From Candidatus Aramenus sp. CH1 (lineage in GTDB: Archaea; Thermoproteota; Thermoprotei_A; Sulfolobales; Sulfolobaceae): a stretch of DNA of 64,000 nt. Shown piece after piece: positions 1 to 64,000 of this stretch. The translations under genes were made by a program, and so were the position numbers. The stretch covers positions 1-64,000 of the forward strand of contig JALBWU010000001.1 of assembly GCA_022678445.1 (NCBI GenBank), given 5' to 3'. How positions within the stretch are numbered: position 1 is the stretch's first letter; every line of letters begins with the position of its first letter. Under the pieces are notes generated by a model. That model worked only from the letters and a program-made list of their open reading frames with translations, made no database searches and had not been told where the DNA came from.

Positions 1-913
1 TAGTAGTTAGGCAAGATCGCTACGAAGTTGACGAGGAAAAACGCGTCATCTTTCTGAAGGATTGGGAAATGAAGATGCCCTTTGAAGGTTAAGGTGGTTT
101 GGCGCACAAGGTAGACTGGAGATTCGCGTGATGGGCAACAACTTTTACGCTTGTATTCCAGTCGACGTTGGCAGAACCACCGCAAAGAAAAGCGTAAGCC
201 GATGAAGGACTCTCTCGTCGTCCACGGTTTGAGGAGAGAGATTCAAGTTGAAAAGCCTAAGGGCGACAGGATTGCGTCAATTGACCTTGGCGTAAACGCG
301 TTGGCTACTGTCGTTGTTGAGAACGTACTGTTCTCTTTTATAGGGGTTCCGTAGTGAAGAGCAATTACTTTTACTTTGAGAAAAAGATCGCCGAACTAGA
401 CAAGTTGAAGAGTGAGACAGAAAAGGTTCAAGAACAAGAAGCTGTGGAAGAGGTGTTGAGGGAAAGGGAAAGAATTTTCTCGAGGCTTTACCGTAGGCTT
501 CTTCATTACTACAGAACTTTAGCATCTCACTTGGCTAAGTCCTTATGGGATCTTGGAGTCTCCACAGTTTACTTGGGCTGTCCTTACTTCATTCCTAGGA
601 TAAGGGTAACAAGCTCACTTCAAATTTGGTCTTTTCGCAAGTTGGCGCATTAGCGAACAAACTCCACGAGTACGGCATAAAGACGTACCTAGTGATTGAG
701 TACAATACCTCGCGTTTCTGCGCTTACCATAACGCAAATGTAACGAGAAGGCCTAGGGGAGTCGTAAACTGTCCTCTTGGCCATAAGCTTCACAGCGAGG
801 TTAACGGAGCGTTAAACATTGTGAAACTAGGAGTTAAGAAGATTGTTAACGCGTTGAAGAAGCCTTTTTCCTTTCTCTTCACATCACGGAGTATCTCCCT
901 TAAAGGGGAGTAA
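1..913 (+). pseudogene. tnpB: Decayed TnpB (IS200/IS605-type OrfB), 5' part outside window
   Basis: Fragments of one TnpB protein are spread over all three plus-strand frames, so the gene carries several frameshifts and stops. The order is conserved: a 5' piece at about 20-150, a piece with the RuvC-I-like aspartate (IDLGVNALATV, around 277-310), a helical piece at 354-600, and a C-terminal piece at 626-913. The last piece holds a zinc-finger pattern (CAYH then CPLGHKLH) and a RuvC-III-like segment reading HSEVNGALNIV, where intact relatives usually have Asp rather than Glu. TnpB is the RNA-guided nuclease of IS605-type elements; no TnpA is in view. The reading cannot yield an active protein. 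The C-terminal 17 residues match the tnpB relic at 30287-30686. Confidence 0.85.
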
Positions 914-958
914 CGCCTTAGACCTCAGCGGAACCCTCGCAGGGCGAGGAGTGGGTCA
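862..958 (+). repeat. IS200/IS605-type right end, copy 1
   Basis: The last part of the tnpB relic and the 45 bp after its stop are almost identical to the reverse complement of about 30242-30340. The segment includes a short palindrome at 934-944 (CCCT-CGC-AGGG), as expected for the subterminal hairpins of this single-strand transposon group. Similarity stops at about 958, five bases before the threonine synthase stop codon, which places the element boundary there. Confidence 0.7.
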
Positions 959-962
959 GATC

Positions 963-1976
963 CTAGAGTACCTTTAGCCCAGATCCGGTTAGCACTAGCA
1001 CGCTGTCCTTCCCCATGTCCTTCATGTAGGCAGCTAGCGTCGTCGCGGAGCTGTACTCCACCAATACCCCTCTCCTCGCCAACTCCTTCCACGCTGAGGC
1101 TATCTCGTCCTCCGTTACAACTACGCAGTCGCCGTACTTCCTCACCACCTCCTCCATCTCCCTCAAGAGGAAAGGATTTGTGGAGACCAAGGCGTCGGCT
1201 AGCGATGTCACTTCCTTTGGTGGTACGTAGTTAAGCCCCTTGACCTTAGCGCATAGAGGCATCACCTGCTCGGTCTGGACTGCTACTAGCTTGGGTACTT
1301 CCCTCATAACGCCGCTCTCTACCATGTGCTTGAACCCCTCGTACACCCCTAGGAGCAGAGTCCCTGCTGAAGTGGGCAGGTAGACGGTCTTTACGGAGCC
1401 TAAGTCCCTAGCTATTTCGTAGGCCAGAGACCTAATCCCGTCCCTAAACTGAGGCTGGAGCACGTGGGACGCGTAATAGTGGCTAGAGGTCTCGGCAGCC
1501 CTCGCCACGTCCTCCCTAGTACCCTCGATCCTTACCACTTTTGCCCCGTAGCTTTCTATTTGCTTCAGCTTCCCCGCCTTGGCGTTCTTGGGCACGTAGA
1601 TGTTCACTTCCATCCCCGCGGCAGCTCCGTAAGCTGCAATTGACGCCCCAGCGTTGCCAGAGGAGTCCTCAGAGATGCTCTTTACGCCTTTCTGCTTTAA
1701 GTAGGAGATCAAGGTGACGGAGCCCCTATCCTTATACGACCCAGTGGGGTTCAAGAAGTCCATCTTCAACGCTATATCTCCCCACCTTATGGTGGGAGTG
1801 TTGAACTCCCCAAGCGTTACCCACTCCTTAATGTATGGGAAGTTCCTTCTCAAGTCACTGGAGAAGGGGAACTCCACCTCCACCTTGAAGGGCCCGCCGC
1901 ACCTCTTACACCTCACCTCGAGCCCTTCCCTTTCCTTTCCACACCTCATGCACACCTCTCTAAACATTTTAACCAC
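963..1976 (-). CDS. thrC: Threonine synthase
   Basis: A PLP-dependent enzyme of the tryptophan-synthase-beta fold, likely converting O-phosphohomoserine to threonine in the cytoplasm. The N-terminus has a zinc-ribbon-like CxxC/CxxC pair (CMRC, CKRC), the motif [10 protein letters not shown] holds the PLP lysine, [10 protein letters not shown] follows, and a glycine-rich TGSGL-type phosphate-binding end closes the protein. The length of about 337 residues fits archaeal ThrC. The GTG at 1976 lies about 27 nt after a TATA-like box (1999-2008), favouring a leaderless GTG start; an in-frame ATG at 1967 would remove three residues. It is divergent from the acyl-CoA synthetase with only 18 bp between starts. 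Other threonine-synthase-like PLP lyases are the alternative. Confidence 0.85.
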
Positions 1977-2008
1977 AGTTCTCTACTTATCACTATGAGT
2001 TTAAACTA
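1966..2008. promoter_or_regulatory. Overlapping divergent promoters thrC / acyl-CoA synthetase
   Basis: ATTTTAAC (1966-1973) lies about 26 nt before the plus-strand ATG at 1995, inside the first codons of thrC. AGTTTAAACT (1999-2008) lies about 27 nt before the minus-strand GTG at 1976, inside the first codons of the synthetase. Each TATA box therefore sits in the other gene's coding start. This is inferred from spacing only. Confidence 0.5.
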
Positions 2009-3977
2009 CTTATTTAGACCTTCCTCAATAGCTGTAGTTGGCGCTTCAAGGAACAGGGAGAAGATAGGGAACATAATTACAAGGAACCTTCTTGCCTCCT
2101 TCAGGGGAAAGATCTACCCGGTGAACAACAAGGCCGAGAAGGTCGAGAACCTCCAAGCGTATAAGTCCCTAAAGGAGATTCCAGGGGACGTTGACCTCGC
2201 CATAATCTCGGTGCCTAGGGACTACGTAGTCCAAGTTATGGAGGACGCAGTGGAGAAACAGGTGAAGGCAGCAATTGTGATCACCGCGGGTTTCAAGGAG
2301 GTTGGAGAGGAGGGGGCAAAACTAGAAGAACAGCTCGTCTCCATTGCGAAGAAGGGAGGGATAAGGTTCCTCGGCCCCAACACTATGGGCATTATTTCCC
2401 CTGACTACAATGGCACCTTTGCCTACGCCAACATAACGAGGGGGAACATAGCCCTCGTAGTGCAGAGCGGAGGAGTAGGGGCTTACATGCTTGACTGGGC
2501 CCAGAGGACTAGAACTGGAATAAGCTTCCTTGTAAGCATGGGTAATCAAGCTGACGTGAAGGAGTACGAGGTCATAGAGTACCTCTCCAGGGATCCGGAG
2601 ACTAGGGCGATATTCGTCTACTTGGAGGGGGTATCAGATGGGGAGAAGTTCCTTGACGTATTGCCTGAGGCTACTCAGAGGAAACCAGTGATCTTCATCA
2701 AGGGTGGAGCGACGTCAAAGGGAGCAGAGGCTGTGAAGACTCACACTGGAAGCCTCGCTGGGTCGTATGAGGTATTTAGAGCTGCTATTAGAACTGTTGG
2801 GGGAATATTTGTCGAGGACCTTGGAGACTTCCTGAACTTGAGCAGGCTGGTGACATCCTCAGAGCCAATAAACGAGGACGTCTTAGTCATTACAAACTCC
2901 GGTGGCCACGGAGTCCTCACTTCAGACGCAATAGTGAGGAACAATTTGAGCATGGTTGAGCTTCCAGAGAGGATTAAGGACGAGCTTAGGAAAGTCCTGC
3001 CTCCCACAAGCCTTCCGAAGAACCCGCTTGACCTGTCAGGGGACGCCGGGAGAGACAGGTACATGGAGGCGTTAAAGATAGTCCAAGACCTAGACTGCAC
3101 AAAGCTCGTCATAGTGCAGTCGCTTCCAGTGGTGAGCGACAGCGAGGTAGCAAAGGTGCTCTTGAACTTCAAGGGGAAAGGCATAGTCGCAGTGACCATG
3201 GGGGTGGACGAAGATTCGGCAATGAGGATACTGGAGTCTGCCTCCATCCCTGCCTTCAACATGCCGGAGAACGCAATTAAGGCGATAAGGTACTACACGA
3301 CCAAGCCCATTGTCAGGAAGAAGATAAGAGTAGCTCAGCCAATAAACTCCGCCCTTGAACTAGTGAAGGGCAAGCAGTACCTAAGGGACTACGAGGCGCT
3401 GCAGCTAATGGAGATCTACGGAATAAGAACGCCAAAGTGGGGAATTGCCCAGAGTGAGGAAGAGGCGCAGAGGATAGCAGACAACATAGGCTATCCCGTC
3501 GTAATGAAGATCTCCGCAGACACTCCAGTACATAAGACGGAAATGAAGGGAGTGGTGATGAACGTGGAGAAAGAGCAGGCAAAGCAGGTGTACAAGGAGC
3601 TCTCCAAGATCACGAAGAGGGTCTTGATCCAAGAGCAACTGACAGGGCTCGAAGTGTTCGTTGGAGGAATTAAGGATCCTGTATTCGGCCACTCGGTAGT
3701 AGTGGGAAGCGGTGGGATCTACGTTGAGGTGCTCAAAAACGTAGGACATGCCATAGCCCCCGTCTACGAAGACGAGGCCCTCGAGATACTGAAGGAGAGC
3801 AAGGTTCACGACATGTTAACTGCCAGAAAGAGGAACTACGACGAGGGGTCCCTAATAAGGACTATAGTGTCTGTGTCAAGGCTAATAGTAGACTTAAACG
3901 TGAAAGAGATGGACATAAATCCCTTGATAGTAAACGAGAGAGGGGCATTTGCCGTAGACGTCAGAATAGTTTTCTGA
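1995..3977 (+). CDS. Acyl-CoA synthetase (NDP-forming), fused alpha and beta domains
   Basis: This protein resembles ADP-forming acetyl/acyl-CoA synthetases, which couple CoA-thioester formation or cleavage to ATP/ADP. Residues 1 to about 450 form the alpha-type part: a CoA-binding Rossmann domain starting SIAVVGASRNREKIGN, then the succinyl-CoA-synthetase-like ligase domains with TGSLAGS near the phosphohistidine region. Residues about 460-660 form an ATP-grasp beta domain (GYPVVMKISAD, HKTEMKGV, EMDINPLIVNE). At 660 residues it is the fused form. Members of this family include acetyl-CoA synthetases and, in Thaumarchaeota, the 4-hydroxybutyryl-CoA synthetase; the substrate cannot be read from sequence. 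The start is placed by a TATA box 26 nt upstream. Confidence 0.85.
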   Translation: MSLNYLFRPSSIAVVGASRNREKIGNIITRNLLASFRGKIYPVNNKAEKVENLQAYKSLKEIPGDVDLAIISVPRDYVVQVMEDAVEKQVKAAIVITAGFKEVGEEGAKLEEQLVSIAKKGGIRFLGPNTMGIISPDYNGTFAYANITRGNIALVVQSGGVGAYMLDWAQRTRTGISFLVSMGNQADVKEYEVIEYLSRDPETRAIFVYLEGVSDGEKFLDVLPEATQRKPVIFIKGGATSKGAEAVKTHTGSLAGSYEVFRAAIRTVGGIFVEDLGDFLNLSRLVTSSEPINEDVLVITNSGGHGVLTSDAIVRNNLSMVELPERIKDELRKVLPPTSLPKNPLDLSGDAGRDRYMEALKIVQDLDCTKLVIVQSLPVVSDSEVAKVLLNFKGKGIVAVTMGVDEDSAMRILESASIPAFNMPENAIKAIRYYTTKPIVRKKIRVAQPINSALELVKGKQYLRDYEALQLMEIYGIRTPKWGIAQSEEEAQRIADNIGYPVVMKISADTPVHKTEMKGVVMNVEKEQAKQVYKELSKITKRVLIQEQLTGLEVFVGGIKDPVFGHSVVVGSGGIYVEVLKNVGHAIAPVYEDEALEILKESKVHDMLTARKRNYDEGSLIRTIVSVSRLIVDLNVKEMDINPLIVNERGAFAVDVRIVF

Positions 3978-4227
3978 GGAGTTTTTCGCAAGTGAACATT
4001 TTTAGGAACGTTATAAGGCCTTCCCTCTGTTCTATCAATTTCGTCGATATGTTCTGAACGTCCCTCCAAGTACTGGCTGGACGGTCACGGAGGAGGGCAC
4101 TGCAAAAATTACCTTAAGAAAATTGACCTACTCTAACTGCCCCCAGTTCGCACGCTCTAAAGCTCATGGACTTTCAACAAGTTGCACTGATACAAAGTTG
4201 ACCACAGCATTCTATTGACGCGTCCCC
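3978..4227. other. Intergenic stretch without a recognised gene
   Basis: These 250 bp lie between two convergent genes. I see no ORF with archaeal codon pattern, no tRNA fold and no clear C/D box pair. It probably holds the 3' ends of both transcripts; a T-rich tract follows the synthetase stop (GGAGTTTTTCG). Confidence 0.4.
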
Positions 4228-4488
4228 TTAGAGGGCTAGCCTTCCAAACTTCGTCCTAAGGAAAATCCCCACCACTAGGAAGAACACGGCAAACCCCAAT
4301 ATTACAGGAACAACTGGCCTCCAAGGAGCGAAGTTATCCAAGTACTCCGCCAAGATGACTGTCATCACGAAGAAGATACCTAGCGACCCTACCAAGAGTA
4401 CCCACGTGGAAGCCCTATACGGCTTGCTGTCCTCTTGAATTTCCTTCTCCTGTACAGTCTCCTTCTTCTCTTGGTTTATCTCGGACAT
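4228..4488 (-). CDS. Small two-helix membrane protein, unknown function
   Basis: From ATG 4488 the product has 86 residues: a charged N-terminal segment rich in Glu, Lys and Gln, then two hydrophobic helices at about residues 32-53 and 60-79, ending in a short basic tail. The open frame continues upstream to 4545 and would overlap the next gene, but ATG 4488 is favoured because a TATA-like CTTAAAA lies about 26 nt upstream. The downstream neighbour in transcription is the intergenic stretch. I recognise no family. Confidence 0.6.
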   Translation of the reverse strand: MSEINQEKKETVQEKEIQEDSKPYRASTWVLLVGSLGIFFVMTVILAEYLDNFAPWRPVVPVILGFAVFFLVVGIFLRTKFGRLAL

Positions 4489-4537
4489 AAAACCAGATAT
4501 ATCTTTTGGTCCTTTTAAGATTTTTCCAAAACAAGTT

Positions 4538-4996
4538 TTAACCATTTTTTAATACTTTGTTTATTTCCTCGAAAAGCTCTTTGTCCCTCTCCTGGAGAGC
4601 CCTCAGGGAAGGCGGGTAGAGCCTCTTCTCCTTCACTCCTCTTACCACTGACCTCAACCACGCGTCGTACACCTTCCCAGTCCCGTTTTTGTAGTAGAAC
4701 TCCTTCATCTTTTCAATGACAGTGTCCTCGTCGTACTTCTTTACGTTTACCAAGTACCGCGACGCTACGTAGAGGATGAACCTCTTCCTCCCGTCCTGGA
4801 GCCCCCTCTCCAAGACCTTCTCTATCCAGCTGTAGTCCTTTGTGGCCACCTTTGGTGGGAATACCCCAGTCACTTGGAACAGGAACTCCCCCTTCTCGTT
4901 ATAAACCTTTGAGAACACTCCGTCGTACTCCACATACCCTCCAGGGGAATCGTCAGGATACTCGAGGATAAACCTTACCTTTTTGACCTTCTCCAC
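4538..4996 (-). CDS. priX: Probable DNA primase noncatalytic subunit PriX
   Basis: The 152-residue protein resembles PriX, the small third subunit of the Sulfolobales eukaryotic-type primase (PriSLX), which helps primer synthesis and has a fold like the C-terminal domain of PriL. Supporting features are its length (the known PriX is about 150 residues), the beta-rich N-terminus (RFILEYPDDSPGGYVEYDG) and the helical core with conserved basic residues (GRKRFILYVASRYL, AWLRSVVRGVKEK). It starts 3 bp after the tRNA-thiolation gene and is probably co-transcribed with it. The call rests on recognising the family pattern; if wrong, it is a conserved Sulfolobales protein of unknown function. Confidence 0.55.
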   Translation of the reverse strand: MEKVKKVRFILEYPDDSPGGYVEYDGVFSKVYNEKGEFLFQVTGVFPPKVATKDYSWIEKVLERGLQDGRKRFILYVASRYLVNVKKYDEDTVIEKMKEFYYKNGTGKVYDAWLRSVVRGVKEKRLYPPSLRALQERDKELFEEINKVLKNG

Positions 4997-4999
4997 TAC

Positions 5000-5947
5000 T
5001 TAAATCCCTGGACTAGGAAGGGTATTAAGCTTTATCCTCAACGAACAGAACGAGCATATCTCCCTGTCCTTATTTGTAGGCCTCCCGCAGATCTTGCACC
5101 TCCCCAAGGTCTCCTTCGGGACGTCCTCTATGCGGGGCCTTATCTTCTCCTCGAAGTTTCTCACTAGGCTTGCCATGAAGCCTGGAACCTTGTCCTCCAG
5201 CTCCTCCAGGGTCCTCCTGATCGCGTCTGAGCTAGCTCCTCCCACCCTGAACGTGTGGGGACAGGAGTCGTAGAGGAACGGAATCCCCTTAAGCAGGGCG
5301 TACGTCATTACCTCCTTTTCAGGGGTGAGGAACAGGGGCTTTACCTTCTTTACGTAACCGTTCTCAGCTGGGGACACGGGCCTTAGCCTAGCCAAGCTGA
5401 GGACGTCACCGTTGAAGTACCCCGTTATCACGTACTGAGCTACGTCGTTCAAGTTGTGGCCAGTTGCTAGAGTGTCAGCTCCCTCCTCCTCTGCCACGAC
5501 CTCTAGTACGTACCTTTTAGTCAACCCACAAGTGCTGCACACTGGCCTCCTTATCTTTACCTTGGCTTCATCTATGGTAAAGCCGTACTCTTCCTTGAGC
5601 CTCACCACCTTGTACTTCACGCCCAAGGCCTCGTAATTCTTCACGGCGAACTCCGTGCTCGACTGCGAATACTTCTTCCCCATGTCTATGCCTAGGTCTA
5701 TGGTAATGCCTACGAGCTCGAAGCCCTCCTCTTGGGAGAGAGCGTGGAGCAAGTGGAGGAGGGTTGTGCTGTCCTTACCGCCGGACACTGCTACTGCTAC
5801 CTTCTTGCTCCCCTCGAACATCTTGTAGTCCTTCACGACCTTTTTAAACCTCCTCTCTAACCACTCGATAAAGTGTTCCCTGCATAAGTAGAGCCCTGCG
5901 TACGGTATCTTTATTACTGCAGTGTTATCGCACTTTGTACATTTCAC
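5000..5947 (-). CDS. tRNA 2-thiolation PP-loop ATPase (TtuA/NcsA type)
   Basis: The product belongs to the TtuA/Ncs6 group, which adenylates and thiolates uridines in tRNA using sulfur from a ubiquitin-like carrier. The N-terminal zinc finger starts KCTKC, the PP-loop is SGGKDS, the catalytic-site cysteines appear as RRPVCSTCG and in YDSCPH, and the C-terminal zinc ribbon is CKICGRPT and CSFC. The longest open frame begins with TTG at 5971, but GTG at 5947, directly before KCTKC, fits the family's N-terminus better. It gives 315 residues. PriX follows after 3 bp on the same strand. The upstream region is shared with the divergent MetF-like gene. Confidence 0.85.
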
Positions 5948-5984
5948 AGTAAAGATATATATAGCGAACAATAAAGACTTTTTT

Positions 5985-6656
5985 ATGCAAATTTTAGCGG
6001 AGCTTCACCCTAAGGCTAACAGGGAGAAACTGCTCAGGGAACTGGACGTGATGTCCTCCTTTGACGGCTACGACATACCGGACTCTCCCCTAGGCCTACC
6101 CTCAGTGTTGCCTTCAACGGTGGCCGTGCTGATAAGGGAGAGGCTAGGAGAGGGGAAGAGACTCATCGTCAACCAGAGGCTCTACGACGTAAACGAGCTC
6201 TTTGTGTACTCCTTGAGCTACTCCGCAAAGGCTTTCAACTTCGAGATAGCCTACACGAAGGGCGACAAGCCAAAGGTGGGAAGGGAGATTGGCTACTTGT
6301 CATCAGAAGAGGGAGTCAACATATCCAAGTCCTTGGGCGTTAGGGCTGGGATGATGCTCAGCTTGAGGAAGAGCAGAGAGGAAGTGATGGCTAGGCTGGA
6401 GTCCAATGCCGACTTCTTCTTGGGCCTCTACTTCTCAGGGGTCGACGCGTTGAAGGGGCTAAAGAGGAACGTCATACCCTACCTAATAGTGATGACGGAG
6501 AAGAACAAGGACTTCCTCTCTTCCTTGACCCAGCCTACCTTTAAGGAGGAGGACGTCCCCTCCGTCCTCTCCTCGCTGGAGAGCTACGTTGACGCCGTCC
6601 TCTTGTCCTCCCCTGGAGACCTGGACTTCTTCCGGAGGTTCTCCAGGAAAGCTTAA
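5985..6656 (+). CDS. Methylenetetrahydrofolate-reductase-like TIM-barrel protein (tentative)
   Basis: From ATG 5985 the protein has 223 residues. Its start ([17 protein letters not shown]) and the segment with [13 protein letters not shown] resemble MetF-type flavoenzymes that reduce methylene-tetrahydrofolate, where such a segment follows the first strand; later segments ([32 protein letters not shown]) fit alternating beta/alpha units of a TIM barrel. It is shorter than bacterial MetF (about 290 residues). No flavin-binding residue can be fixed by eye. The longer frame from 5922 overlaps the divergent gene and is disfavoured. The helicase gene begins 25 bp after its stop. Confidence 0.4.
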
Positions 6657-6681
6657 TATCCAGCGAAGAGAGTTCCGTGGC

Positions 6682-7716
6682 ATGTTTGAAAATTTAAGCG
6701 AAGAATTGAAGAGAGCTTTGAGGGAAGTAGGTTACGAGAGGCCTACAAAGGTACAGGAAGTTGCCATACCTCCTTTCCTTTCAGGGGAGAGCGTGGTAGT
6801 CCAAGCCAAAACGGGCTCCGGGAAGACCGCCTCGTTCATGATTCCTATCTTGGAGAGGGGGGAGAGGGCGTTAGTCCTTACCCCTACCAGGGAGCTCGCC
6901 TCTCAAGTTCTCGCGGAAGGCAAGAGGCTCGGAAAGTACAAGGGTAAGACCTTTGGCCTCATCATAGGTGGTGTAGGTTACGAAAGGCAGGAGAGGGAAG
7001 CCAACAGCGACATAGTGGTCGGCACTCCAGGGAGAATCCTCGACCTCTGGGGCAAGGGAGTCCTAGACCTGAACTTCCCCGTTGCTGTAGTTGACGAGGT
7101 CGACAGGATGTTCGACATGGGCTTCCAGGACGACGTGAGGATGATACTTTCCCACACTCACGCGAGGCTGTTCGGCTTCTTCTCGGCAACTGTGCCGAGG
7201 GAAGTGGAGGAACTGGCCTACCAGTTCGCCCCTAATGCCAAGCTGTTGAAGGTAGACGAGTACAAGCCGGTGGAGATAGAGCACAAGTTCCTCCTTGTAA
7301 GGGGTTGGATGGATAAGGTGGAGAAGACCAAAGAGCTAATAGAGGGAAAAGCCATCGTGTTCGTTAACACGAAGGCAAAAGTAGAGGAAGTGGCAGAGGA
7401 GCTCGCTGACGAGTTCAAGGTTTCCTACATCCACGGCGACCTACCGCAGTCTGCGAGAAACAGGAACTTGACGAAGTTCAGGAGGAACGAGGCAGAGGTA
7501 CTTGTAGCTACTGACGTAGTCGCTAGGGGGATTGACGTGATTGACGTGGACGAGGTGGTAAACTTCGATACCCCAAGGGACGTCGAGACCTACATACACA
7601 GGGTAGGAAGGGCAGGGAGAATGGGAAGAAAGGGGCTAGCGGTGACGCTCTACACGAGGAAGGAGGAACAGCTCGTTAGGAGGATTAGGACCCTCGTCAC
7701 CCCTCAACTAACGTAA
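6682..7716 (+). CDS. DEAD-box family RNA helicase (DEVD variant)
   Basis: This is a superfamily 2 ATP-dependent RNA helicase of 344 residues, close to the minimal two-RecA-domain core. Visible motifs in order: Q-motif region (YERPTKVQ), motif I AKTGSGKT (Lys48), Ia PTRELASQ, Ib GTPGR, motif II as DEVD instead of DEAD, motif [24 protein letters not shown] and [10 protein letters not shown]. It lacks N- or C-terminal extensions. The start is set at the ATG just before [12 protein letters not shown]; a longer frame from 6589 lies in the previous gene and is not archaeal-protein-like. It may assist RNA folding or decay; no specific target is indicated. Confidence 0.92.
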
Positions 7717-7722
7717 TCAAAG

Positions 7723-7730
7723 CTTTTTAT
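7723..7730 (+). promoter_or_regulatory. TATA box of the winged-helix gene
   Basis: CTTTTTAT is centred about 26 nt before ATG 7753 and supports that start over the in-frame ATG at 7729, which would sit on the TATA box itself. Confidence 0.5.
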
Positions 7731-7752
7731 GTGGTTTTCCGAGCTTTCTATT

Positions 7753-8136
7753 ATGATAAGGGACTCCATACTTGCGTTACTATACGGCAGGGGAGAGATG
7801 TCAAAGGAGGAAATAGCACAAGTCCTTAGGCAGGATGTCGACGAGGTAGAGGTTAACTTGAAGGGCCTAGAAAGGGAAGGGCTAGTGACGGAGAAGGAGA
7901 AAGGGATCATCTTCAAGAAGAAGGTATATGCGCTTACCCCGACTGGACTTGAGGAGGCCAAGAAGGCTAAACAAGACTTAGAGGAAAAGGCCAACATGCT
8001 CGTCCAAGCAATCCAGAACGGAGACTACGATACGTTACAGGAGTACTCCGACGACTTGTACTTGCTCGTCGCGCTGTCGCTAGTGGACGCAATACTGTTA
8101 CAGGACTTAGCGTTTTTAGATCTCTTCTGGATGTAA
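7753..8136 (+). CDS. Winged-helix transcriptional regulator
   Basis: The 127-residue protein has a winged-helix DNA-binding domain in residues 1-70: helix (RDSILALLYGRGEM), HTH (SKEEIAQVLRQDVDEVEVNLKGLEREGLV) and wing (KGIIFKKKVYALTPTGLEEA). An acidic helical tail follows and may form a dimer. It resembles PadR/MarR-like archaeal regulators, but the exact family is unclear. It stands alone behind the helicase gene with its own TATA box and is followed by T-rich DNA (about 8134-8155), a likely terminator. The target genes are unknown. Confidence 0.75.
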   Translation: MIRDSILALLYGRGEMSKEEIAQVLRQDVDEVEVNLKGLEREGLVTEKEKGIIFKKKVYALTPTGLEEAKKAKQDLEEKANMLVQAIQNGDYDTLQEYSDDLYLLVALSLVDAILLQDLAFLDLFWM

Positions 8137-8180
8137 AAAAGGAGTTTTTAACTTTGAGGAAGGGGAAAAAGAGGAGAAAG

Positions 8181-9746
8181 TTAAGAGACCTTTTGTATTA
8201 CTACCTCTAGTTCCTGCTTGCTTATGACGCTCTTAGGCCTCCAGCCTAAAGCATAGGCAATGGCAGAGCCTATCAACGTTATCGCCAAGTTAACGCCAAG
8301 GGCTATCAACGCCATGTATAGGAATTGTCCGAATAGCGGGTACAGCGACGTAGTGAATGCGGTCTGGTGCAGTTGGACGAAGTTCCTGTAGTAGGCTATC
8401 CCAACACCAGTTATTATTCCTCCTGCCCACCCAGCTAAGGTGGACTTAGGCTCCAGCTTTTCGGTAAACAACGCCAGGAACACTGCGGGGAGAGTCTGGG
8501 AGATTATTATTCCGCCGAGCAACTGAAGCTGTATAGCGTAAGACGCGGGGACCACAAACACGAAGCCCAACGCCAAGAACTTGAACACAGCTGACATCCA
8601 CTTGGCCAGCTTTGTCTCTGTCTGTGGTGACATGTTTGGGTTTATCTCCTTTACCACGTTCCTTGCGAAGAGGTTCGCACTAGCTATGGCCATTATTGCG
8701 GCTGGCACTAGCCCTCCAATGAATATGGCTGACATGGCAATACCTATGAACCAGTCTGGCATCGTGTAGGATATTAGCGCTGGAACAGCGAGGGCAGCGT
8801 TACCCGTGTGTTTTATCAATGACAGAGCCCCTGGGACGCCGTAGACCAGAATGCCGAAGAGCGCTATCAACGCCAGTCCAATGCCGTATACGGGAAGGAG
8901 GGACGTGCTGTACTTCAGCTTCTGCTTGTCGTTGGAGCTGAGGCTACCGTTTATTGCGTGGGGGTAGAGGTAGAGGGCGAATGCGCTACCTAAAGCAAGG
9001 GAGAAGTAGGCAGTGTATAGGGATGGAGGTAGGGTCTCAAATATCTTCTTGGTGTTCTGGGCAACGGTAAACGCGTGGGAGAATCCTCCTATCTGGAGGG
9101 GTACTGCGATGATAACGGTGATCACGGTCAACCACACTAAGACGTCCTTGAAAATCCCTGTCATCGCGGCTCCCCTGAGACCGCTAGTAAAGGTGAAGGC
9201 CGCGAGAACGATGAAAGCCAGTACAAGGGACAGCTCCGTAACTACTTTGCTACTCAATCCCAGTCCCAACAGCAGTATCTCTAGTACTGCCTCCATTCCG
9301 ACGATCTGAAGGGCGATGTAAGGTAGTTCAGCCACGATCCCAGTGAGAGCTACCGCCATGGCTAAGCTCTTGCTGTTGAACCTGTCCTTCACGAAGTCTG
9401 CAGCTGTGACGTAGTGCCTGTTCCTCGAGACCGTCCAGAGCCTCGGCATTGTGAGCAGGGCAACGAAGAACCCCCACGCTACATAGGGCACAGCGAAGAA
9501 GTATAGCGAGCCCGAACCGAAGACTCCTGCTGGTACGGCAATGAACGTGTACGCCGTGAACAGGTCGGCTCCCAATAAGAACCACACTAGGATAGTACCT
9601 AGTCTCCTCCCGCCTAGGCTCCACTCCTCTATTTGCCTTAGATCCCCCTTTCTGAACCTAGCTCCGTAGAAGCCCAGAAAAGCGAAGACGGCGAAGAGGA
9701 TTATGAAGACAACCAACGACATATAGTCTATGTTACCTACTGCCAC
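8181..9746 (-). CDS. Sodium:solute symporter family permease
   Basis: The 521-residue integral membrane protein has about 12-13 hydrophobic helices and the SSS family look: YGARFRKG, the segment [12 protein letters not shown] after the first helix, and [15 protein letters not shown] carriers import small organic solutes such as pantothenate, proline or carboxylates with Na+ or H+. In an acidophile proton coupling is plausible, but this is inference. The gene overlaps by 14 bp with the small DUF3311-like membrane gene upstream, a pairing common for this subfamily. The substrate is not predictable. Confidence 0.85.
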
Positions 9747-9945
9747 TCCCCTTCACCTCCCCGTTCTTTGCAACTGACGCTCCTACCATTAGCACCGTCG
9801 ATATTACCAGCATCAGTATCTGGTACCAGTAGAAGAACGATAGTCCGAAAAGCTCTGGCTGTACCTTATTGAACACCGAGAACACGGAGTACAAGATTAT
9901 ATCTATTAGGAAGGTTATTCCTACAGCTAGGTAATACACATTCAT
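9733..9945 (-). CDS. Small DUF3311-like membrane partner of the symporter
   Basis: The 70-residue protein has two transmembrane helices (about residues 5-23 and 37-57) and a polar tail. Small proteins of this kind (DUF3311) are regularly encoded directly before SSS permeases and are thought to be accessory subunits. Here the stop overlaps the symporter start by 14 bp. ATG 9945 is preferred to the GTG at 9954. TTATAAG lies about 30 nt upstream of ATG 9945 and probably drives both genes. Confidence 0.65.
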
Positions 9946-10169
9946 GGCAATCACAGTTAGTGTTAAAATTCTTATAATCCTTTTTTAATAAGATAATACA
10001 CTTTTTACTAAACATTTCTATTCATGATTTAACCTTTCAACTATAAATTAATTTTTTCAAGATAAGTACTTACTTTCTTAAGAAGTATTTGTCAACGGTT
10101 CCCCGTTTATCTGTTTATTTCCTATGAAGAGAGATTAATAAAATTAATCGGGACAACGCTAACAACACT

Positions 10170-10760
10170 GTGGAGCTTAGAGTAGAGAAGCCCGAGGAGG
10201 TACTTGTGCCCCCTCTCCCCGAATTCTCTTACGTCTGCAACAACGAGATAACAGAGGCAAAGTGTAAGGGAGTTTGCATATTCAGGGATTCGGACTTCCT
10301 CAGTTTCACGTCGTCAGAAGTAGTTTCAACAATGAGCTTACAGGGGATAGTGAGGTCCAAGACCAGGGGAAGGAAGCTGGAGAGGTGGAGCAACTACCTT
10401 GAAAAGTACAAGGTGGCTCTAGATGGACAGGAGTTCTCGCTCTCGCTAAAGCTCAACTTGGTCATAACGGTGTACGTAGATGGCTACGAGGTAAACGGAG
10501 TCTCGGGAGATGTTGTGGTAAAGGAGTACCGCCTAGTGTCCACTAAGAAGAGGGAGGACTCAATGGTCGACCTACTCTCCCTCAAGCCCACACTCATTAC
10601 CTTAAGGAGGCACTCCGACTACTGGGACTTGATCACTGCATATAAGGTGACTTACGTGGACAAGGGGGTCTTAAAGGAGCTACAGAAGTTGCTGGGGATA
10701 AAGAGGATGGAGTGCCAGACCCTGGAGGTGCTCCAGGGAGTAAAGGTCTGCTACTTGTAG
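10170..10760 (+). CDS. Conserved hypothetical protein
   Basis: A 196-residue soluble protein with a GTG start and an AT-rich TATA-like region about 30 nt upstream. It has three cysteines close together near the N-terminus (C at about 23, 32 and 36: YVCNNE, AKCKGVC), which could bind metal, then a beta-rich middle (KLNLVITVYVDGYEV) and a basic C-terminal third. No transmembrane segment or signal peptide is visible. It is monocistronic, between the symporter genes and the DUF929 gene. I do not recognise the family. Confidence 0.65.
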   Translation: MELRVEKPEEVLVPPLPEFSYVCNNEITEAKCKGVCIFRDSDFLSFTSSEVVSTMSLQGIVRSKTRGRKLERWSNYLEKYKVALDGQEFSLSLKLNLVITVYVDGYEVNGVSGDVVVKEYRLVSTKKREDSMVDLLSLKPTLITLRRHSDYWDLITAYKVTYVDKGVLKELQKLLGIKRMECQTLEVLQGVKVCYL

Positions 10761-10825
10761 ACTTTTGTTATAAAATAGTCATAATTGTGATAAGACTTAA
10801 AAATACAGGAACGGAAAAGTATGCA

Positions 10826-11605
10826 ATGGCTGCCAAGAAAAGGAAGGAGAAGAAGGAAAGCAAGCTGATCTACGTCCCCTTCGTCCTGTTGGCCGTTTTC
10901 ATTGCATTGTTTTTCTCCTTGCCCTACCTCCACCACTCGAGTGGCAGCTCTGCTGCAGCACAAGACTCCTTTGGCACGCTTATAAAGGTCTCCAATCAAG
11001 GGTACTCCAACAGCACACACGTGTACTTTATAAGCTGGTACGGTTGCCCGTTTGGGGCCACACTTTCCTGGCCTCTCTACTTGGCGTTGAGCCACTACGG
11101 GCACTTAGATGTTTCTACCCACTACTCCCTCACGGAGGGGGACATAGGCGTCCCGGTGCCTGGGCTGATCTTTAACAAGTTTGTGCCCAACTCTACTGTC
11201 CAGTTCACCTACCTCTACATATACAACCAGTACTTGAACGCCACCCCCTCTGGCCAGCCAATCCCCAAGTCCCAGTTAGTCCAAGTGGGCCTCCAGGAGA
11301 TAAACTCCAGCCTGCCCTCGTGGATCGGCGCCTTGGTCTACCAGTGGGAGATTGAGAATCCAAACTTCGGCTTCTCCCAGCCTATAGCCTTACTTGATGG
11401 ACATATACCTACCACGCTGATAATAACCGGGCCAAATGGCACTTGGCTGATGGTTGGTTACCCCTACATGCTAACTCCTCAAGAGCTTTTGCAGGCAAAC
11501 TCCTCCTCCACTTCGCTCTACCAGCAGATCGAGAGCGGTAACGTGCCGCCGCAAATAGCACAAGCAGAAAATTATATCCTCCAAGTTATCAGCGAAGCTC
11601 AATGA
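10826..11605 (+). CDS. DUF929-family membrane-anchored, thioredoxin-like protein
   Basis: From ATG 10826 the 259-residue protein starts with a basic stretch (KKRKEKKESK), then a single hydrophobic anchor (about residues 15-35), then an extracytoplasmic Ser/Asn-rich domain with several N-glycosylation sequons. The motif YFISWYGCPFGA resembles the active-site region of thioredoxin-like folds, with a single Cys instead of CxxC. The pattern matches DUF929, a family known mainly from Sulfolobales. A TATA box (CTTAAAAATA, 10796-10805) is centred 26 nt upstream of the ATG. The stop overlaps the convergent next gene by 17 bp. The function is unknown; a redox or thiol role outside the cell is a guess. 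Confidence 0.7.
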   Translation: MAAKKRKEKKESKLIYVPFVLLAVFIALFFSLPYLHHSSGSSAAAQDSFGTLIKVSNQGYSNSTHVYFISWYGCPFGATLSWPLYLALSHYGHLDVSTHYSLTEGDIGVPVPGLIFNKFVPNSTVQFTYLYIYNQYLNATPSGQPIPKSQLVQVGLQEINSSLPSWIGALVYQWEIENPNFGFSQPIALLDGHIPTTLIITGPNGTWLMVGYPYMLTPQELLQANSSSTSLYQQIESGNVPPQIAQAENYILQVISEAQ

Positions 11606-12605
11606 CCTTAACGAACTCCTTGTCTACAGCTACCTTCCCTTGGATGCCTAAGAAGTTGTCGTTAGCTATGGGGTGCATTTTCTTGTCGGAGAGGACCACT
11701 AGGACGTTTACAACTTTTTTAGCTTCCTCCACTAGTTCCCTCACCTTCTCTAAGTTTAGCACTATGGGAATAACCGACAAGTCGTAGAACCTTCCATCCT
11801 TAATGGCTTCCGCGTACTCGGAGTTCGAGTTCCACACGTCCAGTATCTTCCCGCCAACGTTTATAGACTTAGGCGTCATGAAAACTTGCACTACTCCAAC
11901 TTCCCCGTCCACCTTGTCTGTTCGGTACTTTCCCACTTCCTGGTCGATTATCTCGAACAGCCTCTCCATGTAATACTTTCCCAAGAGTGGGTCGTAGTCG
12001 TTCTCCTTATCGTACTTGGCGTGGAACGTTTGGCTTGCCCACATATACGCCTCCACTATCTCCTCCTTCCTCTCCACTACGGGGTCGACGAACTTGACGC
12101 TCTTTGCCTTGTTCAGCACAGAGTTGCCGTTAGCCAAGTAACCTGCCAGGGCTGGGGTCAAGAGGACGACGTCCCTGTCCTTGACCCAGTCAGCCACTTC
12201 TCCGACCTTGAACTCGCCTTCTGGAAGGGACGCTAGGGGGTTGGCCCCTATTCCGAAGTCCATCCCCTCCTCTGGGTTCACATATGAGTAGAAAGTGAAG
12301 CGGAAGTGTTCTATCTCCTTGGCGTTGGGATACCACTCCCTGAACTTCTTCATGGCCTCCTCCCTCCTCAGCCTCAGCTCCGTCAGAATAGTCTCGTACG
12401 CCTGTCTGGTGTCCTTGAACTTACCGTCAAGTTCAGAGAAGGGGACAAAGAATGGTTCGCCTATCTTAGGGGTCAAGTAATTAAAACCGTAGGCCTTTGC
12501 TACGTCAGGTATTGAGGAGTCGATGAGGGTCTTTATGGCCTTCCTCATCGCCTCTGGCAAGTGGTTTACGTGATGTATCTTCTCCTTATTTTTAAATAAC
12601 GACAT
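11589..12605 (-). CDS. Hypothetical protein, 338 residues
   Basis: A soluble, charged protein that starts at ATG 12605 (SLFKNKEKIHHVNHLPEAM). It shows no signal peptide or transmembrane segment. Segments such as YPNAKEIEHFRFTFYSYVNPEEG and VNVLVVLSDKKMHPIANDNFLGIQGKV are well formed but match no family I know. Its codon use is like that of its neighbours, so it is a genuine gene. Its 3' end overlaps the convergent DUF929 gene. Confidence 0.65.
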   Translation of the reverse strand: MSLFKNKEKIHHVNHLPEAMRKAIKTLIDSSIPDVAKAYGFNYLTPKIGEPFFVPFSELDGKFKDTRQAYETILTELRLRREEAMKKFREWYPNAKEIEHFRFTFYSYVNPEEGMDFGIGANPLASLPEGEFKVGEVADWVKDRDVVLLTPALAGYLANGNSVLNKAKSVKFVDPVVERKEEIVEAYMWASQTFHAKYDKENDYDPLLGKYYMERLFEIIDQEVGKYRTDKVDGEVGVVQVFMTPKSINVGGKILDVWNSNSEYAEAIKDGRFYDLSVIPIVLNLEKVRELVEEAKKVVNVLVVLSDKKMHPIANDNFLGIQGKVAVDKEFVKVIELR

Positions 12606-12636
12606 GTGATCTCTATTCTGTCTGACGTTATAAAAT

Positions 12637-13197
12637 TTATATGTGAAATATTGACTTCACCAAGTTAACGACCACGTACACGAATACTGCGGTCATTATG
12701 CCGAACATCACTAGGCCCGTGACAGGCTCTTGGGAAACCGGGAAGGGAGAAAAGCGGTAGGCCTCTTCTGAGTAGGCTGGAATCCCGACGATGAGCACTA
12801 CCGAGAGAACGCTGTCCGCGCTCATCCAGAGAACAAATAGCAGGATCTTTATCACGTTGCTTAGCTTGTATATCGTCATTCCTGCTGAGACTCCAGCTAG
12901 GAAGAGAGTCAAGTCGTTTGCCACCCTCCAAGGTAGGTAGGCCCCAGCGAGGGCGAAGAAAAGGGGGACGTGCCAGAATACCGGCAACGCGATCCCAGGA
13001 AGGAGAAATACCGCAGAACCCCTGATAGCCTTAATCCCTATCAAGAACCCCGCTATGTAGAGGAGGTAATGGGTGGTCATGAAGAGCCACTGCTCGTGGA
13101 ACTCCGCCTCTTCCGTGAAGGGGTTCAAAGAAGCTACTAGGAAGACTAACGGCAGGGAGAGGTTCTTCCAGTTAAGTTGGTCTCTGAGGATTTCCAT
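12637..13197 (-). CDS. DUF1404-like polytopic membrane protein
   Basis: The 186-residue protein has about five to six transmembrane helices. Histidines lie at membrane borders (EEAEFHEQWLFMTTHYLLY and PVFWHVPLFF), which recalls DUF1404 of Sulfolobales and distantly the haem/copper-handling CtaG-like proteins. Whether it binds metal is not shown. It lies 31 bp after the permease stop on the same strand, and the two may be co-transcribed. The start at 13197 is the only early ATG. Confidence 0.55.
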   Translation of the reverse strand: MEILRDQLNWKNLSLPLVFLVASLNPFTEEAEFHEQWLFMTTHYLLYIAGFLIGIKAIRGSAVFLLPGIALPVFWHVPLFFALAGAYLPWRVANDLTLFLAGVSAGMTIYKLSNVIKILLFVLWMSADSVLSVVLIVGIPAYSEEAYRFSPFPVSQEPVTGLVMFGIMTAVFVYVVVNLVKSIFHI

Positions 13198-13227
13198 AAA
13201 AAAGGAAGGAGGCTTGAGGAATAAAAA

Positions 13228-14787
13228 TCACTCTGGTGGGATCTCCTTAAACGCTAGGGATATGTCTATGCCCCTCTTCGCGTTCTGGTGCTTTGAGTAC
13301 AAGTAAACCAGAGCTCCTAGGACCAGCACCCCTACTACGAATATTATCGTCACGGGGACCCCGTCCACTTCGCTGAAGAAGCCGAACACCGGGTTCACCG
13401 CTGCCTCGTAGGTCAGAAAGGCGAAGTACACAGCGGATATTCCACCAGCTACCTGCAACACCCTGAGGTTGTTCTTGACTCCGTACACTAGCCCAGCGAC
13501 GCTAACAACGGCGAAGTAGAGGGCGCCCAGTATTGTGGCACCGTATAGGGAAACAGCAGCAGAGGTAGAGAACACTGGGATGGCAAGCAGGCCCAAGGTA
13601 ACTATTAAGTCCAAGAGGTGAGCGTAAACAGGGGAACCGTACTTGTTGACCTCGGAGAACTTCTCCGGCAAGACCCTATCGAAGGAGAGGGCGAATATGT
13701 ACCTTGAGAAGACTATGACGCCGTAGGAGAGGACGTAGAAGTTCCACACTATTGCCCCAAGGCCTATGAACCACTGCAGTGCTGGGTTTGAGGCTAGAGC
13801 TATGGCGACGTCCCAGAAGTTGTAGACGAAGGTGCCGTACGCGTAGTAGTTGAAGTAGTATCCAGCAACTATGTCCATCTCTAGGAAGCCTGCAGTTACG
13901 AAGAACCCAGTGATGGCCAGAGCTATTACCAGGTTTAGCTTTGCCACCCTCTGGGCATTCTTGAACTCGGCTGAGACTGCAGGTCCCGCCTGCATCCACG
14001 GGTAAGTGTAGAGGGCAAAGATGGGTAACAACAGCAAGGTGTAGGCCCAGTTAACCTTTGGCATGAAAGCGTAGGGCACTTGGGGTACTGATATCCCCTC
14101 CGCTGAGAGGAAAGGCTCAATCTTCTGCTGGAAGGGGGAGAAGACAGCTATGATAACCATTGCTACTGCAAGGGTCACTAAGGAGAATATGCCCAGCGCG
14201 GTGACCACGTTGTAGCCCCACTTTGCCCTAAAGACATTCAAGGCTATGATGAGTCCGAAGAACGCCGCACCTATTAGGTAGAATATGGCCTTCTGGAACA
14301 AGGTCGGATTGCCGTAGGGGTTTACGAAGACGTTGCTCGCCAAGCTCAGGAGGGCAGAGGAGTGGTCAACCCCTCCTATCGTGCAGAGCACAGCGTTAAC
14401 AGAGGACACAGAGAAGAATGCCACTAGCGCGAAGTAGGCTAGGCTCTCGACCATGAGGGCGAGGGCCATTGTGGCCCCTATCCCCCCGCTCAACGACCTC
14501 GATATCCACACGTAGTCTCCACCGGTCCTCGCTATCCTCCTGTTCAGCATAGTGTACAATATAAGCTGGGGGATCGCTAACACTAGGCCTATTAGCGAGG
14601 CGAGCCACAGGACTCCCCCTGGTCCACCTATAGTGGGGTTGTTCTGGGAGTTGACGTAGGGCGATATGGACTCGAAGAGAGCTACCCCAGCTGACATATT
14701 GCCTATGTTCAACATTACAGCGTCTAGGAGGTTGACTTGCTTTATTAAACCGGAACTTTCTCTTACGAAGATTGTCCTCTTTGACAC
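13228..14787 (-). CDS. APC-family amino acid permease
   Basis: A 519-residue permease with about 12 hydrophobic helices. The N-terminal signature ([20 protein letters not shown]) and [22 protein letters not shown] are typical of the amino acid-polyamine-organocation superfamily. It likely imports amino acids or related amines; the substrate is not predictable. The open frame begins at TTG 14793, but GTG 14787 fits better because the minus-strand TATA CTTAAATA (14808-14815) is centred about 25 nt upstream of it. The DUF1404-like gene follows on the same strand. Confidence 0.85.
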
Positions 14788-14940
14788 AACCAAACATAAT
14801 TCGGGGAGTATTTAAGATTTACGTGACTAAGTAATATCATCAGCGTAATATTCACGTGTATATTTACTTAAGCAAGTAAACGAAGATCGGTATTAATAAT
14901 TATTTTATTACACAAAGTAATACTTAGAACTCGATAGTAA

Positions 14941-14949
14941 TTTTAATTA
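14941..14949 (+). promoter_or_regulatory. TATA box of the Sul7d gene
   Basis: TTTTAATTA is centred about 29 nt before ATG 14974, inside a 180-bp A+T-rich spacer that also holds the divergent permease promoter. A strong promoter is expected, as Sul7d is one of the most abundant proteins in these cells. Confidence 0.45.
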
Positions 14950-14973
14950 ATCCTTACGAAATGTTTAGAATTA

Positions 14974-15159
14974 ATGGCAGCCAAAGTAAAGTTCAAGTAC
15001 AAGGGAGAACAGAAGGAAGTAGAGATCTCCAAGATAAAGAAGGTCTGGAGAGTAGGGAAGATGATATCCTTCACCTATGACGACAACGGCAAGACCGGAA
15101 GGGGAGCAGTAAGCGAGAAGGACGCTCCAAAAGAGTTATTGGAGAAGCTAAAGAAGTAA
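14974..15159 (+). CDS. Sul7d-family DNA-binding chromatin protein
   Basis: The 61-residue protein is nearly identical over its length to Sso7d/Sac7d-type proteins, which bind the DNA minor groove, kink it and compact the chromosome. The SH3-like core is present ([43 protein letters not shown]), including Trp, Val and Met positions that contact and intercalate DNA. The loop reads DDNGKTGRG, one residue shorter than the GGGKTGRG loop of Sulfolobus proteins, which resembles the Acidianus/Metallosphaera forms as I recall them. It is monocistronic with a T-rich terminator behind. Confidence 0.97.
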
Positions 15160-15174
15160 AAGTCCAAGGTAAAA

Positions 15175-15198
15175 ATTTTCTCCCCTTTCTTTTTTCCC
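15175..15198 (+). terminator. Pyrimidine-rich terminator of the Sul7d gene
   Basis: The stretch holds TTTTCT, CCCCTTT and CTTTTTTCCC shortly after the stop codon and has no stem-loop. T-rich tracts of this kind end transcripts in Sulfolobales. Confidence 0.45.
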
Positions 15199-15291
15199 GA
15201 GTCTTACTTCAGTGTAAGAGCCTATAACCTACCTCGCGCAAACTATTAGCATTGTACGGACTCAAAAATAATTCATCATACCCTGACGCAC

Positions 15292-15807
15292 TCAGAGGCG
15301 TCCCAAGGCAAATCCTAAGTAAATCATAACTAACCCCACTGCTATTGCTACACCATTAGCGAAAGGGTTGCTGTATGAAAAGTGAGCCAAGGCAAACCTT
15401 CTCCATTTCCCTCCCCTCTTGACGAAGACCCCTTTCTCTGTGAACACGTCTAGGACTAGGTGGGAGGGCCCAGCTATCGCACCGTCCACCAAGCTAAGGG
15501 CTATCAACTTGAACGCGCTAGGCTCGTACTGCAGGGTATTGAAGTAGTAAATTGACGCCACTACTGGGAGAGAGGAGATTACCCCCCAGACGACGCTCCT
15601 CGGAAAAGTGTGAGTCAGTGGGGTCCTCGTTATTATGTCTCCCTTTAGCGTGTGAAGTTCTCTGTGGCCCAAGCCATCGATCAACGAGTTGGCCAGGAGT
15701 GACACTATTAAGGAAAGCGAGAGGGACAGTGTAAAGTTCCTTAAGAGGAAGGAGTCGGTCAGGATTAGAAGGCCAAGCGTGAACACATAGTGTGTTCTAA
15801 GCTTCAT
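15292..15807 (-). CDS. DUF1286-like membrane protein
   Basis: The 171-residue protein has four or so hydrophobic helices and conserved polar motifs: KLRTHYVFTLG at the start, IDGLGHRE, RTPLTHTFPRS and GPSHLVLDVFTEKGV. The His/Asp pattern (THYVF, GHRE, LTHT, SHLVLDV) resembles the membrane-bound metal-dependent hydrolase group (YdjM/DUF457-like) and DUF1286, which is known from Sulfolobales chromosomes and plasmids. A hydrolase role is only suggested by this similarity. It is monocistronic with ATG start 15807. Confidence 0.55.
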   Translation of the reverse strand: MKLRTHYVFTLGLLILTDSFLLRNFTLSLSLSLIVSLLANSLIDGLGHRELHTLKGDIITRTPLTHTFPRSVVWGVISSLPVVASIYYFNTLQYEPSAFKLIALSLVDGAIAGPSHLVLDVFTEKGVFVKRGGKWRRFALAHFSYSNPFANGVAIAVGLVMIYLGFALGRL

Positions 15808-16083
15808 AAGATAGAACTTAAAATGAGGCTTATATAGCTGAGACCACGCCGTAAGTTTTTCTCAGGATAGTCAACGACCCCACGTGTAGCAGACGCTTGA
15901 GGTCGTCTTCAACCCTTAGTGACAAAATTTAACGGGTTAAAAGCCCTTCCACCACGGACTTTGCCTACACATATCCATTGCATGTCTTCACTGTTGGCCT
16001 CACGTCATTTCCCTGAATTATCCATATCAGAACAATAAATTGATACAGAGAAGTTTTATAACCTTTTCAACTTAAGAGTTTGT
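15808..16083. other. Divergent intergenic region
   Basis: These 276 bp separate divergent genes. GTTTTATAAC at about 16051-16060 is centred about 28 nt before ATG 16084 and is a likely TATA box for the EVE gene. The rest has neither a good ORF nor a recognisable RNA. A weak inverted match (ACGACCCC near 15867 and GAGGTCGT near 15890) may be chance. Confidence 0.35.
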
Positions 16084-16524
16084 ATGACCTACTGGCTCAT
16101 CCCCATCCAGGAGGACATGTGGGACATCATACTGACCAAGGGCGTGTGGGGGTACAAGACCGACTTGAGCGATTACATAAAGAAGGGGGACAAGCTCATC
16201 ATTTACGTCAGCAAGTACTACGCGAAGGTGTATGGAGGGAAGGTAGTAGGCGTGGTGAGGGTGGAGAGCGACTGGTACGTGGACGAGACCCCCGTCTTCC
16301 CAGAGGAAACTGTGAGGAACAAGGGGATATTCGTACATAGGGTCAAGGTGTTCCCTGAGGTCACCGGGGTCTGCGACCTCAAGGGGATCTTAGACAAGCT
16401 GAGGTTCGTTGAGGACCCTGCACAACTGCCCAAGTACTTGAGGAACGCCCCGGCTAACCTCAAGAGGCCCATCCCCGACGACGACGGGAAGAAGATAGAG
16501 ATGTGCCTTAAGGGCGAGCTATGA
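16084..16524 (+). CDS. EVE-domain protein (PUA-like)
   Basis: The 146-residue protein is a stand-alone EVE domain, a PUA-like fold that binds modified bases in RNA or DNA. Family features seen are the start YWLIPIQEDMW, WGYKTDLSDYIKKGDKLIIYVSK (the place of the typical W/GD-L-YxS region) and the PEETVRN segment. The 3' end overlaps the convergent lplB-like gene by 6 bp. Stand-alone EVE proteins have been linked to modified-base sensing in defence and to RNA modification; neither can be decided here. Confidence 0.85.
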   Translation: MTYWLIPIQEDMWDIILTKGVWGYKTDLSDYIKKGDKLIIYVSKYYAKVYGGKVVGVVRVESDWYVDETPVFPEETVRNKGIFVHRVKVFPEVTGVCDLKGILDKLRFVEDPAQLPKYLRNAPANLKRPIPDDDGKKIEMCLKGEL

Positions 16525-16749
16525 GGTACACTCCTTTACCTTTTCTAGGAGCTCGTCAACGTCCACACCTATGACCTCTACCTTGGCTGGCTTTAGCTCC
16601 TTTAGGCTCCTCTCCAGGTACTCCACGTCGTTCTCGTCAGCGAAAAAGTCGCCCGTCACCTCGACCCTCTCTATCCTGCTACCCTCTAAGTACACCCTCA
16701 GCACTACTGTCTTCCCTTGTCTAGACCGGAAGGTCTTCTCGCAGATCAT
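16519..16749 (-). CDS. lplB: Lipoate-protein ligase accessory subunit (LplB-like C-terminal domain)
   Basis: The 76-residue protein matches the small C-terminal domain of lipoate-protein ligases, which in archaea such as Thermoplasma is a separate subunit needed for lipoate adenylation. The signature is GKTVVLRVYLEG followed by the GDFFADENDVEYLE segment. ATG 16749 overlaps the stop of the LplA-like gene as ATGA, a 4-bp overlap that decides the start over GTG 16764. It is the last gene of the lipoate operon and should form a heterodimer with the preceding product. Confidence 0.75.
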   Translation of the reverse strand: MICEKTFRSRQGKTVVLRVYLEGSRIERVEVTGDFFADENDVEYLERSLKELKPAKVEVIGVDVDELLEKVKECTS

Positions 16750-17468
16750 CTTAAGTAAGTCCACCTCTCGTTCGTGTACTTAAACTTTAGCTGTGAGCTC
16801 AGCTCTACCTCTAGCTCTGTTAGCTCCCCGTCCCTCAGCTTGAACTCGCTCGAAAACCCCTCTATTAACGCCTCCACAGCTTCCCTCCTGCTAATCTCAC
16901 TGCCCAGGAGGGCGGACAAATTGCTCACCCTTCCCTCTGGAGATCCCCTTTCCTTGACCTTTGCCTCTGGGGACTTTATCACCTTCATGTAACCTAGGTA
17001 GGTAGAGAACATGAAGGTTCCGTGGACTAGAACGGCGTCCCTCTTCTTTGCCCCAGCCATTCCCACCACCTTTTTGCCCATCACTGTCACGTCGTTGATC
17101 GGGGAGAACTCGGCCTTGAGGCCTAGGAGCCCTATTGCCTTGACTAAGGCTGAGCCAATCTGCCTGTAGGCCTCCATGACGTCAACGCCCTTCATCAACA
17201 CGCTCCACGTCACCTCCCCCCTCTCGTCGTGGAGCGCAGGCCCCCCTCCCGTGAACCTCCTTATTAGCGGTATCCCCAGCTTCTTCCTCTCCTCCTCGTT
17301 TACCCAGTCCCTCACTGCCAAAAACCTGCCTATGGTCAGCGTAGTTGGCGAGAAGTTCCAGAGCCTCACAGTCTCCTCCACCAAGTTGTTGCTAGCGAGG
17401 ATTAACATTGCCTCGTCTAACGCCATCTGCCTCTCTCCAGGGTTGCCTCCCTCAATTATCAGCCTCAT
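16746..17468 (-). CDS. lplA: Lipoate-protein ligase, catalytic subunit
   Basis: The product is the catalytic part of a two-part lipoate ligase that attaches lipoate (or octanoate) to E2 and GcvH proteins. The motif RRFTGGGPALHD matches the RRxxGGGxVxHD nucleotide/lipoyl-binding motif with small changes, NDVTVMGKKVVGMAG contains the catalytic-site lysine, and HGTFMF follows. ATG 17468 has a Shine-Dalgarno-like GGTGAG 7 nt before it, favouring it over GTG 17480. It overlaps the upstream radical SAM gene by 17 bp and the LplB-like gene by 4 bp, so translation is probably coupled. Confidence 0.8.
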   Translation of the reverse strand: MRLIIEGGNPGERQMALDEAMLILASNNLVEETVRLWNFSPTTLTIGRFLAVRDWVNEEERKKLGIPLIRRFTGGGPALHDERGEVTWSVLMKGVDVMEAYRQIGSALVKAIGLLGLKAEFSPINDVTVMGKKVVGMAGAKKRDAVLVHGTFMFSTYLGYMKVIKSPEAKVKERGSPEGRVSNLSALLGSEISRREAVEALIEGFSSEFKLRDGELTELEVELSSQLKFKYTNERWTYLR

Positions 17469-18309
17469 ACTTGAACTCACCTAGGTACTCCTCCGGTAGG
17501 CTACAGCAACCGTCGTAGAGGGAGAGGTTGAACTCCTTGACTACCTTGTGGTGAGGGTTAGCTATCCTCTGCACTATTCCCCTCTTCACGACCTCCCTGT
17601 CCAGCTCCTCCTTGAGCTGATAGGGCCTCATGCAACCCAGGCTAGTCCTACCACCAGTTAACGCGTGGCCAAGCTCTATGAGCCTAACTGCCCTCGCGAC
17701 GTCCATCGGTTTCAAGAGCCTAGAGGGGGTGCTGGGCGTAGGGATGAGCACCAGGAAGTTGACCAAGTAGGGCTTATAAGAGGCGAGGAGCCTTATCACG
17801 TCCTCCACCTCCTCGTCGGAGTCGCTGGGCAACCCCAGCATGAGGTGTGGAACAACGTACTTGGGGCCGTAGTCTATCAAGTCCTCTAACACCCTGAGGT
17901 AGTCCTCCCTAGGCCTCTTCACCCCCTTCGACTTGTAGGCTCCCGTGGAGTAGGCGAACTCATAATCCACTATGTCAACCGCGTCACTCATCTCCTCTAT
18001 GGTCTCCCTGTCCAGTAGCCCAGGGTGGACGTTAAATATCACCTCCATCTCCCTCTTGGCCTTCCTCATGACGGGAAGGTACTTCTTGATGGGTAACTCC
18101 CCCCTCTCGTTGAACCCCCCGCTCACCAGGAAGCCCTTGACCCCCCTCTCGTACATCCTCGAGATCTCCTTGTAGAGCTCCTCAGGGGTGGGGGCTGGGA
18201 GCATTGAGCTTATGTACTTTGCAGAGCAGTAGAAGCAGTTCAAGGAACACGAACCTCCCGTCAAGCTGAGGACTGTGAACTTCCTGTTTATCACGAACCC
18301 CCCTATCAC
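17452..18309 (-). CDS. Radical SAM protein, probable archaeal lipoyl synthase subunit (LipS1/LipS2 type)
   Basis: From GTG 18309 the protein has 285 residues. The [4Fe-4S]-SAM motif is CSLNCFYC (Cys21, 25, 28), followed by a TIM-barrel-like pattern (GFLVSGGF, VIFNVHPGLL, VPHLMLGLPSDSD). Extra cysteines near the end (SLGCMRPYQ, DGCCSLP) could hold an auxiliary cluster, which lipoyl synthases need as the sulfur donor. Thermococcus LipS1 and LipS2 form a two-protein lipoyl synthase unrelated to LipA. The presence of two such proteins next to lipoate ligase genes supports this role. The GTGA overlap with the upstream stop fixes the start; the longer frame from 18384 is rejected. I cannot say which of the two is LipS1. 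Confidence 0.72.
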   Translation of the reverse strand: MIGGFVINRKFTVLSLTGGSCSLNCFYCSAKYISSMLPAPTPEELYKEISRMYERGVKGFLVSGGFNERGELPIKKYLPVMRKAKREMEVIFNVHPGLLDRETIEEMSDAVDIVDYEFAYSTGAYKSKGVKRPREDYLRVLEDLIDYGPKYVVPHLMLGLPSDSDEEVEDVIRLLASYKPYLVNFLVLIPTPSTPSRLLKPMDVARAVRLIELGHALTGGRTSLGCMRPYQLKEELDREVVKRGIVQRIANPHHKVVKEFNLSLYDGCCSLPEEYLGEFKYEADN

Positions 18310-19109
18310 AGCCTCCTCGCCTCCATTAAGGGTACGTTGTAGGGCTTCTCCCTTGGGTCCTCGTTGTAGAAGGGCCTGTCGCATGAGGGACAGCCCGAAG
18401 TGAAGTAAGCCTTCTCGTTTGGAGTGGCCCCAGTTGAGAGGGCAAACCTTATCCTCTGCACCTCCCTGTACTCCTCTAGGGAGGGCCTTGGGTGATCCTC
18501 CATTGGCGTCCCCTTCACTGGGGTGAAGGCAAAGAGCGCTACCTCAGCCCCAAGGGAGAATAGCTCCTTCATTAGCTCCACGAACTCCCCCTTGTCCTCC
18601 CCTAGGCCGAAGACCAGGTGGACGTAGACCTTCCCCCTTCCAAAGACCTCCACTGCTCTCTTGACGAACTCGAGGTACCTCTCGAAGGAGTAGGGCTTCC
18701 CCACCTTCTCCCAGTTCCCCCTCGTGGTGTCCATCCCCACCCCCAAGTAGTCCACGCCTACCTCCTTCATCTCCCATAGATACCTCTCGTCCACGGGGGC
18801 GATAGTGACGGATTTCCTGATATTAACCTGCCTCAAGATGTTCAACGCCTCCTCCTCAAAGCCGTCCTTCAAGACCGTCTGGAGGCAGAAGCGCTTAAAC
18901 GAGGAGAGCTTATCCTTCACGTCCTCCAGTTTCACGGGGTACCACTTCACCCTGGAAAGGTAGGCCTTGTCTGCCCTGCTGACGGAGGACTGCGTGCAAA
19001 AGGCACACCTCGCCTTACACCCCCCTGCTTGGAGGGCGTACGCAGTGTCGCTGTACTTTATCCCCTTCTTGAGGAAAAAGAAAGTACCAGCTGATACTAG
19101 CAATTCCAT
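18306..19109 (-). CDS. Radical SAM protein, probable archaeal lipoyl synthase subunit (LipS1/LipS2 type)
   Basis: The 267-residue partner has the cluster motif CKARCAFC (Cys31, 35, 38), a glycine-rich SAM-binding stretch (VDYLGVGMD, VHLVFGLGEDKG) and a late cysteine pair SGCPSCDRPF that could bind a second cluster. With the overlapping radical SAM gene downstream it would form the two-subunit lipoyl synthase that inserts two sulfurs into octanoyl groups. ATG 19109 is 21 bp after the stop of the flavoprotein gene. A different sulfur-insertion or biotin-synthase-like role is the alternative. Confidence 0.72.
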   Translation of the reverse strand: MELLVSAGTFFFLKKGIKYSDTAYALQAGGCKARCAFCTQSSVSRADKAYLSRVKWYPVKLEDVKDKLSSFKRFCLQTVLKDGFEEEALNILRQVNIRKSVTIAPVDERYLWEMKEVGVDYLGVGMDTTRGNWEKVGKPYSFERYLEFVKRAVEVFGRGKVYVHLVFGLGEDKGEFVELMKELFSLGAEVALFAFTPVKGTPMEDHPRPSLEEYREVQRIRFALSTGATPNEKAYFTSGCPSCDRPFYNEDPREKPYNVPLMEARRL

Positions 19110-19130
19110 GACAAAAGAGTTGCGTTTAAG

Positions 19131-20126
19131 TTAAATTAAGCTTGCCCTCTCCACCATCTTCACTGCCCTGTACACCCCAAAGTCCTTCACGAGCCTAGCG
19201 AGGTTGCCCTTTACGAACCTGCCCATGAAGTCGCCGAAGTACTCGTCCCCGACCCTCAGTATTACGGCCAGCTGTCTGTAGGAGAACTTCTCCTCCTCCC
19301 CTAAGGCGTTCAGCATCGCCCTCTCCCCCGACTGTACCGCCACTTGTGCGGACATGGGGACAAAGGAGTTCCTCACAGTCATGCAGTCCCCTGCCCCGAA
19401 GACGTCCTCGAAGTCCACCGACCTCAAGTACTCGTCCACTAACATCCTGTTGTTGACGTTGCTCAGCCCCAACTCCCTTATTATGGAGGGCCCCCTCATG
19501 CCTGCAGTCAAGACGACTAGGTCTGCCCTTACCTTCCCAGACGACGTCTCTACGAATTCTCCCACGCTGTCCACCTTTGCGTTAAGCATTACCTCAACTC
19601 CCATGGCTTGTAGCCTACTGAGGGCGAAGTCTGAGGACTCCTGGCTCATGAAGGGCAGCAACCTCCTCTGTGCCTCAATGAGGAAGACCTTCTTGCCCAT
19701 CTTCGCCAAGGCCCCTGACAGCTCCACCCCAAGCGTCCCACCCCCCAAGACTGCAACGCTCTTTGTCTTGCCTAGGGCTTCCCTTATCTTCAACGCGTCC
19801 TCCACGTTCTCCAGCTTCATTACGTTCCTTGCCTTTACCTTGCTCGTGTCCTGCTCGAAACCCAGAGAGATTATTAGCTTGTCGAATTCCACCTCCCCTT
19901 CGCTGGTAATGACCTTCTTCCTCTTAAAGTCCACTCCCCTTACCCTGGCCCTCAGGAACTTCCCAGGGAGGGGGATCAGGGCGAGGGATGGATCTCCCCT
20001 CTCTACCACGTCCACAAGCTTATGCGTTAAGGTGAAGTAGTCCTCCTTGTCTAATACGACGGCTCTGGGGTTCTTTAAGTAAGCTGAAATACCGGCAAAC
20101 CCTGATCCTAAGATTACAACTTTCAT
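19131..20126 (-). CDS. FAD/NAD(P)-dependent oxidoreductase (NDH-2-like)
   Basis: The 331-residue flavoprotein has two dinucleotide folds: FAD-binding at the start (VVILGSGFAGISAYL) and NAD(P)-binding in the middle (VAVLGGGTLGVELSGAL), plus the second FAD motif VFGAGDCM. It lacks the redox CxxxxC of dihydrolipoamide dehydrogenases and is shorter than these (about 450). It resembles type II NADH dehydrogenase/sulfide:quinone-like enzymes but is small. It opens the lipoate operon, 21 bp before the first radical SAM gene, so it may feed electrons to the radical SAM enzymes; that is inference from position only. Confidence 0.75.
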   Translation of the reverse strand: MKVVILGSGFAGISAYLKNPRAVVLDKEDYFTLTHKLVDVVERGDPSLALIPLPGKFLRARVRGVDFKRKKVITSEGEVEFDKLIISLGFEQDTSKVKARNVMKLENVEDALKIREALGKTKSVAVLGGGTLGVELSGALAKMGKKVFLIEAQRRLLPFMSQESSDFALSRLQAMGVEVMLNAKVDSVGEFVETSSGKVRADLVVLTAGMRGPSIIRELGLSNVNNRMLVDEYLRSVDFEDVFGAGDCMTVRNSFVPMSAQVAVQSGERAMLNALGEEEKFSYRQLAVILRVGDEYFGDFMGRFVKGNLARLVKDFGVYRAVKMVERASLI

Positions 20127-20207
20127 AATGATGATTCATACTCTCACGGTATTAAACTAACCTTTATAGAAACTTATATCATTCAATGGGTTGAGTTTAA
20201 AAGGTGT

Positions 20208-20263
20208 GGATCAGCCCGCTGAAAGCCGATCACCGGCTTTCACTCCCCGAAAACTCATCACCC
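20208..20263 (-). ncRNA. Candidate C/D box guide RNA (sRNA)
   Basis: The minus strand reads in order: GGG, C box GTGATGA (20261-20255), an 11-nt spacer, a degenerate D' box GTGA (20243-20240), C' box GGTGATC (20234-20228), a 13-nt spacer, and D box CTGA (20214-20211) followed by TCC. The 56-nt length, the spacers of 11-13 nt and the G-rich start facing a C-rich end are typical of archaeal C/D sRNAs that guide 2'-O-methylation. A TATA-like GTTATAAC (20287-20294) lies about 27 nt upstream of the GGG. The D' box is weak. The rRNA or tRNA target was not identified. Confidence 0.65.
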
Positions 20264-20286
20264 TTTTATGATAATACCTCTCAAGA

Positions 20287-20294
20287 GTTATAAC
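20287..20294 (-). promoter_or_regulatory. TATA box for the candidate C/D box RNA
   Basis: GTTATAAC is centred about 27 nt before the predicted 5' end (20263). It lies just before ATG 20298 of the divergent gene, whose own TATA-like TTTTATGA (20264-20271) abuts the RNA's 5' end, so the two transcripts would share this short region. Confidence 0.5.
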
Positions 20295-20297
20295 ATG

Positions 20298-20612
20298 TAT
20301 TTTGATGATATAATTAACGCATCGCTCCTCAGGAGCAAGTACGAGGAGTACGAGAGGGTACTCTCCTCAAACAAGATATCGGAGATAAGGGTGGCCGTGA
20401 GGGAATTCCTCAACTTCATTAGCGACATAAAGGCCTACGTATCTGGGAACTTAAGGGCAGTAATTGAGAGGCAGGAGAGGATTGCCAAGGAACTCCTCCT
20501 CATAATAAGGATAAGGTACTTGATAATATTCGCGTACAAGGCCATAGTGAACAAGCTAGTGAAGTCCTTAGTAAACGCAATAAAGAGCTTCGTCTCAATG
20601 CTAACTGCTTAG
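20298..20612 (+). CDS. Small helical hypothetical protein
   Basis: From ATG 20298 the product has 104 residues, nearly all predicted helical: a charged heptad-like half (SKYEEYERVLSSNKISEIRVAVREF) and a hydrophobic half with basic residues (IIRIRYLIIFAYKAIVNKLVKSLVNAIKSF) that could bind membranes or form a bundle. The ATG at 20268 would overlap the likely TATA box and is disfavoured. The 3' end overlaps the convergent gene by 12 bp. No family recognised. Confidence 0.55.
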   Translation, partial: YFDDIINASLLRSKYEEYERVLSSNKISEIRVAVREFLNFISDIKAYVSGNLRAVIERQERIAKELLLIIRIRYLIIFAYKAIVNKLVKSLVNAIKSFVSMLTA

Positions 20613-20870
20613 GGATACCCTGAGTTGGTGGCTCCTGGGGAACTCGACCTCAATTATCCTTTTTACCGTTTCTTTCACTTCCTCCTTCTTGACCTTAAAC
20701 ACCGCGTTCCTGTAGCCGTGTTCGCTGAACTCGAACTCCTCCCCATCCCTCTTTACCTCGAACCACCTGTCCCCCTTGAAGCTCTCCACCCTCAATACCT
20801 TGCCCTCTGGGAGCTTGAGGATCTGGGAAGAGAGCAACTTGTCGGCAGACCTTATAGGTATCCACGGCAT
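20601..20870 (-). CDS. Small hypothetical protein
   Basis: The 89-residue soluble protein starts MPWIPIRSADKLL and has a beta-rich middle (GKVLRVESFKGDRWFEVKRDGEEFEF) and a charged helical segment (KKEEVKETVKRIIEVEF). It looks like a compact single-domain protein, perhaps nucleic-acid binding, but no motif proves it. It faces the small helical gene. Confidence 0.55.
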   Translation of the reverse strand: MPWIPIRSADKLLSSQILKLPEGKVLRVESFKGDRWFEVKRDGEEFEFSEHGYRNAVFKVKKEEVKETVKRIIEVEFPRSHQLRVSLSS

Positions 20871-20995
20871 GGTTATGTTCTTCGGTGAGAAAGTTATATC
20901 TCTATCCGTGGGAGCCCCGCGACCCTAACCCGTGGCTAGCGTGTAATACCACTTTTCGTAACAAAAACATTTTTCCCCTTTTTCCCAATACCTTT

Positions 20996-21898
20996 ATGGA
21001 CGTCACTATAGCTATCCCCACTCTATGCAGGCCCTCCCTTTACGCCCTCCTAGAGAGGCTGAAGAGGTATAGGGACGCTGAGGTAATCCTGGTCTACAAG
21101 GGCGAACTGAGGACAAAGGACTACAACAAGGCAATAGAGCAAAAGGAGGGCTACTACGAGGAGGCGCTGAACATTGCCTTGAAGAATGCTTCCTCTCCCC
21201 TCCTCCTCGTCACGGACGACGACGCGGTTCCCTCCGAGCACTGGGTAGAGGACCACGTGAGGTTCCACGAGGAGAACCAGAGAGTTGGAGTCCTCACAGG
21301 GCGCGTCGTAGGGAGGAAGTGGAAGAACTACCCCAACGCCCTCTTCCAGAGGCTAAGCCGCACGATCTACATGGAGGAGTACTGCCCAAAGTTCAAGGAG
21401 TACACGGGCTTTTTGACCAAAACCGGGCTTTCAGTAGACAGAGGAGAGCACGTCGGTAATGAGAAGACACTTGCCATAGCCGGGGTGAACATGAGCGTCA
21501 AAAGGGAGGTCTACCAAGGGTTCCAGTTGCCCGAGTACTCGCTGAGGGGGAGTTACAACGAGAGCGTAATAGCTCTCCACGCCGTTAGGAAGGGGTTTGA
21601 CGCCTTCTACTTCTCTGGAGGAGAGGTATTCCACGGGGGAGAGGAGTCGCTCTCGAGGTCAACAGACCCCTTGGTGGAGAGGTACTTGGCAATAGAGAAG
21701 CACACGTTCCCCTACGCAGTCTGGAGGGTGTGGGGGTTAAACGTGGCCCTCCTCGAGGAGCTGTACCATTTAGCGAGGGGGGAGGAGAGGGTCGGGATAG
21801 GCATAGCGTTAAAGGGTATTAGGGACAAGCTTGAGCCCCATAAGCTCAGGGGACTGCTCAAGGACGCAATGGAGGGACTATCCCTTTACCCTCCTTAA
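20996..21898 (+). CDS. Glycosyltransferase family 2
   Basis: The 300-residue GT-A enzyme starts with the family's first strand (MDVTIAIPTLCRPSLYALLERL); the metal/sugar-nucleotide motif appears as LLLVTDDDAVPSEHW, followed by GVLTGRVVG. A C-terminal acceptor part includes SGGEVFHGGEES and FPYAVWRVWGLNVALLEELYH. No membrane helix is evident, so it is likely cytoplasmic or peripheral, acting in glycan or glycolipid assembly. ATG 20996 is chosen at the start of the first beta strand; the open frame extends to 20885 without protein-like content. It overlaps the convergent membrane gene by 21 bp. Confidence 0.8.
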   Translation: MDVTIAIPTLCRPSLYALLERLKRYRDAEVILVYKGELRTKDYNKAIEQKEGYYEEALNIALKNASSPLLLVTDDDAVPSEHWVEDHVRFHEENQRVGVLTGRVVGRKWKNYPNALFQRLSRTIYMEEYCPKFKEYTGFLTKTGLSVDRGEHVGNEKTLAIAGVNMSVKREVYQGFQLPEYSLRGSYNESVIALHAVRKGFDAFYFSGGEVFHGGEESLSRSTDPLVERYLAIEKHTFPYAVWRVWGLNVALLEELYHLARGEERVGIGIALKGIRDKLEPHKLRGLLKDAMEGLSLYPP

Positions 21899-22207
21899 GT
21901 ACCCCACAACCATTGAGGCTGATACGAAGGTAATGGTCACGAGGAGGGAGTACACGAAGACCTCCGCGATTACCAGTATCTTCACCACCAAGGAGATTAG
22001 CGCTAAGGAGATTGATGTAGAGGAGAGGGCAAAGGCTATTAGCGGGGCGTAGGGCACGGAGTCGACGTACTTCCTCCCCCCAGACCTCAACAAGTAAAAC
22101 AGGGAGCCCAAGACGCCCAGTAAGGCAGAGTCAACCACGTACCCCGTCAGCAGGTAACCTAAGGAGAAAAGCGTGGCAAAAATTATTACAACTGGCGCCC
22201 ATTTCAT
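21878..22207 (-). CDS. Small polytopic membrane protein, unknown function
   Basis: The 109-residue protein has three to four hydrophobic helices, with a short basic loop (RSGGRKYVD) in the middle, and ends in a basic tail. It begins 22 bp after the GH15 stop on the same strand and could be co-transcribed with it. No family is recognised. It overlaps the 3' end of the convergent GT2 gene. Confidence 0.5.
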   Translation of the reverse strand: MKWAPVVIIFATLFSLGYLLTGYVVDSALLGVLGSLFYLLRSGGRKYVDSVPYAPLIAFALSSTSISLALISLVVKILVIAEVFVYSLLVTITFVSASMVVGYLRRVKG

Positions 22208-22228
22208 GAAAGTTCTCTTGTCACACTA

Positions 22229-24010
22229 TTAAATAAACCTATTGAAACCGTTCTCTAAGTAGTAGACTGTCCTTATTAGCTCTGCGTGGCTCCAGACTAG
22301 GGGGGAGACTGAGGGGTAGTTCCCCGAGGGTGAAACTTGTTCCGGGATCACCCCAGTACTGAGGGAGTTCTTCAGCACCCACTCCAAGTACTTCTTCCCC
22401 TTCTCTGGCTCCCCCTCAAACACGTAGTGCTGTGCAAGCCATAGGGTTGATATGAACCACGCGTTGGGCCTCTCGTCCTCCTTCAAGTACCAGTCCCCCT
22501 CGTATCTGGCTATTCCCCCGTTTACGTTTAAGACCTCCTCTACCTTCTTCCTGTTGGCCTTTACCCTCTCGTCCTTAGGATCTAGGACAAGCATCGCCCC
22601 CAACAACGTGCTTGAGTCCACCTTGTCGTCGTGGAGGCTCCTGGCGAAGTGATCCCCTACGAAGAACTTGTCGAGGCCCTTCTTTACCTCTTCCGCTGCA
22701 GCTGAGTACTTCACCCTATAGTCCTCGTCGCCAAAGAACTCCGCGAACTTCGCCGCTGCCGTAAGCCCTGCGTACACCGCAGCTGAAGTGAAGAAGTGGA
22801 CCCCTAGCCTCTCCTCCCATAGATCGTAAGAGGGGAGGGGTAGCCCGGTCTCCTCGTCCCTGTACCCTGCTAAGAAGTCCGCTGCTGCCTTTATAGCTGG
22901 TCTGTAAAACGACTTTATGAAGTCCACGTCCCTGAACAAGTAAAAGTGGACCCAGGCAGCATAGAGCATCAACGCCGTCTCGTCCTCCTGTATTGGGATG
23001 TAGCCAGAGGTCCACGGGTGCCAAGTGCTCCCCCAGTGACCATCGCAGGTGTACTTCTGGAAGAGGAACCCCTTGTAGAGTAGGGACTTACTGAAGTTAA
23101 ACAAGTTCCTGGAGAAGTCTTGGTAACCAGCCAAGGACATAGCAATTGAGGCGAAGGCAGCGTCCCTAGGCCACACGTAGTTGTAGGTGTCTCTGTTGAA
23201 CCTCATTATGTCCGTGTCAAGGGCTGCAGGTATTGAGCCGTTGTTTTGCCAGTGGGCTGCTATGATGAGCAAGGACCTCCTGGCTACCTCGTCCAGTTCC
23301 CTGGCCTTGAAGAGCCAAGCCCTCCAGTAGTTGTTAGTCCTACCCATGAGCTCCTTGGGCGTCTTCCTCTCCACGTACTCGGAGAGCCTCCTCGCGTTCT
23401 CGTAGTTGTTGGAGGCGACTAACCAGCAGAAGAACGTGCCGTTGGCCTTGAAGCTCACCGCAAAGTCCACCGAGCCTTGAGCTATCGGGTTCATGGAGAG
23501 CACCCCGTCCTCGCAGTCCTTCCAAGTGCCCTGCAGGCCCCCTATCTCCTTGTATCCGGTAGCGTACTGGTAGGTGTGGAGATTGCAAGAGAACATGAAC
23601 CACCTGTCCCTCTTGTAGTGTACCATGGAGTCGGTGAAGGGGTCGTAGAACGCCGTGTCCCCCACGTTATTGTTGTAGACGTTGAAGTTCCACGCGAAGA
23701 ACACGGTCGCCTCCTGGGTTAGGGTAACCTCCCTGACTAGGACAGGGTAAGCCATGTCCACGGCGTCCCTTATCTTCGCCTTTAGGTCGTCAAACTCTGC
23801 CTCAACAACTGCCGTCAGCGCGTCCCTCTCGTAGGATATCCTCGGGTTTAGCTGGTCGAGCCACGCGAACTTGCCCTTGTACCACAGCCCCACCTTGGAG
23901 AAGACCAAGTGGTTGTCGGTGGGCAAGGGGTAGTAGAGCTCCCTTAGCTCGTAGTCCTTGTCAGCCAATAATGTTAGCTGACCGTTGCCTAGGATAACGT
24001 ACCTCGTCAT
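22229..24010 (-). CDS. Glycoside hydrolase family 15 (glucoamylase/trehalase-like)
   Basis: The 593-residue protein has the GH15 layout: an N-terminal beta-sandwich (residues 1 to about 220) and a C-terminal (alpha/alpha)6 barrel. The barrel includes DTYNYVWPRDAAF (substrate-binding region), WHPWTSGYIPIQEDETALMLYA and YDLWEERLGVHFFTSAAVYAG, where the catalytic glutamates are expected (WEER and, near the end, VIPEQVSPSG). Archaeal members release glucose from maltodextrins or split trehalose; which applies is not decidable. No signal peptide is present, so it is cytoplasmic and would serve glycogen or trehalose turnover. Confidence 0.88.
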   Translation of the reverse strand: MTRYVILGNGQLTLLADKDYELRELYYPLPTDNHLVFSKVGLWYKGKFAWLDQLNPRISYERDALTAVVEAEFDDLKAKIRDAVDMAYPVLVREVTLTQEATVFFAWNFNVYNNNVGDTAFYDPFTDSMVHYKRDRWFMFSCNLHTYQYATGYKEIGGLQGTWKDCEDGVLSMNPIAQGSVDFAVSFKANGTFFCWLVASNNYENARRLSEYVERKTPKELMGRTNNYWRAWLFKARELDEVARRSLLIIAAHWQNNGSIPAALDTDIMRFNRDTYNYVWPRDAAFASIAMSLAGYQDFSRNLFNFSKSLLYKGFLFQKYTCDGHWGSTWHPWTSGYIPIQEDETALMLYAAWVHFYLFRDVDFIKSFYRPAIKAAADFLAGYRDEETGLPLPSYDLWEERLGVHFFTSAAVYAGLTAAAKFAEFFGDEDYRVKYSAAAEEVKKGLDKFFVGDHFARSLHDDKVDSSTLLGAMLVLDPKDERVKANRKKVEEVLNVNGGIARYEGDWYLKEDERPNAWFISTLWLAQHYVFEGEPEKGKKYLEWVLKNSLSTGVIPEQVSPSGNYPSVSPLVWSHAELIRTVYYLENGFNRFI

Positions 24011-24121
24011 AGATGAAATTTTGTAGCGTAGAATAAAACCTTGGTGGGAAGAATGAAGGTAATAATTAGGAATAACATCAGTATCAATAGAACTTTTTAG
24101 TCCACGGAGTGAAGTGGGGGC

Positions 24122-24679
24122 ATGTCCTTTCAGCTCTTAGAGTCCCTGGCGGTCGTGGTAGTCTTAGGGCTGACCCACGGCTTAGACCCCGACCACGTGG
24201 TAATGACCAGGATGCTGAAGAGGTTCTCTAAGGTGGTGTCCTTCGCCCTCTTCCACACAACGGGCTTCCTGGTGGTAGCCCTCCCACTTGCCCTCGTCAT
24301 ACTGTCCTTCAGCGGGGCCAAGGGAGCCATCGCTATAGGGTCATATGCTGTTGGAATGATCGTGAGCGTGGTCTTTCTCTGGGCATCCTTAGTAGGAAGG
24401 GAGATAGAGGTGGAGCCTAAGGGTTTGGGCCTACTTCAAGGTGCCCTAGTGCTGACCTCCTCCAAGGTAGTGTCCTTGACCATAGCGTTGGCTAGCGGGG
24501 AACTCACTTACTCAGTACTGATACTCCTGGCGTTCGTGGCGTCTTCCTTTGCCTCCCTACTGGCACTTTCTTTGGTGAACCTAGTGCCGAGCAGGATAGA
24601 GAGGCCCTTCAACCTAGCAGTCTCCTTGGTCTCCTTGGGCTACATAGCCTACGAGCTTTCAACCTCGCTGGGAGTTTAA
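24122..24679 (+). CDS. NiCoT-like nickel/cobalt transporter, short form
   Basis: The 185-residue protein has about six hydrophobic helices. Its first helix carries GLTHGLDPDHVVMTRM, equivalent to the HxxxDH metal-selectivity motif of NiCoT/HoxN permeases (HAFDADH), with the His and Asp-His kept. A second motif (FHTTGFLVV) follows in helix 2. It is shorter than standard NiCoT proteins (about 300-350) and lies nearer the UreH/RcnA-like small members. It is divergent from the GH15 gene. The metal is probably nickel or cobalt; cobalt would fit the CbiZ-like gene further on, but that is speculation. Confidence 0.7.
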   Translation: MSFQLLESLAVVVVLGLTHGLDPDHVVMTRMLKRFSKVVSFALFHTTGFLVVALPLALVILSFSGAKGAIAIGSYAVGMIVSVVFLWASLVGREIEVEPKGLGLLQGALVLTSSKVVSLTIALASGELTYSVLILLAFVASSFASLLALSLVNLVPSRIERPFNLAVSLVSLGYIAYELSTSLGV

Positions 24680-24847
24680 CTACGGTTAAGGGTTGCGGTT
24701 TAAAAGACCTCAAATCGGGGAAGTCTACTCTAGGCTTTTGCAAACGTCTTGTTCACTACACCCCCTAACAACACTTCTTCAGAATTAAAACGTAATTACA
24801 GATTAATTCTAAAGAACGTTTATTACCGGTCAGCTACTAACACTACT

Positions 24848-25795
24848 ATGCAAAGGCTATCGGAAAGGCAAATTATAGCGCTCATCTTGACGACCATAAT
24901 AGGCGCGGTGGTAGTGGGCCTAGGCCTCTTCGCTCTTAGCGTCTTACATGTCGTCCCTCCAGACTACCTCCTCTACACGTATGCCGGAGTCTGGATAGTC
25001 GGAACAATCCTGGTGACGCAACTCATCTCGTCGCTTATCAAGAGGAGGGCGATCAGGCTAATTGGGGCGTCAAACGCCAACAACGTTGCATTTATAGCAC
25101 AGCTCTTGGGCTACGTAGTCGCGTTCATAGGCTTCTTCATCTTGATCAAGGTAAGCGTCACAGCTGCCCTAGCAGCAGGGGGCTTTGCAGGGCTAGTCCT
25201 AGGCCTTGCGTCACAGACGGTCCTCTCCAACATCTTCGCCGGAATAATGCTGGTGTTCTCTAGGCCCTATCACGTGGGAGACAGGATAACCATTTCAACA
25301 TGGCAGTACGGACTGATAGCGCCGACCTACCCTCCCAAGTTCTTCTCCAACGACTTCCTCATACCGGGTTACACTGGACGGGTCATTGACATAACCTTAC
25401 TTTACACGGTGATCTACACGGACGAAAAGGTCGTCCTGAAGATACCCAACAACATAATGGTACAAGCTGCCATATTTATACACAACGTAGAGGAGAAGAG
25501 GCAGGTTCGCACCAAGTACGAAGTCCCAAAGGATTTAGACCCCGAGGTAGTAGTCCCAAGGCTTATGGAAAACATAAAGAAAAAGATAGACCTCCTTTTA
25601 GACGAGCCGTCGATTAAGGTCCTGGAGACAACGCTAAACACGTACATACTGGGAATAGACGTAGTCGCAAAGTCCATATATGAGGAGCCCGTGAGAGACG
25701 CTGTACTGAGGGAGACCATGAGGACAGTGAGGGAGCTTCAAGAGGAGTTCCGAAGTAAGGACGTGAGGGAGAACAATAAGGAGATAGCGAAATAA
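24848..25795 (+). CDS. MscS-family mechanosensitive ion channel
   Basis: The 315-residue protein has four N-terminal hydrophobic helices. The pore-lining one is recognisable as AALAAGGFAGLVLGLASQTVLSNIFAGIMLVFSRP, written here in pieces: Ala/Gly-packed TM, then LASQ, then the FSRPYHVGDRI turn into the beta domain. The cytoplasmic beta and alpha/beta domains follow (VLKIPNNIMV). Such channels release osmolytes on hypo-osmotic shock. ATG 24848 is supported by a TATA box (GTTTATTA, 24818-24825) centred 26 nt upstream; the longer frame from 24749 is rejected. Confidence 0.88.
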   Translation: MQRLSERQIIALILTTIIGAVVVGLGLFALSVLHVVPPDYLLYTYAGVWIVGTILVTQLISSLIKRRAIRLIGASNANNVAFIAQLLGYVVAFIGFFILIKVSVTAALAAGGFAGLVLGLASQTVLSNIFAGIMLVFSRPYHVGDRITISTWQYGLIAPTYPPKFFSNDFLIPGYTGRVIDITLLYTVIYTDEKVVLKIPNNIMVQAAIFIHNVEEKRQVRTKYEVPKDLDPEVVVPRLMENIKKKIDLLLDEPSIKVLETTLNTYILGIDVVAKSIYEEPVRDAVLRETMRTVRELQEEFRSKDVRENNKEIAK

Positions 25796-25829
25796 ACGCT
25801 TTAATTTTACGAAAGTCGCCTTATCTGTA

Positions 25830-27065
25830 ATGAACCCGTTTGAGACGCTTTCGTTCATCGTAGAGCACGCTGAGAACGGCTCAGTTGCGGTTCTGGTGAC
25901 CCAAGACAACGTGCCAATTGTATTGACCAAGGAGGACGAGTTCTCCTTCTCCGCCTACGTCTGCATCAGCGACGGTGAAGTCAGGCACTTTAGGAAGGAG
26001 TTCAACAAGACCACCTTTCACAGGGCGATCCTGGATTTCTTGGACGAGGTAAAGGACGCCATAGGCAAGGACGTAGTGGAGCTAAAGCTCTCTAACGCTG
26101 CAATGTTCCCCGAGTGCGTGCCCAAGAGGGAGCCCAAGAGAGAGAGGAAGAAGAGGGAGAGGGGAAAGGAGGAGGTCAACTTGGAAGAAAAGGTGAGGGA
26201 GCTGAAGTCGCTCCCCAGCTCCTACTACTTGATTCCCCTAATAACGGACAACGGGAAGCTCTTCTCCTTCGTCCCCGAGGTGGGCGGGACGGTTGAGGTG
26301 GACTTCGTAGTAAAAAACCCGGTCAAGGTGGACGGTGCCAAGACGCCGGTAAACTTGGACGTGAAATCGCTCTACCCAGTCCTCTCCACGGTCAAGCTTG
26401 ACCCAAGGCTAGGGAATCCATTGAGTACAGAGGGGTCCTTCACCTTCTTCACGGCGATCTTCGTTCACCAAGAGACAAAGGGCAAGGGAAAGTTCATGAA
26501 CGTGGAGATGGAGAAGAGCGTAGGGCGGTTCCTGTCCTTGAGCAGTAAGGGCACTGTGAGGACGGAGGCCATGGAGTTCCTGTCCTTCCCCCACAAGAAC
26601 AACGGGCTGTACGTAGGCTTCTTCGTAAAGGGACAGGAACTTGTGGAGCTCCAGAGCGTGGACATAGTAGCGACCCACAAAGAGGACAAGTTCAGGGTAA
26701 ACGACTACGTCTTCTCCTCCTTTACCCTCACCTCCAAGGATGGGAGCTTGAAGTTGGAGGACTACGACAGGGCGATGAGCGGTTTCGTAAACCTCCTGCT
26801 TTCCAAGAGCAACGGGAGGGAGGTGCTGAAGGACGTTATAGAGCTACACTCCATGGGTCCCCTTGACTTGCCAATGGTTAAGGGAGTGAGCAATAACGTC
26901 ATATCTGTGGTAGACCCCATATCCTTCTGGTACTCCAAGGTGTACGAGAAGTCGGACGAGGTCAAGGAGTGCGTCGACTGTCCCTTTGCGGAGAAGGTGA
27001 GGCGGAGGGAGTTCCTCCTCTCCGCCCTGAGAAGGAAGGGCTATTTCGCGTCCTTTCTCCTGTGA
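25830..27065 (+). CDS. Hypothetical protein, 411 residues
   Basis: A soluble protein starting at ATG 25830, which has a TATA-like GCTTTAATTTTA centred about 26 nt upstream (leaderless). Residues 1-90 look like a compact alpha/beta domain, residues about 95-125 form a very basic, helical linker rich in Lys, Arg and Glu, and the rest is a long mixed domain. A late CVDCPFAEKVRRREF contains a CxxC that might bind metal. No homolog is recognised by eye. A C/D box guide RNA candidate begins only a few bases after the stop. Confidence 0.6.
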   Translation: MNPFETLSFIVEHAENGSVAVLVTQDNVPIVLTKEDEFSFSAYVCISDGEVRHFRKEFNKTTFHRAILDFLDEVKDAIGKDVVELKLSNAAMFPECVPKREPKRERKKRERGKEEVNLEEKVRELKSLPSSYYLIPLITDNGKLFSFVPEVGGTVEVDFVVKNPVKVDGAKTPVNLDVKSLYPVLSTVKLDPRLGNPLSTEGSFTFFTAIFVHQETKGKGKFMNVEMEKSVGRFLSLSSKGTVRTEAMEFLSFPHKNNGLYVGFFVKGQELVELQSVDIVATHKEDKFRVNDYVFSSFTLTSKDGSLKLEDYDRAMSGFVNLLLSKSNGREVLKDVIELHSMGPLDLPMVKGVSNNVISVVDPISFWYSKVYEKSDEVKECVDCPFAEKVRRREFLLSALRRKGYFASFLL

Positions 27066-27069
27066 GACC

Positions 27070-27122
27070 ACGTGATGAGCGATCATGCTCCTGAGCTGTG
27101 ACGAGTTCGCCAGCGTCTGATT
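27070..27122 (+). ncRNA. C/D box guide RNA (sRNA)
   Basis: All four boxes are present with textbook spacing: C box GTGATGA (27072-27078), 12-nt guide, D' box CTGA (27091-27094), C' box GTGACGA (27098-27104), 12-nt guide, and D box CTGA (27117-27120), then a T-run that may be the terminator. By the N+5 rule the methylated nucleotides pair with the fifth guide base before D' and D. The guides are GCGATCATGCTC and GTTCGCCAGCGT; I could not assign targets. It lies 6 bp after the stop of the 411-residue gene and has no obvious promoter of its own, so it may be processed from that transcript. Confidence 0.8.
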
Positions 27123-27251
27123 TTTAACCCAAAGCTACAATAGGAATTGATGATGAGTTTGCCGAGTATTGAGAGGTGAAATAGACAGTAGTTCTGAAAG
27201 TTGTCGCGATTTAAACCCTTACTTTATATTCTCTGGTTCGAATCTACATAT

Positions 27252-27830
27252 GTGGGACTTACCCCAGAGGACGTAAAGAGGGAAGTACTAGAACTTTTGG
27301 CCAAGACCAAGTCCTCCTCCATACTGCAAGCTGAGGAGAAGTACGCAATAGCGATGTTGGTCTGGGCCAACAGCTCCACTTCCTCCTTTAGGCAGAACTT
27401 GAGGTCCACGTTCTCTGAGGCCTTTGACCCAAACGACCTAGAACTCGTCATCATCTCGAGCGACGTCGAGGCCCTCCCTCCCCCAGACTTCAGGGTAGGC
27501 CCCTACGTCACAGTAGGCGACGTAATAAACGACACTGTGCTCAAGAACTGCAGGAAGAGGTTGAGCGACGAGGCCTTCAGGAGGGTGGTGACGTTCTGCA
27601 GGATGGCCGCGAACTTAAAGAACCTCACACACATCGATACCATGTTCAAGTACTTCATCCCCTTGGGCTGTCAAGAGCTGGAGGGGATCGTGGGGCAGAG
27701 TGACGCCCACAAGGTTGTAGTCAGGCTCCTCCTCGGCATATACGTAGGCTACAAAGAAAGGAAAGTGGCCCTTTTCGGTTTTTCTCCAGAGGTGCTCAAA
27801 AACGGACTAAGCTACTGCTTCGAGGCTTGA
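27252..27830 (+). CDS. Hypothetical protein, 192 residues
   Basis: A soluble, largely helical protein (GLTPEDVKREVLELL, YAIAMLVWANSS) with several cysteines in the C-terminal half (VLKNCRKR, VTFCRMAA, PLGCQELEG, SYCFEA). GTG 27252 is chosen because CTTTATAT (27222-27229) is centred 26 nt upstream; the longer frame from TTG 27201 would include the TATA box. No family recognised. The 3' end overlaps the convergent zinc-ribbon gene by 19 bp. Confidence 0.6.
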   Translation: MGLTPEDVKREVLELLAKTKSSSILQAEEKYAIAMLVWANSSTSSFRQNLRSTFSEAFDPNDLELVIISSDVEALPPPDFRVGPYVTVGDVINDTVLKNCRKRLSDEAFRRVVTFCRMAANLKNLTHIDTMFKYFIPLGCQELEGIVGQSDAHKVVVRLLLGIYVGYKERKVALFGFSPEVLKNGLSYCFEA

Positions 27831-28660
27831 GGCTCCAAGAGCTTGGCACCGCAGTTGTAGCAGAACTTCGCCCCCTCATCGTTCTCAGTCCCACACCTCC
27901 AGCACTTTACCTTCTTAACTTGAGAGTTCTGCGTCTGTTGCGACGCTGGCTGGACGTTCTGGCTCTGGGCTTGCGAGGCCTGAGGCTGTGTTGGAGAAGT
28001 CTGCGGCAGTTGCTGGTAGGGCTGTTGTGGGTAGGGCTGGGGGTATCCCTGAGGTTGATAATACCCCTGCTGAGGGTACGGCTGACCGTATGGGACCTGT
28101 GGCCCTGGTTGGGGACCGTATCCCTGGGGGTAGGCCGGAGGGGCGTTGGCTATCAGCATTGTTATCATGTTGAGTATCTGCTCCTCCTGGGCGTACTCCT
28201 TGTAGATCTCGTATGCGTCGACGCCTCCTCCAGCCGCTGTGAGTAACTTGTTGTGAAGCACTTCGTCCGTTAAGAACACTGTCCCGCCAGCAACAAGGAG
28301 GTCTTGGAGGAGGTTAGATATGCCCGTCTCGACCACGACAATGCCTGGGCCTTGGCATATTCTTATCGTGTAGGCCTTGTTGCTGTCAGTGAGGGTACCT
28401 AAAAGACTTGAGTGTTGGGCCTGGATCACTGCCATGTTCTGGGCAACCATCGGAAAAGCTTGAAAGCCTTGGCCCATCAGGAACATGACTACCTCCTGCG
28501 CCACGTACTGCAGGTTTATTGGGTAATTGACGGGGATCACTTGCGTCTTCCCGCCGAGGCCTGTGGACTGCTGGCACATCAAAAACTGCATGTTCGGGTT
28601 TCCCCAGTTGGGACCGACGTAAGGGTTCGTACCATAAGGGTTGTAGGGTGGCTGGTACAT
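27812..28660 (-). CDS. Zinc-ribbon protein with Pro/Gln/Tyr-rich linker
   Basis: The 282-residue protein has three parts: a short Pro/Asn/Tyr-rich start, an alpha/beta domain at about residues 30-170 (QYVAQEVVMFLMGQGFQ, GPGIVVVETGISNLLQDLL), a long low-complexity linker of Pro, Gln, Tyr and Gly at about 175-245, and a C-terminal zinc ribbon CWRCG...CYNCG of the short zinc_ribbon_2 type. Such ribbons often mediate protein or nucleic-acid contacts. ATG 28660 fits the TATA box TATATATT (about 28683-28690, minus strand); TTG 28666 is the longer alternative. The molecular function is unknown. Its tail overlaps the convergent gene. Confidence 0.7.
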   Translation of the reverse strand: MYQPPYNPYGTNPYVGPNWGNPNMQFLMCQQSTGLGGKTQVIPVNYPINLQYVAQEVVMFLMGQGFQAFPMVAQNMAVIQAQHSSLLGTLTDSNKAYTIRICQGPGIVVVETGISNLLQDLLVAGGTVFLTDEVLHNKLLTAAGGGVDAYEIYKEYAQEEQILNMITMLIANAPPAYPQGYGPQPGPQVPYGQPYPQQGYYQPQGYPQPYPQQPYQQLPQTSPTQPQASQAQSQNVQPASQQTQNSQVKKVKCWRCGTENDEGAKFCYNCGAKLLEPQASKQ

Positions 28661-28783
28661 ACCCAATTTATGCAGGTGTAAATATATAAACGCATGTGTA
28701 GAAGCATAAAAGCTGAAAAGGTAAGCTACACAGCCAGAACCCCGCCCTTCCAGGCACGTGAAGGGGAAGGCGCACTCGTGCTG

Positions 28784-29395
28784 TCACTCTGCCTTAAGCG
28801 CCCTCTCTATTCCCTTGAGCACGCCCCTCCTCTCCATGTCCACAGAGAAGAGCGCAGTCCACGCCCCTAGTAACCACCCGCCTAACACGTCTGCTGGCCA
28901 GTGTACTCCGACGTACACTCTGGAGTAGCTCACCAGAAGTGCCTCTATTAGCATGGGGATCCAGAGCCACTTGGGAGAGGTCGACATGAGCACAACTGCT
29001 CCGTCTCCCACGATGAGGGCGTGACCCGAGGGGTATGAGTAGTCGTGTGGCTCTGGTACCAAGAGGTTGGCGTGGACGTAATAGAAGGGCCTGAGCTGGG
29101 CGAACAAGTACTTTGACGCCTCGCCCAGTATTATGGCTAGCACGAAGGAGGCTGCCAAGGTTATGGCTATCTTCCTAGTCCTCTTGAACACAAGTAGGAC
29201 GGCGGTCAACGGTATCCACACGTACTCCCTGCCGTACAAAGTAAGGAACACCATCACTGGGTTCAGGAAGGAAACTTGGTGGTAGTTAATTGCCTCGAAC
29301 ACTTGTACGTTGAACGGTACATTCGGCTCGCTCAAGACTTTTATTGCTACGGATAAGGCGATGAAAAGGGCCAGGAAAACCCAGTACTTTCGCAT
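28784..29395 (-). CDS. PAP2-family membrane phosphatase
   Basis: The 203-residue protein has about six helices and the three phosphatase motifs: [12 protein letters not shown] (KxxxxxxRP), YPSGH and [16 protein letters not shown] (SRxxxxxHxxxD). Members hydrolyse lipid phosphates, such as polyprenyl pyrophosphates recycled in glycosylation, on the outer face of the membrane. It is monocistronic; the 120 bp after its stop contain an imperfect hairpin (near 28742-28771). Confidence 0.88.
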
Positions 29396-29449
29396 AGACT
29401 AGAGAATGCCGAGACCTAGATAAATCTATTCGGTACAAACTCGTGTCGT

Positions 29450-30157
29450 CTAGACCTGCGCCGTCTTCCCCACCCTATTTGACGAGAAGCCTCCTAACAC
29501 TCCCACTATAGTGGTCCCCGGTATGGAAGCGGCTAGGTCGAAGATCACCTTTTGCCAGTTTACGACGGCCCCATAAATGAACGGCATCAAGAAGGCCTCG
29601 TAAAGTATTGGATCCGGTAAGGACCAAAGGAACCCTATTATCCCCCCTTCAAGTGCACCCAGCGCTGCCTGGTGCCTCGTGAGCCCGAGCCCAAATATGT
29701 GTCCCCCCGTAATGGCTATGACTAAGTCGACGAAGGCGCCGTAGGTTAAGCTCTCGTAGATGAAGTAGAGGGGCTGTCCACCAAAGCCGTAGTGGAAGAG
29801 GTCTGCCAAGACGTCAAAGACGAAGAGCGACGTAATGCCCACCCCTGGCTTCCTCACTAGGGAGGCAACAGCAAAGACTATGAACATCCTCCCCCAGAAG
29901 TCGAAGTTCACGTAAGAGGAGAGACTAGAAGGGATTGCGCGGTCGAGTATTGGACCAACGAAGAACTCCCACGCCGTCGCCGCTGCGGCGCCTATCCCGA
30001 TGTAGACCCAGTCCACCGTCTTAAAGGACTTGAGGCTACCGTTCCTCTTTGCTAGGGCAAAAATGAGGATAGGCATCAACAAAAAGTACGCTACTACGAA
30101 CTCAAAGGGGATCTCTCCCGGCTTGTTCAGATACCCTCCGATCCCGTTGAAAGCCAT
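29450..30157 (-). CDS. Polytopic membrane protein, paralog of the ECF S-like protein at 30946
   Basis: The 235-residue protein has about six hydrophobic helices. It is closely similar along its whole length to the product of 30946-31662 (both start M-x-FNGIGGY, share KTVDWVYIGIGAAAA, WEF, LFHYGF, YFIYESLTYG, VDL-IAITGG, EGGIIG and VVNW). Because the paralog is directly followed by ECF ATPase and EcfT genes, this one is probably an alternative substrate-binding (S) component sharing the same energising module. It is divergent from that operon, and a tnpB-derived insertion lies between them. The substrate is unknown. Confidence 0.65.
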   Translation of the reverse strand: MAFNGIGGYLNKPGEIPFEFVVAYFLLMPILIFALAKRNGSLKSFKTVDWVYIGIGAAAATAWEFFVGPILDRAIPSSLSSYVNFDFWGRMFIVFAVASLVRKPGVGITSLFVFDVLADLFHYGFGGQPLYFIYESLTYGAFVDLVIAITGGHIFGLGLTRHQAALGALEGGIIGFLWSLPDPILYEAFLMPFIYGAVVNWQKVIFDLAASIPGTTIVGVLGGFSSNRVGKTAQV

Positions 30158-30241
30158 TTTTGACTTGATTCTGTTTATCTCTGAATAAATATACTTTTCC
30201 TATATAGTAATTTTACTCTACATAGACCTATGTAGGTTACT

Positions 30242-30790
30242 TGACCTACTCCCCGCCCTGCGAGGGTTCTGCATAGGTCTAAGGCGTTACTCCCCCTTAA
30301 GGGAGATACTCCGTGATGTGAAGAGAAAGGAAAGAGGTTTTCTCAACGCGTTGTCAATTAGTGGCGAGACGTGATTCATGAATGACGGTTTTCGTTTTAA
30401 TGACGAGAAGAACGATGACCAAGCCTCGTTGTTCTTCTGCAAAACAGCTTGAGCGTTAACTCCTAGGACCTTCTTGTACTTTTCATAATACTTGTACCAA
30501 GTGCCCTTAAGGTTCACTTTCTTTTGCTGAAAGAATTGTTGTCTCCTCTCGTAGTTTGTCTCCTTCCACAGCTTTTCAGTCACGTCTGCCAACTTCCTCA
30601 ATTTTCTCTGTTTACCCACTAGGGAAGAGCCTCACAACTGCGGTTTTGACGCTTCCGGAATTGCGGGAGTAATCGGGGCTCCTCATCTTTAGTTCACCAA
30701 AGAAAGCGCCATAAAAGGAAATCGTTTTCATGTTAAAACCTTACCCCGCCAGGCGAGGTTTGTCTTCTTATTTATCATGAACTGAGGTCT
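30242..30790 (-). mobile_element. Miniature IS200/IS605-type element with internally deleted tnpB
   Basis: The right end (30242 to about 30340) matches the tnpB relic end at 862-958 and has a palindrome CCCT-GCG-AGGG at 30256-30266. The left end has a hairpin at 30744-30758 (CCTCGC-CTG-GCGGGG on the minus strand). Between them lies only about 400 bp of a tnpB gene that normally has about 1.2 kb. No transposase TnpA is present, and the left boundary is approximate. The element fills the space between two divergent paralogous membrane genes. Confidence 0.65.
30287..30686 (-). pseudogene. tnpB: Internally deleted, frameshifted tnpB
   Basis: Translation from ATG 30686 begins MRSPDYSRNSG and runs to VVRLFPSG, a typical TnpB N-terminus. 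It then shifts frame by one base and continues from 30619 as GKQRKLRKLADVTEKLW through the helical N-terminal region to HVSPLID. There it jumps directly to the C-terminal 18 residues (RKPLSFLFTSRSISLKGE), the same tail as in the copy at 1-913. All RuvC motifs and the zinc finger are missing, so no nuclease can be made. Confidence 0.8.
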
Positions 30791-30945
30791 TGTACCAACC
30801 TTGAATGCCCACGTATACGGCTAACGACTGCAGGTGAAAGTTTTTGCCTTTTTCGGGATAAATAGTATCTTTATTTCTATATACTTTATAGTCACTATAT
30901 AGCAAAAGTTTATTTTTACTACAATTAAACCATCATAGAAGTAAA

Positions 30946-31662
30946 ATGGGATTTAACGGGATTGGAGGTTACATAAATCAGCCCGGCGAGATACCAGTAG
31001 AGGTGGTAATTGCCTACTTCGTCTTTGCCCTTGCCATAGCAATCGCACTGGGAAAGAGGAACGGGGGGCTAAAGGCCTTTAAGACAGTGGACTGGGTTTA
31101 CATTGGAATAGGCGCCGCTGCAGCCTACGTGTGGGAGTTCATTATAGGAGCAATAATAGGCAGGGCAGTGCCATCTGGTCTCTCCAACTTCATCAGCGTC
31201 GGCTTCCTTGGCAGGATGTTCATAGTCTTTGTCGTGGTTGCGCTGGTGAGGAAGATCGGGGCGGGGATGATAACGCTCTTCCTCTTTGACTTCTTCAGCG
31301 ACCTCTTCCACTACGGGTTCTCCGGGGAGCCAATGTACTTCATATACGAGTCCTTGACCTACGGCCTCTTCGTTGACTTGGGTATAGCGATAACTGGGGG
31401 AAAGGTCTTTGGCGTAGGGGTAACGGGGAGCAGGTCAAAGACCATAGCACTGGCGGCGATTGAGGGAGGTATAATAGGCCTCCTATGGGCTATCCCAGAC
31501 CCCATCTTCTACGGTGCTTTCTTCAAGCCCTTCCTTTACGGTGGAGTAGTAAATTGGTCAAGGATAATATACGATTTGATATCCTTTATCCCCGGAGACG
31601 TGGTAATAGGAATATTAGGGGGTTTGGCGGCAAATAGAGTAGAGAAAGCTGTACAGGTGTAA
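30946..31662 (+). CDS. ECF-transporter S-like membrane protein
   Basis: The 238-residue protein has about six helices with small conserved polar stretches (LFHYGFSGEPMYFIYESLTYGLFVD). Its stop is 5 bp before the double ATPase gene, and EcfT follows, so it is the likely substrate-binding S component of an ECF importer (vitamin or metal uptake). It does not show the ThiT, BioY or CbiM signatures that I can recognise, so the substrate is open. A TATA-like AGTTTATTTT lies about 34 nt before the ATG. The paralog is at 29450-30157. Confidence 0.65.
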   Translation: MGFNGIGGYINQPGEIPVEVVIAYFVFALAIAIALGKRNGGLKAFKTVDWVYIGIGAAAAYVWEFIIGAIIGRAVPSGLSNFISVGFLGRMFIVFVVVALVRKIGAGMITLFLFDFFSDLFHYGFSGEPMYFIYESLTYGLFVDLGIAITGGKVFGVGVTGSRSKTIALAAIEGGIIGLLWAIPDPIFYGAFFKPFLYGGVVNWSRIIYDLISFIPGDVVIGILGGLAANRVEKAVQV

Positions 31663-31667
31663 ATATT

Positions 31668-33245
31668 ATGTACGCCGTGGAGGTAAAGGGACTGTCTTTT
31701 TCTTACTTAGGCTCCTCTAAGCCCTCAGTAGTAGTGGACGAGCTATATATAGAGGAGGGCGAGTCCGTCCTCGTGGTGGGGAAGTCGGGCTCTGGGAAGT
31801 CCACGCTGGTCAACTGCATAAACGGGGTCATCCCCCACATGATCTCAGGGGAGCTCAGGGGAGACGTGGTCGTAATGGGCAACAGGGTGAAGGAGACTCC
31901 CCTGTCTAAGCTGTCCACGGTAGTGGGGACTGTCCTGCAGGACCCAGAGAGCCAAGTGGTCAACTACTTAGTGGAGGAAGAGGTGGCCTTCGGCCCAGAG
32001 AACCTCGCCCTTCCCCCAGAGGAGGTAAAGGAGAGAGTGTCAGAGGCCCTAAGGGTAGCTGGGATAGAGCACTTGGCTAATAGGGAGACCACTAAGCTGT
32101 CTGGAGGAGAGCTACAGAGGACAGTACTAGCGTCAGTCCTAGCCATGAGGCCCAAGATCCTGATCCTCGACGAGCCCACGTCGAACATAGACCCTGAGGG
32201 GACAAACAGCGTCTTCGCTACCTTGAGGGAACTAAAGGGGAAGAAGACTATGATAGTGGTAGAGCACAAGGTGGAGAGAGTCCTCCCCTTCGTGGACAGG
32301 GTAATCTTGGTAGACAAGGGGAGGGTTGCCCTAGACTTGAGGAAGGAGGAAATAATAGAGGGCGTGGAGACGCTGGTGGAGGCTGGGGTGGAGGTCCCGT
32401 CCTACTTCGTCCTCTCCAGGAAGCTGAAGCTGCCGAGGCCAGACTTTGAGGCTGTGAGGAAGGGGATAAAGGAGGGGAAGGTTGCCCTAGAGGTCCCGAA
32501 GAGGAAGGAGGTCCCAGAACCTCCCATAATGTCGGCGAGCTTGAAGGTGACAGCAAAGGACAGGGAGATCGTGGACGCCTCCATAGAGGTCAAGAGGGGG
32601 GAGCTGATAGCGTTAATGGGTAGGAACGGGGCAGGGAAGACGACGCTCCTCAAGGCAATAGCAGGCCTTTCCGGGAACGAGCTAAAGGTGACTGGCTCGA
32701 TAAGGTTCGAGGGGGAGGAGCTGATAAGGAGGCCAATATGGTACAGGGGGAAGTACTTCATGTACCTTCCCCAGTCCTTTGACCTAATCCTTGTGACTAA
32801 CAAGGTAGAGGACGAGATAGCGTTCTCTTTGAAGAGGAGGGGAGTGAAGGGGTTCGGGCAGGCGGTGGAGAGGTACTTGAGGGAGTTCGGGCTTGAGGAG
32901 TACAGAAAGCAGGACCCAATGTTGCTGAGCATGGGACAGAGGAGAAGGGTTGCCATGGCGTCAGTCCTCGCCTCCGGCGTTAAGGTGCTCTTCATGGACG
33001 AGCCCACCTCTGGGCAGGACTTCTACAACAGGATAGTGCTCGGGAAGGAGCTGAGGGAAATGACCGACAAGGGGTACTCAATAGTCGTGGTGACCCACGA
33101 CTCGAGGTTCGCCTACGAGTTTGCGGACAGGGTGGTGCTCATGAGCGAGGGTAAGGTTGTAGCCAATGGCAAACCAGAGGACGTCTTCAAGGTGTCCCGC
33201 AGATACGGCGTTGAGCCCCCCTCGGACTTCTTACTGAGGTGGTGA
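31668..33245 (+). CDS. ECF transporter ATPase, two fused ABC domains
   Basis: The 525-residue protein carries two complete ABC domains in tandem: the first at residues 1 to about 225 (Walker A GKSGSGKST, signature LSGGELQRT, Walker B ILILDEPTS) and the second at about 285-525 (Walker A GRNGAGKTT, signature LSMGQRRR, Walker B VLFMDEPTS). This matches fused EcfA/EcfA' (CbiO-like) ATPases energising an EcfT/S complex at the inner membrane face. The second signature LSMGQ departs from LSGGQ, as is common for one half of asymmetric ECF pairs. The stop overlaps the EcfT start by 7 bp. Confidence 0.9.
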   Translation: MYAVEVKGLSFSYLGSSKPSVVVDELYIEEGESVLVVGKSGSGKSTLVNCINGVIPHMISGELRGDVVVMGNRVKETPLSKLSTVVGTVLQDPESQVVNYLVEEEVAFGPENLALPPEEVKERVSEALRVAGIEHLANRETTKLSGGELQRTVLASVLAMRPKILILDEPTSNIDPEGTNSVFATLRELKGKKTMIVVEHKVERVLPFVDRVILVDKGRVALDLRKEEIIEGVETLVEAGVEVPSYFVLSRKLKLPRPDFEAVRKGIKEGKVALEVPKRKEVPEPPIMSASLKVTAKDREIVDASIEVKRGELIALMGRNGAGKTTLLKAIAGLSGNELKVTGSIRFEGEELIRRPIWYRGKYFMYLPQSFDLILVTNKVEDEIAFSLKRRGVKGFGQAVERYLREFGLEEYRKQDPMLLSMGQRRRVAMASVLASGVKVLFMDEPTSGQDFYNRIVLGKELREMTDKGYSIVVVTHDSRFAYEFADRVVLMSEGKVVANGKPEDVFKVSRRYGVEPPSDFLLRW

Positions 33246-34237
33246 AAGTGAGCTTCGTCTTCCAACAGCCAAACTTGCCTCCCTTGGTGGAGTTGGCGAT
33301 AAGCTGGTTCGTCTTCCTCTTTGGGGCCACTGGACCCATTGTGATAATCTTAGCCTTCGTGGGAATAAGGGGGTTCCTACACATTACTAGGTTCGAGAGT
33401 GGGGAAGGCATCCTCTACAGGCTAAGCCCATTGACCAAGCTGGTCATAGTGATAAGCATAACTGTAGCGGTCTCCCTGACTATCTGGTGGTTTGGGGCAA
33501 TTCTGACCTTGGTGTTCTGGTTGCTCTTCTTTACCTTGAATGAAGCCAAGAGAAAAGTCCTATACGTCTCCTACCTCTTGCTGTCCTCAATCCTCGGAGT
33601 CTCTACGGGGTTCGCCTTTTACACCCCCTATAGCGTCCTTCAAATGGCTTTTAACACCAACACGCTCAACGTAGTGTGGGTGTGGCCAAGTTACTTCACC
33701 TTTGCAGGGTACGAGCCTTACTTGACGCTTCAAGCCTTGTACTACGGCCTCCAAATCACCTTCCGGTTTACGGCACCAATGCTGGCAGGCCTCCTCTTAG
33801 TACTCACCACAACTCCCTCTGACTTGATGAGGTACTTGGCAAAGGTAAAGTTCCCCCTACCCTTCATCTTCGCCTTAACCGTTGCCATGAGGACGGTTCC
33901 TAGGATATTTGACATCTTGGACACTGTAGTTAAGCTCCAGCTCATGAGGGGGCTTGGTTACGGGAAGCCTGCTTTTCTGAGGCCTTTCTACGTGTTGATA
34001 GCTGCCCTATACGGACTAGTGCCCACTTTAATATTCCTCATGAAAGGGGCAAAGTACACTGCGATAGCTGCGGACACTAGGGCATTTAACTCCACCCCTA
34101 GGAGGACTTACATGAAAGAGGTGAAGTACACAAGGGCAGACTACGTGGCGTGGGGACTGATCCTGGCGCTTTACGTGTCCGTGGCCCTGCTCTTAACCTT
34201 TGGCTACGGGAGAGGCATACCTTACGTAGGGTACTGA
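33239..34237 (+). CDS. ecfT: ECF transporter transmembrane subunit EcfT
   Basis: The 332-residue membrane protein has about six to seven helices and the EcfT/CbiQ pattern: [12 protein letters not shown] near the start (the family's HPxxK-like segment), a long central region and [30 protein letters not shown], which matches the coupling-helix region with Ala/Arg-rich contacts to the ATPases. A GTG start at 33239 or 33242 overlaps the ATPase stop, pointing to coupled translation. It links the S components to the double ATPase. Confidence 0.85.
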
Positions 34238-34271
34238 ACCATTTTTTAATCCGAGAACTCCATTCTATCCT

Positions 34272-35423
34272 ATGACGAGAAAAATACTCATGCACGTGGG
34301 CCCCGTCACCATAGACGTGGACGTCCTCAAGGAGGGGCTGAGGGGAGACGTGGGCTTCACCTCAAGGGAGTTCGTCGAGGCATTTCAGTACTCGCTCAAG
34401 GCAATGAGGAGGTTGTTCAACGCTAAGCCTAACGACCAGCCCTTCATAATCCCAGGAGGAGGGACTTCTGCCATGGAGAGCGTCACTTCCCTTCTAAGGA
34501 AGGGGGACAAGGTCCTCGTTGTGTCAAACGGGGTCTTCGGCGACAGGTGGGAGGCCATCCTCTCTAGGTACCCCGTGTCCGTGAAGGTATTAAGGGCTGA
34601 GCCCGGCGACTACGTCAGCCCGGACTTGATAGAGGAGGAGCTTAAGAGGGAGAAGTACACTGCCGTGACCATGACCCACGTGGAGACGAGCACCGGAATA
34701 AGGGAACCAATATACGAGGTGGCAAAGAGGGTGAGGGGGCTAGTGGACTTAATCATGGTGGACGGCGTATCCAGCGTCTCCGCGGAGGAGACCAAACTGG
34801 AGAACATAGACGTCTTCTTGACAGCGAGCCAAAAGGCCCTTGGCACTCCACCGGGAGCTGGCCTGTTGATGCTCTCGGAGAACGCGGTAAATAGGCTGGG
34901 CGAAGACTCTGTCGCTGGCTACTACTTGAACTTGAAGAACTGGCTACCAGTCATGAGGTCGATGGAGGAGGGCAAGGGATCCTACTTCTCTACTCCCCCA
35001 GTCCACTTGATCTTAATGCTGGCCAAGTCCTTTCAGCTCATTGAAAAGGAGAGCTTCGAGAACAGGGTCAAGAGGCACGAGAGGATATCCCAAGCCATAA
35101 GGGCAGGAATCGAGGGGATGGGCCTCTCAATCGTTGCCAAGAGACCAGAGGCCTACAGCAACACCGTGACTGGGGTCCTTGTTAAGAAGGTAAACCCTGC
35201 CCAGGTCCTCCAAGAGATGAACAACAGCGGTATAGAGCTTGCCCCGGGAGTGCACCCCGCGTTGGCTGGGAAGTACTTCAGGATAGGGCACATGGGGTGG
35301 GTTAACGAGAACGACGCTATAGCTACAATAGCAACGCTGGAGAGGGTGTTGTACAAGCTGGGCGAACCGGTGAAGCTGGGAGAGGGCGTCAAGGCCACCC
35401 AGATACAGCTGGCTAAATACTGA
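34272..35423 (+). CDS. Class V aminotransferase (serine/alanine-glyoxylate type)
   Basis: The 383-residue PLP enzyme has the serine-pyruvate/alanine-glyoxylate aminotransferase pattern: [12 protein letters not shown] at the start, [10 protein letters not shown] (cofactor phosphate region), [11 protein letters not shown] with the PLP-contacting Asp, and [14 protein letters not shown] with the Schiff-base lysine. It probably moves amino groups between serine, alanine, glycine and oxo acids, for glyoxylate or serine metabolism. It is 34 bp downstream of EcfT and may be in that operon. The 3' end overlaps tenA by 11 bp. Confidence 0.85.
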
Positions 35424-36054
35424 AGGGAAAGCCCTCAAGCTTGTACGCAGAGTCCCAGAACATGTACTCCATGATCGAGGCAAGTCTAAACTTCCTTATT
35501 GCCTCCCTTTTCTCTTCCTCCGTGAGCTTAAAGGAGTTCGCTATCTCCAGGACCTGCCTCACTCCCCTCTCGTACTCCTCCCCACCGTAGGTGTCTATCC
35601 ACCTCTGGTACTCCTCCTTTGGGGAGCCCCTCTTCTTTAGCTCCTTCCCTACCTCCATGTATATCCAGTAGCACGGCAGGACAGCTGAGACCCCCTCGTG
35701 ATAGGGCCTCGAGTACACAGTGGAGAGGAGGAATGACGTGTAGAGGAGGTTTGTAGAGGACGGGGGCGTTGGTTTGATGCCCAACCTAGAGATGAAGTAC
35801 TGGTGTAGTTCCCTCTCCATGTTAATGACGTGGGTCGCGTGCTCCGCGAAGATCGCTCCTTGGTCCTCAGGGGCCTTCGCCGACAGCACGAAGAGTGCCC
35901 TGCTGAACTCCTTGAGGTAGAGATAGTCTTGGGCAATGTAGTACTTGAACTTCTCCTCCTGTAATGTACCTTCCGCAAGCTCCCTTAGAAAGGGGTGGGA
36001 CAGTATCGCGGAGTACACGTCCGAGATCGAGCTCCACATCTCCTCCGTTAGCAT
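35413..36054 (-). CDS. tenA: TenA-family thiaminase II / aminopyrimidine hydrolase
   Basis: The 213-residue helical protein matches TenA, which hydrolyses aminopyrimidine breakdown products of thiamine to recover HMP. Key residues are visible: the Asp in [10 protein letters not shown], the catalytic Cys in [13 protein letters not shown] (so it is the TenA_C class) and the late glutamate in [10 protein letters not shown]. It ends a run of minus-strand genes behind NadC (49-bp gap) and lies close to the ECF transporter, which may import a thiamine-related compound; this link is inference. Confidence 0.88.
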
Positions 36055-36102
36055 GAGCCTTACTCTCCTCGGGAGGTTAAATGCGTTTACGAAGAGGACC
36101 TT

Positions 36103-36939
36103 TTAGGCCCTCTCCACGTCCATGGAGAAGTCCAGGGACCTAGCGGAGTGCGTTATGTAACCGCTGGAGATCACGTCGACCCCGGTCCTAGCGTAGTCCT
36201 TGACGTTTTCGGGAGTTATCCTCCCGGACGCCTCAATTATCAGCTTCCCCTTCAGCTCGTTCACTATTGGCACTATCTCGACTGGCTTCAAGTTATCCAC
36301 GAGTATTGCATCCGCCCCAGCCTTGTAGGCTCTTAGGGCGTCCTCGTAACTGGAGACCTCCACTTCCACCTTCTTGGTAAAGCTTATTGCCTTTGCCCTC
36401 CTTACCGCCTCCTCTACGCTCTCTAGGAGGGCGAGGTGGTTGTCCTTGATTAACACGGCGTCTGCCAAGTTAAACCTATGTGGGTCTCCCCCTCCCACTT
36501 CTATGGCGTACTTCTCGAAAAGCCTCAGCCCCGGGGTCGTCTTCCTAGTTCCCGCAATCTTTACGCTGGGGTTCACCTCCCTAGCTAACCTCACCATGGT
36601 GGCTGTGGCGGTAGTTATCCCGGAGAGCTTCCCCAACAAGTTCAACACTAACCTCTCCACAGACAACAACTCATCTGCCTTCCCCTGGAACACCAGGAGG
36701 ACGTCCTTGTAGGAGACGCTTTCTCCGTCCCTCCTGGACTGTTCCACCTTAAAGCCCAAGTACTCGAGGAAGGGCACCAGGAAGTAGTTACCGGAAAGGA
36801 CGCCAGTGTCCTTGGAGAACGCTATCCCCCTAGCGTTTATCCCGGAGACTATCCTGCTGGTCACGTCCTCAGGGTACGCATCCTCCTTTAAGAAGTCCAG
36901 AAGCCTCTCCACGAAGAGTTGCTTTATCACCCCTTGCAC
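36103..36939 (-). CDS. nadC: Nicotinate-nucleotide pyrophosphorylase (carboxylating)
   Basis: The 278-residue enzyme converts quinolinate and PRPP to nicotinate mononucleotide in de novo NAD synthesis. Family motifs: [10 protein letters not shown] at the start, [53 protein letters not shown], and [24 protein letters not shown]. The length is normal. The start overlaps the GuaA glutaminase stop by 13 bp. No NadA or NadB gene is in the window. Confidence 0.93.
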
Positions 36940-37493
36940 ACCTTGAGGAAGTTCTTGAAGACCTCGAGGCCGTGCTCGGTGTGTTTGACCTCTGGGTGGA
37001 ACTGGACCGTAAAGATTCCCCTCTGCTCGTTGACCGTAGCTTGTACCTTGGTGTTTTCGCTTGACGCCAACACCCTGAAGCCCTGTGCCGGTTCAATGAC
37101 CTCGTCGTTGTGGCTTTCCCACGCGTTGAACTCCTTGGGCATGTTCTGAAGTATGATATCGTGGTCGTTTACCACTACCCTGGTGAGGCCGAACTCGGGC
37201 CTCTGCGATTTCCCCACCCTACCTCCCAAGACGTAGGCGATGAGCTGGTGGCCTAGGCAGATCCCCAACATTGGCACTGACAGCTCCCTCACAAAGATGG
37301 GGGAGTTTCCCATCTTGGATATCTCTGACTCAACAGAGTAGGGACCACCGCTGAAGACCACGCAGTCGTAGTCCCTCATCTTCTCCAAGGTGGAGTTGGG
37401 GTCAACAGAGACGGCCTCCGCTCCCAAGTACCTCAAGTTCTTTAGGATCAAGTGGTTGTACTGGCCACCGTAGTATATTAGGGCTACCTTCAC
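36927..37493 (-). CDS. guaAA: GMP synthase glutamine amidotransferase subunit
   Basis: The 188-residue class I glutaminase domain has the nucleophile cysteine in [11 protein letters not shown] and the His/Glu pair in [13 protein letters not shown]. The stand-alone size and the pattern FSGGPYSVE match the archaeal GuaAa subunit, which hands ammonia to the separate ATP-pyrophosphatase subunit GuaAb to turn XMP into GMP. GuaAb is not in the window. It lies between nadC and the DUF3834-like gene. Confidence 0.88.
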
Positions 37494-37511
37494 GTGGAAA
37501 GTAGTTGGTTT

Positions 37512-38168
37512 TCAAGATTTAATACTTTGTGCGACCTCCTTAACCACCCTCTCGAACTGGGAGTAGTCGCACACCTTCTCCACCCTCAATGCAGACCTGC
37601 CCATGAGCCTCTCTATAAAGGTGGAGGCCCTCAACACCGGTAGGTTGTCCGCCACGTAGACTGAGGCCCCCTCTGGGTCCTCCCTAAAGAGGTCTATCCC
37701 CTCTTGGTAAACTGAGAGGAAGTCCTCCTCAAAGCGCCTTACGTGGGCCCCACAGATCCCGGGGACGTAGAAGGGGAGTAGGTCCTCCACTATCTCCCCG
37801 TCCACCACGTTGGTGACCAGTGCCGAGTCCACTACGCCGTCTCTCAGGAGGTTGAAGACCTCGTCCGGTTGCTCTACGTAAACTACCTCGGCGCTTAACC
37901 CCTTCGTCGCCATAACGACCCTAGCAATCACGTCGCTTGCGGACCCCCTCTTCCACACCCCTATTCTCCTGCCCAACTTGGGGTGGAAGACGAGCATCCT
38001 GCTTATGAGGGAATAGTGGACCCTAAGCCCATCGAGCACAAGGGACGCCGAGCTGTCGAGCACTACGTCACCGTCCCTTGAGTCGAACGATATCTCGAAG
38101 TCCCTCCTTTTCATCGTCGAGGCAATCAAGGGGTAGGCTACTGGACCAGTTGGGGTGGAGACCTTCAT
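37512..38168 (-). CDS. DUF3834-like protein with periplasmic-binding-protein-like fold
   Basis: The 218-residue protein has no signal peptide and is cytoplasmic. Its pattern looks like a type 2 periplasmic-binding fold: VSTPTGPVAYPLIAS at the start, RIGVWKRGSASDVIARVVM (hinge and anion-loop-like), and LLRDGVVDSALVTN. Cytoplasmic proteins of this fold include MqnA/MqnD and NMT1/THI5-like HMP synthases. The family name DUF3834 is my best memory of this Sulfolobales group. It lies between the GuaA glutaminase and AIR-synthase-like genes. Confidence 0.5.
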   Translation of the reverse strand: MKVSTPTGPVAYPLIASTMKRRDFEISFDSRDGDVVLDSSASLVLDGLRVHYSLISRMLVFHPKLGRRIGVWKRGSASDVIARVVMATKGLSAEVVYVEQPDEVFNLLRDGVVDSALVTNVVDGEIVEDLLPFYVPGICGAHVRRFEEDFLSVYQEGIDLFREDPEGASVYVADNLPVLRASTFIERLMGRSALRVEKVCDYSQFERVVKEVAQSIKS

Positions 38169-38205
38169 TACTAGTATAAAGAGAGGGAGGGTTTATCAAA
38201 GTGAG

Positions 38206-39216
38206 TTAAGTCCTGCTTGAGAGCTCGCTGAACGCGACCCAGAAAGGGTCGTAGCTGGGCCTCTCTATCCTCTTTCCGTCGACCAATACCTCGGCCTCCC
38301 CTTCCTCCACGACCCCTACCACCTCCGCCTCAATTCCCTCCTTCACGAGGGCTTCCTTGACCTCCTCAGCCCTGTCGGTCACTATGACCATGGTCCCCTC
38401 GCTTATGGACGAGAATGGGTCGATCCCCACCATCTTGGTTACCTCCCCCACCGCCCTATACATGGGTATCCTGTCCTTGTACACCCTTATCCTCAAGTTC
38501 GAGGCCTCGGCCACCTCTACCAACGCGTTCCAGAGGCCCCCCTCAGTTGCGTCGTGCATAGCGTGCACCCCGACCCTTGACGCCACTAACCCGTCCTTCC
38601 AACAGCTCATCTTCCAGAACATGCCCAACCCCTCCTGGAACACGTCAGCGGGCAACCTCTGCTTGAAGTACTCTGGAAAGGTGTTCACTAGGAGGGCAGT
38701 AGCCTCCACTGCTGGCCCCTTCGTGACTACTACCTTGTCCCCTGGCCTTACCTTGGAGGGATTTGCCAGCTTGTCCTTCTCCCCTATACCCAACATTGTG
38801 AACCCTCCGAGCATTGGGTAGTTGACCCCCTCGTACCTCCCTGTGTGCCCCCCTACTACCATTACGCCGATCTCCTTCAACGCGTCTGAGATCCCCCTCC
38901 ACATTTCCTCGAACTCCTCATCCGTCATACTGGGCGGTAGGTTTAGGTCTATCAAGGCGTACTGGGGAGGTATGCCGGACGTCATTAAGTCGCTTGCGAG
39001 GATGTGCACTGCGAACCAAGACGCCTTCCTGAAGCCGTACTGGGGGACTATGAAAACTGGATCGGTCTTGGTGACCAACACCCTCCCGTCCCCCAAGTCG
39101 ATGACTCCAACGTCAACGCCGTTCTTTGGCGGTACTATTACCTCTTTCCTCACTGCGCCGAGGTTGGGGTAGATCACCTTGTCGAACACGTCCCTCCCTA
39201 TCTTGCCCAGCGTCAT
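38206..39216 (-). CDS. AIR synthase-related protein (PurM/HypE/ThiL superfamily)
   Basis: The 336-residue protein has the PurM-like ATP-binding fold: an N-terminal Asp-containing beta hairpin ([13 protein letters not shown]), the helix with [24 protein letters not shown], the [10 protein letters not shown] loop, and a C-terminal domain starting [20 protein letters not shown]. HypE-like members have this last motif (HDPTRGGL-like), so a HypE-type dehydratase or related kinase is possible, but it lacks a recognisable HypE C-terminal cysteine. It is the first gene of the TenA/NadC run. The exact reaction is open. Confidence 0.7.
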
Positions 39217-39251
39217 GAAAGCATTTTACTCCAAGGAGCTTAAAATCCATC

Positions 39252-39641
39252 ATGAAAAGAATACTCAGGGTACCTAGGTTCACCAAGGACTCGAAGACCA
39301 AGGTACTCGAGCTACTGATAGACGACGCGACTGTAAACGACAAGGGGTTCCCGCAGGAGGCCAGGTTCTTGCTCGTGATCGACGACGGGGAAAACAGGGT
39401 CGCCTTCCAGCTATCGCAGTCGGAGGCAGCCCTCCTATACCACCGGCTAGGCTACGCCTTAAACGAGGCCACAAAGCAGTATGTGGACTTGGAGGAGAAG
39501 TCGAGGAAGGAGTACCAGAGGAAAAAGGGGAAGAGCGAGGAACAAGGTAAAGGAGGCCAAAGGGAAGAGGAGGAAGAGGAAGAAGACTTATACCTTGACG
39601 AAGACGTAGAGGACTCTCATTTCTCTGAAGAAGAACGGTGA
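39252..39641 (+). CDS. Hypothetical protein with acidic tail
   Basis: The 129-residue protein has a folded half at residues 1-75 (beta strands, then LSQSEAALLYHRLGYALNEATK), a charged helix, and a Glu/Asp tail (GGQREEEEEEEDLYLDEDVED). Highly acidic tails often mediate contacts with basic proteins or compete for nucleic-acid sites. It is divergent from the AIR-synthase-like gene and its last 54 bp overlap the convergent PNGase A-like gene. I do not recognise the family. Confidence 0.6.
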   Translation: MKRILRVPRFTKDSKTKVLELLIDDATVNDKGFPQEARFLLVIDDGENRVAFQLSQSEAALLYHRLGYALNEATKQYVDLEEKSRKEYQRKKGKSEEQGKGGQREEEEEEEDLYLDEDVEDSHFSEEER

Positions 39642-41462
39642 CACCTCCTGGTAAACCGCATACGTCAAGGTTACTAACTGGGTTGGGCTAGGGTCACCTG
39701 CGCTTGAGAACTCCTCGCTCACGTACTTGTAGTAACCGTTTAAGTTGACAGTGCTGTTCTGTATTCCCTCTGCAGAGAAGAGCTCGTCGAAGCCCTTTCC
39801 GTTTACTAAGTATGTGAAGTTTAAGTTCTTAGCCGTGACCGCGTTGTTGAACGTCAACTTCACGACGACCGCGCCTCCATACCTGTTTATTACCTCCAGT
39901 ATCCCTCCGAACCCTCCCTTTGCTTTCAAGTTCTCCACCGTGTTGGAGCTAATGCTGTAGCCGTTGAAGGAGTAGGCGCAGTGGTAGTTTAGCCCTAGGC
40001 GTATCTTCCCCAGTTGCTCGAAGCTCAAGTTATAGGGTATGACGCTGGGACTTGTTATTGGCGTCGCGAAGAAGTCAACGTACATGGAGATGGGGTAACT
40101 GCCCGAGATTGCGAGAGTGTAGTTGTACATACCAGAGTCCTTTGCGTACTCCGTGAAGGTCTCCGACAAGTTGGCTAGCTCGTATATGCTGTTGAACGTC
40201 TGATAAGCGTAGAACCTCCCTTCTTGTACTGTGGAGGCGAGTTCGTAGCCGTGCTTGAAGTAAAGCATTGAGGTGTAGTTCAACAGGTAGCTCCCTCCCT
40301 CCTGGTAGTAGAATCCCACGAAACCTTGGTTAAATATGGGAGTGCTGTCTAGGAACCTCTGGTACTCCGTGATCACAGTGGAGTCCACCAAGGGGTTGGA
40401 GCTGTTGACCCACAGCATTAGGACTCCAGCTATGTCCCAGAAGTAATCCGGAGTCCCGGTGAGCTGGAGGGCTGTCACGAGGTTGGTGACGCTCACGGTT
40501 ATGTTAGCTTGCTCGCCGTACGCCAACATAGGCGTTAAGTCTATGACATAGGGGTTGTGGAAGGACAGCGTGTCTATGGAGGTTAACGGTTTCCAGTAGA
40601 ATAGATCAATCCCTCCAGTGTATATGGTCTCGTAAGGGTTGACGACGCCCGCCAAGTGGGAGTCATAGTAGACCAGTATGCTCCTCGTTGCAGGTTCGTT
40701 CGTGTACCAGAACTCGTCAAGTCCCCCTCCCTCCTCGTAGATCAACGCTTGTACCTTGTATGTACCATTAGGGATGGTTACGGTGGAAGTGTAGGAGTCC
40801 TCCAAGGGGCTTAAAACCACGTAGGAGTAGTTGTAAGGTACAGTGGCGTTCACGAAGAGCGGTATGAAGGCGTTTGGCAATCCCTTTGGCTGTGGCCCGG
40901 GGTACAAGTAGAGGGTCATGTTAAGTTCGTAAAGGCCAGTTATGCCGACCTTCGCGTCGTAGTAGTTCTGTATGACCGCTTCGAAGGTGACGTTTCCCCT
41001 TAGCAGGTTCTCGAACATGGTAACGTCTGCCTCAGCGGTGGAGTTGTTTATCTCCTGTGTGGAGCCCCAGAAAACTGGGACGCCGTCTGCAAATACGTAA
41101 ACTTGTCTATCGTACTGCGTCCCGTTGAACTCCTTAATAGTGACGTTGAGTATTTCCATGGAGTAGCTCCCAGGAGGTACGTACACGTGGAGGTAGTAGG
41201 GCTTGAGCCCAGTGTCGTTGAAGATCAAGTCCTTAGCTATTACCACCTTCACTGGGGTCACGTTTGGGGGCTGTAGGTGGTACGCCTCGAATGAGTAGAA
41301 GGCTGGGTCTTGTTTGAAGGGCACTGCAGAGCTGACAGTAACGTTAGTTGGTATGAAGGGATGTTGAGGTACTGGGGTAGTGGAGATTGAGTTAGCTGGG
41401 GTCACAAATAAAAAGACCCCCAGGGAGAGGAACAACAAGTAGATTAGGGCCAACCTCTTCAT
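39588..41462 (-). CDS. Secreted peptide-N-glycosidase A-like protein
   Basis: From ATG 41462 the 624-residue protein starts with a clear signal peptide (KRLALIYLLFLSLGVFLFV, cleavage probably after PANS). The mature part is beta-rich with many Asn-x-Ser/Thr sequons. It resembles PNGase A (peptide-N4-(N-acetyl-beta-glucosaminyl)asparagine amidase A): YSMEILNVTIKEFNGTQYDRQV, YVIDLTPMLAYGEQANITVSV and the DYFWDIAGVLMLW segment. The family removes N-glycans from glycoproteins. The upstream protease stop overlaps a perfect Shine-Dalgarno GGAGGTGA 5 nt before this ATG, so the two are translated from one message; GTG 41471 is the longer alternative. Confidence 0.7.
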   Translation of the reverse strand: MKRLALIYLLFLSLGVFLFVTPANSISTTPVPQHPFIPTNVTVSSAVPFKQDPAFYSFEAYHLQPPNVTPVKVVIAKDLIFNDTGLKPYYLHVYVPPGSYSMEILNVTIKEFNGTQYDRQVYVFADGVPVFWGSTQEINNSTAEADVTMFENLLRGNVTFEAVIQNYYDAKVGITGLYELNMTLYLYPGPQPKGLPNAFIPLFVNATVPYNYSYVVLSPLEDSYTSTVTIPNGTYKVQALIYEEGGGLDEFWYTNEPATRSILVYYDSHLAGVVNPYETIYTGGIDLFYWKPLTSIDTLSFHNPYVIDLTPMLAYGEQANITVSVTNLVTALQLTGTPDYFWDIAGVLMLWVNSSNPLVDSTVITEYQRFLDSTPIFNQGFVGFYYQEGGSYLLNYTSMLYFKHGYELASTVQEGRFYAYQTFNSIYELANLSETFTEYAKDSGMYNYTLAISGSYPISMYVDFFATPITSPSVIPYNLSFEQLGKIRLGLNYHCAYSFNGYSISSNTVENLKAKGGFGGILEVINRYGGAVVVKLTFNNAVTAKNLNFTYLVNGKGFDELFSAEGIQNSTVNLNGYYKYVSEEFSSAGDPSPTQLVTLTYAVYQEVSPFFFREMRVLYVFVKV

Positions 41463-41463
41463 T

Positions 41464-44400
41464 TCACTCACCTCCCCTCTTCCTCAGGGACAAAAACAAC
41501 GCAACTATCCCTATGATTAGGCCAACTGAGGCTATGCCTATCCCGACGTAACTATCAGTGCCCACAGAGTTAAGGGAGCTGTGCAGGGAGCTTATTTGGC
41601 TACTGGAGACCACTTCGTGGTAGGAGTTATAGATGTTAGCATACAAGGTGTAGCTTAGCCCGTCGGACACAGTCACCTCTATTGTGTAGAGCCCGTCGGG
41701 CAACTTGGAGGCGTTGAAGGGGATTGATATGGATACTCCACTGCTAGTAGTACTCACGGAATAGCTTACTGGACTACCGTCGAGCTCCACTGAAGTGACC
41801 TTAAGCTGTTCTCCAGTGACGTTGACGGTCACGGTCGAAGTACCGGTAGTCACGTTCACTGGAGACACGTAAGTTACTGTGGGCTCGGGCAGGGTCGACT
41901 CGTTTATTACGTTGACCTCGCTGACTCCCTCCAGCATCACAACGGAGTTGCTGACGTTAAAGGCGTAAGAGGAGTCCTCGATCACGGAGCTTATCAGCTT
42001 AGCGGTAGAGGAGGTTAGGCTTAAGGCTATCATCTTCCCGCCGAGCGTGTCTTGGATAAAGGTCACGTTAGAGCTCATGGCATTAACTTGGGTTACCTTA
42101 GAGCCCTCTACAACTACGGTCGAGTTGTACGCGTCGAGCTCGCCGACTATGGAGTCCTCAAGTACTATCTCGCCCACTCCGCTTACCTTTAGCGAGTTTA
42201 CGTAGACGTTGTCCAAGACGTAGGTGGTGCCATTGAAGGTCAAGAGCGGTACCGCGGTAATGTTCTTAGTCTCAACAACTAGGTTTCCTAGGTACGTGTA
42301 GGGCATGACGTTCAGGAAGGTGGAGTAGTATACGTTATGCCCTGTTGCAGAGACCCCAGTTATTACGAGGTTCCAGGGGCCAGACAGCTCGTACGGGTTT
42401 GCCCCCTCGTAGAAGTCTGAGTAGCCAGTGTAGTCGTTAAGCACGGAGGGCACTGTAAACACTCCCACCCACTCGTTAAGTGCTGAGTTATACTGCATGG
42501 GCACGTAGGTGTCGAACTCTACTACAAGCGAAGCGAAGGAGAACTGAGATGGGAACAAGGTCAACGAGAACTCGCCGTACTTTACTTCGGTGCCGTTGGG
42601 GTAAGTTATGTTAGCTGTGACCACCAAGTTCTGGCCCTCGTATGCTGTAGTCACTCCCCTCACCTCTGGAGTAAGCGTGGAGCTACCCACGTAGAAAGAG
42701 GTTGTGAAGTTTGCAACTTCTGTACCCACTGACGTGGGTACGTTGGCCTCAATGACCACGGTGTAGAACCCGGGAGTGAAGTTACTTGGAATACTAAAGT
42801 TGGCCTCGTGGAAGAAGAATGCGTTTATGATGCCGAACTGGGGTACTTCCGGTGCTGGGACCATCGGCACTGAGGCGACCAGCCTACCGTCTGGGTTGTA
42901 GATGTAGGCAGTCATGTTAGAGGTGAATATCCCAAGACCGCTAGAACCTACCGCAAGCCCAAATATTGTCACGTTCTGCCCTGGATCAGCTGAGGGTAGC
43001 CCGTCGTTTATGGGCGTAAAGACTAGGCCTTCTATGATCCCTCCCACGTAGTCGAAAGTGTACGTACTGCCGTAGGTGTTGTTAATTACCAATATGTAAG
43101 TCCCCTGTGGGGTCGGGGGTAGGAACGCTGTAACGCCCTTATAGAGCCCAGGCGTGGTGGTCGGGAGGAGGGTGACGTTAGCGTAGCTCACGCCGTTCTG
43201 GATGAAATACGCAGTGAAGGTCTGAGAGGTCACGGGCGTGCCGTTGGGATAATAGATGCACGCCTCCACTGTTATTGGTTCGTCGATGGGCAGGAAACTG
43301 CCAACTGGCGTCAGGATGTTTACTGACTCGCCCACGTCCACGTCAGCCACTCCAACACCAGACTCGTTGTAGGCAGTTCCATTGACAACTACGCTCCAGA
43401 CGTTGGGAGGGTCTCCGGGAGATATCGTGAAGTTCCCGACCCAGTACGTGCCGTTAAAGATCAAGGGGACTTTCGCCAGGAAGCCGTCCAACGTGTAGAT
43501 GTACGCGTTGAAGGAGCCATTAGTTACCGTCCTTCCTCCCTGCGTAGAGATATAGGCGACCACGGTAAAGGTGGAGCCGTACATGTACCAGGGGTAGGGA
43601 ACTCCGGACTCGAAAGTGCCCACTGACACGTCCAAGTGAGTAGCGTGACTTAGCAGGTAGGATATTGCCCTCTCGAGGCCTCCCACGTTGGGGCTACCTA
43701 GTCCAGTTACTAGGTTATAGGAGTCGTTGGCGCTGTACTTGCCGTTGTAACCAAACGTAACTGGGTGGAAGGCCTCGCTATACAAGGTCTTGTTCTCGTA
43801 AATCGCGTAAAGCAGGGGGTTCACTAGACCGAGGGGCTTCCCAAGGTAGGAGTCCACGTCAGCTATTGCCCCAGCCCACAAGGGAGTGGCCATGCTAGTC
43901 CCTCCTATAACTTCCTCTTGGCCATCCACTATTATCACACCACCGGTGTACGGGTTGGCGTCCGCAGCAACGTCAGGGGTAGTCCTAAACTTGGAGTGGG
44001 TAACGGGCATTTGGTACCACGGCGCTGGGAAGAAGGTGCTATAGCCTCCGGTGGAGCTTACAGTACTTGTCCCTATACCAGCGTGCCACGGGTCGACGCT
44101 CCACGCAGTTTCGTAACCGTAGGTGGCAGTAGAGTTATAGGACGACAAGTAGCCGGAGGTGACGTTAACGTAAAGTGAGGTACCTCCCACAGCGGTCACA
44201 AACGGAGAAGAGGACGGGAATAACACTCCACCGTACGTCGTCAAGGTACCCCCATAAGCTCCCTCGTCCCCTGATGCCGCGAAGAAGGATATTCCCTCCG
44301 CTGCGCCCAGCATGAAGTAGTAGTCAAGGTAGGGGTAATTGGGAAACTGAACCCCATCTACTACTGCGTAGAAGCCTGAGGCGGAGTACAAGTTCTCCGG

Positions 44401-45387
44401 GGCCCCCCAGCTCATGCTCACCACTTGCGCCAAGTCCTCGCTAACTATGAGGTCTATTGCCTCAAACAATGCCGGCCCGTTGTTTGAGGCCACGACTAAG
44501 TCGACTTTGGCGTACGGTGCCATTGCGTGAACCATCTCCACGTCCAACGCGGTCTCGGTGGCCCAGCCATTGAAGATGCCGTATATTGGATGGTATGGGC
44601 CCACTGGGATCACGGTCAAGTTAATTGGAGGTAGGCCAAACATCTTGTCAAAGGCCTTCAAGTCTTGGTAGATCTCCGGATCCCCAAAGGCGTCGACTAC
44701 TGCCACAGTGACGTTATATCCTGGCTTATTTCCTGTGACGTTATAGGCGCCCTCGAAGTCCTTTGGGGTGTAGTATAAGGCGGAGAACTGGAAAGTGGGC
44801 AACCCTTGTAGGGAAGTCGGGATTAGGGCTCCGTGTTCTACCTTGCCCACAACAAAGTGCTGAGGCCTAATTAAGGTGAAGTTAGTCAACCCCCCGATTA
44901 CGACGCCCTTAAGGAACTCTGGTACCTTAGGGGTTACCACGGGCTTGTAGTACACTTCCCCGCTGTTGTTGAACAAGTAGAACTGGGTTGAGAATAGGCT
45001 CTCCACAGTGCCTGCAGGCGCCTGCACGAAGACAGAGAAGGGGCTCTCGTACACCACTTGGAACCCTTCTTGTTCAAAGCCTTGGGCAATCTCGTCTACC
45101 TGCTGCTGTTGCCCAAACATTGAGACCAACTGCGAGTTTGACAGAGGTTTTATCTGGTGGTTTACAACTTCTTGAGCTACAAAGTAGAGCTCGTTCATGT
45201 TCTTAGGGGGCACAAAAACCTCGATGCAGACTTGAGCACTAGGGCTGAGCGGACCGATCTCGTTGCCCAGTAGCTGAGGTCCCACGTACTGTACTTGAGA
45301 GCCAAGACCTATCCCTACAAAACTCGGGAACAAAATCCCTAACAGGAGAAAAATCAACATCAGTATAATATTTTTGGATAAGACCAT
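41464..45387 (-). CDS. Membrane-anchored S53 (sedolisin/pro-kumamolisin) peptidase
   Basis: The 1307-residue secreted protease has a signal peptide at 1-30, a pro-kumamolisin activation domain at about 35-200, and an S53 catalytic domain to about residue 580. The catalytic set is visible with family spacing: Glu278 and Asp282 (TETALDVEMVHAMAP), oxyanion Asp374 (AASGDEGA) and Ser498 (GGTSMATP). About 700 residues of beta-sandwich-like repeats with many N-glycosylation sequons follow, and a final helix (SVGLIIGIVALFLSL) plus basic RKRGGE anchors it. Sedolisins work at acid pH, which suits an acidophile's cell surface. It is the first gene of a two-gene operon with the PNGase A-like gene. Confidence 0.9.
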   Translation of the reverse strand: MVLSKNIILMLIFLLLGILFPSFVGIGLGSQVQYVGPQLLGNEIGPLSPSAQVCIEVFVPPKNMNELYFVAQEVVNHQIKPLSNSQLVSMFGQQQQVDEIAQGFEQEGFQVVYESPFSVFVQAPAGTVESLFSTQFYLFNNSGEVYYKPVVTPKVPEFLKGVVIGGLTNFTLIRPQHFVVGKVEHGALIPTSLQGLPTFQFSALYYTPKDFEGAYNVTGNKPGYNVTVAVVDAFGDPEIYQDLKAFDKMFGLPPINLTVIPVGPYHPIYGIFNGWATETALDVEMVHAMAPYAKVDLVVASNNGPALFEAIDLIVSEDLAQVVSMSWGAPENLYSASGFYAVVDGVQFPNYPYLDYYFMLGAAEGISFFAASGDEGAYGGTLTTYGGVLFPSSSPFVTAVGGTSLYVNVTSGYLSSYNSTATYGYETAWSVDPWHAGIGTSTVSSTGGYSTFFPAPWYQMPVTHSKFRTTPDVAADANPYTGGVIIVDGQEEVIGGTSMATPLWAGAIADVDSYLGKPLGLVNPLLYAIYENKTLYSEAFHPVTFGYNGKYSANDSYNLVTGLGSPNVGGLERAISYLLSHATHLDVSVGTFESGVPYPWYMYGSTFTVVAYISTQGGRTVTNGSFNAYIYTLDGFLAKVPLIFNGTYWVGNFTISPGDPPNVWSVVVNGTAYNESGVGVADVDVGESVNILTPVGSFLPIDEPITVEACIYYPNGTPVTSQTFTAYFIQNGVSYANVTLLPTTTPGLYKGVTAFLPPTPQGTYILVINNTYGSTYTFDYVGGIIEGLVFTPINDGLPSADPGQNVTIFGLAVGSSGLGIFTSNMTAYIYNPDGRLVASVPMVPAPEVPQFGIINAFFFHEANFSIPSNFTPGFYTVVIEANVPTSVGTEVANFTTSFYVGSSTLTPEVRGVTTAYEGQNLVVTANITYPNGTEVKYGEFSLTLFPSQFSFASLVVEFDTYVPMQYNSALNEWVGVFTVPSVLNDYTGYSDFYEGANPYELSGPWNLVITGVSATGHNVYYSTFLNVMPYTYLGNLVVETKNITAVPLLTFNGTTYVLDNVYVNSLKVSGVGEIVLEDSIVGELDAYNSTVVVEGSKVTQVNAMSSNVTFIQDTLGGKMIALSLTSSTAKLISSVIEDSSYAFNVSNSVVMLEGVSEVNVINESTLPEPTVTYVSPVNVTTGTSTVTVNVTGEQLKVTSVELDGSPVSYSVSTTSSGVSISIPFNASKLPDGLYTIEVTVSDGLSYTLYANIYNSYHEVVSSSQISSLHSSLNSVGTDSYVGIGIASVGLIIGIVALFLSLRKRGGE

Positions 45388-45512
45388 AATTTAATGATGA
45401 CGTCAGCGTTTATAAACTTTGATTATATTCATTATATAGAAAATTAAAAGATATTTGACACGTCGATAAGATGCTAAAAATTCAAAAAAGTAAAAAAGTA
45501 TAGGGACTTTGA

Positions 45513-45570
45513 AGAAGTTTTATAATGCAGATATCCAAAGCAGAAGTTTTATAATGCAGATATCCAAAGC
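45513..45570 (+). repeat. Perfect 29-bp tandem duplication over a start site
   Basis: Positions 45513-45541 and 45542-45570 are identical. Each copy holds TTTTATAATG, hence an ATG (45525 and 45554). The first ATG opens a nine-codon frame (MQISKAEVL) whose TAA overlaps the second ATG by one base (TAATG). The second ATG starts the long gene. Confidence 0.9.
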
Positions 45571-46612
45571 AATAGAATATATGAGAGCCAACGTTATAGT
45601 GGGCATAATAGCCATTATCTTGATTTCCGTAGGGGTATACGAGATACTTACCTACCACCCTTCCTCCCACGTGTCAGCCCCAACTAAGACGCCTAGCATT
45701 ATTACTACGCAAACCAACTCCCCACAAGCACCAACGCCGCTGTCCCAAGACCCCAAGTACGCTGAGCGAGTGACAGGAATAACCCCATTCTATGTGGCGG
45801 CGTGGTTTGAAGTGAACAACTTGAGCGGACTTCCCTTAACGTCAGGACACGTAAACGTCACGCGCTTCAACCTCGGCAACGTCACGTTTGAAGAAGGGGC
45901 ATTTGAAGTAGTGAAACACAACTCCTCTACTTTTGCAGTTATTGGTTTCGCAAAACTTAACCCATCCCTAAACAGGAACTACATATACGCCTTAATACCC
46001 TTGCTGGGCTTAAACTTCACCGTTGAAAAGACCGGCAACTACGAGAGCTTCAGTTACTTCTACGGTGATTACTCTGGGGCGGGGATTGCCTTGGGGTTTA
46101 ACGGCTCCGTCTTCGTGGGGGTGTTGTTGAACGGCACTTTAAATAACGTCAACTACTCAGCGCAGCTCCTCATAGAGCAAGTGAACTCCCTGGTAAAGAA
46201 CTCCACCCTCAGTCTGACTCCCCCGGACATTTTACCTAAGTTCAGCATGGAACTAGCGGGGTGGGGGTACGTCAACGACACCTCTATACTGTCTAAGATA
46301 GGGCTTAACGCCACCATATCTTCTGGCTACATAGGATTCTACACCAACACTACCTCTTACTTGACCTTGGGAGTAAGCCAGTTTGCTAACGCGAGCGACG
46401 CTGAGGAGGCGTTCTCGTCAATAGCGTCACATACACAAAACGTCACAGAGAACTACACAACGGGGTCAATAGATGGAGCAAAGTACCTCTCGTTCGAGTT
46501 TAACTCTACGAGCGCTATAGTGGCACAGTACAACAACTACTTAACATACGCCATAGGAAAGAACGCAAACGTGTTGCAAGCTGTAGTAGAGGAAATAAAA
46601 ACGCTCTCTTAG
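45554..46612 (+). CDS. Membrane-anchored extracellular protein, unknown function
   Basis: The 352-residue protein starts QISKAIEYMRANV, has one N-terminal hydrophobic anchor (about residues 14-33), a Pro/Thr/Ser-rich stalk and a large extracytoplasmic domain with more than ten Asn-x-Ser/Thr sequons, typical of glycosylated surface proteins in Sulfolobales. No catalytic motif is seen. It is divergent from the S53 protease and may belong to the same surface function. The start follows a 29-bp duplication: the earlier TTG at 45509 reads through both copies in another N-terminus and is less likely. The stop overlaps the DsrE gene by 4 bp. Confidence 0.7.
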   Translation: MQISKAIEYMRANVIVGIIAIILISVGVYEILTYHPSSHVSAPTKTPSIITTQTNSPQAPTPLSQDPKYAERVTGITPFYVAAWFEVNNLSGLPLTSGHVNVTRFNLGNVTFEEGAFEVVKHNSSTFAVIGFAKLNPSLNRNYIYALIPLLGLNFTVEKTGNYESFSYFYGDYSGAGIALGFNGSVFVGVLLNGTLNNVNYSAQLLIEQVNSLVKNSTLSLTPPDILPKFSMELAGWGYVNDTSILSKIGLNATISSGYIGFYTNTTSYLTLGVSQFANASDAEEAFSSIASHTQNVTENYTTGSIDGAKYLSFEFNSTSAIVAQYNNYLTYAIGKNANVLQAVVEEIKTLS

Positions 46613-46956
46613 AAAGAGACAACGGCATACCCTTCATCTATTTTTCTCGCGGTCTCCACTCCGCCCATTACCTCCTTTACGTTGTCGAAAATCAAGTCCT
46701 TAGTTAACCCTAGGTTTTTGAGGGATATACCGCAGTAGCTTACCTCGATCCCAGCTTCTATCATGTCGTTTACCAACTTCCTCATCTGCTCTGCGTTAGC
46801 CGCGTTCTTGAGCAGGGTCTCCACACCCCTTCCTAAGAACATGAGGGACACTGCGGCATTGGCGTTCTTCCTAGCTCCAAGGGCGAAGTTTATAGCCATA
46901 GTTGCCCTATTTATGTCGTCCTTTCCTGCCGTGGAAATAACGAATATCTTGGCCAT
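46609..46956 (-). CDS. DsrE-family protein
   Basis: The 115-residue protein has the DsrE/F-like alpha/beta fold: AKIFVISTAGKDDINRATMAINFALGARKN, then SLMFLGRGVETLL, and a cysteine in IEVSYCGISLKNLGL at the place where sulfur-carrying cysteines lie in DsrE/TusD proteins. Such proteins relay sulfur in tRNA thiolation or sulfur oxidation, both likely in Sulfolobales. It is a single gene, convergent with the surface-protein gene, and its partner is not evident. Confidence 0.75.
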   Translation of the reverse strand: MAKIFVISTAGKDDINRATMAINFALGARKNANAAVSLMFLGRGVETLLKNAANAEQMRKLVNDMIEAGIEVSYCGISLKNLGLTKDLIFDNVKEVMGGVETARKIDEGYAVVSF

Positions 46957-46993
46957 AGGTGTTTTTAAACTTTAGAAAATAAAAAGTTGTTTT

Positions 46994-48325
46994 TCAGCTT
47001 TCCTCCTGCTCTTCCTTGCTCATGTAAATTACCTCTGCCGCCAAGAAGCCCATAATTATGAACGTCATGAAGGCGTACACCAAACTAGGGGTGGAGCCGC
47101 TTATTGAGTAAACTAGATTATAAATAGTGAAGGCAGCCGCTCCCACACTCAGCGAGATCTCCGGAAGCCTCTTCCTGAACCTCTTCGTGGATATTTTCAA
47201 GAGGGAGAAGTCCGAAGCAAGGTGCACAAACAAGTTGGAAAGGACTGCGATTTCGCCTATTGCCTCAAACGCCAGGAAGGCGTTTCCGGAGGCCAAGTCA
47301 AGGCCTAGGAACACCGAGATGCCGTAGAGCAGAGCAGTCAACAGAACCGCGTTTAAGGGTCCCCTTGAAGGCTCAAACTTAGCCAAACTTTCGGGCAAAA
47401 ATCCCTTCACCGCCATAGAGTAGGCGGTCCTCGAAGTAGCTAACATAAAGGAGAGAGTAGCGAGTATTCCGTCGTTGGCCGCAGCGAAAAGCACGAAAAT
47501 CAAGGTAATTATCCCCAACCTGTCCTCTATCAACCTCAAGAAGTCCACATTGTTGGCCGAAATGTGGTAAAATATCAAGTGGTCTGAGATAGCGTACACG
47601 TCAAAGGAAGCCAAAAGTCCCCCCAACAGGATAACGGTAATTATGGCTAAAGGCACTGTCTTCTTTGGGTCCTTTACTTCTCCGGAGAGAGGGGTTATTG
47701 ACCCGTAGCCTGTAGGTATGCTTGAGCCGAAGAGTATCGCCAACGTCAACTGCGATATTGGGATGTGGAAGCTGAAGGGGTTGTAAAAGGTGAAGTTGGT
47801 AGACCTTAAGAAAAGCACAGCCAGGACGCCCATAATGGAGATCTCTATTAAGCTAGCTACCACCGCGTACTTCGCAGTGGGCTTAATTCCCAGAACCGCA
47901 AAGACGGACGAGACTCCAAATATGAGTAGTGCCACGAGCCAAGGGCTCACTGGCAGGACGTGGGAAACCACGTAGCTTGAGCCCAGCACATACGCCGCAC
48001 CGTAAAGAGTAGAGTAGACGAGGTAGACCCAGCCTGTCTCGAAGCCAAGTCTCTTCGTAAGGGAGTAGAACGCGTACGTGTAGTACCCTCCGGACTCGGT
48101 GAACCTCGTTGAGAGCTTATAGACCACTAGCCCGTTAACTAACACCAATAACGTCCCCAGGATAATCGCTACTGGACCAAAGGGACCGGCTATAACGAAG
48201 GCCACCACGCCATAGGTGAGCACGCTTAGGAAAGGGGACTGGCCCCCCAAAGAAAGGAAAACTATGTCCCTAAAGGTTATTGTCCTCTTGGGTTCTTGGC
48301 GAGAAACCTCCCTAGCCTTACTCAT
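46994..48325 (-). CDS. APC-family amino acid permease
   Basis: The 443-residue permease has about 12 hydrophobic helices. The first repeat is typical ([23 protein letters not shown], then [17 protein letters not shown]), and [26 protein letters not shown] matches the conserved loop after helix 6. It belongs to the amino acid-polyamine-organocation superfamily, with unknown substrate, and differs from the permease at 13228. ATG 48325 is preferred to TTG 48331. Confidence 0.85.
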
Positions 48326-48510
48326 GATCAAGATAAATCAACTGCTGTCACAAATAATAAAACTTTCTTGAATGTGTAGGATTAACATTCATTATAACCT
48401 TAAAAATTGTATTTAACTAATATTACATTGTTATATACTCACGAAATAAATGATTATTGAGCTTAGGGAGTAATACGTGGAGCCATGAAAAGAACGTGAA
48501 AGAGGCAAAA

Positions 48511-48520
48511 GTTATAATTT
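48511..48520 (+). promoter_or_regulatory. TATA box of the kinase gene
   Basis: GTTATAATTT is centred about 32 nt before TTG 48547, which gives a leader of about six nucleotides. The 220-bp region also serves the divergent permease. Confidence 0.4.
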
Positions 48521-48546
48521 GAGAAGAAAGATTTTCGTGAAGCAAG

Positions 48547-50991
48547 TTGCCCATTAGACCTAAGAAGTCTGCTGTTGTAAACGGGGTATCAAGGAGTTTC
48601 AAAGTTGTTGGATTCGTTCTTACGTTAATCTTCGCTTTCCTGTCCCTGACATACTACGCCCACTCATACAGGAGCGTCGTAACCAGTTCCCATGACAGTT
48701 TGGCGCTCACTACTGTATTGAAACTTGGGCTCCAAGTAGAGCTGATTTTGATATTTACCTTTATTGCGTTCTCTGGCCTAATTTCCGGTTACCTTAAGGC
48801 GTTGGGTTCGGCCCTGCTAGTATCCATAGGGATCTCCGTGCCTGGAATAGTGATCTTCAAGAGCCATATGATCTTTAACGACGAACAGCTTGTCTTCTCG
48901 CTGCTGTTCTTCCTCGGGAGCTCCCTAGTCCTACCTGTCTTAGTTAGGAAAAGGGGAGGCCTAAAGACCCTCATAGCTACTCTCCTAGGCTCCGTACCGG
49001 TCCTCTTGCCCCTCCTAACGTACTCGCTGAGACCTCTGCCCCCAAGCTTTTCGCAGACTAGCGACCTACCAGTCCTCGCGTTCTTGGGTGGGCAAAACAC
49101 TTACCTAGACGAGATAGGATTACTATCCAGTTTTGGAGTGCTCCTAGGCTCGACCTTAGCGTCGCTGAGACCTGGGTTTAGGACTGGGAGGCCCGAGATA
49201 GACGTTACCTTACCCTCAGTAGCGGTCTCCCTTGCTGGGATAGCGTCCTTCGCGGCGTTGTGGGGCGTACCTTCAGCCTTGGTCTACCTATTGCCCGTGG
49301 TCGGTTTCCTCAGCTTCGTCTCAGTTGTCAAGAGGGAACTGGGATTAGTGCCTGCGGCGTTGGCGTTGGCGATATCGTTGTACATTGCTTACCAAGCCCT
49401 TAAGTCGCTCAATATCCTTAACCTCACGATTACGTGGCCTGCACCTTACTTCCTTTCCCCCTTGCCCTTAGCGTACCTCTACGTGGTAGGGGTAAACTCG
49501 CCCCTTTTGTTTGACCCATATGCCCTAGAGAGCAAGGCTCTGAAGGCTTTGAACCAGGGGAACTACGGCATAGCCAGGAACTACCTGAACATGCTCAAGA
49601 GCTACGGCATCTCCGAGACTGAGGTCTTCTTGGAAGTGCTTTCTAGCAGGAACTGCAACGCCATTTTATGGATGCAGGACAACTTCAGGATTGACTATAG
49701 CAAGTGCGGCAAACTCCTAAGATACTCAGTGGACTGCATGATAAGCAAAAACGTCCTGCCAGCGCCAGCTGACAAGATCCTCGAAGTCCTAGCTTCCACA
49801 GACCAAGAGTACGCAGAGAAGCTCGCTGGCTTTATACTCTCAAAGGGCACTAGGGACATAAGGGCACAAAAGGCAAAGCAGATAATGGCTAGGCTTTACG
49901 GGAACCACCAGCCTCAGCAGACCTCGCAACAACCACCGCAACCGCCACAGCCTCAACAACTGAAGGCGCCTCCCTTAGACCATTGGAAACCAGAGCTCTG
50001 GCTAGGTAGGGAACTCTACGGCTATAGGGTGACCAGAGTGTTGGGCTCCGGTGGCACCTCCTACGTCCTTGAAGGCGTTAGGGGAAACGAGAGATACGCA
50101 ATCAAGATACCAAAACTGTCCGGGGCTCAGAAGGAGGCAACTAGGGCGAGCTTCACTACCTTTGTTGACTTGTCAAAGGAGTCCTCCAAGTTGCAGGAAC
50201 TGTCTGAGAACAACGACGCAATAGTGAGGATATTCGGTACCTTCATAGACGTCAACACCATAAAGAGCATCGAAAACGGCGAGACCTCCTACTACTTGAC
50301 GTCTCCCCCAGCAATAGTCATGGAACTGACGGAAGGAGGAACGTTAAATGACCTAATCAAAAAGAGGGAGGTGATACTGTCAAAGTACTGGCCGGACGCT
50401 GTGAAGTTGATTTTCCTGAGGATAGCGTATGCCTTGGACTTCATACACAACCCCAAGTTGCAGGGCACAACTGGGTACGTCCACTTGGACGTCAAGCCCC
50501 AGAACGTCTTCTTCAAGGTCCCTCCGGGCAACTTAGGAGAGGAGGTACTCGAGAACCTGAAGTACGGGAGGACGGTGGTGAAACTCGGGGATCTGGGCTC
50601 AGCCAGAAGAATAGGAGAGTCATTCTTTGAGTACACAGCCGAGTACTGTCCAATAGAACAAGTTGAGGCAGCGATAACTAGGAGGGGGGCGCAGCCCTCC
50701 ATGGACGTCTACGCCTTTGGGGCCACCTTGTACAAGGCCCTCACGGGAGTGACCTATAACCCACCAGAGGTGATCAAGCTGATGGACGAGGCTGTGAGCA
50801 AGATGCTGTCCGGGTCTGTAGGCTACCAGGAAGCAATAAACAGGGCTAAGAACATCTACGCCAGCTATTACGGGAGGAATCTAGGCGACGTGCCCGAGAG
50901 GTTCCGCCCAATAATCCTCGCTACTACCCACCCGAACCCCGCCCAGAGGCCAAAGATGAGCGAGGTAATAGAGATGCTCAAGAGGGCATAG
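48547..50991 (+). CDS. Membrane-bound Hanks-type Ser/Thr protein kinase
   Basis: The 814-residue protein has an N-terminal membrane part with roughly ten hydrophobic helices (residues 20-325), a soluble helical region (about 330-455, repeat-like, possibly TPR-related), a Pro/Gln hinge (QTSQQPPQPPQPQQ) and a C-terminal kinase domain from about 480. Kinase motifs: glycine loop LGSGGTSYV, Lys520 in AIKI, HLDVKPQN with catalytic Asp648, DLG in place of DFG (Asp682), AEYCPIEQ instead of APE, and DVYAFGATLYKAL. All essential residues are there, so it should be active. A TTG start is used. A TPR protein is encoded convergently right behind it. Confidence 0.88.
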   Translation: MPIRPKKSAVVNGVSRSFKVVGFVLTLIFAFLSLTYYAHSYRSVVTSSHDSLALTTVLKLGLQVELILIFTFIAFSGLISGYLKALGSALLVSIGISVPGIVIFKSHMIFNDEQLVFSLLFFLGSSLVLPVLVRKRGGLKTLIATLLGSVPVLLPLLTYSLRPLPPSFSQTSDLPVLAFLGGQNTYLDEIGLLSSFGVLLGSTLASLRPGFRTGRPEIDVTLPSVAVSLAGIASFAALWGVPSALVYLLPVVGFLSFVSVVKRELGLVPAALALAISLYIAYQALKSLNILNLTITWPAPYFLSPLPLAYLYVVGVNSPLLFDPYALESKALKALNQGNYGIARNYLNMLKSYGISETEVFLEVLSSRNCNAILWMQDNFRIDYSKCGKLLRYSVDCMISKNVLPAPADKILEVLASTDQEYAEKLAGFILSKGTRDIRAQKAKQIMARLYGNHQPQQTSQQPPQPPQPQQLKAPPLDHWKPELWLGRELYGYRVTRVLGSGGTSYVLEGVRGNERYAIKIPKLSGAQKEATRASFTTFVDLSKESSKLQELSENNDAIVRIFGTFIDVNTIKSIENGETSYYLTSPPAIVMELTEGGTLNDLIKKREVILSKYWPDAVKLIFLRIAYALDFIHNPKLQGTTGYVHLDVKPQNVFFKVPPGNLGEEVLENLKYGRTVVKLGDLGSARRIGESFFEYTAEYCPIEQVEAAITRRGAQPSMDVYAFGATLYKALTGVTYNPPEVIKLMDEAVSKMLSGSVGYQEAINRAKNIYASYYGRNLGDVPERFRPIILATTHPNPAQRPKMSEVIEMLKRA

Positions 50992-51007
50992 CGGATGAAG
51001 GCTTAGG

Positions 51008-51796
51008 TCAGCTTGAGCCCTCCTTGGAGTTGTCAAGCTTCATCGCGCTCTCCACGTCCTTCATAGCGTTCTCCTCTCTCCCCATCTTGAAGTAAGTCTT
51101 TGCCCTCCTAACGTACGCCTGCCTCATCCCGGGGTTAATTGCCAACGACTTAGTGTACAGCTTTACTGCCTCCTCCAGCTTACCAGTCTTCTCCCTTATA
51201 ATCCCCTTCCCCAAGTAGGCCTCAGCGTAGTAGGGATTCAAGTTTATTGCAACGTCGAAGTCCTCCTCAGCCTCTTTGTCGTTGCCCAACGCCATATGGC
51301 TCAGCGCCCTATAGTAGAACAAGTCTGCGTCAAAGCCGTAAAGGGAGATTGCCTTACTCAAGTCCTTTATTGCGTCGTAGTACATCCCGAGGAAGTACTC
51401 GGTTATGCCCTTAACCTTGTAGTAAAGGGGTGTGGAGGCGTACTTCTCTGGGAGGTCCTCCAGTTCCTTGAAAGCGTCCTTGTACTGCTCAAGCTTCAGG
51501 AACGCCATGGCCCTCAGTAGCTTTGCCTCTGGGTCGCTGTTATCTCCCAAAACCCTTAGCGCGTCGGCGTACCTGCCCCTGTTTACCATAATCTTGGCCA
51601 CCTCTATTAACTTGCCCGCGCTCATGAACGCGTCAATTGCCTCCTCATCTCTCCCAAGCTCCAGGAGGATCCTTCCTAGAAGTTCGTAAGCCTCCCTGCT
51701 GGGGTTCATGGCTATTAGTTCCTTGATCTTCATGAGGGCGTAGTTCAAGTTACCGGCGTTGAGCTGAGATATTATTTCCTCTAGGTTTTGAGCCAT
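51008..51796 (-). CDS. Tetratricopeptide-repeat protein
   Basis: The 262-residue protein is built of about seven TPR units (for example YELLGRILLELGRDEEAIDAF, AYLGKGIIREKTGKLEEAVKLY and AYVRRAKTYFKMGREENAMKDV). TPRs are protein-protein interaction scaffolds. It has no membrane segment. It faces the kinase gene with only 16 bp between stop codons; TPR proteins are common partners or substrates of archaeal Ser/Thr kinases, so a functional link is plausible but not shown. Confidence 0.88.
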   Translation of the reverse strand: MAQNLEEIISQLNAGNLNYALMKIKELIAMNPSREAYELLGRILLELGRDEEAIDAFMSAGKLIEVAKIMVNRGRYADALRVLGDNSDPEAKLLRAMAFLKLEQYKDAFKELEDLPEKYASTPLYYKVKGITEYFLGMYYDAIKDLSKAISLYGFDADLFYYRALSHMALGNDKEAEEDFDVAINLNPYYAEAYLGKGIIREKTGKLEEAVKLYTKSLAINPGMRQAYVRRAKTYFKMGREENAMKDVESAMKLDNSKEGSS

Positions 51797-51919
51797 TATA
51801 TCTATTTTTGTTTCTTACCTTTTAAAACTGCTAAACCTTTTATGCAATTAAATCCGCAAGGCCCTCACGACAATCATCATGTTTTAAGATTGCCTTCTGA
51901 GATACTAGAGTGAGCTTAA

Positions 51920-52321
51920 ATGGATCTAGGCAAAGGGCTAGGGCTTTTGGCTTTCGCCGTGATCGTCATAGTAAACCTCTACTTCCTTAACGTGTCACAG
52001 ATCTTTAACCAAGGAGTTTACCAGATAATGAACTTACGCACCTCTCTGGAGAACCCAGGGCTCAAGTTTTACTTCTCTGACAACGACGTAACAGTCTGCG
52101 TACAAAACCCCGATAACTTCACCATAACGATCTACAACATAACGGGGAACTACATGTACCTGCCCAAGAGCATCGTCGTCTACCCCCACTCCGAGGAAAA
52201 CGTAACTCCGGTGATCACTGACTACCAGGCCTTCGCCAAAGAGGTGAGCTCGGGGGACTACAACGTCAGCCTTGAGATGTCGTTCCTTGGGCTAAACGTG
52301 ACGTTCCACGAGGTGATATGA
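51920..52321 (+). CDS. Small secreted/membrane-anchored protein
   Basis: The 133-residue protein has one N-terminal hydrophobic segment (GLLAFAVIVIVNLYFL) and an outward domain with several N-glycosylation sequons (NFT, NIT, NVS, NVT). Its stop overlaps the start of the next membrane gene as ATGATG (4 bp), so the two are coupled. No family is recognised; a small surface complex with its neighbour is possible. A GTGAG Shine-Dalgarno-like stretch precedes the ATG. Confidence 0.65.
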   Translation: MDLGKGLGLLAFAVIVIVNLYFLNVSQIFNQGVYQIMNLRTSLENPGLKFYFSDNDVTVCVQNPDNFTITIYNITGNYMYLPKSIVVYPHSEENVTPVITDYQAFAKEVSSGDYNVSLEMSFLGLNVTFHEVI

Positions 52322-52830
52322 TGAAGTACCCGTTGACCTCTTTGTCCCTAGTCTTAAACGTGGTCATAGCCCTGTTGCCCTTCTACTGGTGGAGCTACGG
52401 CATAGACGGGCTCATAGTGGTGAAGGACTCCCCGTTCCAGCTATACGTGAACTTGTTAGGGCAGGACTTGTTGATCGTCGAGATCGTCAACCTGCTCCTC
52501 TTTGCCTTTAGGTTCTACGTGATAACGGTGTCCTCGATATACTTGGTCTACTTGTACAAAGGCGAGCGCAAAACGTACGGCACAGTGTACTACCTCAGCT
52601 ACTTGTACGTGCTTGACCCAGTAATCCTTTACTTGGCCTTCAACTACGTGCTCCCCTTCTTAGGCTACTCTACCTCCTATCCCTTCTTCATCATAGGACA
52701 AGAGAGGATGGAGTTGTCCTACTCCAACGCCCAGATCTCAGCTACCGTGTTCAGCTACCCCACTCTAGCGTACTGGTTCTCCCTAGCATCAGGAATAATA
52801 TACTTGGCTTCAAGGGTTCTTAAGAGATAG
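52318..52830 (+). CDS. Polytopic membrane protein, unknown function
   Basis: The 170-residue protein has four to five hydrophobic helices with aromatic-rich loops (LPFYWWSYGIDG, YLSYLYVLDPVILYL). It starts inside the stop of the preceding small anchored protein (4-bp overlap) and should act with it. It overlaps the convergent oxidoreductase by 21 bp. No family is recognised. Confidence 0.6.
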   Translation: MMKYPLTSLSLVLNVVIALLPFYWWSYGIDGLIVVKDSPFQLYVNLLGQDLLIVEIVNLLLFAFRFYVITVSSIYLVYLYKGERKTYGTVYYLSYLYVLDPVILYLAFNYVLPFLGYSTSYPFFIIGQERMELSYSNAQISATVFSYPTLAYWFSLASGIIYLASRVLKR

Positions 52831-54069
52831 GTCCTTGAGAACCTTCATTGCCGTATTGTAGCCCGGTATCCCCGTGACTTGACCTCCAGGGTACGTGCCG
52901 GCCCCAGTCAAGTAGAGTCCCTTTATGGGGGTGGTGTAGCCCCATCCCTTAACTGGCCTGCCGTCGAATAGGTATGGCTCAGCCATCGGCAAGTGGTTTA
53001 GGTTGCCGTAGGGAAGGAAGTACGCCCTCTCCGCGTCCCTTGCAGTGAGCTTTTCCTTGTACACTACCTCCCCCTTTATCATGTCCAGGGCCTCGTCTAT
53101 GTCGCCCATCATCTCCATTACGTGTCCCCCGAGGCTGTCGTCCGCAAAGGAGGGTATGACTATTTCGCCTGCATACGTATCTAAAATGGAGGATGCGAAG
53201 GGCCTCAAGTTCTCGGGGAGCTTTGGCTTGTCCTTGAACACGACGTTGTACTTTACCCACCTACTGTGCCCCACCTTTACGTCCAGCTTTAGGTCTGTTA
53301 GCTCATTGAGGAGTAATGGACTCCCGGCAAGCACTACAACGTCAAAGTCCAGGACCTTACCGTTGACCTTTACCCCATTGACACTCTCCCTGCCTACTAT
53401 CTCCTCTACCCTCGAGTTAAGCCTTACCTCCGCTCCAGCTTGCTCAGCCTTCTCCCTTATCCTCTCAGCCACTGTCCCCATCCCTCCCCTGACGTAGCTC
53501 CAGTCGGCGTAAAAGTAAGCTACAAGGTAGGCGGGAGAGTCCTCCATCCCGGGGTAGTAGAAGAACTCGTGCAGTTCCTTGGACAAGTACTTGTTGAGGA
53601 ACTCCTTTACCGTTAACCTCATGAGCTCCCCGACGCCCTCCTTTTCCGCCTCTTCCCTCACTTCCTCTTCCGAGGGGGGTTCAGTGACGAAGGTGAACTT
53701 CCTCTCCAAGAGGGACTTGAACTTGCACACCAGCTCCTCGAACTCCCTGAAACCGCTCTCCCCGGCCCTCTCCAGTTCCTCTACCCTCTTCTGCTTGTCC
53801 CTCCAGAAGGGTATTGGCCGATCTAAGTAGATGGTCTGGACGGGATCCTGCCTTATGAGCGGGATCGAGAACTCCTCCAACAATCTTCTTGGCATTAGGC
53901 CTAGGACGTAAGAAGCCCTGCTTACCTTAACGCCTTTCACTTCTACGGTCTCAGTCATTCCCCCTACCTTGTTAGAGGCCTCAAACACGACTACGTCAAG
54001 CCCCGCCTTCCTCAAGAAGTAAGATGCTATGAGCCCGTTGTGACCCGCACCTATTACGGCAACTCTCAT
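52810..54069 (-). CDS. FAD-dependent phytoene dehydrogenase-like oxidoreductase
   Basis: The 419-residue flavoprotein starts with the FAD Rossmann motif VAVIGAGHNGLIASYFLRKAGLDVVVFEASNKVGG, here noted in part as GAGHNGLIAS and VGGMTET, and ends with LYLTGAGTYPGGQVTGIPGYN, the C-terminal FAD signature of carotenoid/phytoene desaturase-like enzymes (CrtI superfamily). In crenarchaea, members may act on carotenoids or isoprenoid chains of membrane lipids or quinones. No crtB gene is near. It is divergent from the HerA-like gene with 32 bp between starts. Confidence 0.82.
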   Translation of the reverse strand: MRVAVIGAGHNGLIASYFLRKAGLDVVVFEASNKVGGMTETVEVKGVKVSRASYVLGLMPRRLLEEFSIPLIRQDPVQTIYLDRPIPFWRDKQKRVEELERAGESGFREFEELVCKFKSLLERKFTFVTEPPSEEEVREEAEKEGVGELMRLTVKEFLNKYLSKELHEFFYYPGMEDSPAYLVAYFYADWSYVRGGMGTVAERIREKAEQAGAEVRLNSRVEEIVGRESVNGVKVNGKVLDFDVVVLAGSPLLLNELTDLKLDVKVGHSRWVKYNVVFKDKPKLPENLRPFASSILDTYAGEIVIPSFADDSLGGHVMEMMGDIDEALDMIKGEVVYKEKLTARDAERAYFLPYGNLNHLPMAEPYLFDGRPVKGWGYTTPIKGLYLTGAGTYPGGQVTGIPGYNTAMKVLKDLSLKNP

Positions 54070-54071
54070 AG

Positions 54072-54079
54072 CTTAAATG
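54072..54079 (+). promoter_or_regulatory. TATA box of the HerA-like gene
   Basis: CTTAAATG is centred 26 nt before ATG 54102, so the disrupted gene still has an intact leaderless promoter. Confidence 0.5.
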
Positions 54080-54101
54080 TATCCGAACGAAATAAAACGC
54101 T

Positions 54102-55895
54102 ATGGAGACTGACAAGCTAAAGAAGCTAATGGAAGAGGCTGAAGAGGAGGCAAAGAGGAGCTCCATCGACGGGATAGTGGGGAGGGTAACGAGGTTCGAG
54201 AACGTCAGGGTGGGGGAGTCGCATTACGTCGTGGTGGACGTGGCCTTTGAGGACTACTTAAGGACTCAAGTAAAGAGAGGCGAGTACTTGGCAATAAGGT
54301 CCATAATACCTAGGGTCACGATGGTGGGGGTGGTGGAAGCCATAACTAGATCTGACATGCTTGCTAGCCTCAAGATAAGGGAAGTGAATAACTACAGTGA
54401 TCCCTAGACTCTGATGACTCCAACTACCATACAGCTTACCCCCATCACAGAGATGGACGACAAGGGAAGGGTGAGGCCAGCTGTGTCACCAATAGATCCC
54501 CAGTCACCAGTGTTTAGGCCAAGACCGGAGCTACTGGAGAAAGCCTTGGGTATCCCTGAGAAGGGCATAGTAGTGGGAAAGGTGTACTCTGGTGGAGAGG
54601 TAATAGAGGCCAACGTAAGGTTGGACGAGTTCACCCTCACCCACCACGTCCTGTTAATAGGCACCACTGGCTCTGGAAAGACGACTTTTCTCAAGAGGGT
54701 AGTCTCCTCGGACGACGTGGAAAAGCAGAGCGTGGTCTTCGACAGACAAGGAGACTTCGTTAGGCTCGCTTTAGAGAGGCTAAGGGATGCAACAATCATA
54801 ATGCCCGTGACTACGCTGATGCAGGGTTACAGCACGGAAAAATACGTGGACCTCTTCTTGGATAGGTATGGGAATGCGAATAACGTAGTAATTGACGATG
54901 AATACGTGAGCCTCGAGTACGAAAATTCTAGGATCTACCTGGTGCCGTACTCGATAGCCTTTAGCGAAGTTATGGCGAACTTCCACAAGATGACCCCCTA
55001 CATATCGCCCGCAGCGAGCTTAGTGTGGGAATCGCTAATGAGAAAGACCAGGGAGCTGTTGGTATATAAACTCGTGGACTACTTTGGGAAGGAGACACTC
55101 CCATATCCGAGGGCGTGGGAGCTCTACGAGACGGAGATCAAGCCAAGACTCTAAATAGACAACCTCACTGAGAGGTCCGTTTCTTTCAAGCCGAAGAAAC
55201 TTCAAGTTGTGAAGGGCAAGAAAACAGGGTTTGTGAACTCCGACAACGAGGGTAACCTGCTGGTAGACGTGCCGGAGGCCTTCGAAAATGCCATGGAGTC
55301 GCTGAGCCTAGCCCCGCAAACCAAGGAATCGATTATCAGGGTGTTGAAGTCGTACAAGGAGTTCGGCATATTCGACGTCATGGGTACCTTCAACCGCGTG
55401 GGCAAAGGAGTATGGAAGGAAAAGAACATAATAGTGGACTTGAGCTGGATCCTTGACTACACTGCCTCCGTGGAGGCATTAGCCACGATCTCCTACAAGT
55501 TACTGTCTGACTTCTTCAAGTACAAGGACGATATGTACAAACAAGGCCAACAGACCACGCTTTCCCTCTTGATCATGGACGAGGCACACGAGTACTTCCC
55601 CCAAGCGAGCAACGAGAGCACAAAGGGGGTTATAGAGGACTTGATAAACAAGCTCATGAGGCTCGGAAGGGTTAGGAGGTTAGGGGTAGTCCTTGCAACC
55701 CACTACCCAGACGACCTGAACGAGCTCGTGATCCAGCTTTCCAACACTAAGGTGATCATGAGGAACGACCCCCAAGTGCTCAAGAAGTTAAGCGCTGAGG
55801 ACTACGCAGACATACTGACAAACGCAGAGCCGGGGGTAGGGCTAATAAGGAGCATGAGGTTCACTAACGTCCTGTTCAAGTCCCTAGTTCCGTGA
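54102..55895 (+). pseudogene. HerA-like DNA translocase interrupted by two in-frame stops
   Basis: One frame of 597 codons runs through the whole gene with only two stops: TAG at 54405-54407 (codon 102) and TAA at 55152-55154 (codon 351). The three open pieces are 54102-54407, 54414-55154 and 55209-55895. The first looks like the N-terminal HAS-barrel domain, the second has the Walker A motif GTTGSGKTT (Lys193 of the joined frame), and the third has the Walker B LLIMDEAHEYF (Glu494). HerA/FtsK-type ATPases are hexameric DNA pumps working with the nuclease NurA, and a NurA-domain gene follows convergently (20-bp overlap). No frameshift is seen and codon use is normal, so the loss is very recent, or the stops are read through, or pieces act separately. 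Confidence 0.75.
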
Positions 55896-57027
55896 GCGCC
55901 GTCTCAAAAGCCAGCTTATCGTCGTGGATTACGTCGAGGAACTGGGATGCGATCCTGTAGCCTATGACGAAGAGAGAAGCGCTTACCTTTTTGCTTGCCT
56001 TGTCCACCACCTCTATCCAGGTAGGGATTCCCCTTTCGCTAAGCCTCGAGAACACCACGCCCGCGTAGTTCAGCGTGTCCATATCCAACGCCTCCACCCT
56101 GAAGAAGCTCCAAGGCCCAACGACCCTCCTTACAACAACGTAGTAGGCGTACTTTGGTGGAACTCCCTGCAGAACGCCCTCTACGCTTATGTCGTACTCC
56201 AGCTTGAAGGGGCCAAAGGCACATACCTGCTCTCCCTTGCACAGCTTTGAGTACAGCATCCGCATCACCTCGGGGTCCGGCATAGAGGGCAGGTTTCCAA
56301 GGACGTCGTTGACCTCCTTCACCTTGTATAGCTTCCTCGACTTCTCCAACCTCTTCACAACCCCCAGTACACTCTTCCCCTTAGCGACGTCTAACCTGTC
56401 CTTTATCAGGAGAGCGTAGGCGCGCCTATGGGACACCCTCGGGTTTCCGGGTGAGTAGCTGAAGTCTACCACAAGCTCAAGAGGAGTAGGGTAGATAGGC
56501 CCGTCTACAATCACAAGGTCCGCGTTTGCGGTCTTCAACGCCTCTGTCTCAGACTCGAACCTGAGCTCGTCGGCAACGTCGTCGAGGTAGGGGTAACTCC
56601 TCTCCTCGTAGTAGTCACCTACCCTGTTCCTGACTGCCACGTAGTCCTTGTCTATTACCTTTTCCAGTTCCTTCAGTATACCCTCGTTTGCCCACAACCC
56701 CAGGAACCTCGACTTGCCGTAGTAAGGGTAGAGCTTGAGCCCCTCTGTAGTGGAAAAGGTGGACATACCTAGTAAAACCATTCCCACAGATGTGTCCCTC
56801 AAGTACCGAGTGGAAGAGTCGACTGCGAACACGGTGAGTCCTGACTGCCCTGTTGAGGACCCTGTTAAGGACAGTGGCTTCACCTCTCCAAGGCCCTCTA
56901 CCTTTATCTCCTCTTGCAACTCTATGCTCTGGTAGTCCCTAACAACGTCTGGGTACTCGCTCTTTAGCTTTGAGACCTCCTCTGTTATCCTCTTAATGTA
57001 CTCCCTTATCTTAGCTTCCGAGGGCAT
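55876..57027 (-). CDS. NurA-domain nuclease
   Basis: The 383-residue protein has the NurA domain pattern: the metal-binding first strand TVFAVDSSTRYL (AVD-S), a second acidic strand DLVIVDGPIYP, and a later motif around RVEALDMDTLNYAG. NurA is a 5'-3' exo/endonuclease that processes DNA ends together with HerA. ATG 57027 is chosen over TTG 57051; it overlaps the CbiZ-like stop by 17 bp. At the other end it overlaps the HerA-like gene. This pair is probably distinct from the canonical herA-mre11-rad50-nurA operon, because mre11 and rad50 are absent here. Confidence 0.75.
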   Translation of the reverse strand: MPSEAKIREYIKRITEEVSKLKSEYPDVVRDYQSIELQEEIKVEGLGEVKPLSLTGSSTGQSGLTVFAVDSSTRYLRDTSVGMVLLGMSTFSTTEGLKLYPYYGKSRFLGLWANEGILKELEKVIDKDYVAVRNRVGDYYEERSYPYLDDVADELRFESETEALKTANADLVIVDGPIYPTPLELVVDFSYSPGNPRVSHRRAYALLIKDRLDVAKGKSVLGVVKRLEKSRKLYKVKEVNDVLGNLPSMPDPEVMRMLYSKLCKGEQVCAFGPFKLEYDISVEGVLQGVPPKYAYYVVVRRVVGPWSFFRVEALDMDTLNYAGVVFSRLSERGIPTWIEVVDKASKKVSASLFVIGYRIASQFLDVIHDDKLAFETALTELGT

Positions 57028-57610
57028 TGCTCTTTTCCTTCTCGCCTTCAAGTAATAACCTTATGGTCTGCCTTACTTCCTTAGCTACCTTTCTGCCCAC
57101 GTCTGTCCCGGGCCCTAAGAAACTTACCTCACCTGGCTTGCCACCTACCGCAACTGCGTCGCTGACAGTGCCCGTGAATTCGTAGGACAAGTCTCGAAGG
57201 GCACCAGACTTGGCCTCAGTGACGGTCCTTATTAAGTCCACCATCCCGTTGATGCTGACACCAAAGTCCAGGAACACTGCAACGTTGATCGTTTTCCCAG
57301 CGTTTTCACCGCTCTTCCCAATGCCAGCGCTAACCATTAGCTTTCCCCAGTCCCTTATCTTGTACGCGTAGTTCCTTGCAGCGGTCATGAAGATCGCGGT
57401 GTCGCCACACTCAGTGAACTTGGAACAGTAGTCCAGCGCGTCCCCCCAAGGGTCTTTGCTGTCGTAACCATGGTCTACGAAAATCATCATTACCTTCCTT
57501 ACCTTCTGTATACCAATGGGATGCAGAGCCGAGGTAAGGGCGTAGTACTCATCTCCTAGGTCAAAGAGCACGTGAAACAATTGCGATCCGCCTTCACCTA
57601 GATCTTTCAA
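57011..57610 (-). CDS. cbiZ: CbiZ-like adenosylcobinamide amidohydrolase
   Basis: The 199-residue protein matches CbiZ, which removes the aminopropanol arm from adenosylcobinamide so that imported corrinoids can be reused for B12 synthesis. Motifs: TAARNYAYKIRDWG and AGKTINVAVFLDFGVSINGMVDLI (equivalent to the GTINI-type segment), then TVTEAKSGALRDL and the hallmark TGTVSDAVAVGG. It precedes and overlaps the NurA-domain gene, an unexpected partner. Other cobamide genes are not seen in the window. Confidence 0.75.
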   Translation of the reverse strand: MKDLGEGGSQLFHVLFDLGDEYYALTSALHPIGIQKVRKVMMIFVDHGYDSKDPWGDALDYCSKFTECGDTAIFMTAARNYAYKIRDWGKLMVSAGIGKSGENAGKTINVAVFLDFGVSINGMVDLIRTVTEAKSGALRDLSYEFTGTVSDAVAVGGKPGEVSFLGPGTDVGRKVAKEVRQTIRLLLEGEKEKSNALGS

Positions 57611-57716
57611 GGATTGAAGTTATCATAATACTTTATTAATGTTGTGTGGATTTTTTACGCAGTGATTAAACATTTTCTCCTTAATAACATAAGGAAATAA
57701 AACAGATTGTACTAAA

Positions 57717-57726
57717 GTTTTTAAAT
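57717..57726 (+). promoter_or_regulatory. TATA box of the winged-helix gene at 57747
   Basis: GTTTTTAAAT is centred about 25 nt before ATG 57747. This spacing excludes the earlier in-frame ATG at 57729, which lies directly behind the box. Confidence 0.5.
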
Positions 57727-57746
57727 ACATGTTAAAGCTTTCAGTA

Positions 57747-58043
57747 ATGGACGAACTACACGCCGTATGGGGCATAGTGCTCTTAGACAAGAAAGTCCGC
57801 GTGTCAGTGGACAAGATAATAGCTCTTTTAACCGCGTTGAACGAGAAGGGGGATCTGTCTCTCTCAGACTCAAGGAAGATAATAGGCGACAAGACTTCTC
57901 ATCCCGTGATAATTAGGGTCCTTGAGAGGCTGAAGGTAATAGAGAGGTACAAGAAAAGCAAATCTCACTATATTAAACTGACCGAGTTAGGTAAAAAGGT
58001 AATAGCAGCGTATCACGAGCTAGACAAGTCCATCTTTGAGTGA
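57747..58043 (+). CDS. Small winged-helix transcriptional regulator
   Basis: From ATG 57747 the 98-residue protein is one winged-helix domain: ELHAVWGIVLLDKK, HTH with KGDLSLSDSRKIIG and HPVIIRVLERLKVIERYKKSK, and the wing SHYIKLTELGKKVIAAY. It resembles MarR/PadR-like or DUF-type archaeal regulators. It lies next to a small RHH protein and ferredoxin, possibly controlling local genes, but no operator is evident. Confidence 0.7.
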   Translation: MDELHAVWGIVLLDKKVRVSVDKIIALLTALNEKGDLSLSDSRKIIGDKTSHPVIIRVLERLKVIERYKKSKSHYIKLTELGKKVIAAYHELDKSIFE

Positions 58044-58134
58044 ATCTTTGAGCGACAAGTTTATGATCTATTGTCCATTCATATTGACATTTTTCTAATT
58101 TTACTAAATTACTAATGAAAATATATCAATCAGC

Positions 58135-58142
58135 ATTATATA
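58135..58142 (+). promoter_or_regulatory. TATA box of the RHH gene
   Basis: ATTATATA is centred about 26 nt before ATG 58164, giving a leaderless message. Confidence 0.5.
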
Positions 58143-58163
58143 CCTTATAGAGATAAGGATAAA

Positions 58164-58322
58164 ATGGGCGTAAACTTTCCCTTAATTATGAATGTCCAGT
58201 TGTTTATTCCGGACGAGCTATTCGATCAGATAAGGGCAATAGCCATAAGGAGGAACATGACCGTCAACGAGGTACTAATAGAGGCATTGGAGTACTACGT
58301 TGATGTATCAAAATATAGTTAA
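58164..58322 (+). CDS. Small ribbon-helix-helix (CopG/Arc-type) DNA-binding protein
   Basis: A 52-residue frame too short for most gene finders. After a short leader (MGVNFPLIM) it reads as an RHH fold: beta strand NVQLFIPDELF, helix DQIRAIAIRRNM, the turn TVNE, helix VLIEALEYYV. RHH dimers bind DNA operators with their strands. The start is fixed by a TATA box 26 nt upstream; ATG 58188 would leave just the RHH core. It could be an autorepressor; no antitoxin partner lies beside it. Confidence 0.75.
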   Translation: MGVNFPLIMNVQLFIPDELFDQIRAIAIRRNMTVNEVLIEALEYYVDVSKYS

Positions 58323-58377
58323 TCTCAAATTAACTAAATATTCTGATAAATAAGAGTTATGATCCCGAAAAACTTAG

Positions 58378-59876
<1,499 letters not shown>

Positions 59877-60119
59877 TTGGTATTTAACATATAAGTCACT
59901 TTATATAAGCTTTTCTGCATTACTTTAAAGTACTTATATCACTTAAATTTTTTAAGATCTATATTGATAGTTTAATCCACTGAAGCAATAACTTGATGTT
60001 AGATTTAAAGTACTCGCCATGTGGGTGAAAATCTTTTCAATTTAAGGTCTCCATTACTCCCTTGATTGTAGAAAGATTTTAAGATAAAAATAATAATGGC
60101 AATTACGAATATTTAAATA
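59877..60119. other. A+T-rich divergent intergenic region
   Basis: About 243 bp with very high A+T. The decamer TTTAAAGTAC occurs twice (near 59924 and 60005), possibly a regulator site. Promoters for the MFS and DUF3211-like genes must lie here; several TATA-like tracts make a choice arbitrary. Confidence 0.35.
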
Positions 60120-60533
60120 ATGACCACGGTTTACAGGGAGTTTAAGACCTCACACGAATGCGACGCAGTCCTATCTATAATGAAGGACCCCAGGTTCTTG
60201 ATCAAGAACTTGTTCCCTCCCGTGAAAGAGGTGGAATTAAGGGGGACTGTAGGGTTCGTTGCAACGGGCAAGTTCATGCTCCAGGGGTTCCAAATGTCCG
60301 GTAACGTTTACTCGTCACCTAGTTCAGTCACTTACGTGCTTACTATGAACGACAAGAGGGACAGCGGGGGGAAACTTGTGATCTCCTGCTTCGACGGAAA
60401 CGTTAAGGTCAAGTTCGAGTACGAGGGGTGGTTCGACAGGCTGTCAGCTCCCTTCATAAGGTCGTGGTTTGACAGCTTCTCTAGGGGCTTTGACGAAAAG
60501 ATTAGACTGGAGAGGATCTCCAGGAAGATCTAA
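60120..60533 (+). CDS. DUF3211-like START-fold protein
   Basis: The 137-residue protein looks like a small START/SRPBCC-type fold: TVYREFKTSHECDAVLSIMKDPRFL at the start, a beta-sheet core (VELRGTVGFVATGKFMLQGF, VKVKFEYEGWFDR) and a long C-terminal helix (RSWFDSFSRGFDEKIRLE). Such folds bind hydrophobic ligands in a cavity. The pattern fits DUF3211, known from Sulfolobus. Its stop lies in a 13-bp tandem repeat. Confidence 0.65.
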   Translation: MTTVYREFKTSHECDAVLSIMKDPRFLIKNLFPPVKEVELRGTVGFVATGKFMLQGFQMSGNVYSSPSSVTYVLTMNDKRDSGGKLVISCFDGNVKVKFEYEGWFDRLSAPFIRSWFDSFSRGFDEKIRLERISRKI

Positions 60534-60553
60534 CGTATATATCTAACGTATAT
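60528..60553 (+). repeat. Two tandem copies of a 13-bp unit
   Basis: ATCTAACGTATAT occurs twice directly in tandem (60528-60540 and 60541-60553). The first copy contains the TAA stop of the preceding gene. The unit contains TATAT, so it may be a binding site or a replication-slippage product. Confidence 0.8.
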
Positions 60554-60630
60554 AATACAACAATAAATTTATCTTAAGGATCTACAATTTCGGGAAAAAT
60601 ATTTTAACTCTTGAAAGCAGTCTCAGTACA

Positions 60631-61941
60631 ATGGAAGATAGTGCATACCTTCTCTTTCTGACGGTCTCGTTACTAATCGGTTTCCTTTACTTTACCGTAA
60701 ACTCCTATTTAGCCGTGACCGAGAGTAAGGAGGAAAGGAGAGTAAAGCCAGATATAAGAGAGATAACTGCGGTAATACCAGTATACAATGAAGACCCAGA
60801 GCTGTTCGAGAGGGTAGTCAAGAGCGTCTCAAAGATAAAGTTCATCGTAGTAGGGGACGGCTGTTCAGAGCCCTATTACTCCATAACCAAGAAGTACGGT
60901 GGGGAGTTCGTACGCCAAAAGGAGCGGTCAGGAAAAAGGGCCGCCATGGCTGAGGGGTTCAAAAGAGTCAAGACCAAGTACGTCTTGTTCCTGGACAGCG
61001 ACACAGTCCTCGAGGAAGGGGCCTTGGAGCAAATGCTGAGCTCGATGGATGAGGATGTGGGAGGCGTGAGCCCAAGAATACTGATGATAAACAACGGGAA
61101 GTGGTCCTATTACTACGCGGAGTTCTTCGAGCGGATGTCGGAGGTGTTACAGAGGGCACTCAGCAGGCAGGGTAAAGCTGCAGTGCTCTACGGCCACTGT
61201 GCCCTGTATAGGAGGGACACCATAAAGGGCCTAGTGCTCTCCAAGGACTTTGTCCAGCCCAAAGTGCTTGGAATGAGAATCCTCATAGGCGACGACAGAC
61301 AGCTCACGAACTACGTACTTAACCACGGATACAAGGCGAAGATAGACTACAGGGCGGTTGCGTATACCATGCCTCCCAAAGACATAAAGGGCTTCTTCAA
61401 CCAGCTAATAAGGTGGACGAAGGCCAACTACTTGTACTTCTTCGAGGACGTGTTGAAAGGGACAATAGTTAACAAGGGGACGCTTTACGTGTTCAACGCC
61501 TTCTACACGAACGTCCTGCCCTTTCTAGTTTTAGGAACCATGTTCTACGAGACACTGATTTTAGGGTTTAAGATAAATCTCGACCCCCAGACCTACATGA
61601 GGCTGACAGTACACCTAATATACCGCATACTCGACTTCATGATGAGTGGGGCTGTACCAATTTTTATAGCGACTAAGCTCGTTGGAATACGCAATGGAGA
61701 TCCAAGTATTGTACTACACGTGTGGGGGAGGACGTTCTCTCGTGAGTCGTTGTTGACGTCCTCAATACACCTCATGAGCTCCCTGTCAACTTTGCCCTTT
61801 GCCGTCGCCGTGTTTAAGATGGTGGAGAGGGACAAGGTAAAGGTAATAACCATAGGTTCCATAGCCCTCATTGCCCAGATGGCGGCAGCCTTCTACGCTC
61901 TGCTTACCCTATGGAAGCAGGAGGGCTGGAGGACTAGGTAG
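60631..61941 (+). CDS. Processive family 2 glycosyltransferase (hyaluronan/cellulose synthase-like)
   Basis: The 436-residue membrane enzyme starts with one helix (YLLFLTVSLLIGFLYFTV), then a GT-A domain with TAVIPVYNEDPELF, the FLDSDTVLEEGAL DxD motif, GDDRQLTNYVL and the acceptor/processivity motif QLIRW. Three or four C-terminal helices follow. It should polymerise or transfer sugars while exporting the product. The spacing of D, DxD, D and QxxRW is that of processive enzymes. A TATA-like ATATTTTAAC (60599-60608) is centred about 27 nt before the ATG. Confidence 0.88.
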   Translation: MEDSAYLLFLTVSLLIGFLYFTVNSYLAVTESKEERRVKPDIREITAVIPVYNEDPELFERVVKSVSKIKFIVVGDGCSEPYYSITKKYGGEFVRQKERSGKRAAMAEGFKRVKTKYVLFLDSDTVLEEGALEQMLSSMDEDVGGVSPRILMINNGKWSYYYAEFFERMSEVLQRALSRQGKAAVLYGHCALYRRDTIKGLVLSKDFVQPKVLGMRILIGDDRQLTNYVLNHGYKAKIDYRAVAYTMPPKDIKGFFNQLIRWTKANYLYFFEDVLKGTIVNKGTLYVFNAFYTNVLPFLVLGTMFYETLILGFKINLDPQTYMRLTVHLIYRILDFMMSGAVPIFIATKLVGIRNGDPSIVLHVWGRTFSRESLLTSSIHLMSSLSTLPFAVAVFKMVERDKVKVITIGSIALIAQMAAAFYALLTLWKQEGWRTR

Positions 61942-62797
61942 GGACCCTGCATAGGAAGCTCTCTAAACCCTTGTAGGTGGTCTTCTCGTAGTACACGAAG
62001 CCGGCGTTTTTGTCCCTCTCCTTTAGGTGTATTGATGCGGTGGTCACGAACAGAGTGTTTAGGTTTTCTCCCCCGAAGGTAACGGAAGTGACGTTTAAAG
62101 TTGGAACTTCTATAGTCTCGAGGAGCTCGTGGGACTCTGGGTCTACCCTTACAACTTTCCCCCCGCCAAAAAGGGCAACCCATAGCTTACCCTCTGAGTC
62201 AATCGTCATTCCGTCCGGGTTCCCGTTCAACCTAGTCGAGTTGAAGTCAAACGCTACCCCCTTCTTTCCTAGTCTACCCTCTTCCAAGTCAAACTCAAAT
62301 GAGAACACCTTCCTGGTGGGCGTGTCTATGAAGTAGAAGACCTTGTTGTCCACGCTCCATGCCATCCCGTTAGATATGGTGGTGCCAGAGATGACTTCCC
62401 TGTAACTCCCGTTTAGGTCGAGTACGTAGAGACCACCCGTGGGGTACCTCTCCTCGAGGTTCATCGTCCCAGCCCAGTACCTCCCCAAGGCGTCGCACTT
62501 GCCGTCGTTAAATCTGTTCCTCGAGTCCCACTCCTTTACCTCGTACCCCAGCCTCACGTCAGAGGGAAAGTTAACCAAGTAGAAGCCCCTCCCTGAGGTC
62601 ACAACTAGCTCCCACAAGACGTGTGGCTGGATGGAGCTGACGTAGTCCCCTAGGCGTAGCTTCTCCTCAACCTTTCCCCTCCTGTAAATTACCCCCTTTA
62701 GAATGTCCACCCAGTAAAGGCGACCCCTGTGCCAGAGGGGAGTCTCAAAGAGCTCCCCGCTCTCCTCAGAGTACTTGTCCATGATATTAACTTTCAT
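61934..62797 (-). CDS. SMP-30/gluconolactonase-family beta-propeller
   Basis: The 287-residue protein matches SMP-30/gluconolaconase/LRE-like hydrolases, six-bladed propellers with one divalent metal. Motifs: EGPLWH-equivalent LFETPLWHRGRLYWVD with an early Glu, RFNDGKCDALGRYWAGTMN, SNGMAWSVDNKVFYFIDT and NPDGMTIDSEGKLWVALFGG. In Sulfolobales such lactonases hydrolyse gluconolactone in the Entner-Doudoroff pathway; other lactone substrates are possible. It overlaps the methyltransferase gene by 11 bp. Confidence 0.88.
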   Translation of the reverse strand: MKVNIMDKYSEESGELFETPLWHRGRLYWVDILKGVIYRRGKVEEKLRLGDYVSSIQPHVLWELVVTSGRGFYLVNFPSDVRLGYEVKEWDSRNRFNDGKCDALGRYWAGTMNLEERYPTGGLYVLDLNGSYREVISGTTISNGMAWSVDNKVFYFIDTPTRKVFSFEFDLEEGRLGKKGVAFDFNSTRLNGNPDGMTIDSEGKLWVALFGGGKVVRVDPESHELLETIEVPTLNVTSVTFGGENLNTLFVTTASIHLKERDKNAGFVYYEKTTYKGLESFLCRVPT

Positions 62798-63320
62798 CTT
62801 TCCTTTTTAATACTAGTCCAAAGTGATATGAACCGGGTTCGAACTCCGCTTCCAGCTCGAAGTCCCTGAACACCCTTAGATAGTCTTCCTTCCCCATCCT
62901 CACGTAAACTGGGGGCCCGAAACCCGTGTGCCCTTTTTTCCAGTCAACTACGATAACTTTCCCGTCGCCCTTGAGTATCCTCTTGATCTCTTCGTAGACC
63001 CTTTGCTTGTCCCTGAAGTCGTGGAAAGAGTTGGCCAAGAGGACCTTGTCCACGCTGGATGATGGTATTGACGTCCTTCCTGCGTCCTCAACCAAGAAGA
63101 CGACGTTCTGGGAGTTGACGTACCTCTTTGCCTCCTCTATGAAGTCCCTCTCCTTGTCGACGCAGTAGACCGTGTTGGTTGTGAGTTTCGCGAGGTAGTT
63201 GCAGTAATACCCGGGTCCGCAACCAAGCTCGGCAACTACGTCCCCCTTAGATATAAGGCTGGGGAGGAACTTCCACGGATCTTCGACCTTTTTTCTGAAA
63301 GGAGAGAGGAAGTGTGACAA
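62787..63320 (-). CDS. SAM-dependent class I methyltransferase
   Basis: The 177-residue protein has the Rossmann-type methyltransferase fold: motif I VAELGCGPGYYCNYLA, the acidic end of strand 2 (YCVDKERDFIEEA), motif III VFLVEDAG, motif IV VDKVLLANSFHDF and motif post-I VIVVDWKKG. The size and the last motif resemble arsenite- or ubiquinone-type (UbiE-like) small methyltransferases. The substrate is unknown. It is the middle gene of a three-gene operon, 6 bp after the MinD-like gene. Confidence 0.82.
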   Translation of the reverse strand: MSHFLSPFRKKVEDPWKFLPSLISKGDVVAELGCGPGYYCNYLAKLTTNTVYCVDKERDFIEEAKRYVNSQNVVFLVEDAGRTSIPSSSVDKVLLANSFHDFRDKQRVYEEIKRILKGDGKVIVVDWKKGHTGFGPPVYVRMGKEDYLRVFRDFELEAEFEPGSYHFGLVLKRKDES

Positions 63321-63326
63321 AGTAAT

Positions 63327-64000
63327 CTAGATTACACTGAAACTCAGTATATAATAAACCTTTTCATTAGAAAAAACCTTACTGGCCATCTCCCTGAGCT
63401 GTCTCGGGACTTCTGCGTCCAAGGGGTTAGTCAATTTGAAGTACTTGTCCGAAAAGTACACAACTACACCTATCGTAAACCCCAAGTCCTTTACTGCCTT
63501 ATTTAGCTCGTCAACAGCTTTACTTACGTCGTTGGCTGGAACCATGTTTATCACTAACCCATACAGCTCCCCGTACCTTGGTTCAATAGAGCTCCTTATC
63601 AGCGGGACCACTTCGTGTAGGGGCGAGACGTAATCCTTCACGACCACCACCTTGTCCCTCTCCTCGGGGTGGCAAGAGTGGAATATCCTCCTCTCCACCT
63701 CTACTACGTCCTTTAGCCCGAACCTAGGGGCGTCAAAGACGTAGACGTCGTAGTCCTTGGAGGTATACCTAGAGTAGACCTCCTTGAACCTGTCAACGAG
63801 CTCCTTGTCGGTGACCAGGCGAACGAACTCGTAGTTGCTGTAAAAGTCCTCCGAGAAGAGCTTGATCACGTCCATACTCTCGGAGCCGAAGTTTAGGCTG
63901 AGGACGCTCGCGCTAGTGCCCTTGATTATCGACCCGACTAGCCCTTCCCTTATCCCAAGGAGGGAAGAGAAGCCTAGGGGATCGCCCTCTATTAACAAGA
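63327..64000 (-). CDS. MinD/ParA-like P-loop protein, N-terminal part outside window
   Basis: The frame is open to the window edge and begins LIEGDPLGFSSLLGI, which is where ParA/MinD proteins have the second strand after the Walker A' motif (LLIDxDP-like), so the P-loop itself lies beyond base 64000. Later signs are DYDVYVFDAPRFGL (the Walker B-like Asp strand) and LYGLVINMVPAND (the VxNxxP base-contact strand). Members include SRP/ParA ATPases involved in positioning, FeS transfer or chaperoning arsenite. The substrate cannot be told. It starts the operon with the methyltransferase and SMP-30 genes. The in-window TTG near 63998 is unlikely to be the start. Confidence 0.65.
   Translation of the reverse strand, partial: LLIEGDPLGFSSLLGIREGLVGSIIKGTSASVLSLNFGSESMDVIKLFSEDFYSNYEFVRLVTDKELVDRFKEVYSRYTSKDYDVYVFDAPRFGLKDVVEVERRIFHSCHPEERDKVVVVKDYVSPLHEVVPLIRSSIEPRYGELYGLVINMVPANDVSKAVDELNKAVKDLGFTIGVVVYFSDKYFKLTNPLDAEVPRQLREMASKVFSNEKVYYILSFSVI

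Follow-up and report, generated by a model that had tools for sequence, protein, structure and literature searches.

Two in-frame stop codons in a HerA-like ATPase gene of 'Candidatus Aramenus sp. CH1' point to probable recent inactivation beside an intact NurA gene

In 'Candidatus Aramenus sp. CH1', a HerA-like ATPase gene remains readable from end to end except for two stop codons in its frame. Is this gene dead, is the sequence in error, or is the protein still made in some form? A preliminary description of the 64-kb window, the whole stretch of DNA analyzed here, listed very recent inactivation by two point mutations, sequencing error, stop readthrough, and a working split as possible answers. 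Translation bears out the observations behind that list. Positions 54102-55895 on the forward strand form a single 597-codon frame that ends with TGA at 55893-55895 and is cut only by TAG at 54405 and TAA at 55152, and the three ORFs reported in this frame are present (54102-54407, 54414-55154, and 55209-55895). The parts of the locus are listed below, together with their state in AZ1, the sister genome used for comparison.

54072..54101, forward strand: upstream region, with the AT-rich CTTAAATG at 54072-54079, 23-30 bases 5′ of the ATG and kept in AZ1
54102..54407, forward strand: segment 1, the N-terminal part, 101 codons up to the TAG (ORF of 101 aa)
54405..54407, forward strand: in-frame TAG, codon 102; TCA (Ser) in AZ1
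54414..55154, forward strand: segment 2, up to the TAA (ORF of 246 aa), with the presumed Walker A motif GTTGSGKTT
55152..55154, forward strand: in-frame TAA, codon 351; TCA (Ser) in AZ1
55155..55895, forward strand: segment 3, up to the TGA, with the presumed Walker B motif LLIMDEAHEYFP; ORF at 55209-55895, 228 aa, from a GTG start
55876..57051, reverse strand: NurA-domain nuclease gene, intact (Pfam NurA, 60.6 bits; PADLOC PDLC01056 NurA, 52.4 bits)

The ATG of segment 2, at 54414, lies 6 bases past the TAG. Past the TAA, segment 3 has its first in-frame start at GTG 55209 and its first ATG at 55293.

Translated with an X in place of each stop, the frame scores 34.2 bits against the Pfam DUF87 model (HerA central domain), above the cut-off of 23.2. 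Taken one by one, segment 2 matches DUF87 at 33.4 bits and segment 3 matches AAA at 21.5 bits; segment 1 alone has no Pfam match. Both GTTGSGKTT and LLIMDEAHE are present in the frame, and we take these to be Walker A and Walker B, respectively. The best PADLOC match is PDLC01055 HerA ('Type III coevolved') at 160.2 bits. An N-terminal HAS-barrel stays putative, with PADLOC PDLC04105 aligning over residues 39-234. The score against the canonical HerA equivalog NF040819 is 39.3 bits in CH1 and 41 bits for the intact AZ1 gene. Since this is far under the cut-off of 970, we regard the gene as a divergent HerA paralog. It resembles archaeal HerA, the DNA-end processing motor of HerA-NurA (PDB 4d2i), in its HerA central domain, its Walker A and B motifs, and its NurA-domain neighbor, and 4d2i is matched with 28.8 bits by a profile built from the intact relatives; unlike archaeal HerA, it falls far below the equivalog cut-off and has two stops inside. 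Structure prediction from the single AZ1 sequence gave a pLDDT of 31.9 and was unusable. No paper naming this gene appeared among the titles and abstract openings of the matches listed, which is no proof of absence.

The intact NurA gene lies tail to tail with the HerA-like gene, and the two overlap by 20 bases, as they do in AZ1. It has zero internal stops and is 91% identical in AZ1; PDLC01056 NurA, also labeled 'Type III coevolved', is its sole PADLOC match. Of the 19 genomes in which NurA was matched, CH1 included, 16 have their best HerA-like and best NurA-like matches side by side (coordinates read by eye); both matches are weak in G006, and the non-adjacent cases are G007, G009, and G017. 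Seven of these 16 pairs are tail to tail. The CH1 genome has nine DUF87 matches, the HerA-like gene included, and five NurA loci, from six matches of which two share a frame, so the pair does not stand by itself in CH1. In being paired and in their best PADLOC labels, the two genes are like the PDLC01055/PDLC01056 pair and the nurA-csm6-herA clusters that are linked to CRISPR in Pyrobaculum. The available text of PMC3396285 places csm6 within those clusters and an array near them, whereas no CRISPR-like repeat array was found within the 64-kb window.

The genus-level comparison rests on two genomes, CH1 and 'Candidatus Aramenus sulfurataquae' AZ1, and a scan of genome contigs for the gene found one locus, in AZ1. 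There the gene is intact. It has 597 codons, is about 90% identical to that of CH1, and carries serine TCA at both stop sites. The alignment covers all 597 codons with zero gaps, which upholds the earlier statement that no frameshift is present. As a query against the CH1 genome, the intact AZ1 protein matched 54102-55892 with one TAG and one TAA inside; the same search also gave two partial matches, in one other gene, on contig C7. CH1-AZ1 differences at codon positions 1/2/3 number 2/2/17 in segment 1, 19/9/51 in segment 2, and 14/11/58 in segment 3. The gap-free alignment and this third-position excess in all three segments go beyond chance. In segment 1, the residue is the same at 96 of the 101 codons. 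Upstream, 3 of the 60 bases 5′ of the gene differ between CH1 and AZ1; the claim of an intact TATA box therefore holds as a statement about conservation, and the promoter stays putative. The claim of two point mutations holds as a minimum. With TCA at both sites in AZ1, the TAA is one change away, while the TAG is two changes from TCA and one from TCG.

More distant relatives agree with AZ1. Segment 2 as a query matched 53 of 60 genomes (CH1 included), and the 29 homologous frames extracted, AZ1 among them and one with a masked run, are all unsplit and 527-667 codons long. A single uninterrupted chain is thus found in each of these 29 frames and not in CH1. The pattern that the preliminary description named as refuting its observation, homologs ending at the same positions as separate genes, is absent from all 29. 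It had also asked which sense codons stand at the stop sites in relatives, and these encode mostly serine or threonine. At codon 102, 25 of the 28 readable homologs have Ser/Thr (Ala in two, Glu in one); codon 351 lies in a region that 15 homologs have, 12 of them with Ser/Thr (Glu in two, Ala in one), and the other 14 of the 29 have a gap. Sense codons in relatives and a lesion private to one lineage, as in a young nonsense pseudogene, are both seen here for the two genomes of the genus.

If the gene had been inactive for long, decay might be visible past the stops. The dN/dS ratio between CH1 and AZ1 is 0.073 for segment 1, 0.153 for segment 2, and 0.123 for segment 3, and that of the intact NurA gene is 0.146. 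Because the ratio past the stops equals that of NurA, the stops would be very recent, provided that they are real and inactivating. At 239 conserved columns, CH1 and AZ1 differ at 4; at the 165 columns with at least 85% identity, CH1 departs at 9 and AZ1 at 10. On this evidence, either the lesions would be very young, or the protein may still matter, or the lesions may not be real.

Some counts hinted at faster change in segment 3. By majority over 15 outgroup rows, CH1- versus AZ1-derived changes number 1 versus 3 in segment 1, 9 versus 8 in segment 2, and 19 versus 4 in segment 3, and the CH1/AZ1 branch lengths are 0.000/0.048, 0.054/0.069, and 0.095/0.026, respectively (0.058/0.039 for NurA). 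The controls weaken this signal. With a single outgroup, segment 3 gives 6 versus 4, NurA by the same counting gives 16 versus 9, and the segment 3 excess has a p of 0.08 against segment 2 and 0.20 against NurA. A wider rate control over 400 kb of one outgroup had 5 usable genes, with 28 versus 26. Given these controls, and with dN/dS no different, we do not claim relaxed selection in segment 3.

Among the options raised at the outset, recent inactivation is best supported, by TCA at both sites in AZ1, by Ser/Thr in the homologs, and by the lack of visible relaxation. We judge it probable that the gene is either a nonsense pseudogene of very recent origin or a high-frequency nonsense allele. 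Judging from its family, the HerA paralog presumably acts with the neighboring NurA nuclease on DNA ends. In the lineage or population behind the MAG, the TAG and the TAA would have arisen by substitution from two serine codons; translation would then end after 101 codons, 5′ of Walker A, and the complete ATPase would not be made. The NurA partner would not yet be affected, and the loss may be tolerable thanks to other HerA-NurA pairs, a redundancy that the nine DUF87 matches and five NurA loci make possible. Recent inactivation presupposes that the stops are real in cells and are not read through, as we infer. Since the source is a MAG, the TAG and the TAA need not share one cell. The similar numbers of departures at conserved columns (9 and 10) would fit an event too recent for decay.

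Against inactivation, constraint is not visibly relaxed, there are zero indels, and the TAG is two changes from the TCA of AZ1. In Sulfolobus acidocaldarius mutation assays, as given in the available text of PMC2688765, indels arise at a rate of 0.00053 (0.00026 once a hotspot is set aside), above the substitution rate of 0.00011, a figure that rests on one chain-terminating event. If mutation is as indel-rich here, two stops without a frameshift are less expected under drifting decay, and this keeps the artefact and functional readings alive. The chance that both stops hit serine is 0.002-0.0055 by target size; the chance of any shared residue at both stops is about 0.16, by arithmetic on the difference counts.

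Nonsense-interrupted genes are a known kind, and the HerA-like gene adds one more. If the case is this ordinary, a little-known genus of Sulfolobales is in the course of losing one of its several HerA-NurA pairs, and the intact NurA offers a natural case for asking whether NurA acts without its motor.

The main rival, which we consider unlikely, is an artefact of assembly, gap filling, or strain mixture, in which the consensus stop or stops do not occur together in any dominant cell. The making of the MAG leaves room for this. It comes from the Chichon crater lake, comprises 1,930,407 bp in 24 contigs with an N50 of 224,069, and was assembled with SPAdes from 23× Illumina reads (SRR18166207), scaffolded, and gap-filled with IMAGE2 (PMC11320969). 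Preserved constraint downstream of the stops would also fit an artefact. The three clear mid-gene stops of CH1 in the regions compared can all be read as C-to-A/G-to-T changes, the TAG only if the ancestral codon was TCG, and oxidative damage, too, yields such changes. However, a sequencing-damage spectrum was not found. There are 954 sites with C in AZ1 and A in CH1 and 1963 of the reverse, so that CH1 shows no general C-to-A excess, in a count where a few errors would stay hidden and G+C is not the same in the two contigs. Two independent errors within one 1.8-kb gene would be improbable, and the gene is without an indel.

Since the intact partner NurA is no more constrained than the HerA paralog is past both stops, the paralog may also still work, either as separate segments that form a HerA ring or through reading of both stops by an unknown crenarchaeal mechanism. 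We regard a working paralog as quite unlikely. Expression of the gene, either as one full-length protein or as fragments, would make it a rare example of crenarchaeal in-frame stop recoding or of a split hexameric motor.

For a working split, re-initiation at ATG 54414 and a start at GTG 55209 or ATG 55293 would give three chains that assemble into an ATPase. ATG 54414 is indeed directly behind the TAG, the TAA falls within an insert that 14 of the 29 homologs lack, and dN/dS shows retained constraint in segments 2 and 3. But this ATG is an ordinary internal methionine codon in AZ1, and all 29 homologous frames are unsplit. A split would also place Walker A and Walker B on separate chains and cost segment 3 at least 18 codons. 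GGTG, GAGG, and AGGT are all absent from the 20 bases 5′ of either internal start, which is weak evidence because the first start of the gene is also without them. We find a split of this kind very unlikely.

Readthrough, or a suppressor tRNA, that puts serine or another residue at UAG and UAA would be in keeping with serine in AZ1 at both stop sites and with the retained constraint. The tRNA genes do not bear it out. CH1 and AZ1 have 45 tRNA matches each, which pair one to one with zero anticodon changes on inspection, and no tRNA reading UAG or UAA was recognized among the 45 of CH1. The four CH1 serine tRNAs (TGA, GGA, CGA, and GCT) all read sense codons, and a serine suppressor tRNA is unsupported by the tRNAs found. 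The list may be incomplete, since Cys and Gln(TTG) are absent from the matches of both genomes; one of the 45 matches is without an assignable anticodon. ARAGORN run without introns mislabels several intron-bearing tRNAs, and anticodons were therefore partly assigned by eye. Its tRNA-Pyl(cta) call (CH1 C1:188552-188638) is a trap for automatic annotation; we read it as a tRNA-Arg(TCT) with an intron. AZ1 has an identical copy, and this anticodon is otherwise absent from the CH1 set. The tRNA without an assignable anticodon, at C11:39395, is likewise identical in AZ1.

According to the available text of a review (PMC8211752), selenocysteine and pyrrolysine are the only cases in which archaeal readthrough has been demonstrated, whereas -1 frameshifting is described for a fucosidase and some viruses of halophilic archaea. 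Like the HerA-like gene, the Sulfolobales alpha-L-fucosidase gene is broken up yet otherwise remains readable as protein; it differs, in the available text of PMC8211752 and PMC8037382, by a -1 frameshift with shown expression, whereas the HerA-like gene has two in-frame stops. As far as tested, the HerA-like gene fits none of these recoding cases.

A survey of mid-gene stops between the two genomes covered ORFs of at least 100 codons over about 0.49 Mb aligned, with 504 of 642 AZ1 ORFs comparable; it counted the middle 80% of each ORF in both directions, with the first and last tenth left out. CH1 has stops inside 5 of the 504 AZ1-open ORFs, and two of these cases were kept, the HerA-like gene and an AAA_14/DUF4143 ATPase gene. 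The three that we dropped are two ORFs without a Pfam match, judged spurious, and an N-terminal over-extension of AIR synthase. The preliminary description had called two different stops without other decay unusual, and this is fair, as the only other compared CH1 ORF with two mid-gene stops is one of the short ORFs judged spurious (121 codons). With a single other clear CH1 gene having a mid-gene stop, a recoding pattern is not seen, and no other mid-gene serine-to-stop change occurs among the 504 compared genes. With neither a stop-reading tRNA recognized nor a wider pattern seen, we rate readthrough as highly improbable.

Inactivation that is older and selected, as when conflict drives the loss of a defense-type HerA with NurA kept for another role, would suit the intact NurA and the 'Type III coevolved' label on the best PADLOC models of both genes, but it is barely credible, given that the sequence carries no sign of age and the window no CRISPR-like repeat array.

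In the reverse direction of the survey, AZ1 has stops in 8 of 508 CH1-open ORFs. Two were kept, an STK_08120-like gene (AZ1 C2:193100) and a DsrE-family gene (AZ1 C2:150461), both stop-interrupted in AZ1 with intact CH1 copies. Of the rest, three no longer showed a stop once realigned by tblastn, one proved to be over-extended at its N terminus, one was an ORF without a Pfam match, and one (CH1 C1:185086) was neither kept nor dropped. The AAA_14/DUF4143 ATPase gene of CH1 (C1:195138-196469) lies on the contig of the window, outside the window itself, and has one in-frame TAA at 195402. This is codon 89, which is GAA in AZ1, and the protein is otherwise about 94% identical.

Several tRNA genes showed features of their own. 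The gene at C11:39395-39503 is class-II tRNA-like, has no recognizable anticodon, and is identical in CH1 and AZ1; it has end-to-end matches in several other Sulfolobaceae, and the anticodon assigned by ARAGORN differs in each of four homologs. The CH1 tRNA-Asn gene (C4:68535-68607) has 73 bases, and the AZ1 copy has 13 more 3′ of the anticodon, probably an intron. In tRNA-Ile(GAT) (CH1 C7:58375-58462), an intron-like stretch differs between CH1 and AZ1. Within the window, a perfect 29-base tandem duplication occupies 45513-45570, at the start of the ORF at 45509-46612.
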